From assembly GCA_018857735.1 (NCBI GenBank), contig JABMCL010003179.1:178501-242500 (forward strand): DNA of 64,000 bases. Direction: 5' to 3'. A program made the position numbers and the translations under genes. The DNA is from Alviniconcha marisindica. Its lineage: Eukaryota; Mollusca; Gastropoda; Provannidae. Shown here piece after piece: positions 1 through 64,000 of the stretch (the stretch's first letter is position 1; every line of letters begins with the position of its first letter). The notes below the pieces were generated by a model. That model did no database searches and was not told the origin of the DNA. It saw nothing but the letters and a program-made list of their open reading frames with translations.

Positions 1-540
1 AATAGCGAAAATGTGTATAAGTACAACTAACGCCTTCCTTCCATTGTCCATGATATTTGAAAATCAGCTCAGGTTCCGAAATGTTTAATAATTATTGTGA
101 AAAGCTTAAAAACGAAAATTGTGCCCAAGGGGAAGAGGCATAGTGCGGGATGTACATGTGAGGAAAAAAATCATACAAAGACGTGTGAATGCGTGAGTGA
201 GAGGAATACTGTAACGATGGATGAATGTTTCTGAATAAACGCCCCACAATGATGTGCTTGGCAAAAACAACCACAACAACAAAAACTAACTTCTTTGACT
301 CGTTTTGGTTTTTTGATTGAAATTAAGTAATTTTGTAAATTGGCATCCTGCAATGCGATCTATGTTGTGAGGAAAAATATGAACAAGAATTGACTGCCGA
401 CGTTCTGAAAACAGAAAAAAACACATCAACTGCAAATACGTAAAAGGAGCAGACTGACTATGAGAAGCACATTAGCTTCAGATCGTGTTGTTTTATTTTG
501 AATTTAGTTATTTATACATTGCTCGCGTGCTCTAAACAAG
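1..540. other. AT-rich stretch, no gene recognised
   Basis: I see no coding signature, RNA gene or clear repeat. The short open frames resemble no known family. Confidence 0.6.
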
Positions 541-544
541 CAAG

Positions 545-711
<167 letters not shown>

Positions 712-909
712 GCACGCACACGTCGTGGCGGCCGACTAGCTAGTGAATGTGTAGTAACCGGAATGTTAAAGAATAAAATTCTAGATGGAGTGGCGGCCCT
801 TAGATGTTTGAAACAGGGCCGGTCACTGCACCGCACAGACCGGAAGTTTCGCTTGCCTGTGTTTGACTGTAGCCCGCTCGCGCGGCCACTCCGTTTAGGC
901 TGGCAGCGA

Positions 910-1149
910 GCTGGCAGTCCCTGTAGTATACTGTCTCTGATCATACATATGGGCCAAGCTGGCAGTCCCTGTAGTATACTGTCTCTGATCATACATATGG
1001 GCCAAGCTGGCAGTCCCTGTAGTATACTGTCTCTGATCATACATATGGGCCAAGCTGGCAGTCCCTGTAGTATACTGTCTCTGATCATACATATGGGCCA
1101 AGCTGGCAGTCCCTGTAGTATACTGTCTCTGATCATACATATGGGCCAA
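910..1149. repeat. 48-bp minisatellite, five copies
   Basis: Five essentially identical 48-bp units start at 910, 958, 1006, 1054 and 1102. The unit is a multiple of three without stops in several frames, so long open frames of 16-residue repeats arise on both strands. That follows from the repeat and is not evidence for a protein. Confidence 0.95.
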
Positions 1150-2139
1150 GCTGCAGGCGCGGCTCACAAGCAACAACGCTTCAGAGATGCAACTGATCCA
1201 TGGTGTCCTTCCCCATCGCTGCAGCAGCAGCAGTAGGACCGGCCATACGGAGTGTCTTAGCATGTCTCATGTAGTTGGTTTGCAAGAAAGTATCAATGAT
1301 TATTGACAACAGTATTTTACGTTTACAATAAATTCTGCAGTAGCATTCAGTTTCGAATCGCCCCCCCCCCCCCCCCCCCCCCCTTTACACATAAGTGGTT
1401 TGTTGTGAACAGTAATTCAGCTTAGATGAGTCCTTATCGTCAAGAAACTGTTCCAACAAGACCAGAATGTACTTGCATGACCCCACCGTGACAAGTGTGA
1501 GCCGTTCCATGGAGCGGTTCAGTCGGTTCTCATTATTTTAATGTTACAAAGGCCTGCCCCACCCGTCACCACCCACACGCACCACTCTTTTATGCCGAAC
1601 TTTACAGAAGTCTCCTGCTTTCTGCCCCCCCTTCCCGACCGTGTCTCACTGTAGGCATTGAAGCGTGCTTTCAGAAGTCAGGAGCATTCAGTGAAGTGTG
1701 TCTGTTGAGCCTGTTAAGCTGGCCGAAGCCAAAGGGCGTGCCACTGGTTGTTGGCCACGGAACACAACTCTTCAAGTTATTCCTGACTTTCTGCCCCGTT
1801 GGGGTGTGTCACAACACAGTGACAGCAGCAACAGCATTACAGTGTCAGTATGTGCTGTATAGTTATGTGGGGACTATCTTCAGCCGTAGCCGGTAAGCTC
1901 CTTGGCATCTACCCGCCAAAAATGGGGATAAATCATCCGGACGGCGTATGGTTCCCTAGGTAATAAGAATATTTCTATAAGATTAAATAAAACGGTTACA
2001 AATGCAATCCTCTCACTATAAGGATAAGGAATGCATTTGTCAATGTACTATAGCATAATATACAAAGTGACTCTCAGAGTGTTTAGCTGGGGAATGCTAC
2101 AACATTCCTTACTTTGGGCATGAGCGACCGCGCTCGCAA
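1150..2139. other. Non-coding stretch with a poly-C run
   Basis: A 23-base poly-C tract lies at 1361-1383. I recognise nothing else. Confidence 0.5.
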
Positions 2140-2157
2140 ACACACACACACACACAC

Positions 2158-2201
<44 letters not shown>

Positions 2202-2208
2202 CACAACA

Positions 2209-2277
<69 letters not shown>
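2140..2277. repeat. (CA)n microsatellite
   Basis: CA dinucleotide repeats with a few interruptions near 2159 and 2199-2212. Confidence 0.97.
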
Positions 2278-2279
<2 letters not shown>

Positions 2280-2738
2280 TCCGTCGATGCTGACTGGCCA
2301 TGGAGACAATGGGCCAGTGCAGAAAGCTATATGTTTGTGACGTACGGCTGGACTGAGTGGCAGGCGTCACAGTGCCGGGCCTCTGGAAGCCGACCTAGCC
2401 TACCTCACTCGGTGACCGCACACATCAGTTGCTTTTTCTCAGTCTTGTCCTCTTATTTATGGTCGAGCGTTTCTAAAAGTGTGTTACAACTGTAAACGTT
2501 GACGGCGCTGTTTCTTGTTCTTTGAGGTCAGTTGTTTACATGTTTTAGAGTGTTCTCAGTGTTTGTTCCTTTACCCGGCTTTTGTTTTAATATGTTAATG
2601 TGTCCGATTCGTTGTTTGTTAGATGTTTGCATTTTGTTCTTTCTTTGCTTTGTTGAGCGGCGTTATTGTTTGTTTGTTTTTGTCCTAGTGTTTTCGCTTA
2701 AGTGTTATATCACGTTTTCTTTTTGTCAGTTCGCACTT

Positions 2739-3150
2739 GACCCACCATCTAATAACGCATGGGACAATGACCGACCGTCTAACTAGTGTATGGGCGGTTT
2801 AGTGGCCATCTAACTATGCTATGGCCAACTGAGTGACCGTCTGACTATGCTATGGTCAACTGAGTGACCGTCTAACTATGCTATGGCCAACAGAGTGACC
2901 GTCTAAGACTATACTATGGGCGACTGACTGACCATCTAACTGCTATGGCCAACAGAGTGACCATCAGACTATGCTATGGCTGACCATCTAACTGTGCTAT
3001 TTTCAAAGGATTGACATCTAACTATACTATGGGAAATTGATTGACCATGTAACTATGCTATGGGAGAATGAATGACCATTTAACTATGCTATGGGAGACT
3101 GACTGACATCTGTCTATGCTATTGGCGACCGACTGACATCTGTCCGTTGG
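2739..3150. repeat. Degenerate ~30-bp tandem repeat
   Basis: About a dozen diverged units share a core like 'gaccgtctaactatgctatg' at a spacing near 30 bp. Units decay towards both ends. Confidence 0.85.
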
Positions 3151-4198
3151 TGCTGGGTCTTAGTGCGGCCGTGGGGCGCAATAGTCTCCTTTCCCGTGTG
3201 AAACCACTGGCCAAAGGATGGTGTCAATTAGCACTGGTCAGTGGCCGAGCTGCGCCCAACCAGCCCGGGCATGGAAGAGCTGCCTTTCCCTTTCTGTTAC
3301 TAATTCTTCTTTCAGTTATTCCAAATTCTGGGCCATCGATACCGTATTTTTGAAGGTATAAAAGACTCTCCACCACTCGCCATCACGGAAATTTTAAGGA
3401 CGTGTAACCTCTCAGTAGTCGCTTTGCCAAGTCTCCAAGTCCAAGTTTCATTCGTGCAGCCAGTGTTTTAATCAACTTAATCCACTTTCAACAGGTTGGT
3501 TTGACTATCTTTTACCTTCCAAGTTCCTGACTGATGTTTTATTGTTGTTTGATTGTTGTAGTTTTTTGGTTTGATCTTGCCGTAAGATCTGGTGTCGCTG
3601 ATGTTTTATTATTTTTCACATTTGCTTAAATGATTAGGTACAGGGTTAGCCGGCACGAGTTGTTTCAGTATTATATGGGTTATATAAAAAAAAAAATCAT
3701 TTCATCATTGATGTGTTGAAGCTTAAACTGCGTTTCGCTACAGATGTTCATATCGGAGAGGTCAGGTTCGTTATCCGAGCCTGGCTCCATTTTTTAAATT
3801 CTGATCTAAACCTCCTAATGGAGTCTCGGCTTTATTTTACTGTTTAGAAAAGGCCTGTTCCGCGTAGCCGTGATTAACAAGTTCAGCTTTTCTATTTTAA
3901 TATTATGTGAAAAGGCCATATGTTCGTAGTTTAGTCTTTCCGCGTATCCCGCATGGACGGTTTTGTGCTGACTTCAGTAACTGTTGTTTACGTTAATTCT
4001 CAGGGAATGAGACAACCAGATAAAATTTACCTAGCTATATTGGCTTTTCGAACCTTTGTGCCTTCAAACCCCATCTTTTGTCTGTTTATGACATGCTTGT
4101 GACTTACGGTTTTGATTCAGTAATATTTTTCATTCTCCACTTGAATTTGTGTTGAAAGAGAGTAGCGAGAGAAAGAACGATTCTGTGAGTGAGTGAGT
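3151..4198. other. Non-coding stretch, nothing recognised
   Basis: A 'tataaaag' string lies near 3357, but no open frame or exon downstream supports a promoter. I see no repeat family shared with the rest of the window. Confidence 0.45.
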
Positions 4199-4221
4199 AT
4201 GTGTGTGTGGATGTGTGTGTA

Positions 4222-4297
<76 letters not shown>

Positions 4298-4402
4298 GTG
4301 TGTGTGTGTGTGTGTGTGTGTTGTGTGTGTGTGTGTGTTGTGTGTGTGTGTTGTGTGTGTGTTGTGTGTGTGTGTGTGTGGTGTTGTGTGTGTGTGTGTG
4401 TG

Positions 4403-4453
<51 letters not shown>

Positions 4454-4471
4454 GTGTGTGGGGTGTGTGTC
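4199..4471. repeat. (GT)n microsatellite, long and interrupted
   Basis: About 270 bp of GT repeats are interrupted regularly by TTG steps. All overlapping open frames are Cys-Val or His-Thr artefacts. Confidence 0.97.
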
Positions 4472-4875
4472 ATTTGATGTATGAGTGCCACGTGAGTAAT
4501 TGGCTGTTTTAACTACTGCTAGGCTGTAGTTGTGTGGCTAGATCGTCGAGAATTTGATCTGTTACGCACTAGAGACGTTAGTGTAGGGGTACAAATCCAG
4601 TGCTTCATCCCAATACTCAAAACTGACTTAGGACGTATGTCCTATCGCAAAGGAAATAAACAGGACATTTTAGAAAGCCATAGGACATGATCATGATGAC
4701 AGGAAAACGTAAACGGTTGAATACGCAACAAACAAAAAACTTGTTCTTCTTTTCATCTGGGCTTTGCACTTAAATAAAATGTGTCTCACATTATCATGGT
4801 GTGGAGTCCTACAAGCTTACAAAGCACACAGTTCAGCTCAAGCCTGAATCAGTGATTCACCATGGTTTTGCCCAC

Positions 4876-4878
<3 letters not shown>

Positions 4879-4917
<39 letters not shown>

Positions 4918-4954
4918 GTGTGTGTGTGTGTTGTGTGTGTGTGTGTGTGTGTGT
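4879..4954. repeat. (GT)n microsatellite
   Basis: GT dinucleotide run with two short interruptions. Confidence 0.95.
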
Positions 4955-5639
4955 TTAAAATGTTGCATTGTTGCAATTTAAAATGACTATACTTACTAAT
5001 TAAAACTTGATGTTAGGTTGGCAAAAATATTTGAACTTATGCAGTGTACGTCATATAATGCTAATCCTTTAAGCCATTCTCATCCAAATCACAGATTCAA
5101 CAAATTTAGAGGCGGAAGGGCGCATCATCAGACATCATTTTAAACTGATTCAAATGGACTTGGAAAAACACCAGTCCTGAAAATCCAAGCCCAGGCTAAA
5201 CTTCTCGTGTGCTTGGAGCAGGTCAAACGAACATGATCTGCAGTAAATGTTTTGTGACTGAAGTTTAAATGGTGACGTTTTTGGACACCACCACTAACTC
5301 TTGTTTAACGAGCTCATTGCCGCATTGTGCGCTCTCTTTTGCCGCGCTTCGCAGTTTGGATGTCACCGCCGGATGTGCCTTTGGCGTCTCGTGTAGGAGC
5401 GTTCTAAGGGAGAGAGAAAAATCCACGAGAAAAGGTTTGGTCTGCTGGGTTTTATCTCAATCTATTTTTTAACTCATGGTAATGTTTCGGTAAAATTAGC
5501 CTTCAGATGAAGAAATAATGCAACACACAAATCATGACTAAAATAATAAAACGTCATACAACAACAAAAATCAAATAAATTAAATAAAACCGTGTGTTTT
5601 TTCTCGCCAGATCTGTGAAGTTCCGTTTAAATTAAACAC
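4955..5639. other. Non-coding stretch
   Basis: AT-rich sequence without recognised coding or repeat content. Confidence 0.4.
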
Positions 5640-6335
5640 ACACTACGTTCCTTGTCGAAACTGACAAACATGTGTTGCCCCGCAGAGAAACTATCGCCTA
5701 ATGGTGTCGCCCACACTCCGAGCATCGCTTTCCGTCACCTTCCTCCAAACTCTGCCAGATTTAGTTACGCCACTGAAGGGCACTCTTTATCTCTGCAGCT
5801 GTCCAGCGACGCCGTCAGCGCTCTCCGAAAGGTTCGGGTACTAATATGACTGTGGAAGCAACCTAGCGCCCAAGGACGCACGTAAACATGAGACGCATCC
5901 ACCCCGGGTAAAAAGAGTTCCATCTCGATTCAAACGATTTTGATTTTATTTGAGCAGGCGTAAGCAACATGGTCAGTTATAAAACAAACGTCTGATATAA
6001 TCTGAGTTGTTTGTACAAACTTACTACTGTCTGAACACCAACAAAAAACTGCTCGTTAGCTGACAGTTTTCTGGACCCTATGGCGTAACTAAATACGGCA
6101 GTGGTTGAAGGAAGGATGATGATGATGATGAAGTGATGCTTTATGTCCTCAGATGTCAGTTGACATATTAGGGACAAGTTGTGACCAATGCCGAAGCACG
6201 GTGCAATAAATCTTTACGTCCACGGAAACCAGAACGCTGGTTAGGACGGACAGTCCAGGACGTCCACCTCGACTCTCACACAGCTCCTGAACCATGTGAG
6301 AAGGAAGGATGTCGTAAACCAGTGCTTGGAGTTTG
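5640..6335 (-). repeat. Dispersed repeat F, copy 1 (split by a SINE)
   Basis: The sequence matches 17845-18376 in inverted orientation over several hundred bases, with shared blocks such as 'gaatcgagacggaactc', 'ccgaacctttcgga' and 'gtatttagttacgccata'. Shorter pieces recur at 40856-40945, 53985-54165 and 54825-54895. I see no coding capacity. Copy 1 is interrupted by the SINE at 6119-6299, so it is older than that insertion. The autonomous source is unknown. Confidence 0.8.
6119..6299 (-). mobile_element. SINE-like element, family E (copy 1)
   Basis: This ~180-bp element recurs at 29066-29235, 41273-41450, 51915-52104 and 60748-60924. It is flanked by the 12-bp direct repeat GAAGGAAGGATG (6107-6118 and 6300-6311), direct evidence of insertion into repeat F. 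On its own strand it carries two stem-loops, the second near the 3' end, and then a short simple-sequence tail ((ATC)n here). I see no tRNA-like A/B boxes. The family name is local to this annotation. Confidence 0.85.
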
Positions 6336-7347
6336 GGTGTCGCCTACACGGGCATCGCGGGGTAATGGCCGGGAGAGAGAGCCCACCGGCCTCCACAGTC
6401 GCTGTTGCAGACTGTCCGATCGGCCAGTCATTATACTCTTCTTATGAAAACAAAGAGTCTTGTATTGTGCTCGCTCTTGGACAGAACTCCCCAGATTAAG
6501 CCAGTCATACTTTCCCCAGCAGCAATTAACTTCGTTTCATGTCTTTCTTTTCTTTCGGCGTCATCATTATTTGCCGGAAAAGCAAACACTACTTGTCAGA
6601 TAGGCGTAACATGCAGGGGAAGTAACACTCGTATTTCCAAAGTCAACGTTTAAAGCAATATTTGTGCTGAAGACCACCGAACCTATAGGTCCCTGTTGCA
6701 TTTATTTCTATGATTTTTGTTGTTGTTGTTTTTTAATTTATTTTTTTAAGGAATGGCACAAAAAGTTTTCGGATGTCATACCGGTTACAGAAAAATGTCA
6801 TTTTGAAGACATCATTTTTATCAGTCCGATGCTCATATCAATCCCTGCGCATCCACAGCATGTATTTGGATCCGCACTTATTGTCAACAGAGCTACAAGC
6901 TCTGAGAATGAGAATGAACAGAACCATACAAAATTATCATAGCCGTATTGTCTTTTTCGATTTCAGTTTAGACTGACAAGACTTCAGTGAATGGAGAGAA
7001 AAAAATAGACAGAGGGAGGCTGTTCCAGACAGTGGTGTCTTGATTTGAAGGGGTTCTAAATAGCGTTTGGCATAACGAAGCTCAGGACGAGAACGGTAAT
7101 ATTGTCAACAGTTCTGGCAAATATTCTGGCCGGGTGTGCGCCATTCAGTAACAACAGAGAAACACACGGTGAAAAGTTTATGATCTGTCTATTAGGAGAT
7201 AGGAAGCCATCATGATTGCAGTGAACGAAGGAGAGGTGAAAGACGCGCATGCTTTGAAGATTTGCCGCCATTCCGAAGCTTCTAAAGGGCCGCCGGAATC
7301 TCTCTCTCTCTCTCTTCATTTATTCCATATGTGTACCGGTGTGCCGT
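6336..7347. other. Non-coding stretch
   Basis: No exon or repeat family is recognised. Short open frames show no familiar motifs. Confidence 0.4.
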
Positions 7348-7563
7348 AGCTTAGAAAATGTGCACATGTATAATTAAATCTAGAACAGTCCCGGTGTTTG
7401 GAGCTTAGAAAATGTGCACATGTATAATTAAATCTAGAATAGTCCCGGTGTTTGGAGCTTAGAAAATGTGCACATGTATAATTAAATCTAGAATAATCCC
7501 GGTGTTTGGAGCTTAGAAAATGTGCACATGTATAATTAAATCTAGAATAGTCCCGGTGTTTGG
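7348..7563. repeat. 54-bp minisatellite, four copies
   Basis: Four near-identical 54-bp units start at 7348, 7402, 7456 and 7510 and contain 'atgtgcacatgtataatt'. The unit is a multiple of three, which explains the repetitive minus-strand open frame here. Confidence 0.95.
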
Positions 7564-7949
7564 AGGAGCGTACTGGATCAGTGCAAAAAAAAAAAAAAAA
7601 CTTCAAACAAAAGCATACATGCTTATCTAATACCCTCGTAAATAAAGATTTTTTATTTTATCTTATCTCTCTCTAATAATAATAATAATAAAAGTATTTA
7701 TAATGCGCAAAATCTTGTTCCTAGAGACTATTCTAAACATGGACCTATATTTTTTGGACTGCCAGCTGCGCGCTATGCGCAAGAAACAATATCTTCCGCG
7801 CACTAGCGATCTTTACAGATGGGCCACATCCGGTGTGTCCGTTTGGAATGGCGGACTGACTGAATCATCTGCACTGAGCGTTCATTAGCTATTTACAACG
7901 TGTTCTTGATTAAGCAGAAGAAATGTAAAAAAATCAAAAAATCATCGAT

Positions 7950-9800
7950 GGCCACTGCTGCATCGTCGGTAGCGCATCATGGCTTACCAAAAGCAGATGC
8001 GGATGAACTTCATGGATGAACGGCAAGTTACGGCGCCTCACCAATAAGAAGAGGAGACACTATAGGCAGGCGAGAAAAGCGGGATCTTGGGCAAACTACA
8101 GGTACACCCAGAAGGAATGTAAAAGACTCTTCCGCCAGGCGGAATGGAACTTTGTAAACAATACCGTCCAAGAAGGGCTTGCCCAGAACAATTCTAAGCC
8201 GTTCAAGTCGAAACGCCAAGATAACATCGGTACTGCCCCACTGAAATTCAATGGAACACTGCAGCGACAGTAAATCGAAAGCTGACATCTTACTCAAACA
8301 GTTCCAGTCTGTTTTTACCAAAAACAACTCCCAGAAGACTGGAGACACGCCAACATAACACCTGTCTTCAAAATGGGGGACAAACATATGGCGGAAAACT
8401 ACCGACCCATGTCCTTGACCTCCGTTTCTTACAAGCTTCTTGAGCACATCATTTTTTCCCACCACATGTCCCACCTAAACCGCCACAAAATTCTTAGCAA
8501 CCTAAATCATGGCTTTCGTTCTGGTTTTTCCTGTGATCACTACCCTCCATGACTTCGGCAAATCCTTTGACCAAAATATCCAGACCGACATTGTTATGTT
8601 GGACTTTTCCAAAGCTTTCGACGCTGTCCCCCATCAGGAACTCCTTTACAAGCTAAAACAGTATGGCATCAAAGGATCCCTGCACAAGAGGCTTGCGAAC
8701 TTCCTCACACAGCGCCAGATGCAAGTGGTATTTATGGCCAGCTCTCCAGTCAGGCATCCGTGGACTCTGGAGTACCCCAGGGCACTGTGCTTGGCCCCCT
8801 GTTGTTCCTGTGCCATATCAACAATCTTCCCAGTGCTGTCCGATCACAAGTGCGTCTCTTGGCAGATGATTGTCTTATCTACAGGGAGATTCACTCTCGC
8901 CAAGATCACATCATCCTGCAACAAAACCTACAGCAGTTGGAGATATGGGTAGGACAGTTGGGGGGGGGGGGGGGGGGTTAAAGTTCAACGTCAGGAAATG
9001 AAATGCTACCTCATGAGTCTACGCAGCAAGTCACCCCACCTATACTCCCTGGATAATCAGATCTTGAAACAAGTCCCATTAATCCCCTACTTTGGAGTTC
9101 AGCTCTCCGAGAATCTGTCCTGGTCTGAACACATCAGCACCATCACAAAAACAAAACAAAACAAAAACGAACTCCTGCCTCGGTCTGCTGAGAAGAAACT
9201 TGAGGTCCTGTCCAGAAGAATGCAGAACAGCCTACCTGGCCCTGGTCAGGTCGGTTCTTGAATACAGTGTTGTGGTCTGGGATCCACACCAACAGAGAGA
9301 CATCGACAAGCTGGAAGACGTTCAGCGCCGCGCCACCCGTTTTATTAAACGGTACAGGTCCCGCCAGCCTGGCTCTATAGCAAAGATGCTGAAGGACCTG
9401 AACCTGCCATCTCTACAGGACAGACGGAGAGAGAAGCGCCTCGTCTTCCTCTACAAAATTGCCGCAGGTCTCATCCCAGCCATTCAAGCAGAATCCTTTC
9501 TGACACCTGTCACCTGTGCGGAACAAGAGGCAGATCAAGATCACCAGTAGATCTGACTTCACCTCCAACAACATCATCAGGAGGTTCGCCAGAAACAACA
9601 GCCGCTGCTTCTCCTTGGGCAGTGCAAAAACAGACACCTACAGAAACAGCTTCTTCGTCAGAACTGGTTCTGACTGGAACAACCTCACAGAAGAAGAAGT
9701 GGTGTCTGCAAAGTCGGTGGAGGAATTTCGATCCTTCATCTCGACTCAACATTAAGCGCTCTCCCCGTTCTTCCGTCGACATTTATGCCAGGACATGGCC
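7950..9800 (+). mobile_element. Decayed CR1-like non-LTR retrotransposon (ORF2 relic)
   Basis: Reverse-transcriptase pieces occur in the right order but in different frames. A basic pre-RT segment (8016-8273) is followed by an ANITPVFK..YRPMSL block (~8340-8420) and LDFSKAFDAVPH (~8602-8637). Then come DSGVPQGTVLGPLLF (~8760), LADDCLIY (catalytic DD, ~8854) and a C-terminal region typical of CR1/Jockey-type elements (9240-9755: RRATRFIK, SDWNNL, ending FRSFISTQH). Sequence between the pre-RT and RT blocks is missing, a poly-G run interrupts at 8960, and there are several frameshifts. It is a dead copy, 5'-truncated. The 3' end lies near 9790-9830. Confidence 0.9.
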
Positions 9801-9830
9801 CAAGTCGACGTAACCATCAAGATCAAGATG

Positions 9831-10935
9831 ATCGAATACGGAACCAGGAATAGCGAAGCCGGTTGCTCCGTTCCATCACTCGCATCGGATAGTACTAGCA
9901 CAGTAGCAGTCAACAGTCTTCTCCAGACATTTCACCGAAGACTGCTTCAAATATGGTAAGTTATGAGATGTGGATAAGTTCTTGTATAAACCTCTATTTA
10001 CTACAACTCTGTGTTGTGTGTCCGTGTGAAGTGATATGTCCATTTTTTTTTTTTACCTCAGGAGGGTAGTGTAACTGTAAAAAACAAAAACACTACACTG
10101 TGTTCACATGCATTTCAGCAGCGTGTGTGTGTACTGTTAACTAATGCATTATTCACTGAATTTGTTCAGATTTAGACTAAATTACAGGTGGTAAACTGCT
10201 GGAGAATAATGACTTGCAATTCAGAAATCACCCAGAAATAGATCTATTCATATATTATGATTAGTCTAGATGATAGATCAAACTGTGCAACTAACTTGTA
10301 AACTTGTAAGCAGAATAATCTGCCTGAGAAATCTGCATAAACAGACCAAAACAAACATGCAGAATTTATTGTAGATGGGTATAAAAAATCATGAGGCCTG
10401 ACTCGGTGACCCTACGACTAACAATAACAATCATGTTGTGTTGTTGTTGTGTTTGTACTAGTGGGTTTTGATGAGGTATTGTTTTGTTGTTGTTGTGTTT
10501 GTATGTGGGTTTGTGGTTTCTATCTTTTTATGTACACACAAGATCTCAATACTCATGTCCAACTTTTGATAAGTAGTAAATACCATATATATATATGACT
10601 ACATTAGTGTTATAACTTATATGAGTTATAACACTAATCTAGTAGTAGTGTAGTACTCAGCAAAATAAAGCTCAGAAAAATTATTATTTTAAATTATTAT
10701 CAGATGAGAATTTACATGAGAAAGAAAGGGAGGGGATGTCATTCAATTAACTTGATATGAGCTGATAATAGTGATAGAGTGAGCTCCAGATCAGTAATCT
10801 GAGTGTTATCATTATAGTAATTCTATTAATATAACAACAGTAATAATACTAATACAGTAATAGAGACAAATAAAACTTATCTTTTTCTGTAGGCCCAAGT
10901 GGACCTTGCAGCACACAGATTGCTGGAAGCTGACG
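9831..10935. other. AT-rich stretch with a possible spliced-transcript signature
   Basis: A good splice donor (ATG|GTAAGTT near 9955) and an acceptor-like site (TTTTTCTGTAG near 10891) frame ~940 bp without coding signal. An AATAAA at 11289 could end such a transcript. There is no protein evidence. Confidence 0.25.
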
Positions 10936-11048
10936 AATTCGTGGTGTTTCAGATGACTTTGAGTCTGAGGTCATATACATAGGATTCGTGGAAGTTGGCA
11001 AACCCTAGGTATATGACCTCAGACTCAAGTCATCGGAAACACCAGAAT
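10936..11048. repeat. Large imperfect hairpin (arms ~45 bp)
   Basis: The left arm, 10936-10982, pairs with the right arm, 11003-11048, around a ~20-base loop. The inner part (GAGTCTGAGGTCATATAC against its complement) is perfect. It may be the core of a small foldback element or a structured RNA. Confidence 0.85.
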
Positions 11049-13349
11049 CAACCTGACCAGAGCCTGCAAGTGCAACTGTTATGTGAGTGTTGTACTGTAA
11101 TTTTACTTTGTTCACCACATTTCTTATTCTGTCCATTTTTTAAAAATGAATTTGATGTTCTTCCCCTGAGGAATCCTTCCAGGTTTAAAGGGTGTGCCAC
11201 GTGAGGACACAAGTTGGCCTGAAACATGGAACATTTCTGTTTGCAGGCTTCATATGGTTGTTCTATCAATATTTATCATTGTTATACAATAAAATTTCAG
11301 TAATTTCATAGTCTTTTGTCACTTTGAGTTTGAACTTATGAGGGTGTTGCCATGCTGCTTTGCTTTTAACTGGGGAGTGGGGGGGGGGGGGGGGTGCTTG
11401 TCATATTATTATCACTAAATTATCATGCCTCCATGTTTAACATACTGTATACATTGTTCTGATGGTCACACTTGATTTAGATCTATAGGCTATACACTTT
11501 CTTCACATCTGTGTCAGACTCACTCAGAGTCTGTGTTGTTCACTTGCAGTTCTAAGTGTGCTGCATCTACATTTTGGTACACTTAAGACTCAGTGTTTCA
11601 GGGTATTAGATCATACCAAGATAAACTTTGCATATGTATATCATCATCATCATCATCAGTGATCAATGGAATGTAAAAAGTTGGTACTAGAATACTGCAC
11701 TTACATTAAAAAACTGAAATGTCTATATGTAATGATATCAGTGTTTGGCTGACTGTCAGACGAAGGCCACGGGGAATTTATTACATTACTTATATAAATA
11801 ATGTTGTTTACACATCAGTTTTGACTCTGGCAGAGAACCTCCACCAATTATGCGTTGTGTTGTTTACTTCAACTTTGAAGACTCATGCAAAGATCTTGGG
11901 GAAAGTACAGTTTCCGTGGTGCATCATAGGGAACTCTGTGACAACTATTCGGCTTTGGGAATTAGGCAGAATAGCCTTCTCTAGCTACACATTCTCACAA
12001 TTCTGGCAATTCCAAAATCCTGCTTTAGATCACCTTCATGCCAGCTCCTGCTTCTTTCCATTCCAGTGGGGCTTCATACTCAATGGATTGAACCAGAAAT
12101 TATCCTGTGGGCACCCAAACAACAGTGACCACATGTGCTACATTAAGACTAAATTAATCAGTGAATGTGTGTTGCTCATATAGCTCATGTGAACATTACA
12201 TGTGAAATTAACTGAATCAGTGAAATATAAAATGAATCATGCAAACCTGGAATAATTGAAGCTTTGCTAGTACAGAAATTTGAAAAAGAAATCAAAATTG
12301 CAAAATTTGTGGAAATTACCTCTTGCTTTCTCTTGATTTGTTGATTGTATGTAACCCGAACATGTGTTTACCCATACAAATGCAGGATGTGGCATACAAG
12401 TTTAATCTTGTTCTTTTTCATTTTTTCATTTGTAAAGTATTCACAGCATATAATTCTGTTGTACTGTCACAAACTGAAAGAAGCATCTCGTGCTGGTGGA
12501 CAGGGTTTTGTTTTTTGGGTTGAACATGTCTCACTGACGTCTGAAAACAAAGTAGCCTGTTGACAGAAAGAGTGAGTTGTTTCACAAATGAAAGACATGC
12601 AGATTAATTGAAAAATCATTCCTTCTCTCTGTTCCCTGCTAAAGTGTACTTTGAGCTTCAGGCTGTATACCACATGTACTTAGTTTTCACTACACATCCC
12701 CTCCCCCGCCCACCCCACAAAATGAGGTGAGAGGTAAGGGGGGCGGCTCCCCTGTTCCATCTTAATGCTATGTTAAGTATTGTTATTTTCACATACATGA
12801 AAAAGCTATTATTGCGTTTAAAATGTGCCTGATTATTTGACTTCCTGATGTAGCTAAAGTGTTGAGTTAACAAAACACACACATGGTTTGCACTGTACAG
12901 CTGATAGTGTAAAATCAACTGTTGACATGCCTTCTTTATTCATTATTGCATAAATTTACAGTTGCCCATGGCACATGGGGTTGCATGGTTTGTTCCCATG
13001 GCTTTTGGAGTATTGTTGACCACGTCAGACTGATTAGTGCTGACTGGAGCAGAATTTACCAGCACGCCACAAAAAAAGAAGAAGAAAAAAAAAGAAGAAG
13101 AAGATAATGATGATGATTTTCATATCTTACAGTACAGTGCTTACGTATACATTTGTTATTCCGTTCTAAAAATAAAAACATACAACTGGCTCCCTAACAC
13201 ACACACACACACACACACTCACAACAGCTACAGCAAAAAGCAACTGGGCACGTCAGATCGCTTGCTAATGGTCATTTGACTGGCTCAGACACTCCTTTCG
13301 TGTGCGAAATGCTGACCGCTTCGAGTGATTTTTTTTTTTTTTTTAATCA
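11049..13349. other. AT-rich stretch, no recognised gene
   Basis: A 154-codon open frame at 11719-12183 resembles no family I know and has no splice or composition support. A poly-G run lies near 11379-11394 and a short (CA)n at 13198-13218. There are AATAAA signals but no assembled gene. Confidence 0.45.
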
Positions 13350-13505
13350 CATCATGCAGAAATGACTTCTGGTGGTGACAATGTAGAGACATGTATATAA
13401 ATCTCCCTCTCCCCCCACCTCCATACCGCTTTTCCCCCCTTCTCCCCGTCCCTAATAAGCCTTATGGTTTCTGTGGACGTTAAGTACCATGTTTACTTAC
13501 TTCTA
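13350..13505 (+). mobile_element. SINE-like element, family B (copy 1)
   Basis: It shares its body and 3' end with 41120-41272: a 'ttctggtggtgaca' block, a C/T-rich tract, then the stem-loop CCGTCCC..GGTTT..GGACG, GTTAAGTACCATG and (TTAC)n. Orientation follows the tail. Confidence 0.8.
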
Positions 13506-13589
13506 AGCGTATACCCCCCCCCCCCCCCCCCCCCACACGCGCGCGCGCACACACACACACACATACGAGCATTCTGACTATACAAAGCT

Positions 13590-14290
13590 TAATTTACACA
13601 GCTTAAAACGGGCAGCAAACAGAGACTTGAGATGGATGAAGACAGCAGCATGGAACAGAAAACATGGCGGGTCCACAGTCTTGGGAAAGGAAACGTTTTT
13701 AGGTTACATTTAAATGAGTCCAGAGAGGGTTTCTGCCGGAGAGGAAGGGGAAGGTAGACGGACTGAAAACAGAAGAGTCGCGGGAACCTAAAGTGGAGAG
13801 TCTGGTGCGAGGAATCTGGAGGCTGAGAGTATCAGAAGCAGAGCGGAGAGCATGGGAGGGGGTGTAAAGTTGAAGACAGTCACAGAGATAAGACGGAGCA
13901 GTGCGCGTAAGACATTTATTGCAGAAAGTGTTTATCTTGTACTGAATTCTTCGTGGGATTGGGAACCAGCGGAGAGATCGAAACAGAGGAGTGATGTGGC
14001 CAGTTTTACGTGTGTTTTGTTTGTTGTTGTTGTTTTCAGTATGATCGCCCTGTTATAACCGTACCGGTTGACTGGGCGTAAAACACCAACTTACTTACTT
14101 ACTTTCAGTATGAGGCGAGCAGCACCGTTCTGAATGCGATGAGGAAGCGGGCAGACCAGAAAGGAGAGAATTGCAGCAGTCGAGACGTGACAGAATGAGT
14201 GAGGTGACCAGTTTCATTGTAGCCTCGGTGGAAAGATACTTCCAGGCAGAGCTAATTCGATGGAGCTGGTATACCAGAATATGGAGGTTT
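13590..14290 (-). mobile_element. LINE 3' relic (minus strand)
   Basis: Reading the minus strand from ~14290 down gives a typical RT C-terminal block (YLSTEATMKLVTSLILSRLD, CNSLLSGLP). The decayed tail of the same protein follows at about 13680-13990 (DSFKCNLKTFLFP motif). Stops and frameshifts are frequent, so it is dead. It is split by the 58-bp insertion at 14045-14102. Confidence 0.75.
14045..14102 (+). mobile_element. 58-bp mini-retroposon, family C (copy 1)
   Basis: The insert consists of the stem-loop CGCCC..AACC..GGTT..GGGCG, then GTAAAACACCAA and (TTAC)n. It is flanked by the 11-bp direct repeat TTTCAGTATGA (14034-14044 and 14103-14113). It interrupts the LINE relic. Confidence 0.85.
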
Positions 14291-14340
14291 GAATAATGAA
14301 GTGCACCGTGGACAATGTGATGTCGAGGAGAACGCCGAGC

Positions 14341-14369
14341 CCCCCCCCCCCCCCCCCCCCAGTCCCTCC

Positions 14370-14414
<45 letters not shown>
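14341..14414. repeat. Poly-C run and (GT)n microsatellite
   Basis: Twenty consecutive C bases (14341-14360) are followed by a GT run to 14414. Confidence 0.95.
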
Positions 14415-14416
<2 letters not shown>

Positions 14417-14927
14417 TTGTTCACTCTCTCTGTCCAGTCGAGTTCATGAAAGTATATATACGTTCGGAAAAGAGCAAATGCGCTCCGCCCCATTTCTCAG
14501 ACGTTTCCCCAATGTTGCCTGCCAATTTGGTCTATTTGACAATAGCCCTTTCTCGTCCTTCCAAGGACTATCGTCTACGCCTCTCTCAAGGCGATCGATG
14601 GCGTGATGTTCTTGGCTTTGTGCCTGCATGTAGTGTCTCAAGCTCCTCAACACTTCAGATCTTCCGAGACGTAGTGGTTGCCTCCCGCCATTCGATCTGC
14701 TCGGTCATTGCCATTGACTCCGACATGTCCACAACAGTACATGTACAAATATTCGAATGTGGATGTGGAAGATTAAGACATGTCAGCCTGGATTTCCCAT
14801 TTTCCTTCTCCTCTCTCCCATTGTCTGTCATCCCCCCACCCCTTTCCTTCACTCAAAATTCACTCAAATCGAGTCACTTGCCACCTACCTCTCCCTCCCT
14901 CTTCCCTTCTTTCTCTTTTTCCACTTC

Positions 14928-14966
14928 GCCCTGATATAACTGTCGTGGTCGACTGGGCGTTAGAAA
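14928..14966 (+). mobile_element. Family C stem-loop, tail-less copy (39 bp)
   Basis: The stem-loop GCCC..ATAAC..GGTC..GGGCG and GTTAGAAA lie between 8-bp direct repeats TCCACTTC (14920-14927 and 14967-14974). The (TTAC)n tail is absent. The repeat is short, so chance cannot be excluded. Confidence 0.55.
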
Positions 14967-16294
14967 TCCACTTCCATTCCTCTCTTTCCACCCTCAGTAC
15001 AGCTCTGTGTTCATTGCCGTTCCAGTCCCTCCCTCCCTGCCTGATCTTCCAACACCCACGCTCTGCGGACGAGGGTCGTACCCATTAAATAAATAATAAT
15101 TTACAACAACAACAAAAATGTTTCGTTGTGAGGAGCCTGTCTTTTTGTCTCTCTCTGAAACAGAATTTGTCTCCCCCCCCCTCTGTTTTTCTTTTTAACT
15201 CGCGCATTAAAACGTTGGGGGGGGGGGGGGGGCATCAAAGGACCGCTGCGTTTGGGCCCATTAAATGGCCGCTGCATAATTCAGCCGAAGGCAGCCCTGG
15301 ACCATGTGAAGACGGTGAGGTGAGGTGGCAACAACAACGGTGAGGTGGCAACAAGTCACAAATGTGGCTCCCCTCTACCGGCATGTACAACTAGCAAAGG
15401 CTCATGAGCCTCAGTCAAGTGGGTCAGAGATATGGATTTGCCTACGTCCCTGAATCAGTTTGGCTGTCGAACTATGATCTTCCCTCTTTATTCATATTTT
15501 ACTGACTTATTTTCCTCTCAGTCCTCTTTCAACATAAAGTAGGACGTTTCAGAATTGTTTTTAATCGTGATTCGAGTTGACGAATGGTGCTTCGCTCTTA
15601 GGTGGCCTTTGCCGTTAACAGGATGTTAAGCATCAAGCAGCTAACTATAGCAGCTTGGCATGGCCGACAGACCGTGCCCACCACCCGTCGTTAGGCCTCT
15701 CATCTCACCGACTCCACAAGTAACAACGCCATCGAGGAAACACCGTCGCCACGGTGACCGAATACAGAGCCACAACAAAGTAGACACCATCGATGGTTCC
15801 GAACACACTGGGGAACACAATCCTTTGAGTACTAATAGCAATGGGTGAACGCCGCACATAAATCGTTATTTATTCTTTTTAACTGTCGCCTAAAGGTGGT
15901 TTTAGCGGTGTATACGTGTTGATCTCAGGTTGCCAATGCGTGGCATCTGTATTATGTTATTCGAGTCAAACCACAGATCACTACCCAGCAATTTGTCTAG
16001 CAGTTTTTCAGTTTGAACGATCTTTTAATTCTGATCCTTTTAAATCCGCGTTGATGGCATGTTAAACGGCAAGAAAACCGAATATTACAATAACCTTTTT
16101 TTCTTGTTTTTGTTTGTTGTCTATCTGCATCTGCTTACAAAATATAGCTGCGTAACAGAATTTGTTTAACCTTGCTGTGATATTTGAGCCAGACAGTAAT
16201 TCAGGGAGTGTTAAATATGCTCGGTTAATGAGGAGGTCTGTTTGCATCTTGGTTTCCTTGGCAAAGGAAACACACACACACACACACACAGGGA

Positions 16295-16356
<62 letters not shown>

Positions 16357-17323
16357 TTTATTCTCACAGACATTAAGCTGTCTTTCAGTTGACGCTTTCT
16401 TGCTACTGCCTTGTATCCAATCATCCTCTCTTCCAAGCCGCACTGGGGTACTGCAGACGCAGAAATGATGGTTCTCTCTCAGTGTGCCCTTCCCCGCGCT
16501 TCATTTTGACGTCACCAGAATGCCTTGGCGTCTCGGATAGAACACAAGAAGCTCTTAGTTTGTGTACAGGTCACGGAATAAATGCATGTGAATTGCAATC
16601 ATTTTTGTCACTGATTGTTCTTATTTCTGTGCAAAATAGTCACCCTGCTGTCTGTGTGCACGAGAAGCAAGCGCAAGACGTTGTCTGCTTATGGCGTGGG
16701 AACACTCTGCCATCTGTCCAGTTCACCCAGTCTCTACAAACAAGGACTTAATTTCCTGCGACAGCGTTTCACTTTTGGTGGGCTACTGAAAGTGTGTGCA
16801 CAGACACTTGAATCGACATTTAAGCCAGTCATCCGCTTTCCTCTGCCCAACCGCCGACATTTCAAGAATAAGATTCTTGACTTATTTCAGGTCTTTAGCT
16901 TAATTAATAAGTAATCGAGATAATGAGTTAATCAACTGTTTGTAATTAAGTATATGTTTACTAATTTCCCACTGTTTCTAACGTATGTGTGACCATCATA
17001 TGTGTGTCTCCGTAAATTGAAAGTGATAGCGGACAAGTGACAAGTGACAGTGGTAACAAAATTAATTCGTCGTTATTCTCGTACTCTCCAGTCCACGAAT
17101 TATCCGTTTTGCACGCCAAGGAATGTGCTGCTATGAGTGGGAACGTTGTGAAAAGACTGGCCAACCCAAGCCGTGTTAACCGGGGTATTTGAGGTGATCG
17201 GCCAATCCGATATGTGAAGCTTTTTACGGAGCAGAGTATGCTCCGAGTACAGAGGACTGTCACGGAACGGAGAAGAGAACCCGTGTTTTTGGTTTAGGCC
17301 CTAGTGCCGAAAGTGTTTTGTAG
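14967..17323. other. Non-coding stretch with simple repeats
   Basis: A poly-G run lies at ~15219-15231, and (CA)n plus (GA)n runs at 16269-16351. A sequence near 15610-15645 (CAGGATGTTAAGCATCAA) resembles the family B/C 3' tail but is too decayed to call. No gene is recognised. Confidence 0.4.
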
Positions 17324-17844
17324 TTAGGCTGCGTGCATAGTGGACCCAGACCCGGGCGTGCCCCGCCCGTCCGGGCCAAAAAACCGTGCGCGGGCAAATC
17401 CCTCTTCCAGTTCACTGGCGACGGTCCCAGCCGTGCATAGTGCGCCCGGCCCGACCCGTCTGTTTTGAGCCGTGATTTCTCCGGTAGTGCAAACCTTTTT
17501 TTTTTCTTTCTTCCGGTAGTGTGGGTCAAGGGACTGAACATCTCTCCTGATTTTTCACACGAATTTCCTTTCTTTCTAATATGGACGACAAAAAAACTCA
17601 TCGCTTCCGTGAGGATCAGGTCGTTTATTTACACCAAGAGCGACAAAAATCATTCAAACAGAGACATTATCTCCGTGGCCTTGGACAACACAGCAAGAGA
17701 AGTTGAAGCATCAGACGGTGATATCGTTCTCTGTGAATGTGTCGCAAACTGTTGATTGGGTGCACTGCAAAAGGGCGTGATGAGTGTGCATTGTTTCTTT
17801 TCTTCCTCCACCACCACCATAATATCAATTTCAAACTCTAAGCA

Positions 17845-18376
17845 CTGGTATACGACATCCGTATTCAACCACTGCCGTATTTAGTTACGCCATAGGGTCC
17901 AGAAAACTGTCAGCTAACGAGCAGTTTTTGGTTGATGCTCAAACAGTAGTGAGTTTGTTACAAACAACTGAAATAAAACAAGGCGTGTTATTTATAGCCG
18001 CCAACAATGTTTACACCAGCACAAATAAAACCACAATCGTTTGAATCGAGACGGAACTCTTTCTTTCACCAGGGGTGGATCCACTCATGTTTACGTGCGT
18101 GCTTTGGCGCTAGGTTGCTTCTACAGTCATATTAGTACCCGAACCTTTCGGAGGGCGCTGACCGCGTCGCTGGACAGCTGCGCGGAGATAAAGAGTGCCC
18201 CTTCAGTGGCGTAACTAAATCTGGCAGAGTTTGGAGGAAGGTGCCGGAAAGCAATGCTGGGAGTGTGATCAGTACCCAAGCCTTTCGGAGGGCCCTGACC
18301 GCGTCGGTGGACAGCTGCGCGGAGATAAAGAGTGGTTGGAGGAAGGTGTCGGAAAGCGATGCTCGGAGTGTGTATC
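17845..18376 (+). repeat. Dispersed repeat F, copy 2
   Basis: Inverted relative to 5640-6335, with long stretches of high similarity. An internal block ('gtacccgaacctttcgga' to 'cggagataaagagtg') is partly duplicated at 18133-18195 and 18270-18332. It lies inside the inverted-repeat element 17327-18651. Confidence 0.8.
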
Positions 18377-18387
18377 AACTTTTGTCG

Positions 18388-18497
18388 TAAGTAAGTAAAG
18401 TAAGTAAACATGATGCTTAACGTCCACAGAAACCATAAGGCTTATTAGGGACGGGGAGAAGGGGGGAAAGGGGGTATGGAGGTGGGGGGAGAGGGAG
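18388..18497 (-). mobile_element. SINE-like element, family B (copy 2, 110 bp)
   Basis: It is flanked by the 11-bp direct repeat AACTTTTGTCG (18377-18387 and 18498-18508). On its own strand: a C/T-rich 5' part, the stem-loop CGTCCC..GGTTTC..GGACG, GTTAAGCATCATG, then (TTAC)n. The 5' end lacks the tRNA-like head seen at 40951. Confidence 0.88.
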
Positions 18498-18850
18498 AAC
18501 TTTTGTCGCCTCGTGCACGCCAGTTTGTAGGCAGCCGGCTCCGGCCCGGCTCCGGCAGAGTCCACTATGTACGCTTTCATGGACCCGGACTGCCGGGCTG
18601 GGCCCGGCCGTGCCGCGCAGAGACGGGTCCCAGTCCACTATGCACGCAGCCTTAGTCTTCAGTCAGACCAGTTGGCACAGCCTGAGGGAACTGTGGACGC
18701 TCCTTAGCTATTCGTTTTACTGAAAGTAAGATCAGGAACGAGGCGACCGGTGCGGTTCAACTGGACCTGAAGCTGCAGAGACTGCTGCATCCTCCATGGG
18801 CTCTGGTTTCAGCGAGTCGCATGGGAGGTGAGGTATCAAGTTCCGTTTTC

Positions 18851-19120
18851 GTCACCCTGGGGTAGTCGTCAGCTGAAAGGGAGCTGCCGCTGTGCTCGAC
18901 CCCAGAGTGCGTTCGTCTTCTTCGTCTGCCTTCGTCTTCGTCACCCTGGGGTAGTCGTCAGCTGAAAGGGAGCTGCCGCTGTGCCGCTCGACCCCAGAGT
19001 GCGTCTGTCTTCGTCTTCGTATGTCTCCGTCTTCGTCTACCTCCGTATTCGTCCGCCTACGTCTTCGTCTACCTACGTTGTCATCTACCTCCGTCTTCGC
19101 TTGTCTCTGTGGTAGTACCA
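18851..19120. repeat. ~90-bp duplication followed by a CTTCGT-rich repeat
   Basis: Two copies of a ~90-bp unit (beginning gtcaccctgg at 18851 and 18940) are followed by degenerate 'cttcgtctacctccgt' repeats to about 19120. Confidence 0.8.
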
Positions 19121-19569
19121 CGGTGGTATGTATGTTAACGATGCGTGCGGTATTTCACGCGGTACGAGTAAAGGCCGTTGTGTTGTCATGTCTTCCCATA
19201 ACTAACTTCTAAGAGTTTTGATCGTGTGTTTCCACACATTCAGTTTAATCAATTGTATTGACGTTCAATGGTAGTACTGAATAGTTTAAAATTCATTATA
19301 TATTAAAACTGATATATATATATAAGTTAAAGTATATATTTCGTACATGTTATTGTTGTGCAATATATAATGTATAAATTTAGTAGATTTAGAGGAAATA
19401 GTGATAGATATAGATAACCGTATGAAAGCGTGGAATGAGTGTGGGAACAAAGTATATTGTGTGTATTTTCAGTACAAACTTTCGTTTATATAGAAAGAAA
19501 GGAGTCAGAGAGTGAATCAGGGTAAAGTTTGTATTTTGACATAAACACAATAAGTTTTCCTTCTTCTCT

Positions 19570-19573
<4 letters not shown>

Positions 19574-19636
<63 letters not shown>
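19574..19636. repeat. (TA)n microsatellite
   Basis: Pure TA dinucleotide run. Confidence 0.97.
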
Positions 19637-19641
<5 letters not shown>

Positions 19642-19747
19642 TTAAATTTTTTTACGTCATTGGCAAAGTGCTTCCCGTTTATTTGTAGGACGTCACATGA
19701 TTCACGTGGTAAAGTGCTTCCAGTTTACTTGTAAGACGTCATCTGAG

Positions 19748-20238
19748 CGGGGAGCGGGGATAGCTCAGTGGTAGAGCGACGCGGGGCTCGTGATCGAAAG
19801 GTCGAAAGGTCTCGGGTTCGAGTCCCGGCAGGAGCGGCGGGAGAATTTTCTTCTCCGAGAGTTAACTTTCTGCGCTGACCCTTATTTCGGTATCTATTCC
19901 ACCCCTATATTACCCCAGTAGCACGTAAAAGATCCCGTCATTCTCTCAAAAGTGCAGTTGGCAGCTCAACACACATACATCCTACGTATGTGGCTTCGAA
20001 TAAGTGACAGTGTAAGCTGGCATATGGTTGTATTGTGTACACAGAACTTGCAACGTGTAAGCAGTTTCACGTGGCACCTGCCATGTAACAACTGAAACAG
20101 CGCTGTAACCACTTCAAAACGCGCTGTGTAAAGCTACAGTCCCTCATTCGGACTAGAGCGCAGAAGCAGAGAATAGCACTGTAGTTGCCATTGTGAAGTT
20201 CAAGCATTTAGGGCTCATCTCGAGATGAATAAATAAAA
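19748..20238 (+). mobile_element. tRNA-derived SINE (copy 1)
   Basis: The head carries pol III A-box (TAGCTCAGTGG) and B-box (GGTTCGAGTCC) sequences at tRNA spacing, 19764-19828. An unrelated body of about 400 bp follows. The same head and body start recur in inverted orientation at 24790-25243. I do not call it a tRNA gene: the cloverleaf is poor, part of the anticodon region is duplicated (gatcgaaaggtcgaaaggtc), and the body is shared between copies. Confidence 0.85.
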
Positions 20239-20284
20239 TGCTTCCCGTTTACTTGTAAGACGACATATTACTCGCAAAGTGCTT

Positions 20285-20966
20285 CCCGCTTAAGCCCATT
20301 CTTAACTGGGCGAATGTTTGTTCGCCGAACTTTCTTCGAACAGTTCGACGAACTATGATTCGTTTATTAACTGAACTTTTAGTTCGCCGAACATAGTTCG
20401 GACAGTTCGACGAACTTTACTTCGTTCTTAACTGGCTTGTAATGAGATGCAAGCTTCGACCCAAACTTGCGGAAGACGCGCAGCAGACAGCATGATCGAA
20501 AATGTAGGCTAAAGTCAAGTCAATATACTTTAATCATCCCTCACAGGGTAATTCAACTAACTACTATCTCATTCTGGGTCCCAGAGACAAGGCTGCGCCT
20601 CCCACAAGTCAACAAAGTCAACTATCACTATTTTTGTACAAGTCAACAAATTTATTTAAAAAATCACTCCGAAGCGAGTGAAGAACCTAGCGACACCAAC
20701 ATCCATTTTTATCTTTATTTCTTCCTCATCCACAGGAGAACTCTGCTCTCAGCCAATCAGAGGCAATGTTCGTCGAACTGGGCGAATATTCCCAGAATAT
20801 GTTGAGCGAAGCTTTTCGGACCTCGAATACAGCTTCGTCGCAGTTGGACGAATACTCCGAATTATATTCGCGAAGCAAAAGTTCGCCCAATTAAGAACCA
20901 ACTATATTCGCCGAATATTCCCAACTATGTTCGCGAACAAATGTTCGCCCAATTAAGAACGGGCTT
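20285..20966. mobile_element. Inverted-repeat element rich in TTCG motifs (copy 1)
   Basis: The ends are inverted repeats (GCCCATTCTTAACTGGGCGAA and, at the right, the complement of a close variant). The interior is full of 'ttcgccgaa'-like motifs. The right half matches 28797-29065 in inverted orientation. No transposase frame is present. It lies within the satellite array and itself contains a LINE 3'-end fragment. Confidence 0.75.
20513..20580 (-). mobile_element. L2-like LINE 3'-end fragment
   Basis: On the minus strand it contains the CCCTGTGAGGG stem followed by ATGATTAAAGT, the same 3' terminus as the LINE ending near 29942. It is a severely 5'-truncated insertion. Confidence 0.6.
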
Positions 20967-21278
20967 TTCTTGTAGGACGCCATCAGACATCAATGGCAAA
21001 CTATGCTTCCCGTTTACTGGCAGGACGTCACTGGCAAAATATGCTTCCCGTTTACTGGCAGGACGTCACTGGCAAAATATGCTTCCCGTTTACTTGTACG
21101 ACGTCATAAGACGTCATTGGCAACATATGCATCCCGTTTACTTGTAGGACGTCATAAGACGTCACTGGCAAAATATGCCATGACTTTTCCCCCTGTAGTT
21201 AAGTGCAAGTGACTGATTTGTAACCTTCAAAGTGGATTGTTTAATCTGTGACTTAGAGATTAAGCTAGTTTTGAAGTA

Positions 21279-21339
21279 GTAAGTAAGTATCTTGATGTTT
21301 TACGCCCAGTCAACCATTACGGTTATATCAGGGCGAGGT
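21279..21339 (-). mobile_element. 61-bp mini-retroposon, family C (copy 2)
   Basis: It is flanked by the perfect 11-bp direct repeat GTTTTGAAGTA (21268-21278 and 21340-21350). On its own strand it begins at the base of the stem-loop (CGCCC..AACC..GGTT..GGGCG) and continues into GTAAAACATCAAG and (TTAC)n. Confidence 0.9.
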
Positions 21340-21429
21340 GTTTTGAAGTACAAAAGAAAAGAAAAAGTAACTATTCGCAGGTTGGTATTGTTTACAATAG
21401 ACAATTTTAATGATAATTTTATGTGAATG

Positions 21430-21590
21430 CGACACGGAAGAACTCGAACTCGAAAACTTTATTTTACAAGGATTGTAGTTTAGGTTCAGTCAAAACCCTA
21501 TCTAACAACTAGTCCTTGCTAAGCTGCTGATGAGTAGATATCAAATTACAGGCATTATTTATATACATATAGGCATAGGAAGAATTAGGA
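21430..21590 (-). repeat. Dispersed repeat I (copy 1)
   Basis: It shares blocks ('gggattgtagtttaggttc', 'ctagtccttgctaagct') with 62557-62720 and 63085-63230. On the minus strand it ends in an AATAAAGTTTTCGAGTTC-like terminus, which suggests a LINE 3' untranslated end. Confidence 0.7.
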
Positions 21591-22044
21591 CCAGCATTTT
21601 GCTGTGAGTGCAAGTCATGTTGGCTGCTCATTCGCTACGGTTCGGCAGTTGTGTTTATTTGAATACACTCAAAAATATTTTGAAAACACGTTTTTATTTT
21701 GTATTTGAATGTGACGTCACTTGGACGGACATAACGATTGGTATCAATGTGTACTAATTACTGGGATTCTCTTTTTGTTTTTAGTGACATCAGAACTAGT
21801 TTTGTAGGGTTTAGATAATCAGTTTCTGCAGACCTACCATTTCATGTGACAGGCTACCCACATTGACCGAGGTTAGCGAAATTCGCTGCATGCGTTGCTT
21901 GGACCAACTGCGCAACGTTTGCAGTGAGCAACCGCAATTTGTGTCCTAAGTCGCATTTAGTCCGCTATACATGATGTAACTTTTATAAATGACAGACTAA
22001 CCTTCACTGAGAAAATGGTCGATATCAAAACACTGACCGGAGGT

Positions 22045-22105
22045 AAGTAAGTGAGTAATTTGGTGTTTTACGCCTAGTCAGCCGTTACGGTTATCTCAGG
22101 GCGTC
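22045..22105 (-). mobile_element. 61-bp mini-retroposon, family C (copy 3)
   Basis: The flanking 11-bp repeats are TGMCCGGAGGT, one mismatch (22034-22044 and 22106-22116). The stem-loop, GTAAAACACCAAA and (TTAC)n-like tail match copies 1 and 2. Confidence 0.85.
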
Positions 22106-22116
22106 TGCCCGGAGGT

Positions 22117-22779
22117 GCAGGAGTACAATGGTGGTCGACTGGCATCGCATTCACAATCGATTTTTATATAAAACAAATTTGCAGAATCGCAATGCAAGAT
22201 AATATAAAATATGTTGATTATCTCTATGAACAACACGCTTTAGAATATCATCAACTTTATTTTCATCATATGTAAAAGAAGAAAGATTCATAACAAAGAA
22301 AACTTTAAACTTCGGCAGCAAGGTGGGGGTGGGGGTCAGCTTAACTAAATTTAATGTGAAGTAGAACAAGCAGACCAGAGCAGACTTGTCGACCTCGGTG
22401 GTTACATTTGTAGTTACATCTTCACGGTACCCGCGTCCGGGGACGAAGTGCGGCGCGGACAGTGACGTAAGAATCGCTGCTTACGTCAACACCTCCATAT
22501 GTCGACATTTCAAACGTCCGCAGCGATCGGCCCCTCCGGGAGTTGCGTAACAACACGCTCGGCCTTCGATCATTCCTTCAGTCCGAGAAACTACACTCCA
22601 GTCGTCTTCTTGCGACCTCTTAGCTCCCCTCTCCCTTTTTTCGTGTAACACCTATTGTTCACAAAAACTGCATAATTAATCATTTCTTGCCGTTTGCTCC
22701 AGCGCCAGTGTCACGTTTAACGATCGAGCTTTGCAGTGTTGCCGGCCATTGAGGGGTCGCGTCTATCTTCTCATGACTC
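22117..22779. other. Non-coding stretch with a CpG-rich segment
   Basis: 22430-22580 is CpG-rich and has two TGACGTAA-like (CRE-type) strings facing each other (~22462 and ~22481). No transcript or open frame next to it supports a promoter. Confidence 0.35.
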
Positions 22780-23460
22780 TGTCTTCACGGCGCTGTGTTC
22801 CCACGGCTCTTTCTTCCCACAGCTCTGTCTTCCCATGGGTCTATCTTTTCACGGCTCTGTGTTCCCACAGCTCTATTTTTCCACGGCTCTATTTTCCCAC
22901 GACTCTGTGTTCCCACAAATATTCCCACAGCTCTATTCTCCCACAGCTCTAGTTTCCCACATCTCTAGCTTATCATAACTCTATCTTCCCACAGTTCTAT
23001 TCTCCCACAGCTCTATTTTTCGACAGCTTTATTTTCCCACAGTTCTATCTTCTCACAACTCTATCTTCCCACAGCTCTATTTTCCCACGGCTCTGTTTTC
23101 CTACAGCTCTGCCTTCCCTTTACCATAGCTCTATCTTCCCACAGCTCTATTTTCCCACAGCTCTATCTTCCTACAGCTCTATTTTCCCACAGCTCTAGCT
23201 TCTCACAACTCTATCTTCCCACAGCTCTATTTTCCCACAGCTCTGTCTTCCCACATCTCTGTTTTCTCAAAGCTCTATGTTCCCACAGCTCTATTTTCCC
23301 CACAGCTCTATCTTCCCACAGCTCTATTTTCCCACAGCTCTGTCTTTCCACATCTCTATTTTCTCAAAGCTATATCTTCCCACAGCTCTATGTTCCCACG
23401 GCTCTATTTTCCCACGGTTATATTTTCTCGCAGCTCTATCTTCCCACAGCTCTATTTTAA
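22780..23460. repeat. ~17-bp minisatellite (cccacagctctattttc)
   Basis: About 35-40 units of 'ttcccacagctctatttt' type with point changes. Open frames of 'HSSVFPQLYF' type come from the repeat. Confidence 0.93.
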
Positions 23461-23743
23461 CACTATATCGGTTAATCGACTGGTCGTCTCTTGTATACTC
23501 ACCGTGACACTGTGAGATACGGGTTTTAAGTGCAAGTCACGCACACAATTTATGTGCTTGATTATTAATCATTTTGTCACAGTTACTATCATGTATTATA
23601 GTAACTTTCAGGTAAAATACATGTTACTGTATTTATTAGATAACTGCTGTCGTTTAGTCTTTACGTTTGCCTTCATGTTCTAAATGTTTTGTTTGTTTGT
23701 GTCTTTTCCAACACAGACACTGTTTTCTGGTTGGTATAATTAA

Positions 23744-24600
23744 AAGTTATGTTATAGCAACCTCTGACTTGTGACTCTTCATTCATGCTTCCAAAGTGCT
23801 TCCCTCACTCCCCACCCCGCTCCCCTACAAGTCAGCGGTTGCTATAACATAACTTTTATTTACACCAACCTGGAAACAGTGTAGGCTCTCCCCTGAATCA
23901 GATGTATAGGCAGCAGCTGGACCTAACTGACGACCTGCTACTGCAGGGACACTGGGGGAAGGAGGACGCGGCGAGTACGAATACATTTTTGCTTAACGTC
24001 CGCAGAAGCGAGATGGCTTATTAGGGACGGGGACAGGGGGGGAAGAGGACGAATAATGGAGGTGTTAAGGCGGTGTCCCCTCCCCATTGCGCAGCGACTA
24101 GTGCACTGCGCAACTGCTGTTTCAACTGCCGTGCTGGGCAGAGTCACAAGGACAATGTCCGTTGCACTGCTGTTGAGGAACAACTCGAAGCGAAAGAAGT
24201 CCAACTTTCGCAGCCCAGCTCCACCTCCCTGCTCATGATCTCTTCTGGGCTAACTTGAGGGTCCAGCTCCACCTCCCTCCTCTCAATCTCTTGATCTCGC
24301 CTGGAACCCTGAGGACGCGGCGGGCCCAGCGCACATTTTAACACTTCAGATAATTAGGGCCATAAAACTCCCACCCATTCAAAAGGAAACAGTACAGGCT
24401 CTCCCCTGAATCAGACGCATAGTTAGGCACCCAGGTAACGCGCACACTAAAAGGCGATCTGCTTCTGCATTATTATTATTATTATTATTAAAGAGGACGC
24501 GGCGGGCCCAGCGCGCAAGTTTTAACACTTCAGATAATTAGGGCCATAAAATTCCCACCCAATCAAAAAAAGAGAAAGGACGACAGGAAAGAAAAGGTTA
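23744..24600. repeat. Dispersed repeat H, copy 1
   Basis: It shares long blocks with 60541-61035 ('ttgctataacataactttta', 'aggctctcccctgaatca', 'acttcagataattagggcc'). An inverted repeat (agttatgttatagcaacc / its complement) lies at 23752-23856. The right half is partly duplicated in tandem (gcgggcccagcgc at 24319 and 24493). It is split by the insertion at 23974-24310. Confidence 0.75.
23974..24310 (-). mobile_element. SINE-like element, family B type (copy 3, 337 bp)
   Basis: It is flanked by the perfect 12-bp repeat GAGGACGCGGCG (23962-23973 and 24311-24322). Its 3' terminus on the minus strand is the family B stem-loop (CCGTCCC..GACG) and GTTAAGCAAAAATG. The 5' part differs from other copies and lacks tRNA-like boxes, so the same tail is joined to another body. 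Confidence 0.8.
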
Positions 24601-24789
24601 AAGGGTCATGGCTAAACAACAGCTAAACGGTGAAAAACTGAGATGTAGAACTAGTACACTTATCTGCTTTGGGTTGAGCTGTGTTGCTTTCGTGTCCAGT
24701 GCTTGGAAGATTTTCACTTCTTGTTTCAGACTGCACTGGGTGTTTTTTGCTTTTGTTTCTTTGTTTTGTTTCCCCATCCTTACAATGTT

Positions 24790-25243
24790 GTTGTTGATCG
24801 CTTTTATATAGCGCTATATTCTCCGCTCTCAAGCAGTCTCACTGCGCTGGCATGTGATTTTACATGAGTGACTAACTTTTTATGGCGCGTTTTTGAATAT
24901 CCACCGAAGTGGTGTACTTACAGCGCTGTTTGTATGTATAAGTGGTGTGCTTACATGGCTGATGCCACGTGAAACTGCTGCCATCTCGGCGCGTTCTGTG
25001 TACACCATACAACCAGGCACCATGTCACCTCACTTCCTGCAAAGCCACATACGTAGGGTGCATGCACTTTTGACAGAATGACCGGGATCTTTTACGTGCT
25101 ACTGCGGTAACACGGAATGAGACTCAGCAGTGAAAGATGACCCTGGAAAAGAAAATTCTCCTGACTTTCCTGCCGGGACTCGAACCCGAGACCTTTCGAT
25201 CACGAGTCCGGCGCTCTAACCACTGAGCTATCCCCGCTCCCCG
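24790..25243 (-). mobile_element. tRNA-derived SINE (copy 2)
   Basis: The minus strand begins with A-box TAGCTCAGTGG and B-box GGTTCGAGTCC (25165-25235), followed by the same body start (gaaaattctcct.., gatcttttacgtgctac) as at 19748-20238. It ends near 24790 in a 'gatcgcttttatatagcgc' motif. Confidence 0.85.
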
Positions 25244-25381
25244 GCAGTGTGTTCAGGAACAGCATAAAATACATGGAAATGAACTGATATTGTTTGAAAT
25301 CGCCAAGACGAACAGTGAAACGATGGCTAAATAATGTTGACGTCATTACGATATTAATAATTGGACGTCAAGATTGTAGAA

Positions 25382-25437
25382 GGGGTGGGGGGGGGGGGGG
25401 TTCGGGGGCGGGGGCGGGGGGGGGGGGGGGGGGGGGC
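25382..25437. repeat. Poly-G rich tract
   Basis: Runs of G with single C or T interruptions, potentially quadruplex-forming. A second poly-G tract lies at 25758-25777. Confidence 0.95.
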
Positions 25438-25558
25438 GGTGGATCTAGAAATAGTTACTGATAATAAGAATGACAAAATGCGAGGAATACGTACACACCA
25501 AGAGAACACGGGACAGGACCTGTGTCTTTTCCCGCCTTCTTTTGTATTAACATAATAT

Positions 25559-26048
25559 AATAAATGCAAACACAAAAAGATTCAAAAGAACGCTTATTTA
25601 TTATGACACGGACACACAATATGCAAATGTTCGGGCAAATCCCCTTCGTCAAGCCACAGAACGACACTTAACAGTTAAACGGTTAAAAACGATGAAAAAA
25701 TGAGAAAGAAACTTATCTTCTCTCTCTCTTTTTTTTTTTTTTTCTTTTTTTTTTGATGGGGGGGGGGGGGGGGGGGTGATCTGTTGTCGCTTTTAAGGAA
25801 AATTGTAGGCATGACAATTGACACGTCATTTTCATGCCTACAATCTTCCTATAAACAACAACAGATCAACAACAACAACAACAAAAGAGAGAGAAGTTTC
25901 TTTCTCATTTTTCATCGTTTTTAACCTTTTAATTGTTAAGTGTCGTTTCGTGGCTTGACGAAGGCGATTTCCCCGAAAATTTGCATATGATGTGTCCCTG
26001 TCATAATAAATCAGCGTTCTTTTGAACCAGTTTGTGTTTGGATCTTGT
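25559..26048. repeat. Long foldback (arms >200 bp), Penelope-like 3' end motifs
   Basis: The left arm from 25559 pairs with the right arm to 26048. Matching blocks include 'ttcaaaagaacgc', 'ttgacgaaggcgatttcccc' and 'ttaagtgtcgttt'. The centre at 25806-25843 is itself a palindrome (gtaggcatgac..cctac). The phrase 'gacgaaggc..ccgaaa' followed by a TAATAAA end resembles 3' termini of Penelope-like elements, which often occur as inverted pairs; this is inference. Confidence 0.7.
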
Positions 26049-28274
26049 TTTAGAACGTTAGCAGTCATTCTGTTCCAGATTTTTATATAAATGGGTCATT
26101 CTCCTGAAAACTGGACCAAAGAGTGTGTGCCGCTTTCCCGATGAAATAAAAATTTAACTAAAACATGAAACTTTTTAAACTACCGCTATATTTCTGATGT
26201 AATGTGTTTGGAGAAATAAGGGAAATGCCACAATGGGTAAATGCATCATTATTTCTTGCGCTGTGAGCCTTTTTTTTTTTAAATCGCGACATTTTCATGG
26301 CCGCCATTTGTGACATGGCTTTGGAAGGTTAGCTGATCGCAGGTATTTCCTTGGAATCGTTCATGATGGAATACAAAACAGGTTTCATGAGAAAAAAGGA
26401 GGCCAGTTCTTACATACAAATGGTATTTATTGTGTGTTGCTTGCTATTAACAGCTCCAAACAAAGGAAAGATAATCAGTGTCTCGCACGTTACCGATGGT
26501 GTCTTCTGAGTGTGTATCACGATATTGTGACTTGTTCACAACGGAAACTAAAGAACTTTCTTTTTTCGTCAGCGTGGTAGATGGCCACATTTTACCTTAT
26601 TTTTAATGCTTGTTTGATGACATGAGAGTAGATACGAAATAAATTACAGTCATTTCTTCAGGGGTGGTTGACGTGGTGTCTTACAATGGTGAAACCGTGC
26701 GAGCACACAAAATAATTATTTCTGCTTGTACCATTGACTTTCGACCTTACCCTAACGTACCAGTCCACACCAGCTGACTTGCGGCAGCAACGTTTGACCT
26801 TGTTGCGCTGTGTGTGGTGTATTATTTTACTGGAAAAGGGAAAGCACTGTGGTGTCTTCAGGGGTGAGGGATGTAACGCTCGTGACATATACTTGTTCCC
26901 TGAGTGTTTGTTGCAACCTTTTGTAACCAAACTTGGTATTGTGGTGCACCACCATGAGCCGGAATGTCATGCGAAAAATGGGATTCTATTTCAAGGTCAA
27001 GGTCACAGTGTGGGCTTATATAATCAAAATATGACCATTTCTACTGTATCTTTTATTAGTTCTAAACCAGTGAGTCTTTTGCAACCAAACTCAATTTGAG
27101 TGTAGATCATCATAAGCAAAGAAGTGTCCAGTGAAAATATTGGATTGCTATGTTGTCACAGCCAAGGTTAAAAGTTTCAGTTAATGTTAGTTTGGATGAT
27201 ATCTTATGCATCGCTGAACCATTTGTAACCAATTAAGAACCAACTGGGTTGAGGCACAGGCCACGTCAGTGCAATGGTCAGCGTCATTAAACCAGAACGG
27301 TCCTAGATGAAAATACTATGTTTTCTTGTGACAACATCAGCGCATGTACAAGCATTGTTGATGGTTTATTGGTGGTAGGCTGAACGTGCAGCTTATCGAA
27401 TAAATTTGTTCCAGTTCATCTGGAAATAAACTAAATACTAACAGCAATGAGCAGGACGTGATCAGAGTGCTTCATACAATAGCAGCACTCCGAAATCGAG
27501 TCCTCCGACATTACGAGACATAGGTTTCTAAACGTAGTTCTGGAAGGTGAGGCCGGTGGGAGTCGATGTTGCGCGTAAACACGAACGTAAAGCACCGATT
27601 TATTGATGGTGTCCGTTCACTCCCGACTGGGCGGATTGTAACACACACAGCACAAGGGCGTATATATGAAAAGAAGGACCAGACACCACTTCCTTCAGGT
27701 TACATGTTTCTTTACTTCCCATAACCTAAAATTCATACACAACCGCAGCATCAGCCCCACTCTATTAGCAGAACCCACTGCACTCCCTAACTTGGACAAA
27801 AAGTTCCAGTGACAGGTAGGTAGCTAGGTGGTGTCCGCGTCCATGCCGAGACAAGTCTGACCACCCGCTCCCCCTGTACACTATCTTATTCTAGCCACAC
27901 CCGACGAAACAAGTCCTGCTGTCACGTGGCACCTGCCTCGCCCGCTCCATATACGGTAATAGTCAACAGATCACGGGAAAGGAAACGGCAAATGTCCACC
28001 TCCTCGCAGTTCCACTCTCTCCTTGCTCCATATATGGTAATGATCGACAGGCCATTGAGAGAGATAGTCGAAATGTCCAGTCTCGCAGTCCCGCTCTGTA
28101 TGTAATCAGCCGGGTTGTAGGGCAAGTTTAGTTGCTGACACACGGCGTGTTGGAGACAGAATCCAGTTGATCACTCAGCGTAAACAGCACCGATCAAGTC
28201 AGCCACCGGCACGCTTGGATGACAGCAGGCTTTTGTGTCCAGATGCGGCTCCTGTTTGTCCCAGCCTGACGTAA
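26049..28274. other. Non-coding stretch; degenerate repeat at 26.9-27.24 kb
   Basis: Three diverged ~150-bp units, each with a 'ttgtaaccaa' start, occur at about 26919, 27078 and 27229. No gene is recognised. 27600-28270 may be a decayed LTR-like segment, but I could not find paired ends. Confidence 0.35.
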
Positions 28275-28310
28275 TCGGCGGGATGGCCACCGCGGTGTCC
28301 ATCCCGCCGA
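28275..28310. repeat. 36-nt near-perfect palindrome
   Basis: TCGGCGGGATGG and its exact complement flank the self-complementary core CACCGCGGTG. Such a GC-rich palindrome would extrude or form a strong RNA hairpin. Confidence 0.9.
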
Positions 28311-28461
28311 TGCAAAATAGCGAGAGAAAACGACTCGGCAGTACTTAGTCCATGAAAGTTTTCGATAATAGTCGAACCCGACGCCTTATTGTGTTACAGG
28401 ATTCACGACAACCAAGTTTAGAGCAACGTTGTGGGGAGACCTGGAGAATTCCGATCACATG

Positions 28462-28529
28462 GTCGCCCAGATATAACCGTACTGGTTGACTGTGTGGACG
28501 TAAAATACCAAGTTACTTACTTACTTACT
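28462..28529 (+). mobile_element. Mini-retroposon, family C (copy 4)
   Basis: It is flanked by GATCACATG (9 bp perfect; 12 bp as GATCACATGRTC with one mismatch) at 28453-28464 and 28530-28541. It has the stem-loop, GTAAAATACCAAG and a long (TTAC)n tail. Confidence 0.85.
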
Positions 28530-28796
28530 GATCACATGATCAGTAGCGTGGGCGATGACGTAAAAGCTAGCTTGCAAAATGCGCCATTTTCTAAAAGTCG
28601 AATAAGTCGAAAAACATCCCCGCGCCACAATGGAGGCGCGGCGCTTCACTACAGATGAAGCGGTTCGTTTTATTTGGACATTCTGGGCAATGGAGCTAAA
28701 AGCGATGAAGCAAACATTTGTCTATATTATTTAAAGGAACTAGCCCAAGCAGGTTAGGCTAAAAAATAACTGGCATGAATTTTCATTATTTTAATC

Positions 28797-29065
28797 CCGT
28801 TCTTAATTGGGCGAAAATTTGTTCGTGAACATAGTTGGGAGTATTCGGCGAATATAGCTGGTTTTTAATTGTGCGAACTTTTGCTTCGCGAATATCGTTC
28901 GGAGTATTCGCCCAACTGCGACGAAGCTATATTCGGGGTCCAAAAAGCTTCGCTCAACCTGTTCTGGGAACATTCGCCCTATTCGACGAACATTGCCTCT
29001 GACTGGCTGAGAGCAGAGCTCTCCTGTGGAGGAGAAATAAAAAATTAAAAAAATGGATGACGGTG
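28797..29065. mobile_element. TTCG-rich inverted-repeat element (copy 2, partial)
   Basis: Inverted relative to 20690-20966, with strong similarity from the terminus 'cccgttcttaattgggcgaa' through 'gaacattgcctctgactggc'. The other half is missing; a family E SINE abuts it. Confidence 0.8.
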
Positions 29066-29235
29066 TCATAGTTCAGGAGCTGTGTGAGAGTCGAGGTGGA
29101 CGTCCTGGACTGTCCGTCCTAACGAGCCTTCTGGTTTCCGTGGACGTAAAGATTTATTGCACCGTGCTTCGGCATTGGTCACAACTTGTCCCTAATATGT
29201 CAACTGACATCTGAGGACATTAAGCAACACTACCT
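29066..29235 (+). mobile_element. SINE-like element, family E (copy 2)
   Basis: It runs from 'catagttcaggagctgtg' to the 3' stem-loop TGTCC..GTCA..TGAC..GGACA, then ATTAAGCAACAC and a (TACC)n tail. I could not identify a clear target duplication. Confidence 0.8.
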
Positions 29236-29249
29236 ACCTACCATCTAAC

Positions 29250-29939
29250 TACTGACCAGAAATTAAAGGAGATGAGAATAATGAGCCCACAAAAACAACT
29301 TGAATATAACAAAGGTTTGTTCATGTACAGGGTCCTTAGCAATGAGGCCCCAGAGTACATATCTAACCTGTACACACACACTCCCTCACGCTATTCCAAC
29401 TCTAGGAACTATCACCTTGGTTTGCCTAGGCCAAGGATAGACATATTCAAAACAAGTATATCCTTCTCTGGTGCTTATCTATGGAACAACCTGCCTCTGA
29501 TAGTCAGATCTTGTCAGTCACTCAGCTCCTTCAAGCGTAAACTTCGTGCACACCTTGAAGTAGTTATATAGGATGGACTGTGACATAATACTCCGCCCAA
29601 TCCTTCCGACTGCTTGTGACAGTACCCCCCCCCCCCCCCCCCCCCACCTCGCCCCACCCCCTTACTGTTCTTTATAAGATAACGATTGACTGCTTTTTTT
29701 TGTTGCTTTTTCTTCTTCTCCAGTACTGGTGTTGAATTGATCAGATGTTCTGCTGCCTTATTTACAGGTTTTAATTTATGTACCCGTTTATAATTTGTCA
29801 TTTTATATTTGTATATAGATTTTTATGCAGCATAACTTGTCTATGTTGTTGTAAACACAGATGTTTTGGCGTTCCTTTATATTAGTTAAGCCATATATTA
29901 GTTAAGCTGAATTGCCCTGTGAGGGATGATTAAAGTTTT

Positions 29940-29945
<6 letters not shown>
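29250..29945 (+). mobile_element. L2-like LINE 3' end
   Basis: A 99-residue C-terminal frame (29272-29571) has the usual RT tail motifs: KGLFMYRVLSNEAPEYI, AYLWNNLP and a final SFKRKLRAHL. About 370 bp of 3' sequence follows and ends in the CCCTGTGAGGG stem, ATGATTAAAGT and a CT-rich tail. It is 5'-truncated; the RT core is absent. Confidence 0.85.
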
Positions 29946-30003
<58 letters not shown>

Positions 30004-30018
30004 CCCTCCCTCCCTCCC
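29943..30018. repeat. (CT)n microsatellite
   Basis: CT run directly at the LINE 3' end, possibly expanded from its tail. Confidence 0.95.
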
Positions 30019-30155
30019 ACCCTCCTTGTCGGTCTCCGTCAGTATAGCTGCATAGCTGTCTCTGACTGACTTGTATACAAATGCAACAGAATCAAAGGAG
30101 CTTAATTTTTGAGGAGCACTCCGGCCTCATGCTGTTTTGGTCATAAACAGTAACG

Positions 30156-30413
30156 GTGATGATGACGGCATTTGTACGGCAGAGTCTTATTGGATTTTCC
30201 ATTCGTTTTCTACGCGTTCTCAAGTGTGGAATGATTCTGACTCCTAGTATGAACAGAATTGCTCTGAAATTTGATGTTTCGCTGTGCGACCGAGGCACAT
30301 ATGACTGTTTTCACGCACAGAACAAAGAAGACTGTTCTGGCTGGAACGCCACATGCACAGTAAATCGAGTGGGACAACTATTATTGAATGCGTGCGTGAG
30401 GTTCAAAACCTGA
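30156..30413 (+). CDS. Isolated Ig-like domain ORF (fragment)
   Basis: An 85-codon frame contains a segment (about residues 33-55) with the strand E/F signature of immunoglobulin-like domains: R-I-x-L-x-F-x-V-x-x-x-D-x-G-x-Y-x-C. A cysteine-rich stretch with an N-glycosylation site (NAT) follows. There is no signal peptide, no partner exon was found within several kb, and the first-strand cysteine is uncertain. It could be one exon of a larger extracellular protein, a relic, or chance. No function is assigned. Confidence 0.3.
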   Translation: MMMTAFVRQSLIGFSIRFLRVLKCGMILTPSMNRIALKFDVSLCDRGTYDCFHAQNKEDCSGWNATCTVNRVGQLLLNACVRFKT

Positions 30414-31179
30414 GAGTATCTGGAGCATGAAAATATGTAGAACTCAAGGTTCTTCTTCATAATACTAATAATTATAATAATCATGATTATGACAACGTAG
30501 CCGTGGAAGTACTTTTATTATACTCAGGGAGTACTCTGCAATGGATTTTTCGAGTTGATTACTCTGCAGTGAATCCGGGTCTAATCCGGGTCCATATGTA
30601 TGAAGAGCAAACTAAAGTTAAAGGCTAGTAGTTCCTAATCCCGATTTGCTAAAAAGTAACTGAGTCCGGCTCTCCTTCCACATGTGCGAGTCGTCAATAG
30701 GCTCAAAAACAGCGATTTGCCTGTGGTTATTTTTAGGTTGGGAGTCTTTTGTTTTACCAACAATGCAATGCAGATGGCGTCTGAAACTCAAAACTGATTA
30801 ACAACGCATAACAACAGCCTTGTCAATTTCAAAGAGTCAAAGTTCACTTGTAGCAGACGCCAGTGACCCCTTCCCATTCAAGATTTTCCTGTCCCTTTCT
30901 TCGCCGTCTGTGTTGAATATGATGTATCCTGATGCATGAATAATAATAATAAGAAGAATGATAATAAAATATTTATAAAGCGCGAACCTCTAACGTAAAA
31001 AAAGATCTCGGCGTGCTGTACAAAACTCAGATAATTATAAACTACATGCGAGTTCAGAGACCTCAAGCGGAAAAATGACAATAACAATGGCTACCAGCAG
31101 TTCAAATCACAAGAAGCTAGACAGGCAAGACCTACATTACACATACATACACATGCACGGTCGCACACACGAATGCATG
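30414..31179. other. Non-coding stretch
   Basis: An AAT-rich run and the phrase 'aatatttataaagcgcg' near 30967 recall the segment at 7680-7710 and the end of the SINE at 24790, suggesting repeat-derived sequence. Confidence 0.4.
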
Positions 31180-31227
31180 CCACACACACACACACACACA
31201 CACCACACATACACACACACACACACA

Positions 31228-31259
<32 letters not shown>

Positions 31260-31266
31260 CCACGCA
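31180..31266. repeat. (CA)n / (GCAC)n microsatellite
   Basis: A CA run grades into GCAC tetranucleotides. Confidence 0.96.
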
Positions 31267-31784
31267 AGCATGTACACCAGTACATCAGTCAACTGAAAGA
31301 AATTAAGGGCAAGTGGGCGGTAGGCAACGTAGGTTTGACGGTGAATTCGCTGAATAGTAAACATGGTGCCTAACTGAATACGGAACTAATTCCTTATATA
31401 ATGCGTGTTTACCGCGGCGTTCACTCGGCAAGACTCGCTGGCTTCGACAAAATGTATACAGTTCTTGTTTCCTTATTTCTCGGTAAAACGCTCAAACCTA
31501 TCGTGTAAGCTCATGTAGCGGAGGTCGTTCCTTCGGTTTGTGTCACTTTGTGTTGAATTCCCTCATAGAACAGTATCTAGTGAAGAAGATACGGGTTCAC
31601 GAGTTCAGTTTGGGATGTGCAATTACTCTGCTAATGGTTCGGCTGCTGCAGCTGAAACTCCGAAGCTAGCCTATACTGTGCTGTAATGTTTTGTATTTAT
31701 TTGGCGGCTGTGTGCGACCGTGTTTGGGTATCGACTGAACTGCTCTGTAGTATAAATATTGTCACTGGCTGTTTTGGCAGAAGC

Positions 31785-31988
31785 ATGTCCCCGCCCAGAT
31801 GCTGGTCTACGTCACTGCTACTGAGCGTAGCCTTGCTGACTACGGGAGCACGTGCGGCCAGCAAAAGCGACTACGACAACCTGCTGAAGGTCTTGTTCCA
31901 AAACTACTCTCGTGACGTGAGACCCGTCAACGACTTCGATACAACCACCGTCATCTACCTGGCTCTGCACCTACTCGCCATCATTGAG
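31785..31988 (+). CDS. nAChR-like subunit, exon 1
   Basis: It encodes residues 1-68. I chose the ATG at 31785 because a hydrophobic signal peptide ([15 protein letters not shown]) follows at once; an in-frame ATG at 31686 would bury it. After cleavage comes the N-terminal helix and beta-1 region ([13 protein letters not shown]-glycosylation site NYS). The donor is GAG|GTCAGT, phase 0. Confidence 0.88.
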
Positions 31989-32788
31989 GTCAGTTGCAGG
32001 CGGATGCGGTAATGGGTCAGTGTGTGTAGTGAACCCGTTGAACTGGCCCATTGGGACTTTACCAGTGTGTTGCCCTGACACCGGAAATTGGGAAATTAAT
32101 AGTGACTGGTACGTTTGAATATGATGGATACGGCAGACGCCCTTGAGAAGTGGGTAGTCCACTGTGCATTGAGTTCTTGATACAGAACATAGCATTTTCA
32201 GGGAAGTTCGATGTTGCGATAGCTCCGCCATGTCTTCCCTGAAGCAGCGAGCCCAATATTCGGTTCAAAATGCGAAAGAAAACGGCGGCTGGCTGATCTG
32301 GCCAGAGACATTCTCCATCCTGTCCGGATGTTTTCCAGTTTGGGATGGGAGTGCCGAACTAGACCAGCATCGCGATTTAAAATACGTTTTTATTGTTATT
32401 ATTACTAAAGAATTATTTCTGACTACAGCATAAGGTGAATGTACGGCGTCGACATGCGCAGTCAGTGCTTGAAGACAGCCGAAAAGAATCCGAAACTTGA
32501 ACACTCAGCCAGTAAATTTGTCCCTGCACATGCTGAGCGCATTGATTACTATCGTGTGTTAAGATGGACGCCGCTTTCCTTCTTTTAGTGCCAAGTTCGT
32601 CCTGTGTGGTTGACAGGACGTTAAACTCCCAAAATCTCTTTTCTCTTGCTGTAGAAGCGGAACCCCCCACCCAGGCCCTCCCTATGTCTTCGATGTAGAC
32701 TATTCTTTTTGCACTCAAAACTAATCGTTGTGAACTGCGTGCGTGCGTGTGTGTGTGCGTGTGTGTGTGTGTGTGTGTGCGTGCGTGC

Positions 32789-32847
<59 letters not shown>

Positions 32848-32863
32848 TGTGTGTCGTGTGGTG

Positions 32864-32898
<35 letters not shown>

Positions 32899-33636
32899 TC
32901 AACAGGTGAATGAAAATGATCAGACCCTCAAGACAAATACCATATTGGAGACAGAGTGGTAAGTTCTAGCGAGTATCTTCGTTACGATTATATGCAAGGC
33001 CACACGTTCAATGTTAATGAGCAAGCGGTGGTGTTGATGATGGTGGTGATGGTGGTGGTCGTAGCAGTAGCAGTAGTAAGAACTTGACGAGATTTACTGA
33101 ACTCAACAAAATCAGGAAAAACTCGAATGAAGAACAAGCGGTAAAAAACAAGGAAAACGTTCTCACGATAAGAAGACAGGCACAAAAGATACCCTTTTTT
33201 CTTCTTCTTTCTTTTAAACACTACGACATTTCGACAGATAATTATGTCTTTATCAGATACTACGACATTTCGACAGATAATTACGTCTTTATCAGATACT
33301 ACGACATTTCGACAGATAATTATGTCTTTATTAGATACTACGACATTTCGACAGATAATTACGTCTTTATCAGATACTACTACATTTCGACAGATAATTA
33401 TGTCTTTATCAGATACTACGACATTTCGACAGATAATTATGTCTTTATCCGATACTACGACATTTCGACAGATAATTATGTCTTTATCCGATACTACATT
33501 TCGACAGATAATTATGTCTTTATCAGATACTAACGCAGAAGAAGACAGCCAAAGGGAAAAGAAATCAAATGGCTGTTTCTTTTTTATTAATTATAATTTT
33601 ATATATATATTTTAAATCTCTCTCTCTCACTTAATG

Positions 33637-33712
<76 letters not shown>

Positions 33713-35043
33713 TTTTATTTTTATTTTTCTTATTTTTTTCTGATGAAGATATTTCTGTAGACGTTTTCCTTGTTCTTTAGCCGTCCAGCAAAAACAAGAC
33801 AAACGAAGAAGTGGATACTCTCGGTGCTAAGTACTAGGCCTACCACAGTTCTTCAGCACAGCTCCACAGAACCAAGTAGAGGAACCGTTCTTCGCCTTTT
33901 TTCTTTTTCTAATAATAATTATAATAACAGCGAGTGATAATAATAGTAACAGTGATAATATACAACAACGAATAGTAACAACTGATGATGATAAAAAATA
34001 ATGGAACAACTGTGATGAGCACAGTGCGCTCGCTTTACAATAGCGATATACAGAAGCGAAAATCATTAGTATCATCTACCATAAATCTTCTGTGATCGGG
34101 CATGATTCTGCCTCAAATAGTCAGTCCGGAGGTTTGGATGAAGGTTGTGGTTTTTAGGTCCTCCGTGTTGCGCCGCAGCTGTTGTTGCGGAGTTGTTCTA
34201 TGGGCCACTGCCGTGAAGAGTGGCCAGAATGTAGAACGTGCTCGTCTGACGTAGGCAGTTTTCAGTGTGTTAGTTAGCTCTAGTCGGCACAGGTGTTGGT
34301 ACAGGCGAAAGATGGTGGTCTGTTGCTGCCGTTTAGGGCGGTCAATCGGGTGCTTCCGGCTTTCTAGGACTATAGGAATGTTCGTTTGATGTTTTTTGCC
34401 TCTCTGAAGGAGATGGGGTGTTGTGGCTGCTGTAGTCTGCTTCCTGCCTTTGCCAAGGAGTCTGCCTGCTCATTTCCCCAGATACCGCAATGAGCAGGGA
34501 TCCACTCTAGTGTAACTGGCATGGGGCATGCCAGCCCTGTCACCACCTGCATGATCTTTCCGGTCAGATGGTCAGCAGGCCGCTGGAGGCTTTCTGTCCG
34601 GGACTGACAGTCTGTAAGGAAGACCACGTGAGATGGTGGAGGGTTTCTTCTCTGGTGATCTTTGCTGCCTCCATAAGTACGATGATGATGACTCGAATAA
34701 AATGAATTCGATGGCTGTAGCAACAACCAAAATGATGACGAGAAAAAGGTACAGCAGATGACGGCGATGACCGAAGAGACCGACAGATACAGCGAAAACC
34801 GCGGGGACGACGACACCAACGACGTTGCAATGTAACCATACTTTTAGGGACGACGAGTACCTGTCGTGGACCGCGGCCGATCACCAGAACATCTCCTCCA
34901 TCCTGATGAGACAGGTCCGGCTCTGGCTGCCGGATATCGTGGTGGGCAACACCGTATCCACACAGAAGGAGCTAGGCTACGATAATCTCAAGGTATCTTC
35001 AATTGTCTGTCGTAGCGCACTTCCGAAGGACAGACACCGAGCA

Positions 35044-35128
<85 letters not shown>

Positions 35129-35439
35129 TGTTGTGTGTGTGTGTGTGTGTGTGTGTCATTTTCATTGTGTCATTAGCAGATTTGTTACTTATAGTGTGTT
35201 ACATTTTGTTTTATTTTGAGTTTGAGATGACCTTCACGGATGATTGGGTATCAAATACGATGTAACTAACTGTCCCCTGCCCTGTTCGACTTTGAACAGT
35301 TGCGAATCCAGCAAAGTGGAACAGTGTTGTGGAGCCCTTCTGGGATCTTTGAAACAGCGTGTAACATTGACATCACATACTACCCCTTTGATACCCAGGT
35401 AGGTATCAAGCTAGCCAATGGTAACCTCTAATAGGTTTG

Positions 35440-35520
<81 letters not shown>

Positions 35521-38500
35521 GCAGATAACCGTTGTTTATCACAACATATGTAAAATGTATTAAGTGCTGGATAAAACTGACCAGATTACCAATGACAAGA
35601 ATATGTAGACAGGCATATGAAATGCTTTTGCTACAATACGAAGCGGGCAAACAGAATTGGTTAAAAGCTGTTTTGGTGGAAAATGGGTTTGGTATTGTCT
35701 GGTTGTGCCAAAGTGTTGGCTATGAGACACATTTTATAGCTGAATTTAAAGACATGCTTATTTGCTGCTACAAGCAAAACTGGCATTCGGAGATGGAAAA
35801 TGCGCCTTGAAGCTGAAAAATATTTAATGTGCATTACAAACAAATGGTTGCGAGGTATGTTTGCTGGGTTTAGATTAAGAGCGTGTGGACGTAAAAGTCA
35901 CAATGGTTTACCACCGAACAACAGGGAGACTTTACCTGCCCAATGTGTGGTCAGGAGAGAGAAGATAAAATACTCTTTGTTTTTCATTGTCAGGACTATA
36001 GACCTGCGAAAGAATTACGGCATATTTGACTCATCTACAGTTCAATCCGGTATAAACTATTTGTTAAGCAATGTCGTGCAGAAAAGACAAAGCTAGCTTC
36101 ACATCCACACGCTCATTTACGTAATCACAACGTACAACTAAACTTAAATCAGTACAGGGACAGCTACCCCTCAACATCCCCCTTACTTTAAATACGATTA
36201 CCTATCAAATAAAATGTACTCATTCAGAACTGGCGCTGAATAATGATCAAATAAAATATATATAAAACAATGTTTAAAAAGAAAATGAGTAACTTAAAAT
36301 GAATTCACCTTCATGTACAAAAGATTAACTGATATTTATAACCCCTTTCCTTGGGAAATAAATAAATACTAATCCTCAGTTTTCACCCTATTCCTTCTAT
36401 GCACAAATCTAAAAAAAATAAGCCAAAGACAAAATAATGCTCATCACCACTTAGCAGTCTAGGCAACAACAGTATACATTCTTATCCTTCCGTTATCCTT
36501 CTAAAACTGTCTTAGACTCTTACTGTCTTGGGACTGTAAACCAAAAAATGAATTTCCTTTCCCATAGTTTCTCCAGTTATGTTTGACATAACCTACACCT
36601 CACCCCTTTCTCCATAATATTCAGTTTCCTTAAAATATATATGTATATAAAATAATACAAACAACAACAGAAAAGTAGAAATTATTCACATAATGAAAAT
36701 TAAATTTAAAAATAAAATTATAAACAAAATAAAGCTTTATTATATATTAGACTACAGTTAAAGGTCTGGTCCAATACAAAAATGCTCTTCCAGCTCAAAT
36801 GTGTTCAGTTGGTAGGTACATTAAAAGTCAGTGTCGTAGTCGGTCATCCACTTTGGTCTGCGACGTGTTCGCTGTGAACGCATTGGTGTATCCAGTGTAC
36901 TGGAAGGCTCTTCCGAGTCTGGTGAACTGGCGGCCGGTGTAGTGTTCACACTCTTCCCAACACCCTCAGGTTCTCCTGGGCTCTGCTGCCAGTCCCTCGT
37001 CTGGTCCTGTGGTTCTGGAACATTCCAGATGCAAGTGGGTCGAATGTGCGCTCTGTTTCTTTGGTACACACCAGCAGTGTCGCCTTCTATGATGTAGGAT
37101 CGTCCTCTTTCTCCACCTCTGTCCCTCCAAGTGCTGGACACTGGTTGTCCGGCTTGGAGTGGAACCAGGTCTCTTGCACGTCTGTTGTAGCTTTGCCTCA
37201 CGGTCTGTTGCCTTCGGGTACGTCTCTTCTGTGCCATTGCTGACTGCTTCTTGTTTACTGGTCGGTTTGTGACCGCTGGAAGTCTGGTTCTTGTCAGTCG
37301 TCCAAACATCAGCTGTGCAGGACTGAGGCCAGTGTCCTGCTAAGGGGTGTTCCTGAGCTCCGGCAGAGCTTCATAAACATCAGTGCCATCTTGCAGACAC
37401 TAGTACATCATGTGCTTGACAGTCTTTACAGCTGCTTCGGCTTTTCAATTGGACTGATGATGACCTGGCGACGACATGGTGTGAACAATGCCCCACTTGT
37501 TGACCATGCTGTGGAATTGAGTGGAGGTGAACTGAGGGCCCTGATCTGAAACGATTTCAGATGGAATACCATATTGGGCAAAATGAACTTGAAGCTTGAT
37601 GATGACGTCCTTGGCTGTCCTGCTGGTACTCGTTTCAGTCGGCCTCGATGAAAGAAGAGAAGTAGTCAACTGTCACGAGGTACTGCCGTCCAGCCAGTTC
37701 AAAGAGATCAATCCCAACTTTCACCCATGGGCTCTGGCCATTGCTGTGCTGCCTCAACGTTTCTTTCTGGTTGTGGGGCTTCATCCGCTGGCATGCCTCA
37801 TAGTGTTCTGCTGTCTGCTTTATGTCTTGGGCCATACCTGGCCAGTACAACAGCTCTCGTGCTCGTCTCAACATGCTGTCATAGCCAAGATGGGCAGAGT
37901 GCAGTCTCTTCTTCATTTCACTTCTCAGAGTGAACGGAATCAGGATTCCCTCCCCCTTCAGGATGATTCCATCTTGATGACTCAGCGTGTCACGGATATC
38001 AAAGTACAGACGGATGGGTTCAGGGACGTCACTCTTCCTGGCTGGCCATCCTTCGTCAATGAATTGAAGGTGTGTCTGTAGAACCGGATCTTTTTGCGTT
38101 GCTTCACGGACCTCCTGTGTTGTCTTGTCTGGGACGTCTAGCAAAGAGTTCATCGCCATCACACGAACATCAATCCCAGGATCAGGAAGAAAAGCACGAC
38201 TCGAGGTGTCTGCAATGAAGAGTTGGCTGCCTTGTATATACTGGAAGGTCACGTCGTATCTGTGCAACCTCATCATCATCAGTGCCTGGATACGGCGGGA
38301 TGCTTGGCTGAGCGGTTTCTTCAAGATGGTAGCCAGTGGTTTGTGGTCATTCTGGATATGCACCTTCCGTCCGTATGTATACTGGTCGAAACGTTCAAGC
38401 CCAAACACCAGTGACAGTGTCTCCTTCTCAATTTGTGCCCATTTCTGCTCCTCTTGGGTGATCGCCCTCGATGCAAACTCAATTGGCCTGCTACCCTGAA

Positions 38501-41500
38501 GAATTGCTGCCCCAAGACCATCTTTGCTGTTGTCTACTTGCAGCACTAGTTCTTTCTCTGGGTCAAAGTACGCCAGTACAGGAGTGTTGGTGACTTTCCT
38601 CTTCACAGCATTCAGTGCCTCATCAGACTCTCGGGACCAGTTCCACACGCTGTCCTTCTTTGTCAATGCCCTGATTGGTTCCAGATCACTGGCGAGGTTT
38701 GGCATGAATTTGGCCATGCCACAAAGTCTTCGAACTCCGTGGTGGTGGTGGTGGCATGTCAAGGATTGCTGCAACCTTCGACCGATCCGGTTGAACTCCT
38801 TCTGCTGAAATCCTGTGGCCCATGAAGGAGATCTCGTCTTGATGAATGGCTGCTTTCGCGTCATTCAATTTGATGTTCTTTTCCTTGCATCTGTTCTGGA
38901 GGCCACTGAGGTTTTCAGAGTGGTCCTTTTCTGCCTCGGCTTGAGTGTCTCCACGTCCAACTACGATGATATCATCTGCCACACAGATGACTCCCTTCAG
39001 CCCATCCAGTGCCTCGGTGAGACGTTTCTGAAAAATCTCACTGCTTACTGACAGCCCAAAGGATAATCGTGCCCAGCGAAACCTGCCAAAAGGTGTGATC
39101 ATGGTTGTCAGCAAACTCGACTGTTCAAACGCACATGCCAGAAAGCTTCTTTCACATCAAGCTTTGTGAAGACTCTAGCGTTGTGGAGGCTGGGCAACAC
39201 ATCTTCCAAGGTTGGCATTTTGAAATGTTCACGCATCAACACTGCATTCAGTGGCTGGGGGTCAATACAAATTCTCAAGGATCCATCTGATTCCTTCCGT
39301 GTGACAGCCATCAGGCTGACCCATGCTGTTGGTTCTTCAACTCTGACAAGGACGCCTCTCTCAACCAGTTCGTTGACCTGCTGACGCACTTCTTCTTGAA
39401 GAGCAATAGGTATGCGACGGCAGGGGAGGACTCTGGGGCGTGCATCAGGGTTGATCCGTAGTTTAGCTTCACCAAGATCTCCCAATGACTCCTTGGTGAC
39501 TGATGCAATGAAAGCGTGCTTGTTGATGGTGACTAGTCCCAGTGCTTGGATCTCGTAGAAGGGTCAGCGTGTCACAAGATAACAACTTAAGAGTTGGAAG
39601 CATTATATTTTCTTCAAATACCATGTCAGGAATCTCGGGGTCTGTCGATCGACGCTACTCTGTCTGTGGTGAAGTATCAGTATTGACCACATCTGTCGTT
39701 CAGCATATCTCGAGATCAGGAAAATTAGCTCTATCCGCCGTCTCCTGACGACGAAAGCCACTGCTCAGCTGTTTTCTTTTGTTCTCAGTCGGCTGGGTTT
39801 CTGCCACAGAATATAAACATCTCAATAAACAAGAGTGCTGCGATGTGTTCTTTCGTTCTAATTTGTTCAGGTCTGTACCATCGTATTCAAGACTTCGATG
39901 TCTGTCAAGAGTGAGGTCTTTGTCTACATCGACAAAACCAACCCCATAGACGTCTCCAGCTTTTCGTCCAACGGCTTGTGGGACTTGCTGAACACATCCG
40001 CTCAGAACCTCGGTGAGGACGACGACGACTCCAAAACCAGAATCAGCTTCAAGGTATTATCAGCTGTGGTAGTAGCCCTTCATTTACGTGGGGCGCTTTC
40101 TGGTGTTATTGTTGTTATATAAAAATAAATAAAAAGTATATATATATATGAGTAATTGCTCTAAGCCTTGTTCTAAAACCAATTATTGTTGGGGGCAAAG
40201 ATAGACAGGCAGATAGGTTGGTAGGTAGGTAGACAAATTGATACTTGATATTGCAAAGGGCCCACCACCGCCAACCAACAAGTCAGATAACGTGCAGCGT
40301 TGACACGTCATCTTATTGGGCGATTCAGCGAAGCTGGTTTGCTAGAGTGAATGCGCTTTGTAGTCTTTCGCGCAACTTGAGAAGTCGCAGCGCACTTCCG
40401 GGCCGATTTCTGAGTAGGCGTTGCTTCACGCTGTGTAAAACCGTGGAAGTTGAACCTAGAATCGCGAAGCAGTACAAATGCCAATACTGTTGCAGTTGTA
40501 AAAATACCGTGGAACGGGGATGATGGGTGAAAAAAAAAGTGTCTGCGTCAGTCGTTTTTTGGCTGACCAGAAGATCGCGAGTTCGTAGAAAAAAATGCGT
40601 TTTGGGGCATCCTATAGCACGAGCAACAAGTTATTGCTTATTGCCAAACACATTACGACTTCGGGCCTCCAAAAATGCCTTTAAAGTTGTCAGTGTAAAA
40701 TTCGCAAATTCACTGACACCGCCTTCCATTGTGAAGAAAGTACGTACCGGAAGTAAAAGCAGCCAAGGGACTTAAGCGATGCCGGCCAAAAGTCAAGGGA
40801 GTTAACAACCCTGCCTGAATCGCCCAATATAAAGAAGACTTTATGCTCACATATCACAATCGTTTGAATCGAGACAGAACTCTTTTTTTTTTACCCGGGG
40901 TGGATGGGCCTCATATTTACGTGCATGCTTGGGCGCTGTGTTGCTCTCTACGTTTGGCCTAGCGGTAAGGCGGTAGGCTGGTAAGCGGAAGGACCTCGGT
41001 TCGATACCGCTTCGGCTCTCCTTTCTCTTCAAAAAGGTTGTGGTTTGTGAACACTGTCTTGTGACTTTGTCCATCACTTCCTACTGAAACATTAAAATGG
41101 CTCTCATCGCTGCCCATCTTAATGCAGAAGTCATTCTGGTGGTGACAGTGTAGCGACAGGTATATAATCTCCCTCTTCCCCCACCTCCATACCCCCTTCC
41201 CCCCCTCCCTAATAAGCCGTACGGTTTCTGTGGACGTTAAGCACCATGTTTACTTACTTACTCACATATCCCCCTCATAGTTCAGGAGCTGTGTGAGAGT
41301 CGAGGTGGCCGTCCTGGGCTGTGCTTCCTAACGAGCCTTCTGGTTTCCGTGGACGTAAAGCAATATTGAACCATGCTTCGGCATTGGTCTCAACTTGTCC
41401 CTAATATGTCAGCCGACATCCGAGGACATTAAGCAACACAACCGAACCGAATGTACCTCCCGATGATGCTGATGGACAAATGGTAGCTCAAATAGCCTAT

Positions 41501-44244
41501 CTTAGTCTTCATCAGCAAACGCCATGTCTTCTTATTGCAAAATCGTTGCTGGTGCTGCTGACAGTTCCCTCACGATGAGTCCCGGGAGAGGCTCTAAGCT
41601 AACCAGACTTTGCCCAAACAAGAATATGTGAAAATCTATCATTGTCGCGACAAACACGTGTTTGTCGTGACAGAACTTTTGTCGCGACAAAAATGATACT
41701 TGTGGCACTCCCTCCAATGATAAAAATCATGATCATGATAGCGTCTTTTCAGCCAATGGGAAGGACTGCCGTCAGGTATGTCATTTACCGCATTAAGGGC
41801 AGGTAAGGGGTTAATGTATTGTTTTAGTCTGGGTCTGAAAGCGAGCCGTTTCGGTTGTATGTCGGAGGAGGACCCTCCGAACTTCATGCGGTCGGACCCA
41901 TCCGTCTTAAATGTAATAGCTGCCAGACAGTACAGCCAAAAATGACATGGAGGTGACATTGGAAATCAACTCGAAGGTAACCACCATTTCTGCTTGGTAC
42001 ATAGCACCATTTGCAAAGTGTGTGTGCGTCCAAATGGCGGGCGCTTATTGCCGGCTGGCGGATGCGGTTCATCCGTTTGGAATATACCACGCTGTATTTT
42101 GAGTGGACAGACTGAAACCGACGCCGTACAGCCATGCTGACACATATCAGTTTGAGACCAGGTTCGGACAGTCCTCCTGTACCACACGCCTGAAACGGCT
42201 CGTGTATCAGCGCCTGTCTTTTAGGCTCGGGCAAAGTAACATTTAATCCTGTTTCTTGATCTTGTGTGTGTGTGTGTATGTGTGTGTGTATGTGTTCAAC
42301 CAGCTTCAGCTTCAACGCCGTCGCAGCTTTTACATCCTCAATATCATCCTTCCCGTCCTCTTCCTGTCGGTGACGTCATCGCTGACGTTCGCGTTGCCAA
42401 GCGACGCTGGAGAGAAGATGGGTCTGTCCATCACGGTGCTGCTGGCCTATGCCGTCTACCTCACCCTGGTCACCGACTCTATGCCAGACACCTCTGTGCA
42501 GGTGACAGCAGTGCTGTTGTGGTTACTATTGCCATGGCCGTGAAGTTCTTTATTATCGTTGTGGTCACAGCCAGTTCCGTCAGCATCGTCATTCACATCC
42601 TCATTATTGCCATGTTGGTGGCGCGCATAATAATCGTCGTCGATATCATTGACAACAGTAACAGAGTAAGAACATGGAAAAAGAGTGTGCTGTAGTGATA
42701 GTGGCGTCGTCACCACTCCCAGTGGTAGACCAGTGCATTATTACTATTGATCGCTTTTACATAGCACTTGGTGCTGACGGTGTACCTCGTGTTGTCTTTA
42801 CAGATCTCTGCCTTAAAGGTGCACCTGGTGTTCTTTTTTCAGATCTCAGTACTGATGGTGTACCTGGTGTTGTTACTACAGATCTCGGGGCTGATCGTGT
42901 TCCTGGTGTTGTCATTACAGATCTCGGTGCTGAAGGTGTACCAGGTGTTGTCATTTCAGATCTGAATGCTAATGGTGTACTGGTGCTTTTATTACAGATC
43001 TCGGCCCTGTTTGTCATTACAGATTTCGGCCCTGAAGGTGTACAGTACCCAATGCTGTCATCACAGATCTCAGTACTGATGGTGGACATGGTGTTGTCAT
43101 TACAGATCTCAGTGTTGACATGTACCTGGTGTTGTCATTACAGATCTCAGCATCGTCATTCACATCCTCATTATTGCCATGTTTAGTACACCACCATTAC
43201 GTTGGTGGTGCGCATAATAATCCCTGGTGTACCTGGTGTTGTCATTGCAGATCTGTGCTGACGGTGTACCTGGCGTTGTCATTGCAGATCTCAGTGCTGA
43301 CGGTGTACCTGGCGTTGTCATTGCAGATCTCAGTAATGATGGTGGACCTGGTGTTGTCATTACAGATCTCAGTGCTGACGGTGTACCTGGTGTTGTCATT
43401 ACAGATCTCAGTGCTGACGGCGTACCTGGTGTTGTCATTACAGATCTCAGTGCTGACGGTGTACCTGGTGTTGTCATTACAGATCTGTGCTGACGGTGTA
43501 CCTGGTGTTGTCATTACAGATCTGTGCTGACGGTGTACCTGGTGTTGTCATTACAGATCTCAGTGCTGACGGCGTACCTGGTGTTGTCATTACAGATCTC
43601 AGTGCTGACGGTGTACCTGGTGTTGTCATTACAGATCTGTGCTGACGGTGTACCTGGTGTTGTCATTACAGATCTCAGTGCTGACGGCGTACCTGGTGTT
43701 GTCATTACAGATCTCAGTGCTGACGGTGTACCTGGTGATGCTTCTGGCAGTGACGGCTGCCAGTGTCGTCCTATCTGTCCTCATCCTTCGCTTCCACCAC
43801 AGACCCAACTCCTCCCCAGTCACCGGTTGCCTGGCAAGCTTCACGCTGGCGCTGAGGAGGGTGCTGTGCATGGGGGAATTTCAGCCTGGAGCCGGGGAGG
43901 AAGAACGCAGTGGAGGACAAGGTGTGCAAGACAAAGAAAGGGGTGGTAAAAGTCCCGCCAACGTGAAGTTGGCCGACTCCCTGATGCTTGGACAGACCCA
44001 AGACGGCGTGGTGAAGCGCCACACGAAGAACTCGGTCAGTCCTGAAGGGTCATGGATGGGTTCTGTACCGCCGCTGACCCGCCACGAGAAGAGGAGCTCT
44101 GTGAGCGGGCCAATGGCAGCTGAGACATTGGACAAGTTCATCTTTCTGCTCTTCACCTTCATCAGCTTGGGCAGCACTGCCATCTGTCTGATTGTTCTTA
44201 TCGTTGGTGCCACGCAACAGGAAAAAGACACCTCGTTGACATGA
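31785..44244 (+). CDS. Nicotinic acetylcholine receptor-like Cys-loop subunit (7 exons, 471 aa)
   Basis: This entry spans the whole gene, introns included; exons are listed separately and all phases agree. The product would be one subunit of a pentameric ligand-gated cation channel in the plasma membrane. Visible features are a signal peptide ending near residue 24, the loop WLPDIVV, and a Cys-loop with exactly 13 residues between cysteines ([15 protein letters not shown]). Then come M1, M2 ([16 protein letters not shown], with Glu at -1' and Leu at 9'), M3, a cytoplasmic loop of only about 110 residues, M4 and a short C-tail. The vicinal Cys pair of alpha subunits is absent, and the loop B tryptophan is not at its usual place, so it is a non-alpha or divergent lineage-specific subunit. 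Invertebrate nAChR families are large and I do not assign an orthologue. Confidence 0.92.
32588..32640 (+). mobile_element. Possible stem-loop retroposon tail related to families B/C
   Basis: GTCCTGT..GGTTG..ACAGGAC is followed by GTTAAACTCCCAAAA, the same architecture as the family B/C 3' end. No target duplication was recognised. Confidence 0.45.
32738..32899. repeat. (GT)n/(GCGT)n microsatellite
   Basis: The run ends six bases before the exon 2 acceptor, so length change here could affect that splice site. Confidence 0.96.
32906..32958 (+). CDS. nAChR-like subunit, exon 2
   Basis: 53 nt: [18 protein letters not shown], the beta-2 strand, leading to the Trp codon split across the intron (phase 2). 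The acceptor (TTCAACAG) comes directly after a long GT/GCGT microsatellite. The donor is TG|GTAAGT. Confidence 0.88.
33220..33533. repeat. 39-bp tandem repeat, eight copies (intron 2)
   Basis: Units read 'tactacgacatttcgacag' then 'ataattatgtctttatcaga'; the last is 36 bp. The complement (gataaagac..gtcgaaatgtcg) resembles the 3' motif of Penelope-like elements. A similar 'ctgatgaaga..gtagacgttttccttgttct' occurs at ~33739-33780, and its inverted partner at ~33120-33165, so the array sits in a foldback. Confidence 0.85.
33642..33708. repeat. (TA)n microsatellite
   Basis: Pure TA run inside intron 2. Confidence 0.97.
34080..34700 (-). mobile_element. LINE relic with RNase H domain (intron 2, antisense)
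   Basis: The minus strand contains [25 protein letters not shown], the C-terminal RNase H motif of I/Jockey-type non-LTR elements. It is followed by a decayed C-terminal segment (~34090-34370: [18 protein letters not shown]) with frameshifts. The RT part is not present. Confidence 0.8.
34848..34992 (+). CDS. nAChR-like subunit, exon 3
   Basis: 145 nt, completing W and encoding DDEYLSW.. to GYDNLK. It holds the WLPDIVV motif conserved in Cys-loop receptors and an NIS glycosylation site. The acceptor is CTTTTAG, the donor AAG|GTATCT, phase 0. Confidence 0.9.
35046..35156. repeat. (GCGT)n/(GT)n microsatellite
   Basis: About 110 bp of GCGT then GT, inside the short intron 3. Confidence 0.97.
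35300..35398 (+). CDS. nAChR-like subunit, exon 4 (first half of Cys-loop)
   Basis: 99 nt, phase 0, ending at ..[13 protein letters not shown]. The first Cys-loop cysteine is here; the second lies in the next exon, 4.5 kb away. The donor is CAG|GTAGGT. Confidence 0.93.
35438..35519. repeat. (CT)n microsatellite
   Basis: Pure CT run about 40 bp after the exon 4 donor. Confidence 0.97.
35555..36095 (+). mobile_element. LINE C-terminal relic (intron 4)
   Basis: Frames such as [40 protein letters not shown] and [20 protein letters not shown], then a decayed Cys/His motif region, form a familiar non-LTR retroelement C-terminus. The pieces are in different frames and no RT core remains. Confidence 0.75.
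36096..36820. other. AT-rich intron 4 sequence
   Basis: It might hold the 3' LTR of the antisense gypsy relic, but no matching second LTR exists in the window. Confidence 0.35.
36821..39510 (-). mobile_element. Ty3/gypsy-type LTR retrotransposon relic, antisense in intron 4
   Basis: On the minus strand the pol domains are in canonical order, with frame breaks. The RT start (39108-39485: [15 protein letters not shown]) precedes the RT catalytic part (38686-39114: [24 protein letters not shown]). RNase H (to ~38250: [20 protein letters not shown]) follows, then the zinc-binding and core integrase (37635-38000: [23 protein letters not shown]) and the integrase continuation (37445-37669: [12 protein letters not shown]). 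A basic C-terminus ends at 36832. The RT-RNase H-IN order and the IADD/VADD type box fit K02A2.6-like gypsy elements. Gag, protease and LTRs are missing or unrecognised. Frameshifts near 39108, 38740, 37650 and 37400 and in-frame stops make it inactive. Confidence 0.92.
39871..40053 (+). CDS. nAChR-like subunit, exon 5 (second Cys-loop cysteine, loop C)
   Basis: 183 nt, phase 0, from [12 protein letters not shown] to SKTRISFK. The loop C region ([15 protein letters not shown]) has no vicinal cysteines and no binding tyrosines. The acceptor is TTTGTTCAG, the donor AAG|GTATTA. Confidence 0.92.
40856..40945 (+). repeat. Dispersed repeat F fragment (intron 5)
   Basis: Matches 'cgtttgaatcgagac.gaact' and 'ggggtggat..ttacgtgc' of the copies at 5640 and 17845. 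Confidence 0.75.
40951..41272 (+). mobile_element. Full-length-looking tRNA-derived SINE with family B tail (intron 5)
   Basis: The tRNA-like head has A-box TGGCCTAGCGG (40957) and B-box GGTTCGATACC (40998). A body shared with 13350-13505 follows, then a C/T-rich tract, the stem-loop CCCTCCC..GGTTTC..GGACG, GTTAAGCACCATG and (TTAC)n. This suggests the shorter family B copies are 5'-truncated versions of such a unit. No target duplication is obvious. Confidence 0.7.
41273..41450 (+). mobile_element. SINE-like element, family E (copy 3)
   Basis: It follows directly on the (TTAC)n tail of the preceding SINE, as if inserted into it. It carries both stem-loops and ends ATTAAGCAACACAACC. Confidence 0.8.
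41643..41672. repeat. 30-bp palindrome centred on CACGTG
   Basis: TGTCGCGACAAACAC pairs with GTGTTTGTCGTGACA, one mismatch. A third TTGTCGCGACAAA follows at 41680. Confidence 0.9.
42304..42501 (+). CDS. nAChR-like subunit, exon 6 (M1 and M2)
   Basis: 198 nt, phase 0. It encodes [18 protein letters not shown] (start of M1) through M2 and PDTSVQ. M2 keeps Glu at -1', Lys 0', Thr 6', Leu 9' and Val 13', and has Asp at 20', a cation-channel pattern; Gly at 2' is unusual. The acceptor CAG follows a GT microsatellite, and a second CAG six bases downstream is a possible alternative. Confidence 0.93.
42771..43710 (+). repeat. Tandem array of duplicated exon-7 3' splice sites
   Basis: Each unit is CAG + ATCTCAGTGCTGACGGTG.. 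+ a short pyrimidine-containing stretch. It reproduces the exon-7 acceptor and its first ~36 coding bases. CAG(A)TCT motifs start at 42801, 42840, 42879, 42918, 42957, 42995, 43020, 43064, 43103, 43141, 43248, 43285, 43324, 43363, 43402, 43441, 43480, 43517, 43554, 43593, 43632, 43669 and 43708. Spacing is mostly 39 bp, with 37-bp units at 43248, 43480, 43517 and 43632. Upstream copies are more diverged. A copy of intron sequence from ~42585-42640 interrupts at 43148-43225. Confidence 0.95.
43711..44244 (+). CDS. nAChR-like subunit, exon 7 (M3, cytoplasmic loop, M4, stop)
   Basis: 534 nt including TGA at 44242. M3 is [20 protein letters not shown].. ending LRFHHRP, the usual HHR boundary. The cytoplasmic loop is short, Gly/Ser/Glu-rich and poorly conserved. 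M4 is [20 protein letters not shown]. The 3' splice site is the last of at least 23 tandem copies of itself (42771-43710). The choice of 43711 rests on phase and on continuity of M3 with the family. Confidence 0.9.
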   Translation: MSVLTVYLVMLLAVTAASVVLSVLILRFHHRPNSSPVTGCLASFTLALRRVLCMGEFQPGAGEEERSGGQGVQDKERGGKSPANVKLADSLMLGQTQDGVVKRHTKNSVSPEGSWMGSVPPLTRHEKRSSVSGPMAAETLDKFIFLLFTFISLGSTAICLIVLIVGATQQEKDTSLT

Positions 44245-45606
44245 TTCTTGCAGACAGCTTGAAGACACTCACAGAAGTGCGCCTGTGTGTGTGTACAGAC
44301 ACAGATACAGGCACACACACACACACATACACGTGCCCACACTCTTGGGCACCCACACACAAACACGTGTTTGTTCGTCTATGGCCAAAACATTTCCGTT
44401 GGTATTTTCTTGGACACGATTTTATTGAAACATTTTAATTTGAATATGGCTCTGTTATTTGCCATTATGCATTGTGCAACATTTATGTTTTGTTTTTAAT
44501 AATTGTTTCTGCCTATTCATTTATTTTCATATTTTATAGGCATATTCTAGTTTGTATTGTAGCACTGATATTTGCCAATAATCATTTTATATAACATTTT
44601 AAATTTTATTGCCCTATGTGGTTGACTGGGTTCAAAGCAAAAGCTAATTTTATTGTTGTTTCTGTCCATTCCTTTAAAAAAATCTTCGAGTACTGATAAA
44701 TAAACAGAATTGTCAAAAGTATAAGCATATCCTTGGAAGCTTTTTATCAGTGGTAATATTGGTGGGACTAAATCTTTCAAAATTTGTGTCTGATGCTTGT
44801 ATGTGTCATAGGTTAAAGTTTGTTTCATATTTCTGAATGGACTGATTTTGTGGATTTGACTTGAGAAAAGGTTTAATAATAATAAAAAATAATTTATGTA
44901 GTTGTACAGCACAAATTCTTGTCCACAGAGACACACTGTTCTAAGCACATACCTGCACACATACACACAGGCACCAGCCCACACGAGCATACTTACTACA
45001 TATATATAAGAAGAGTTTTCAGTTCTATTCAGTAACACTTCGTTCATACCACCCTCAAGGGGCAATTCCATCTGATGGGCTCATAAAGACAAAAAATTAA
45101 AACAACGATAATACGAACAGATAAAGTACACAGGTAAATAACTTGGAACACTAATCATAGTTATGGCAGCAACCAACCATTACATGGAAATACAAGAAGC
45201 TGCCAACACAAAGTGAACAATATCATTTGATCAAATCAGTTCACACACAAACATGATCATTTGAATGATTAATCAAGTATATCCAAGCAGCAGTATCAGA
45301 ATGTGTTGCTGAAAAAAAGAAAGAAAAACGGCAGCCACCTTCACAAGGTAACTACAGCCGCAGAACCGACAAGCTACACATTGGGGATCTCAAAAGTTCC
45401 TTCTCTACTACACCACTGTTTGTATGCTTGTCAAATGCACAAACATGGCTACATACATGAAACCATCTTTCATTATGTATCTTGTGTATATCAAGTGGAA
45501 CAACTGACTCATTTTGGGATGACAAGAGACCATTCATGGAACACTGCACTGGCAAAGGATGTTTCCAATTATTTAATGTTACCTGTTCGCATGAGCTTTG
45601 GTGACC
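44245..45606 (+). other. 3' flank / probable 3' UTR of the receptor gene
   Basis: A (CA)n run lies at ~44312-44331. AATAAA signals occur at 44699 and in the AT-rich region near 44875-44890. I see no further coding signal. Confidence 0.5.
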
Positions 45607-45610
45607 TTAA

Positions 45611-46849
45611 CCTTCGTCGTACATGATAGTGAAAATTCATCCACAAATTCACTCAAAAATTTGTAACTCAATAGATATTTGAGTTATGAAAAGGAAATTT
45701 TATGACTTTGTCAGCTACCTTTTCCCCCTTGTGCTTGCAAAATATTAGGTACATTTGGGAAAAATAAAAATTGTAAATAATAAAAACAAAAACATATATT
45801 TAACATGCCATATGTCCTGGGTGGAAATTCACCCATGTTTTCAAAGACCACCACAGGCTGTACGTAGTGGGTGAATTTTTACCCATACCAGAGGTGGCTA
45901 AACTTGAGAACTGACATGTTGGCAGATGTTGCCAGGGCCATAAACAATGGTGAGAAACCAGACTGGTAAAACCGCTGAATTTCGTCCAGAACCTCAGGTG
46001 GCTAGTGACTCTTCTTGACAATTGATAACACACAGGCATGCACACACATACACCTTCTCTCTCTCTCTGAGTGCATCTCTCTCTCTCTTTCTCTCCTATT
46101 CTGCAGATGACCCACAATGATTTGTACACAATGCAACACTAAACATCTTTACAAAGTGCTGGTTGTCCTGTACAAAGTGAGAAGAACAAAGAACTTTTTT
46201 TGAGTGGCATTATTGTAGAGTTTGCTGATCTGGAGCTAATGTGTTGTAAGCAAACGCAATAATCATTAATGAATTTGATTTTTTTCTCTCAAAAAGGTGT
46301 CCTTTGCTGTTCTTAACTATCTACTGAGTTCATATTTTTGTTTTTGCCAAGCTGATGCACAATATATATTCTCTCAGTTACTGCATTGTTAAGCTACATT
46401 GTGGCTTGGTTACCATAACAAATTGGCGCTGACAGAGAGAAAAAGAGAGAGAGAGAGAGAAGGTGTGCCACTGAATGATTTATGTAACCAACCAACTAGT
46501 TGAAGGAAAGTGCATTCAGCCCAATGAACTGTCTGAACAAATTGAGCTTTACACACCTGTGCCACAAACTGGACGAAAGAGGAAACCCCTATCATGGGTG
46601 AAATTTCACCCACAACATATGCCAAAGTTGTCTGCTATGTGAAACTCGTGGGTGAATTTTCACCCACAATGTATGCAGTGAAAGTCTCACTATGATAAAG
46701 TCATGGGTGAATTTTCACCCACAACGTACACCATGAAAGTGTTATTATGTTCAAGTCATGGGCCAATTTTTTTACCCACATGATGTTAGTGATCCTCTTA
46801 TAAAGTCAGGGTAAATTTTCACCCACAACATAGTGACGTACGGCGAAGG
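45611..46849. mobile_element. TTAA-flanked non-autonomous element, piggyBac-like
   Basis: TTAA occurs at both edges (45607-45610 and 46850-46853). The inner ends are inverted repeats: CCTTCGTCGTAC at the left and GTACGGCGAAGG at the right. This layout (TTAA target, CCTT ends) fits a piggyBac-type MITE. Subterminal sequence at both ends carries the palindrome GTGGGTGAAAATTCACCCAC-like motif, amplified at the right end (46594-46840). No transposase frame is visible. Confidence 0.7.
46594..46840. repeat. ~54-bp tandem repeat with palindromic core
   Basis: Five units each begin with 'gggtgaattttcaccca' or a close variant, at about 46598, 46651, 46706, 46759 and 46809. Single related motifs occur at 45827 and 45873 near the left end. 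Confidence 0.88.
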
Positions 46850-47840
46850 TTAAGATGACAATCTAATCAGGCATGAGAACCGCTTCAAAGGAAAAACTCT
46901 GAAAAATAAGCGGATCTGGGGGCATGCCCCACTGGAATTCTCCCCCCCCCCCCCCCCCCTCCCCCAAAAGATCAAAATTTATGCAGGCTATCCTGAGGTC
47001 ATTTGTATGGAAATAAATTTACTTTCTCATCCTCACAGACACCAACTGGAACCACTTAAGTGATGACCAGATGGACCAAATGCACTTGAGGACATCAAAC
47101 GACTGATCACTAACCAAAGCACCATCTAACTTGCACATGTGCACTCCCTTCCCATTGCATCTGTACCTAAGGTTAAATCCTGCAACGTATGAAATCAAGA
47201 TGAAGAAATAAGTTAGCAACTATAGTATAACACTACCAAACTGCATGCCTTCTTCACCTCTGCACAAACTTTCACTTCCAGCACAACTGATCTTCTGTAA
47301 AGTGACCTTCATCATATTGAAGAGTATGTCATTGTCTGGAGTTTACACAGCAGTTTAAAATAAACAACAACAACAAAAAACACTGACAAACATTCAGAAT
47401 GAGTTTCGAGTGTCTGACCAGCTTTTGAAGTGTCCAACAAAACCAATCCAGCTACTGTTTACAGACACCCACTCCCACTTCCATTTATTGGCACAGCCGC
47501 AGCTGTCAAACGTTTTCACCGTGACTGACAACTGGAGTGACAGACATGGTGAATCTTTCAAAACTTTCACAACATTCCCCTTTTCTTTGTCAAAACAATG
47601 TACAAATGACTGCCTTCAATACTAATACCTGCCCGCAAGAATAACCACCAAAGGCCGTGTTCACAATTAAAAGCGAGTAAAATAGTTAACAGCCAGGTGT
47701 GAACGCACTCCAAATGTTTTGCAAGTATTTGGTGCGGAGCTAAAACCAGTGCTTCTTTTTTTATGTACCCAATATTTTTCACTCATGGACAATTCTTTTC
47801 CCCCGCAGAAAGTCGGTTTTACTGCCAAGGAAACTGTGAT

Positions 47841-47940
47841 GAAAACATGCTGATTCAGCATTAGAAAGTGGAAAACATGCTGATTCAGCATTAGAAAGTG
47901 GAAAACATGCTGATTCAGCATTAGAAAGTGGAAAACATGC
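47841..47940. repeat. 30-bp tandem repeat, three and a third copies
   Basis: Identical units beginning gaaaacatgc start at 47841, 47871, 47901 and 47931 (partial). Confidence 0.95.
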
Positions 47941-48277
47941 TCTTTTAATGTTGCCAGCTCTCAGCAGTGTCAGTCACAGCTTCTTAGCCACCATACAAGG
48001 TAACACTTCATTAAATCCATTGCAATAATTATCTGCCATAAAATCTATAACCAGATATTACACCAATGAACGACGCATGTTCTCATTTTTTCAAATTACA
48101 ATCCACTTGCACAGCCACATCCCATTCACTCCCAAACATGTCTCCATTTTACCACTGGCATCCCCGCATCCCCATCTCTAGCCATTAGGCATTGTGTTCA
48201 TCTGCCTGCTTGTTGATTGTGTGTCCAAATGGTTGCTGGAATGAATGACTGAACATATCATGTAGCCAAAACTGTGT

Positions 48278-48481
48278 TCACTTTGTCACTAGCTGATGCT
48301 GAGCTATGTCTATGCTTTCTTGCCTTTTCCCCACCACTCTACTCACCTTCTTGATGTTCTTGAGGTCTGTTTTTGTCTTGACTGGAAATCTTCCCACCCC
48401 AGCAAGCCTCATTCCAAAAGTTAAAACACTGCCAATAATAGTTGTATAAAACATCTGCAAAATTTCTTCAACTTGTAACAA
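48278..48481 (-). pseudogene. Reverse-transcriptase C-terminal relic
   Basis: A 67-codon minus-strand frame reads ..QMFYTTIIGSVLTFGMRLAG..DLKNIKKVSRVVGKRQESI... This matches the pattern after the RT core in many animal non-LTR elements (FYTTVIQSVL.., IIKKASRVVG). It is a short stand-alone fragment. Confidence 0.65.
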
Positions 48482-49398
48482 ACTCTACATGATCCAATTG
48501 TCAAGTCCAGCAGGTGTGTTTGGAGCTTATTTACATCCAAAGGACTCCTAACATATCAACTACTAGTCATTATGAGCTGGTGACCAATCCTATTCTGTGG
48601 ACCCACACTGGAAACTCTGTCACATACAAATTACAATGCAAGGGGAAACTGAAGACAGTATTTGGTAAAAATGAAGTTGAATGAAGCAGTAAGTACTACA
48701 AGTTAGTAAAGAATAATTAGATGAATCGTCTAAAGCTATATTATGACCACTTCAGGTTTAAAAGACAGACCCTTTGATAGCTCCGGGTTGACCTTAGTCC
48801 TATGTCTGTAGTGGGTAGTCAAGAAGCTATGTGACTGACAAACATTTAGGCTACTGGAAAAGTTAAACTATGCCCCAGAACCTTGTTGCATGCAAGCCAC
48901 CTGGATTCCCACATATTTTCTCTGTAATGATACACCAGTTTACCAAACTTGGGAACAATATATTCAAACATAGTTCAAGAGTTCAGAACACATTCAGGAC
49001 AAACAGTAAAAAGAATCTAGTGCAAAGTTGCAGGAATTCCATGGTTCTGTTGATCATTGCTAATGTATGCAGGGGAATTGTCTACACATGGAACTGTGTA
49101 ATGAGTAACACTTGAGCTTTCCAGCACTGTCAAGGAACAAGGCTTGGTCAAGATGAAGGGTCACATTCTTTCTTATATGAATGGCTCTTAGTCATACACC
49201 ATATGTCCTTTTTTAAAGGCTTGTGTGTCAATGTCACTGGCATGAAGCACCATTGTTTAAACAAAACAAGACGAAAGACCTATGTGAGCTCTGAGTTTTG
49301 TGACTGAAATTGTGCCCCTAATCAGAACACAAATTAGGAAATACAATCTGGAAACCAGTCTTCGGTGACCCTTGATGACTGGATATCATCAATATGTT

Positions 49399-49479
49399 GG
49401 TTTAACGACGTTTATAGTGGCACACCTTCAGCTGAATGTTGGTTTAACGACGTTTGTAGTGGCACACCTTCAGCTGAAT
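49399..49479. repeat. 39-bp tandem duplication across the RRP8 stop codon
   Basis: Two units of 'ttggtttaacgacgttt' then 'rtagtggcacaccttcagctgaatg' differ at one base. One contains the C-terminal codons and stop; the other is in the 3' UTR. Confidence 0.93.
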
Positions 49480-49554
49480 GTGTGGTGCATGCCTGGGAGA
49501 TGCATCCCTGACCTTTCTGAATGTGAAGAGCTGGAACATCTCACCAAGAAAAAC
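49444..49554 (-). CDS. RRP8: RRP8 exon 5 (C-terminus)
   Basis: 111 nt including TAA. It encodes [20 protein letters not shown].. ending CHYKRR, matching the FFLF-F-K and final YKRR pattern of animal RRP8. The acceptor is GGTTTTCTAG, phase 0. The last 39 bases, including the stop, are tandemly duplicated into the 3' UTR (49399-49437). Confidence 0.85.
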   Translation of the reverse strand, partial: VFLGEMFQLFTFRKVRDASPRHAPHIQLKVCHYKRR

Positions 49555-52500
49555 CTAGAAAACCAAACCATACATTAGTAAATAGCCCACAATACATTTC
49601 AGTAACAACACACAATGCATTAAAACCCAATAATACATAATTGCTGCAATGCCTAGTAATAAAAACACAAAATGAATTAAAACCAAATCATACAACAGTA
49701 ACAGTCCACAATGCAATGTTACTAACATCACACATTGCATTCCCCATGTGTGGGGGTGGGGGCAAGCCTCATGTTGTAGCAGTTTGCCTTGCCATTATTG
49801 TTTTGAACTACTTTGTACATACCTTGGTTAATTTAAAATAAAAATAAAAAAGCCATTAAGTAAACCAAGCTTTGTTCACTTACTCATAAAAGCAAGTTTA
49901 CCCATTGTATGAAGATAAAAAATGATTACCTTTTGGGGGGAGAATGAAAATTTGAACTGACCTTTACACAAAGAAAAAACAACACTTCTAACCTTTTTCT
50001 GAAGATGAAATCCCAGGGCCTGAACATTGTTCACAAAGTTGTTGATACTGTAGAATCGGCTGACTACCTCAGCAATCTTCAGAATTCCCCTAAAAATAAA
50101 ATAATACTGAAATCATGGAGAATGTCAAAAAAGTCTCAAAACCATCACATGAGAAAAGCAGACATCATCCGACCATTACTAAGGGCATTCTTAATGTAGC
50201 CCAAAGTTGCTTGAAGAAGTAGGCTACCTTCAGCCCCTTTGCCAAGCCTTTGCAAAGGCCTTTGCTCATTGCAAGTCTTGTGCAAAGTCTTCAAAAAGTG
50301 GCCAAACGTGATAACTGATTGGCTAGATAACTGATTGTTCATGCCATGACCTGGCTGCCATTCACCGCTTACCGTGAAGAGCCTGGACCTATGGAAAATG
50401 GAGAACAAGCTGCCACCACTGAGGATATGATGGATGTTCTTATTACCCAGTAGGAGTATCAGTGAATGCTGATATGATCTCAGTTGCAAGAATAGAAAGA
50501 AAAGAAGAGGTGTACTGTGCAGTAAATCACCAGTGTGTGTGTGTGTGTGTGTGTGTGTGATGCATGCATGCATCTCTATTCAGCAGTAACTTGGATGTTC
50601 TTCACACTTAGCATAACAGTAACTTCCAATCCAATCCTATCAAAACTAACCAATCTCCTCATTAAGAACTGGTTCTGTAAACATGGACATTAATGGCATT
50701 GTTAGGAGTAATAAGTCTTTGTCTTCTCTGGAATCTCAACAAAGGAGACCTTAAATTCTGCATGCACACTGGACCACCAATGGACAGAAGCTGACAGAAG
50801 AAGGAGGAAAGGGTAGGAGGAAAAGGAATCACCCTGTTCTGATGACCCTGTTGGCTTCACACAAATAGTCAGTCAGGTTGGTTCCCATCAGTGAGAGACA
50901 GAACACAGCAACATCCACACTTCTCTTTTCCAAGGGGACCTGCATAAATTCACATGCAATATTTGGCATTATTAAACAGGTACAATAACAAAGTGTTAAT
51001 ATTTTTACACATACACACACTGTTTAAATTATAATCATACTGAACAGCATGAACTTTGGAAATGCTACAAGTGCTAGCATCAAAATTGGCTGTCAAACAC
51101 TTCCAATGAAAATGACTAATTGATATTAGAGTGGAAATGTGATCTACAACTCTACTACTACTATCTATCTATATCAATGCCAAAAGGTGTGCAAGAAAAG
51201 AGGACAGAGGTGCTAGAAAATAAAGTTGACAGGATGTGACTGAGTAAAGCATTTTCTGAATGAACACATGTGAAGTTGTCCACCAGTGAAGGGGGAAGGC
51301 AGTGCTGCACTTTGTTCATGAGAAATTTGACCTTCAATGTGATTTGTGAACATTCCACATTACAACAAGCCCACATCACTGTGCTGCTAATCATGCAGTT
51401 AACTGCAAAATACCAACTGAACTTACAACTACAAGATGTGATCCACATGAATATTACCAAGTGAACTGTGTCACACAGAACAACATGCTATGCATGATTT
51501 GTTGTAATGGATAACGTTCAACATACAGCCAATCTTGAACATATTTAAATGAATAAAAAGCAACACATTTTGTAATATGAACAGTTATTCTTTAATAGAA
51601 CAATAATTATGTGAGAAGGAAGATTTGGTGAATTTTTGTCTTCAAATTTAAGCTTTCTTGAGACAAACAGCAAATGAGGTAACAAATATGTTGGACATTA
51701 CTATTTCAACAAGATGTACTATGTTGCTTGTTTCTTGATGAAAATAATAAAACATTTTCATTACTGTAAAGTATAAGACACATAACTATTTCCATGTGAT
51801 GTGAACAGTTTTTGCTGCGTTACACAAAATAGCATGTCTAACTTTGTTGTAGTGGATAACATAACATTAATGACACTTTGGTACTTTGTTTTTCATAACA
51901 AAACAAGTATTTATGATGATGATGATGATGATGAAGTGATGCTTAATGTCCTCAGATGTCAGTTGACATAATTATTAGGGACAAGCTGTGACCAATGCTG
52001 AAGCATGGTTCAATATAGCTTTACGTCCACGGAAACCAGAAGGCTCGTTAGGATGGACAGCCCAGGATGTCCACCTCGACTCTCACACAGCTCCTGAACT
52101 ATGTACAAGTATTTAACAAACAAGAGACCAAATGTAGCCAGTAAGAGTGAGTGCAACTTTTGCTGCTTTTGGGTGTCACAGGAACACACACACGCAAGGC
52201 GTCATCCATGTGTTTCTTGGTCATGTTGTCTCTGGTGCCTAGGACAAAAATAGTTTAAAAGTTAACTTCAAACTGGATAAATTAATTAAAAATCTTAATA
52301 AACATTACTGAAAAATCACAGCCTAATGAATAATGCTAATAAAAGATCTACACCATCCATTTTTAGAACTCTGGAAGGCAGACAGGCATGGTCACTATCA
52401 TTATGTCAAACGTTATTATTTCAACAGCTTGTGTTGTAATTGTAATGTTCAACATCTAACTTGACAACTTTAACCTCTGGAAATTCAAACTGTCTACCAT

Positions 52501-55500
52501 GTATGGTGATCTGTACGGTTGCAGACATAGTTTGTAAACAAAACAGACTGCATTAAGTGCAAGCAAAAAATGTAAAAACTATGATCAGATACTGCTTATA
52601 ACCATTCTGCTGTCGAACATTACAATTTCAACATGCACCCATGTTGTAAGAAACTCAGCGAAAACAAATTTTCGAAAGCATCTGAAAAAAACTTTAGATC
52701 GACAACATAACAAAAACTTGCTTTGTATGCTTACATTCCAATATTTTTAAAAGACTCAGCATATACCAATATAAATATCACTGAATAACCGTAAGATTTG
52801 ACTAAATTTATGCAGAACATTACCCCTTTTAGTCTTCAAAAATATTACCACACACATTTTGCATGTCACAACATCTCTTCCATGCAGCCATGTGCTCAAA
52901 GCAAATGACCTGGATGGATGTAGTGCAAACACACAAAAACTCCTTTTCCCCCCCTTTTGCTCGTTTAATCTAATACTGAGCTGAACTTTATTTCTGGAAA
53001 CAATATTATGAAGCACGGCAAAACATATTTTTTAAACTACCCAGACATTTGGCAGTAAAACACTGGTGTCTGATGCAGTGACGTACCACAGTGACTGGGG
53101 TAGTTTTGGTGAGAGAAAGTCAGGTCTTCACTAGACTGTCCATGGATGCTGGTCATGAAATATTTCAACACACGTAACGTCCGACCGTGGGACATTTTGG
53201 AGCCTCTAATTCCAAAAACAAAACTTAGTGATAATTGGTTTTATATGCACTGTGTAAAGCGATATCTCCTCTGTACAAATTGGTAACTGAGGTAATGTTT
53301 TGATTTGTCATGTACGTAAACGAAAGCACTCACCGTAAGCCCGTGGTTCTTTTCACCTTTCAAAATAAATATTGCTCCAGCTGCTCCAGAGTTGGAACTC
53401 ATATTGTTTCCACTGTGATACTGACCAATTTCTTATGCATGCACACACAAAGCAACAAGACGAAGTGTTTGAAACAGATTTATTGACAGTCAACCCCCAA
53501 CTATGCGCACCTTTTGGCACTAAGTCATAGATAACAACAAAAATAACAACATTAAAAATGAATAAAATTTCAGAAAGTTACATTGCGACAAGAATGAAAA
53601 TAAACATACAATATCCTCCTACCTTTGCAATATCACACACAGTAATGCATGGCTTGGTTGCCACCAGATCAAAGGAGTAAACTTTGTGCTGTGGTAAACT
53701 CTCTGCAAGGCGAGCATCTCCACAGCCAAAATCAGCAATTTCAACACTGTTCGGCCTGAAGCAGAAAACACACACATACATGTATATATACGCTGGCAGA
53801 GAATCTGTCCAAGAAGCAAGTGTCTTACTGCCAATGTTTCACAAAGTCCATGGAGATTAACAGTTTTCATTCCATACCCTCAGACAGCCTTCTCAAAGCA
53901 TATTTCATCAAACAAAGCCAAGGGGATTAACAGAGCTTGACAAACATCACCTGTATAACAAAGGATGCAACAGAGAACTAAACCAGCAACAGTGAAAGGT
54001 ACTGATCAATGTGTCACACGCCAAGCATTGCTTTCCAGCACCTTTCCTCCAAACTCTGCTATAATTCAGCTGGTTATGCCAATTGCCATTGCAGGGGTAC
54101 TTCTTACCTCCATACATCTGTCCACTGATGCTGTCAGGGTGGAAGAGTGTGGGAGCAATATAGCATCAAAGCACACACATCAACATGGAAAATATTTTCT
54201 TCTTGAAACAAATGATTTTACTTTTATTTTTACTAGTGTAATCAATGTGATGTGGTTATAATATAAATGAATCAACTGATATAGTTTCAGTTGTCTGTTA
54301 CAAACTGACAGCCAGTTGAGCATCAATGAAAAACTGTCAGTCACACTTACGGCAGTGGTTGGAGGAAGGATGTTATAAACCAGTGCTTGGATTTTGTAAC
54401 TGTGTTTGTTGAATCACTCGCTGACACAAAACAAACTGATAATGTAAAGAGAAGGATTTATGCCAGAGGTGAAAATGATTTAGGTCTGAAGTGTAAACAG
54501 GCTGCTGGCTAGGAACTGATCCAGGCATTACACAACTACATTAGAATACCTACTTAATACATATGAGTTAAACAGACAATACTGGATAAACAAATGTAAA
54601 ACACCAGAACAGAAACTAAAACTTAATAAGCACCAACATGTCTTTGTCGACCAAAGCTTTTATGTGATCGTCTTCCTCACAGAAGGGTGGGAGATAGAAC
54701 CACAAAAGTAGCTTGGTCATCACCACATGTCCACCAACTCTTTTCAAGATCAAGCAATGGGCAAGGACAGTCAAAATATTTGCTTTCCCTCCTTTTTTCC
54801 TTTTCTTCTTTAACCCAGCAGCCATACTCCGAGCATCACTTTCCGGCACCTTCCTCCAAAGGAAGGATGTCGTAAACCAGTGCTTGGAGTTTGCCCAGCA
54901 GCCTGTTCAATCTTGAATTCTGTCCCTTTTTTCAAATGAGCCAGGTGGCATTTTGTTAACAGTAAACTAAAAGTATGAAGTAAATGTAATTCTATTTTCA
55001 GTTTCAACCAGTCTGACACCACTGTGACCTTGGCATTCAAACAAGGTCATCAAAATGAGTATGAAATTAAAAGTGTAAAGCTAATTAAGGTTCTCATCCT
55101 GCCAAGTTTGAAATGTCTCCCCAAAACAGTCTCTGGAAAAAGTCTACATCAATAAAGTTCTCAAAATTAAGACGTCACATAAGCACACATGTGAAGCAAG
55201 TAAACAAAAGGTTAGTAAGAATGTTTGATGATGTACCTTGTATTTACTCGTATACCAGCTGAGAACTACCATAGGCGACTCTAGTTTTTGTTGTTGTCTT
55301 TGTGTGACATCTTAATTTTGTGCACTTAACTCCCTTGTTTGCCAATTCTGCACAGGTGCTCAGGACTTTGTTCTGTTTCAGACTGTGAAAGATCTTACTT
55401 TGATGATGGCCACAAAAACTCCAGTTGTTTAGGTTTTGCCACAGGCAGCTGGCCAGCCTAACACATATCCCTTAATACTCACATTAATTATTCATGCGAG

Positions 55501-56803
55501 TAGTGACGCAAACTCACTCCACTTTTGCTTACATTTTCCCAAGTTGCTTGATGATGACATCCAATGGATTGACAGGCCACCTTGACACCTGGCTCTGAAA
55601 CCCATGGTGATAGACTTGAAAAGCTTCTGGGTCATCCTGGAACATTTCCAATGCTTCCTTTCCTGTGCTTGTATACAGCTGCTCATTCAAATAGCGGAAT
55701 CGGGCAGCATTCAGTTTCTCACGAGCTTTCTCAGCAATAGATGGTAGCTTGTTTCTGCCCAAAGATGTGTCCTTCTCTTGAATTTTGTCAACTGGACACA
55801 TTAGTATTTCTGTATCAGAACAGTCTGAAATATTTTTATTGCACAACACATCTTGCAATTGTGTGTCATCTTCATCAGAAGTGTCCTGTGAATGTTCCTC
55901 CTCATCAGACAAGTTGAGTGAGTTATATCTGATGTCAGGATGCTGTTGATGACCTACCCTTGTCTTTGATTTTGCATTTTGGATCTTTAGATTTAACTGT
56001 TTTGACTTGGTCACATTTTGAACAGATTTTGACCCAGATAGTTTTTGCCGTTTATGACAATGCTCCAGATTCTGCATTGCTGCTTTTCTTTTCATGCGTA
56101 TGTCATGGTTTTCAGAAGTCAGTGATAGTGACTTTGAAGCTTTTGAAACAGATTTAAGTTTTTTAACAGATGTCAGAGAGTTGGAGTCTGGTTTCTTACC
56201 TACACCATCACTGCCCTTATCCTGTTTAACATCCAGAATGAGGTGCCTGAATTTGTTTTTCTTGCTGTTATTCTTCTTGTGGTTTCGTCTTTGCTTTCTT
56301 GTCCAGGATGAAGTTTCAGCTTTTTCTTTCTGAACAACAGTATTCCCTTCTTCTTGGTCACCTCCTTGTTTTTTTTTGTTCACAGTATGTCCTACTTCAG
56401 CTTCACCACTCCTGTTTCTCTTATTAATTCTGTCACCACTTCTGCTGGTATCATCAACTGGTCCACTTTCAGCTTTTAAGGCTTTTGCTATTTTTACACC
56501 AACAATAGATTTGGGAAAGTTTTGCACGTTGTTGGCAACACTTAGTTCATTGTTACTAGGAGGCCTAGCTTCATATTCTCTTGCAGCACTGGTGTGAGCT
56601 TTCCTTGCAATGTGCTTTTGTTTCTCCTCCTTGTTCACCTTTTCAAGTTCTGCATTTGCATGGATCCCACTTTCTACTTTTTGCCTCTGTTTCTGCTTTT
56701 TTCTTTTTAGCTGTTTGCAGCCTTCTTTGATTGTTTTTTTTGGTACTGACAATTGAAAAGTACCCAATGACGCATTTTTTCTGATGGAAATATTTATCTC
56801 CAT
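49444..56803 (-). CDS. RRP8: Ribosomal RNA-processing protein 8 / nucleomethylin (5 exons, 572 aa)
   Basis: This entry spans the whole gene. RRP8 is a nucleolar SAM-dependent methyltransferase; in yeast it makes m1A in 25S rRNA, and in mammals nucleomethylin also acts in rDNA silencing. The N-terminal ~380 residues are lysine-rich and low complexity with a Ser/Asp/Glu patch ([15 protein letters not shown]), typical of nucleolar proteins. The conserved domain starts at [12 protein letters not shown] and [21 protein letters not shown]. It then has SAM motif [26 protein letters not shown], the signature [31 protein letters not shown], and ends [15 protein letters not shown]. All four junctions keep phase, and all catalytic-fold motifs are intact. 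Confidence 0.95.
49993..50089 (-). CDS. RRP8: RRP8 exon 4
   Basis: 97 nt: [20 protein letters not shown].. to GFHLQKK. The acceptor is TTATTTTTAG, the donor AAG|GTTAGA, phase 0. Confidence 0.93.
50533..50560. repeat. (GT)n microsatellite in RRP8 intron 3
   Basis: Short GT run. Confidence 0.9.
50833..50939 (-). CDS. RRP8: RRP8 exon 3
   Basis: 107 nt: [20 protein letters not shown].. to NRVIRT plus GG. It contains the most family-specific motif, [12 protein letters not shown]. The acceptor is TTTATGCAG, the donor GG|GTGATT. Confidence 0.95.
51915..52104 (-). mobile_element. SINE-like element, family E (copy 4, RRP8 intron 2)
   Basis: It is flanked by the perfect 11-bp repeat ACAAGTATTTA (51904-51914 and 52105-52115). 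It has two stem-loops and an (ATC)n tail. It lies in the same orientation as the host gene. Confidence 0.92.
53623..53755 (-). CDS. RRP8: RRP8 exon 2 (SAM motif I)
   Basis: 133 nt. After completing the split Met codon it encodes [20 protein letters not shown].. to VCDIAK. The acceptor is TTCTGCTTCAG, the donor AAG|GTAGGA, phase 0. Confidence 0.95.
53985..54420. repeat. Dispersed repeat F fragments (RRP8 intron 1)
   Basis: 'gctttccagcacctttcctc', 'ccaaactctgc' and 'actgatgctgtcagg' recall repeat F; 54350-54390 matches the 'aggatgttataaaccagtgc' edge. A second piece lies at 54825-54895. Confidence 0.7.
55533..56803 (-). CDS. RRP8: RRP8 exon 1
   Basis: 1,271 nt with 423 full codons plus AT. 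It holds the lysine-rich nucleolar N-terminus and the first part of the methyltransferase domain (..[12 protein letters not shown]). The start ATG at 56803 is the first in a long open frame. The donor is AAAAT|GTAAGC. Confidence 0.93.
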
Positions 56804-57781
56804 ATTCTAGCTTTTTTCTTCTTCTTTTAATTCTTGTGTGCACATGTGTGCGCGCGTCTATTTCCTAGCTTTTAATCACTGCTGAGCATTTGAGCACAGC
56901 TTGTATATTTTTGATTTGGTGTTGTCCTGCTTTGCTTATCAAAGAAATCTGAAAAAGAAAAAGAAATATATGTTACCTGTTAGTATTACATTGCCTGTGT
57001 AATCAGTGGCCATTATAAAGGCGTTAGTAATACATTATAATGTTATCTAATATTAATACTGAAACAATATTATACTTGCATGGGTGATGAGATATGATAT
57101 TATCTAATAAGAAAGGAAATATATATAACATAACTTGGTAATGTTCTTGTTGAACAACAAACAGGATACTGAGAAAAGTCACGAACAAGATTCAACATTA
57201 ACTTTTTGCTGAACAATTCCTTATTTTTCACTTGTTCCATCTTGTTGATTTCGGCTGCTGATGTTATTTGAATGGCATCATTAAATTTTAAACTAGGGTC
57301 AAACACCAACAATTCTGAAAATTCTGAAATTTTCTTAACAGATTTAATTAAAGTAACATTAAGAATTATTCTAACAGAAACACTCTGAGAAATTTCAATC
57401 TCTGGTCTGAAGAATCCCTTTTCAGTGTCTCAAACTCATCAAAGTCAAGGTCTAAATGAATCATAACAGTGCTTCATGATATAAAGAAGTTAAACAAATA
57501 TATGTATGTGTCATGATTATTAACTATGATCAGCTTAATACTAATAATGTCAAAGATTTCACTTTTCTAGAGGAAAATGCATTAATGGCCAGGTCACTGA
57601 GTGAAGTAAAGATAATGACAACACATCCATATCAAACTTAGAGCCCACTGCATTGCTGCCAATACTGCAAACAAGACCCAGATCAAATTCAAAGACAGGG
57701 TTTGACAGCTGCCTGAAGAAAATAAGAATCACCATTGCTACAACATGGGCCAGTCTCACACTATGTATCTGTGTTTTTCAG
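56804..57781. other. Region upstream of RRP8
   Basis: It presumably contains the RRP8 5' UTR and promoter, and perhaps that of the + strand candidate gene. No TATA or other decisive element is seen. Confidence 0.4.
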
Positions 57782-57842
57782 CCAGAGCTTCCTGTTACAG
57801 TGAGGTCCAGCCGGAGCATGCAGAAGCAAAACATCGATCCAG
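57782..57842 (+). CDS. Candidate internal exon, + strand
   Basis: 61 nt between a strong acceptor (TGTGTTTTTCAG) and donor (CAG|GTAAACT). Two frames are open. The frame RASCYSEVQPEHAEAKHRS would join in phase to an acceptor at 58193 (GACAG|GTTATC), leading into the next candidate exon. No family is recognised. Confidence 0.35.
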
Positions 57843-58181
57843 GTAAACTATATCAATTTCTAGGGAAGCTTTCCCATGTCCTGTGGTGCAAATTTCATGA
57901 CATTTGGTTTCTTGAAAGTTGCACTTTCTTCAAAAATGACAGGAAAATGCAGTCACTTGGTGCATTCTGGTTATTGTCACTATGTTACTGAATATCTCAT
58001 AAGTGATATGATGAACTATTACTGTTAAAGAGTATTTAGAAGTCACATTAGGACATGAAAACGTGCCCAGTTTTAGTGTGTTCTGAACCAGAGTGCATGG
58101 CTGTTCTGATAATGAGCTGTGCCGTGTTCTGATCCAGAGCACCATCAGGTCGATTTTCCTTCTTGGCAATTAGTATAAGCC

Positions 58182-58568
58182 ATGCCAGACAGGTTATCAA
58201 TGAAGTCTAAGGATTCAGTCTTACAGATGGAGATGTCTGCAGTAACTGAGGAGAGTGTAATGGATGTCTCTGCTGAGATGGAAGTGGAAACAACTGGCTT
58301 CCACTCTGCAAAAATAAAGTGCCTGTTGAGTGACATCTCTGCCCAGAAAGCAGAAAAACCATATGTGCAGAAAAGGAACCTGGTTTGCCACAGGAAGCAA
58401 CACCTCAAATTGCCTGGTGGACTCTGTTCACAGTGTGATAAGAAATTTACCATGTCTGATGACTTTCATTCTCATATGAACAGTGTTCATCTGAAGATAA
58501 AACCCTTTAAGCGTGAGACGTGCGAAAGGTTATTTGCACACAAGAGAAGCCTTCAGCCTTCTCAGTAA
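58182..58568 (+). pseudogene. Decayed C2H2 zinc-finger sequence
   Basis: A 128-codon frame contains one near-normal finger, CSQCDKKFTMSDDFHSHMNS then VH, with linker-like KPF. The fingers before (EKPYVQKRNLVCHRKQH) and after (CERLFAHKRSL) lack cysteines or histidines. The pattern is that of an eroding KRAB-less C2H2 array, although a live exon of a longer gene cannot be ruled out. Confidence 0.55.
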
Positions 58569-58656
58569 CAGCAAAGACTATAAATACAAAGATGGGTCAT
58601 CAGGTGATTTTCAGTGTTCCAGCCAACTACAGTACCACCTACTGTTAGTGTTACAC

Positions 58657-58773
58657 ATGATGGCGGCCAAAATGAAGGTCTGCAGCAGTATGGATGCATG
58701 TAGCGCAATAAACTGTTCCAATTCGTGGTACAAGTGTCCAGGAAAATCATTCTTTTGCTTTCCAAAATATTAA
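58657..58773 (+). pseudogene. THAP-domain first exon with premature stop
   Basis: The frame from ATG 58657 or 58660 reads MAAKMKVCSSMDACSAINCS.. to PGKSFFCFPKY, then TAA. The spacing C-x4-C and the FPK motif match the first part of a THAP zinc-binding domain (C2CH). A consensus donor AAG|GTGAGT (58778/58779) follows five bases after the stop, exactly where a THAP exon 1 could end. ATGGCGGCC at the start resembles a YY1 site, common at promoters. The stop implies a relic, a truncated product or a sequencing error. Confidence 0.5.
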
Positions 58774-58784
58774 GCAAGGTGAGT

Positions 58785-59682
58785 GAATCAGTTTTATTTG
58801 CCTTTTTTCTCTGTTGGATTACATTCACTCAAATAGTCCTGCTTGTGTTGCAGTAAACAAAAAAATTGTCTGCTTCGCGTTTGATGGTATGTTTTTCAGT
58901 CTCTGTTGTTTTTGGAAAGAATTTTATGCAGATATGCATTGTTTGCTTATTCTAGTTTCGGGGGATTGTTCTGATTTTCCATAATGCATGTACACACTTT
59001 CCTTTGAGTTTGATACTTTGATCATTGTCACACTGATGTTTTGATTTGGGGGGTTTCCTCATCATCTGCTATTGTATTAATCAGTAATCTTTGCATGTTT
59101 TGCTTTTTATGGTTTGCTGATCTGCTAATCTGTCCCTCTTATGACTGAATAATGTGATTTTATGTTTGTCTTGAGACTGAAAAGGAAGTACATCATTTCC
59201 ATTCACCTTCTTTTTTCTTCAACTGATGCAAACTCTGTGTCTAAAATAGCAGGTAAGCTGATCTCCTGACCAAGAAAGTCAGCCAGCTCTAAAAATGTTA
59301 CAGCTTCTGCAGTGACTGTCTTGAAGACTTGCAGTTCATGAATCACAATCATTTGTAACAGATTTGATTGACACAAATGCACACATGAACACACTTTTTG
59401 TCAGTTTGTGTGCAACAAATACAGTTCTTCACACTGACACTGTGAAATCAATGAAATGATCAGTTTACATCATCCAATACAACAAAATGATACACATACA
59501 TGTATGGAAAAATGAGACAAGTCGGTTTACAAAGTAGATCAGAGGCAACTCCCCTGTAAAGGCCTGATGAATTTTGTGACTCATTGAACAGCCCAGTACT
59601 CAATATTTAGTCCTGATGTTCAGACTGAAACATAACAATAGCAGATTAGTAGAAGACAATTTGACTTGCCAGTGGATAATAT

Positions 59683-59683
<1 letters not shown>
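58785..59683. other. Non-coding stretch
   Basis: AT-rich, no recognised exon for the rest of the THAP domain. Confidence 0.4.
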
Positions 59684-59738
<55 letters not shown>

Positions 59739-59751
59739 GAGAGAGAGAGCA
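59684..59751. repeat. (GA)n microsatellite
   Basis: GA run with two short interruptions. Confidence 0.97.
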
Positions 59752-59808
59752 GTACATACATAGAATAAGGTTATAATATGTATTTTGTAAACTTGAAATG
59801 TTTCAGGT

Positions 59809-59849
59809 TGTGTGTGTGTGTGTTGTGTGTGTGTGTGTGTGTGTGTGTG

Positions 59850-59917
<68 letters not shown>

Positions 59918-59987
59918 CAGAGACAGAGACAGAGACAGAGACAGAGACAGAGACAGAGAGACAGAGAGAGACAGAGAGACAGAGAGT
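59809..59987. repeat. Compound (GT)n-(GA)n-(GACA)n microsatellite
   Basis: GT, then GA, then imperfect GACAGA units. Arg-Glu and Ser-Leu open frames here are artefacts. Confidence 0.97.
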
Positions 59988-60540
59988 TGGACACTTTGAT
60001 TCTTTATTCATTATTGCTTTGGACAGGGTACATAACAATGGGGTGAAATGATATCTAAAAAAGCCAAAGCAGTACATGAATAGTGTCATGTAAATTATGT
60101 ATACTTGAATTAAAGTTATAAAAATGTGTTCAGATAAGATATGCACTTGGACACACAGAATGGTGTGAATGGTTTGGGTAGGTGTGGGTGTGGTGGGGAG
60201 GGTCAGACCACAAGATGTAAATTTATGTATAAGCTGGAGGTTTTACAATTACATCAGACTTTGTGTCACATTGTTGAGAGTAACACTGCTCTGCAAAGTG
60301 CAAGATGAAATTTCATTATCTTAGGAGTTTTGTGATTCACTGTGAACTGATTAGTAGTACTATATTTAGTCTTGATATTAAGATTGGACCATGGTGCAGA
60401 CTAATAATACTATAGAAAACAAATTATCACAAGACAATGGCAATGTCATTTAGCAACCAACAACAGAAAATGAAACAATGCAATCAAGTTCAGCATTGTA
60501 ACATCACCATAGTTTAATGTTTTGTGTAAAATGATATGTA

Positions 60541-61035
60541 AGGGAGCAGGGTGGGGAGTGAGGGAAGCAGGTTGGAAGCATGGATAAAGACTAAAAGAGT
60601 CACAAGTCAGAGGTTGCTATAACATAACTTTTATTTGCACCAACCAGGAAACAATGTAGGCTCTCCCCTGAATCAAGATGCATAGGCAGCAGCTCGAACT
60701 GATGACCTGCTACTGCAAGGACACTGGGGGAAAAGGGACACTGCAGGTGGTGGTGGTGACGTGTTGCTTAATGTCCTCAGATGTCAGTTGACATATTAGG
60801 GACAAGTTGTGACCAATGCCGAAGCACGGTTCAATAATTCTTTATGTCCACGGAAACCAGAAGGCTCGTTAGGACGGACAGCTCAGGACGGCCACCTTGA
60901 CTCTCACACAGCTCCTGAACTATGGGGACACTGCAGGCCCAGCGCACAAGTTTTAACACTTTAGATAATTGGGGCCATAAAACTCCCACCCAACCAAAAA
61001 GGATAAAGGACAGGAAAGAAAGGTTAAAGGGACAT
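60541..61035 (+). repeat. Dispersed repeat H, copy 2
   Basis: Matches 23744-24600 in blocks; here it is interrupted by the family E SINE at 60748-60924. The copy at 24 kb is interrupted elsewhere, so together they show both pre-insertion states. Confidence 0.8.
60748..60924 (-). mobile_element. SINE-like element, family E (copy 5)
   Basis: It is flanked by the perfect 13-bp repeat GGGACACTGCAGG (60735-60747 and 60925-60937). This copy looks young: the flanks are identical and the sequence is close to copies 1 and 4. Confidence 0.93.
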
Positions 61036-61396
61036 GGCCCGAAACACATACAATACACTCGGTTACAAATATTTAGTTCAAGCACTGAACATTTCAGTTT
61101 CAGGTTGATAATGACAATTTAAGAAACAAAGTCAAAGTCACTTGGCTTGTTTCAGATTTTCTGATTTATGTGCATTTCAACTTGGTTCACCGCACTCTGT
61201 GTTTATCTGTTGCTTACATTTGTTCATCCCACAATTTCAAATGCATGTTTACAAGTATTTTTGCATGTTTAGGGGAATTGCCACTGTATAATTATGACTA
61301 TATAAAATTATAAGTGATTATTTTCTTGGTTTTAATGTACACATTATTGTTATCTTATAAAACATGTGCTCACCCTTGTTAGTTTCTGCTACAGTC

Positions 61397-61399
<3 letters not shown>

Positions 61400-61441
<42 letters not shown>

Positions 61442-61459
61442 TGTGTGTGTGTGTGTGTT
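61400..61459. repeat. (GT)n microsatellite
   Basis: GT run with one interruption. Confidence 0.96.
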
Positions 61460-61624
61460 TTATTTTTAAAATAATACCTTATGTAAATTGTTTTGGTATT
61501 GGTAGGACTAGGACCATGCTCTACATGTGTATAGAAATTAGAAATATAATATCATATTTAGGTTAATATGTATCATGTGAGCGATCAGGGCGTTGATGAG
61601 CACATGATGATGATAAATGTACAT

Positions 61625-61625
<1 letters not shown>

Positions 61626-61682
<57 letters not shown>

Positions 61683-61745
61683 AGCTTGCAATGCAGCTTA
61701 TGCTCTGACAGTGACAGTGACACCGACACTGACAGTGACACTGAC
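61626..61745. repeat. (TA)n followed by a (TGACAG)-type repeat
   Basis: TA run to 61680; imperfect 'tgacagtgacac' hexamers at about 61707-61745. Confidence 0.93.
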
Positions 61746-62492
61746 GACCCGTCCTTGACACTAAATGACTAATGACAAGAAGAAGGAATCTAGATTTGGC
61801 AGTGTGCTATGTTTTCTGTTCCTATTTCCCAGACATTATCGTTCTCGTCATTCATGTTACTGTAAACTTTAAGTTTAACTTGCTACTGCTGGTTGGCCAA
61901 AGTGCAGGATCACCTTTTCCCCCACTGGCACCGTCAGTGTCACGCTGTCCTTCAAAATCCACCACTTTGTATTGAGTACAATATTACTTAAAAATTGATA
62001 ACTACCGAAATGGGACTGATGCGGACATAAAAATTAATGTGCACTGATTGAATCAGTGAATGGCTGACCAAACAGCAAGTACACTTTACAAAATCAACTC
62101 TTTTTTTCTACTTCTTCTTTTTTCCCCCAAACCAAAAATGAATAACAATGGAAGTAAAATGAAGCAATAACTAAGAACACCCGGTATACATAGTATGAAG
62201 CTTACCTAATTTTACTGTGATTATAAATTAGCCTGTCTTCCAGTTACAAATGTACAAAGCAGTCTTTCACTGGTCTGAAACACGTGCTCAGCCATAATGA
62301 ATCTTACTTCCCCTCAGAGTGACATCCCCTGCTTAAAGTCTAATCACACCAAACTGCAAAACATTTCAAATGGCAAATACAGTTTCACAGTTTCAATTTG
62401 GCCTGTCTTGTGAACATTATACTATGTTCAAAATACATCGAAAGTTAATACGTCCACAAAAAGGGCACTAAACAACAAGCGTCATCGCCGTC
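61746..62492. other. Non-coding stretch
   Basis: Nothing recognised. Confidence 0.4.

Positions 62493-62556
<64 letters not shown>
62493..62556. repeat. (GT)n-(GA)n microsatellite
   Basis: Compound dinucleotide run at the edge of repeat I. Confidence 0.96.
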
Positions 62557-62557
<1 letters not shown>

Positions 62558-63440
62558 TCGAACTTGAAAACTTAATTTGACAGGGATTGTAGTTTAGGTT
62601 CAGTCAAAAACCTGTCTAACAACTAGTCCTTGCTAAGCTACTAATGAGTAAATACAACATTACAGGCATCATGATATACACTATAGGCATGAATGAGTGA
62701 GTAAAACGTTATTTCCACACAAAACATAGCGTGTTCGCAGCGCCAGGTGCACACTGACATGCATACATCACTCTGTTATACATTATGAGCATACAATCAG
62801 CAAATAAGGCAGTAGATCCATTATCTGATCAGTTCATAATCATAACTAGTCACATTGGAAAAGAAAACAGAAGCAGTCAAAGCAGTCAATAACTGAAGAA
62901 CAGTAAGGGAGAGGGAGAAGAAGAAGAGAGAGAGAAAGAAGAAAAAAAGTCACTCTCACAAGTCAGAGTCGGAAGGACTCAGCGGAGTTCTGTAGGTGCA
63001 TAAAGTAAGTCTCAAATGACCAGTACAATGGCAATCACCCGAAAACCTCACCGTCTCTGTGTGTGTCTGTCTGAGAGAAAGAGAGAACTCAAACTCGCCG
63101 AACTCTAAAACTTTATTTTACATGGATGGTAGTTTAGGTTCAGTCAAAAACCCGTCAGGTCCTTGCTAAGCTACTGCTGAATAAATATAAAATTACAGGC
63201 ATCATTTATATATATATCTAGGCATGAATGGGTGAGTGAAATTTTATACATGAAAAATTCCAAACAAAACATAGCCGCGTGTTAATTCACAGCGCCAGAT
63301 GCACACATGCATACCAGTCATTTCTATTTATACCAGTTATTTATATGAGCATACAACCAGTAAATCAGGCAGTAGAACATTTGATCAATTGATATGACCA
63401 GTATTGGAAAAGAAAAGAAAAGCAGTCAATGCTTATCTTA
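62557..63440 (-). repeat. Dispersed repeat I, two tandem copies
   Basis: 62557-62900 and 63085-63440 share 'gtagtttaggttcagtcaaa', 'ccttgctaagctact', 'gagcatacaa' and 'aggcagtaga' in the same order. A shorter copy is at 21430-21590. Both begin after 'agagagaactc', which suggests unequal exchange or insertion at GA-rich sites. Confidence 0.8.
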
Positions 63441-63456
63441 TAAAGAACAGTAAGGG

Positions 63457-64000
63457 GGGGGGGGGGGGGGGGTCAGGGGGAGTACTCTCCATGTTAGTGG
63501 TGGTAGTGGTGGTGGATGCTCCATGGTGGTGGTGGTGATGGCTAGGATTCACTAGTGGTGGTGGCCAGGTGGATGTTAGATGGCTAGGTGGGGGTGGTGG
63601 AAGCTCAGTGGTGGTGGTGGATGTTCCCTGTGGTGGTGGTGGTGGTGGTGGTGGTGGTGGTGGATGTTCCCTGTTGTGGTGGTTGTGGTGGAAGCTCCCT
63701 GGTGGTGGTGGTAGCTCCCTGGTGGTGGTAGATGTTCCCTGTGGTGGTGGTGGTGGTGGTGGTGGAGACTGATGCTGTGGTGGTGGTGGTGGTGGTGGTG
63801 GTGGAGACTGATGCTCTGCTGGTGGTGGTGGTTGTGGTGGAGACTGATGCTCTGCTGGTGGTGGTGGTGGTGGTGGAGACTGATGCTCTGCTGGTGGTGA
63901 TGGTGGCCGTGGTGGAGACTGATGCTCTGCTGGTCGTGGTGGTGGTGGTGGAGACTGATGCTCGCTGGTAGTGGTGGTGGTGGTGGAGACTGATGCTCTG
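63457..64000. repeat. Poly-G run, then (GGT)n minisatellite
   Basis: After the G run, GGT triplets are arranged in higher-order units ending 'ggagactgatgctctgctg' (63763 onward, ~45 bp, at least five copies to the window edge). Val- or Gly-rich open frames are artefacts. Confidence 0.93.

Follow-up and report, generated by a model that had tools for sequence, protein, structure and literature searches.

In the snail Alviniconcha marisindica, the intron 6/exon 7 boundary of an intact nicotinic-receptor-like gene has been amplified into a tandem array of 23 acceptors, of which only the last is joined to the exon. The array lies in a 64,000-nucleotide stretch of contig JABMCL010003179.1 (positions 178,501 to 242,500, forward strand), here called the window. 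We consider it probable that the array is a minisatellite spanning the junction, for the most part tolerated as a passenger in a repeat-rich genome, and that it confronts splicing with a choice. This view builds on direct observations of the array sequence, the integrity of the gene, the reading frames, the fewer units in the open reading frames (ORFs) of relatives and the recurrence of such arrays at other junctions.

The gene around the array comprises seven exons with canonical splice sites and, using the acceptor at 43711, encodes a predicted protein of 471 residues with no internal stop. The protein matches PF02931 (Neur_chan_LBD; E 2.7e-18) and PF02932 (Neur_chan_memb; E 2.3e-24), the domains of Cys-loop/nicotinic receptors, and its closest solved structures by sequence are acetylcholine-receptor chains. 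An nAChR alpha-type subunit is marked by two neighbouring cysteines in loop C, ahead of M1; no CC pair occurs anywhere in the predicted protein, which by this mark is not of the alpha type.

Within the array, AG|AT(C/T)T sites run from 42804 to 43711, the 23rd being the true acceptor of exon 7 and the other 22 being decoys in intron 6. The preliminary description of a head-to-tail amplification of the exon 7 acceptor and coding start is thus confirmed; it gave acceptor positions about 3 too low (43669 should be 43672, for example) but assigned their frames correctly. The intronic units comprise thirteen of 39 bp, four of 37 bp, two of 38 bp and one each of 25, 44 and 107 bp, and a further, more diverged partial copy can be read directly just upstream, at about 42770. 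As expected for a minisatellite (head-to-tail units of 10–100 bp), TRF reports a period of 39 with a score of 884 over 43226–43737. The 20-mer TTACAGATCTCAGTGCTGAC has 12 matches in the window at up to 3 mismatches, against a maximum of 0 in 100 shuffles. Each unit spans the intron-exon boundary, with about 12 nt of intron end followed by the first 27 nt or so of the exon. By itself the standard 39-bp unit makes up a whole acceptor, with a CTGAC branch-like motif 26 nt ahead of the next AG, and a YTNAY motif is present in 17 of the 22 units. We rejected a cluster of alternative exons, as the units carry just the exon start and neither an exon end nor a proper donor. The pieces of intron segment 42580–42635 found in the 107-bp unit are identical to it at 37/37 and 21/22 bases, and in the young part a 115-bp block (43557–43671) is identical to 43405–43519.

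Table 1 Exons of the receptor-like gene and parts of the array, in window coordinates
Feature	Position	Strand	Remarks
Exon 1	31785..31988	+	Start codon, N terminus; open frame, GT donor
Exon 2	32906..32958	+	AG/GT borders, frame carried on
Exon 3	34848..34992	+	Ligand-binding domain; PF02931 jointly with exon 4
Exon 4	35300..35398	+	Ligand-binding domain as far as the Cys-loop; PF02931 jointly with exon 3
Exon 5	39871..40053	+	End of ligand-binding domain
Exon 6	42304..42501	+	M1-M2; phase-0 donor CAG|GTGACAG; PF02932 jointly with exon 7
Older diverged part	42804..43143	+	Nine units
Older-part acceptors	42804, 42843, 42882, 42921, 42960, 42998, 43023, 43067, 43106	+	
38-bp unit	43106..43143	+	Counterpart adjoins exon 7 in P0003, P0004 and P0005 (as read from their protein sequences)
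107-bp unit	43144..43250	+	Contains two-piece copy of intron segment 42580-42635
Young homogeneous part	43251..43710	+	Twelve units of 39 or 37 bp
Last decoy unit	43672..43710	+	Sole decoy unit adding residues (13) in frame with the full frame kept
Exon 7	43711..44244	+	M3, cytoplasmic loop, M4, stop; true acceptor immediately before; PF02932 with exon 6

The acceptors were scored with a small home-made 23-site matrix. The true acceptor (4.1) ties with 12 decoys and is outscored by eight, so that 20 of the 22 decoys score at least as high and it is not obvious why the true site should win. Among these eight are 42843 (10.5) and 42804 (8.1), which also have the best pyrimidine tracts (13/17 and 12/17). 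Ten of the 22 decoys have the same 20 upstream nt and the same first three exon bases as the true site. The AG is kept in all 22, found by motif and separately by similarity, despite a difference of 25% among the old units. Judged by the AG and the matrix scores, each unit appears to hold a splice site in a usable context, as in arrays of the human IFI6 kind. Competition between 3' splice sites, as first proposed, is consistent with the near-identical acceptors, and it is this architecture that stands of the proposal; a control of transcript level or M3 length by copy number would be a further, speculative step. Only the decoy at 43672, exactly 39 bp upstream and without a stop, keeps the full reading frame; the other 21 lead to a premature stop. 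The frames anticipated for individual copies were also right: 43557, 43596 and 43635, shifted by 37-bp units, are out of frame, and the copies 43288–43483, in frame by length, meet a stop at 43528.

The mean pairwise difference is 0.25 among distal-block units and 0.068 among the 12 proximal units, in agreement with the initial view of diverged distal and almost identical near-exon copies; the distal figure covers eight of the ten units before 43251, the 25-bp (42998) and 107-bp (43144) units being dropped and the 44-bp unit (43023) trimmed by hand. Recent growth at the exon side, likewise suggested at the outset, is supported by the relatives. Within their reach, the ORFs P0001, P0003, P0004 and P0005 each contain three to five decoys. 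In the window, twelve units and the 107-bp unit separate the conserved 38-bp-type unit from exon 7; judged from the proteins, this interval has no full unit in P0003, P0004 and P0005 and one in P0001, the nearest relative, which also reads the 13 residues in frame beside the exon. The arrays of P0004 and P0005, possibly from different species, differ by one unit. The ORFs of these relatives continue from exon 7 into the array. In L041, one of the further arrays of this genome described below, copies resemble the true site less the farther away they lie (rho -0.77, p 0.002); the trend has the same sign in L028 (rho -0.65, 6 decoys, p 0.16) and in L086 (rho -1.0, 3 decoys), and is weak in the window (rho -0.30, p 0.17), where the ungapped comparison penalises 37-bp units. 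Polarity was unsupported in L038 (rho -0.20) and L027 (rho +0.71), against its being a general rule.

In the old block (42771–43143, ranked without anchoring), the core CAGATCT is the best-kept 7-mer of the unit (0.984 versus a mean of 0.836, rank 1 of 39; Fisher p 0.0005, uncorrected, on the same eight units as above). Such conservation would not be expected if dead copies simply drifted. It was not repeated in the acceptor arrays L038, L041 and L028, among which the core ranks were 15/41, 31/35 and 16/76; being strong in the window's old block only, conserved decoy cores were not taken as proof of selection. A full fold predicts hairpins between the self-complementary AGAUCU cores, the true site among them. 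As a masking mechanism these were set aside, because their stability does not clearly exceed that of shuffled sequences (four pieces of 76–106 nt gave z -0.06, -0.68, -0.77 and -1.81, a 33-nt piece -2.33 and the window unit 0.33).

Arrays over acceptors (L038, L028, L041, L027, L086, L052 (ABC) and L066 (myosin)) or donors (L032, L016, L027 and L064 (myosin)), each with its own unit, also occur elsewhere in this genome, in paralogues of the receptor gene and in ABC and myosin genes unrelated to it, a point absent from the preliminary description. One paralogue exon lies inside a 5174-aa open frame. Repeats were found at 1/27 acceptor and 3/27 donor zones of nAChR exon 6, at 1/14 acceptors and 1/14 donors of ABC genes, and at 0/21 acceptors and 1/21 donors of unselected myosin exons; these counts from small samples are lower bounds, since gapped or long units were missed (L028, and the L027 acceptor for exon 6), and for L023 and L055 the match lies next to the true site and not on it. 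Random 55-bp zones, scanned for AG-type sites alone and drawn from regions other than myosin flanks, had repeats in 64/300 cases in nAChR flanks, 45/300 in ABC flanks and 27/400 in the window. Junctions are thus not supported as hot spots, as the random non-coding rates resemble or exceed those at five of the six unselected groups of junctions. The exception is the M3 acceptors, at 3/8 in the scan and 4/12 of those located when judged by eye; they are few but above the random rate, so a local hot spot is possible. Junction arrays are thus not a one-off and look like repeat growth that happened upon exon edges. That similar arrays occur elsewhere, donors included, and are, in most of the sampled groups, no commoner at junctions than at random favours a tolerated by-product over a device.

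We propose that the array originated by tandem duplication of the intron 6/exon 7 boundary, probably through replication slippage or unequal exchange. Since all parts of a 3' splice site are present in the boundary unit, each duplication would have supplied one more acceptor. Purifying selection would keep just the copy joined to exon 7, while older copies drift upstream and new ones arise beside the exon, partly by three-unit (115-bp) steps. The array may persist, in a nearly neutral state, because the productive product is still formed via the last acceptor, a choice probably aided by signals farther inside exon 7, absent from the decoys. Leakage to decoys would yield frame-shifted mRNAs, presumably targeted by NMD. 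Arrays of this sort occur at a good many exon edges across this repeat-rich genome.

A selected splicing dial would be a different matter: the decoys would compete with 43711 and divert pre-mRNA to non-productive products, setting receptor dose by copy number or through factors that choose among identical sites. The invariant AG, the well-kept core of the old units, the eight decoys stronger than the true site and the premature stops all fit this, but we regard it as unlikely given that the core conservation is not repeated in the three other arrays, that arrays at unrelated genes and at donors point to a general mutational process and that junctions are not clearly enriched over background. 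A broader version, which we hold to be distinctly unlikely, makes splice-junction arrays a standing, fast-turning feature of genes, with exon edges amplified repeatedly at acceptors and donors and some arrays containing functional decoys whose number tunes productive mRNA, the present gene being the first of the tuned ones. It is very unlikely that the 43672 decoy yields a productive isoform in which 13 hydrophobic residues precede M3 and change the M2-M3 linker and gating. The unit is in frame and stop-free here and in P0001, but Cys-loop receptors are sensitive to the length of the M2-M3 linker, and the option is not conserved, since the reading frames of P0003, P0004 and P0005 indicate a different, 38-bp-type unit at that place.

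Intronisation, with an upstream acceptor taken first and the exonic bits of units turned into mini-exons or parts of new introns, is highly doubtful: the units have poor donors (GTGTAC, GTGTTG), the stretch of about 24 nt up to the next AG inside a unit is too short for an intron, and frames after upstream entry run into stops. The tracts of 42804 and 42843 would suit it, as would the RNA-seq-supported precedent in potato (PMC4974935). Finally, false expansion or misjoin in the assembly is most improbable. An identical array is present on a second contig, C1638, which duplicates window positions 42032–46869 with zero differences from 42446 to 44765 (2.3 kb), followed by a divergent block and a break in a microsatellite. 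This contig and the window are probably the same molecule assembled twice, so that C1638 was rejected as a second, independent allele, and its ending marks the region as hard to assemble, which speaks for an artefact. Against one, the units are set apart by point changes and 2-bp deletions whose order is not simple, ORFs of four relatives, from other contigs, contain an array of this kind, and many independent arrays exist elsewhere in the genome.

The array offers 23 acceptors in one natural gene for the question of how the spliceosome picks one of several identical 3' splice sites, which is usually studied with built constructs. Owing to the frames, ordinary RNA-seq can reveal which acceptor was chosen, relatives carrying some three to five decoys provide natural controls, and the other junction arrays of the genome, donors included, serve as replicates. 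Annotators should be aware that ORFs can extend into such arrays, as in the relatives and the long paralogue frame.

Our literature search, which covered few subscription papers, found no tandem-acceptor array of this kind. NAGNAG-type tandem acceptors, spaced by 3 nt, likewise place repeated acceptors close together at one exon, but in the snail array the whole acceptor module is repeated, mostly 37–39 nt apart. The minisatellite of human IFI6 (6-16/G1P3) reportedly has a 12-bp unit. According to the account of Turri et al. (1995) given in PMC4526556, it contains multiple splice donor sites and thus resembles the snail array as an exon-edge tandem repeat with a splice site per unit and several sites in competition; IFI6 repeats donors, however, whereas the snail repeats acceptors with a branch-like motif and exon start, and transcripts using the repeat units are reported for IFI6 while the snail array is known from genomic sequence. 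Large molluscan nAChR families, often in gene arrays, are described in passages of PMC6896357; the snail gene shares that family and setting, but those passages concern the duplication of genes, retroposition and the loss or gain of introns, and the present case concerns repeats at splice junctions. In the potato RdRp gene (PMC4974935), an intron was gained through tandem duplication across an intron-exon boundary. There, as in the snail, the duplicated piece passes a branch site, tract, AG and exon start to the copy; the potato gene has two copies and a confirmed new intron, and the snail array has 23 predicted acceptors.

The genome carrying the window contig C2208 amounts to 817.6 Mb, and the window holds an intact predicted nicotinic-receptor-like (nAChR) gene of seven exons with GT..AG borders at every intron. 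With exon 7 beginning at 43711, the predicted spliced frame encodes 471 residues, lacks an inner stop and contains neurotransmitter-gated channel domains (Pfam); the best annotated full-length homologue, at 47% for a query without exons 2 and 5, comes from the snail Babylonia areolata, which makes a caenogastropod source likely. The predicted protein has no adjacent cysteine pair, which is the criterion for a classical alpha subunit, and therefore is not one. Intron 4 contains minus-strand retrotransposon-like ORFs, by eye of reverse transcriptase/integrase type. A segment just 3' of exon 6 resembles by eye a second, diverged M3 segment, with a frame change needed, and part of it recurs within the array.

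Exon 7 is preceded by 22 intronic units, and chance is excluded as the origin of this array. The standard unit is ATCTCAGTGCTGACGGTGTACCTGGTGTTGTCATTACAG, of which bases 1–27 match the exon start and the final 12 match the intron end. It includes a CTGAC, which matches a metazoan branch-point motif, and the A of this CTGAC sits 26 nt ahead of the G of the next AG; thus, each copy's exon start furnishes a branch-like motif for the following acceptor. A YTNAY motif is present in 17 of the 22 units. As the preliminary description had stated, proximal copies are almost identical and distal ones diverged: nine distal units are diverged, a 107-bp unit includes a copied piece of intron 6's own 5' part, and twelve proximal units are almost the same sequence and contain two identical 115-bp blocks. 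In a loose initial search that considered few candidates, 43600–43900 as genome query matched on C2208 and a second contig, C1638, only, and the unit seems restricted to its own locus. C1638 (L009/L010), a 15-kb contig, duplicates part of the window with zero differences across 42446–44765, followed by a strongly different block, and it breaks off within a CA-type repeat; it is probably a duplicate assembly of the region.

Two protein searches revealed four ORFs that cover exon 7 and continue upstream into the array (P0001, P0003, P0004 and P0005, with exon 7 identities to the window of 98%, 93%, 92% and 91%); these relatives were read as proteins. Counted by eye, P0005 has about four decoys (upstream acceptors), P0004 three, P0001 at least five and P0003 at least four or five, the last two counts being lower bounds because both ORFs begin within the array. 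A single 13-residue unit distinguishes the arrays of P0004 and P0005, and the distance from the intronic MEKEC start to exon 7 is 88 codons in P0005 versus 1037 bases in the window. As judged from the proteins, a 38-bp-type unit adjoins exon 7 in P0003, P0004 and P0005; it is followed by one full unit in P0001 and by the 107-bp unit and twelve others in the window. These unit counts support the earlier suggestion that the array has grown, probably recently, at its exon side. P0088 (69%) and P0089 (55%) have LSLQ ahead of the exon and are uninformative on array presence. In an alignment, the Batillaria attramentaria protein P0010 has VSYRI-type repeats right at the M2–M3 junction, which may reflect an array at this same splice acceptor that was annotated as coding sequence.

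By position, 8/22 decoys share the reading frame of exon 7. Frame analysis confirmed that the first upstream acceptor would insert 13 residues in frame, 43672 being the only decoy that would yield a full-length product, and that further in-frame copies would meet a stop, which for all of the remaining seven lies at 43528. Using a small acceptor matrix of 23 sites from this genome (18 chosen by eye near myosin exons and five from the window gene), the true acceptor scores 4.1 against a training median of 11.6, while twelve decoys equal it, eight score above it and two below; therefore, the true site is not singled out by local sequence. If 43711 wins, putative signals deeper in exon 7 should account for it, or else the order in which events take place.

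Coordinates of window features, decoys scoring above the true acceptor, and junction arrays at other loci
Feature	Position or locus	Matrix score	Unit
Predicted nAChR gene	31785–44244
Retrotransposon-like ORFs	36.8–39.6 kb
M3-like segment	42502–42660
Recurrence in array	43147–43222
Region duplicated in C1638	42032–46869
Differing block in C1638	44766–44872
Decoy	42843	10.5
Decoy	42804	8.1
Decoy	42998	6.9
Decoy	42921	6.1
Decoy	43023	5.6
Decoy	43106	5.0
Decoy	43251	5.0
Decoy	42882	4.4
M3 acceptor array	L038		41 bp
M3 acceptor array	L028		76 bp
M3 acceptor array	L086		90 bp
M1-M2 exon acceptor array	L041		35 bp
M1-M2 exon acceptor array	L027 (C599:127068)		105/134 bp
M1-M2 exon donor array	L027		161 bp, includes ~80 nt of exon end
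M1-M2 exon donor array	L032		45 bp, 18.5 copies
M1-M2 exon donor array	L016 (C1177:917578)		50 bp
Array at donor of preceding exon	L037/L039 and L034 (probable)
Array extending up to an acceptor	L020
ABC acceptor array	L052		20 bp
ABC array beside a donor	L055
Myosin donor array	L064		35 bp
Myosin acceptor array	L066		93 bp
Myosin exon-end repeats	L067 (C2173:860060–861447, reversed)

Of the 46 matches from a genome search, five were the window gene itself or its duplicate on C1638; the loci examined, with 1.5-kb flanks, were L012–L041, among them 26 paralogues (L015, L016, L018–L041). On sequence reading, the other junction arrays are independent and have unrelated units, and in L027 a single nAChR exon is bordered by arrays at both its acceptor and its donor. 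The paralogue exon 6 of L016 lies within a 5174-aa open frame (~1.5 kb of frame read), apparently the result of its donor-side array staying open. Among seven further pieces, the M3 exon was found in L086, L087, L088 and L090 and was not located in L084, L085 (mostly masked) or L089. Arrays span 4 of the 12 M3 acceptors located (window, L028, L038, L086) and additionally abut that of L023. The myosin loci L064 and L066 come from a biased set of six picked for long open frames. In L067, a myosin exon end and donor are repeated three times downstream, preceded by acceptor-like sequence, rather like a duplicated small exon. The ABC matches L043 and L045 (C705) and L042 (C620) look bacterial by eye, one with an in-frame TGA, a feature of mycoplasma-like bacteria; C705 and C620 are possible symbiont or contaminant contigs.

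The AG is retained in 22/22 window decoys and the splice core is unusually conserved among the window's old units, which are few; together these are the pattern that would be expected of maintained working decoys. AG is also retained in 15/16 decoys of L038, 11/13 of L041, 6/6 of L028, 5/5 of L027 and 2/3 of L086, and special core conservation was not found in the three other acceptor arrays tested. In a strict scan, uniform across all groups, hits at nAChR exon 6 (26 paralogues plus the window) numbered 1/27 for acceptors and 3/27 for donors. M3 acceptors had 3/8 (counting the window and the abutting L023), and ABC genes had 1/14 for acceptors and likewise 1/14 for donors (14 of 19 loci, L042–L046 being omitted by eye as bacterial-like or uninterrupted). 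Myosin exons were taken in E-value order from 75 matches, and 21 of the top 24 gave 0/21 acceptors and 1/21 donors; the three remaining, already in the biased set, had no scan match, and that set gave 1/6 and 1/6. Random 55-bp zones, at AG-type sites only, had repeats in 64/300 cases in nAChR flanks, 45/300 in ABC flanks and 27/400 in the window, array included. Junctions, M3 acceptors apart, are not preferred by repeats, and repeats of this sort fill the genome. Mainly for this reason, we somewhat favor a reading in which a general process produced the window array and the array is tolerated.

The closest precedents identified are the IFI6 minisatellite, which is described in PMC4526556 as having multiple splice donors, and a duplication across an intron-exon boundary in potato (PMC4974935). 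The window array is an acceptor version, with copies far more numerous than in the potato duplication as described there. Arrays of like make recur in this genome at the edges of other exons.
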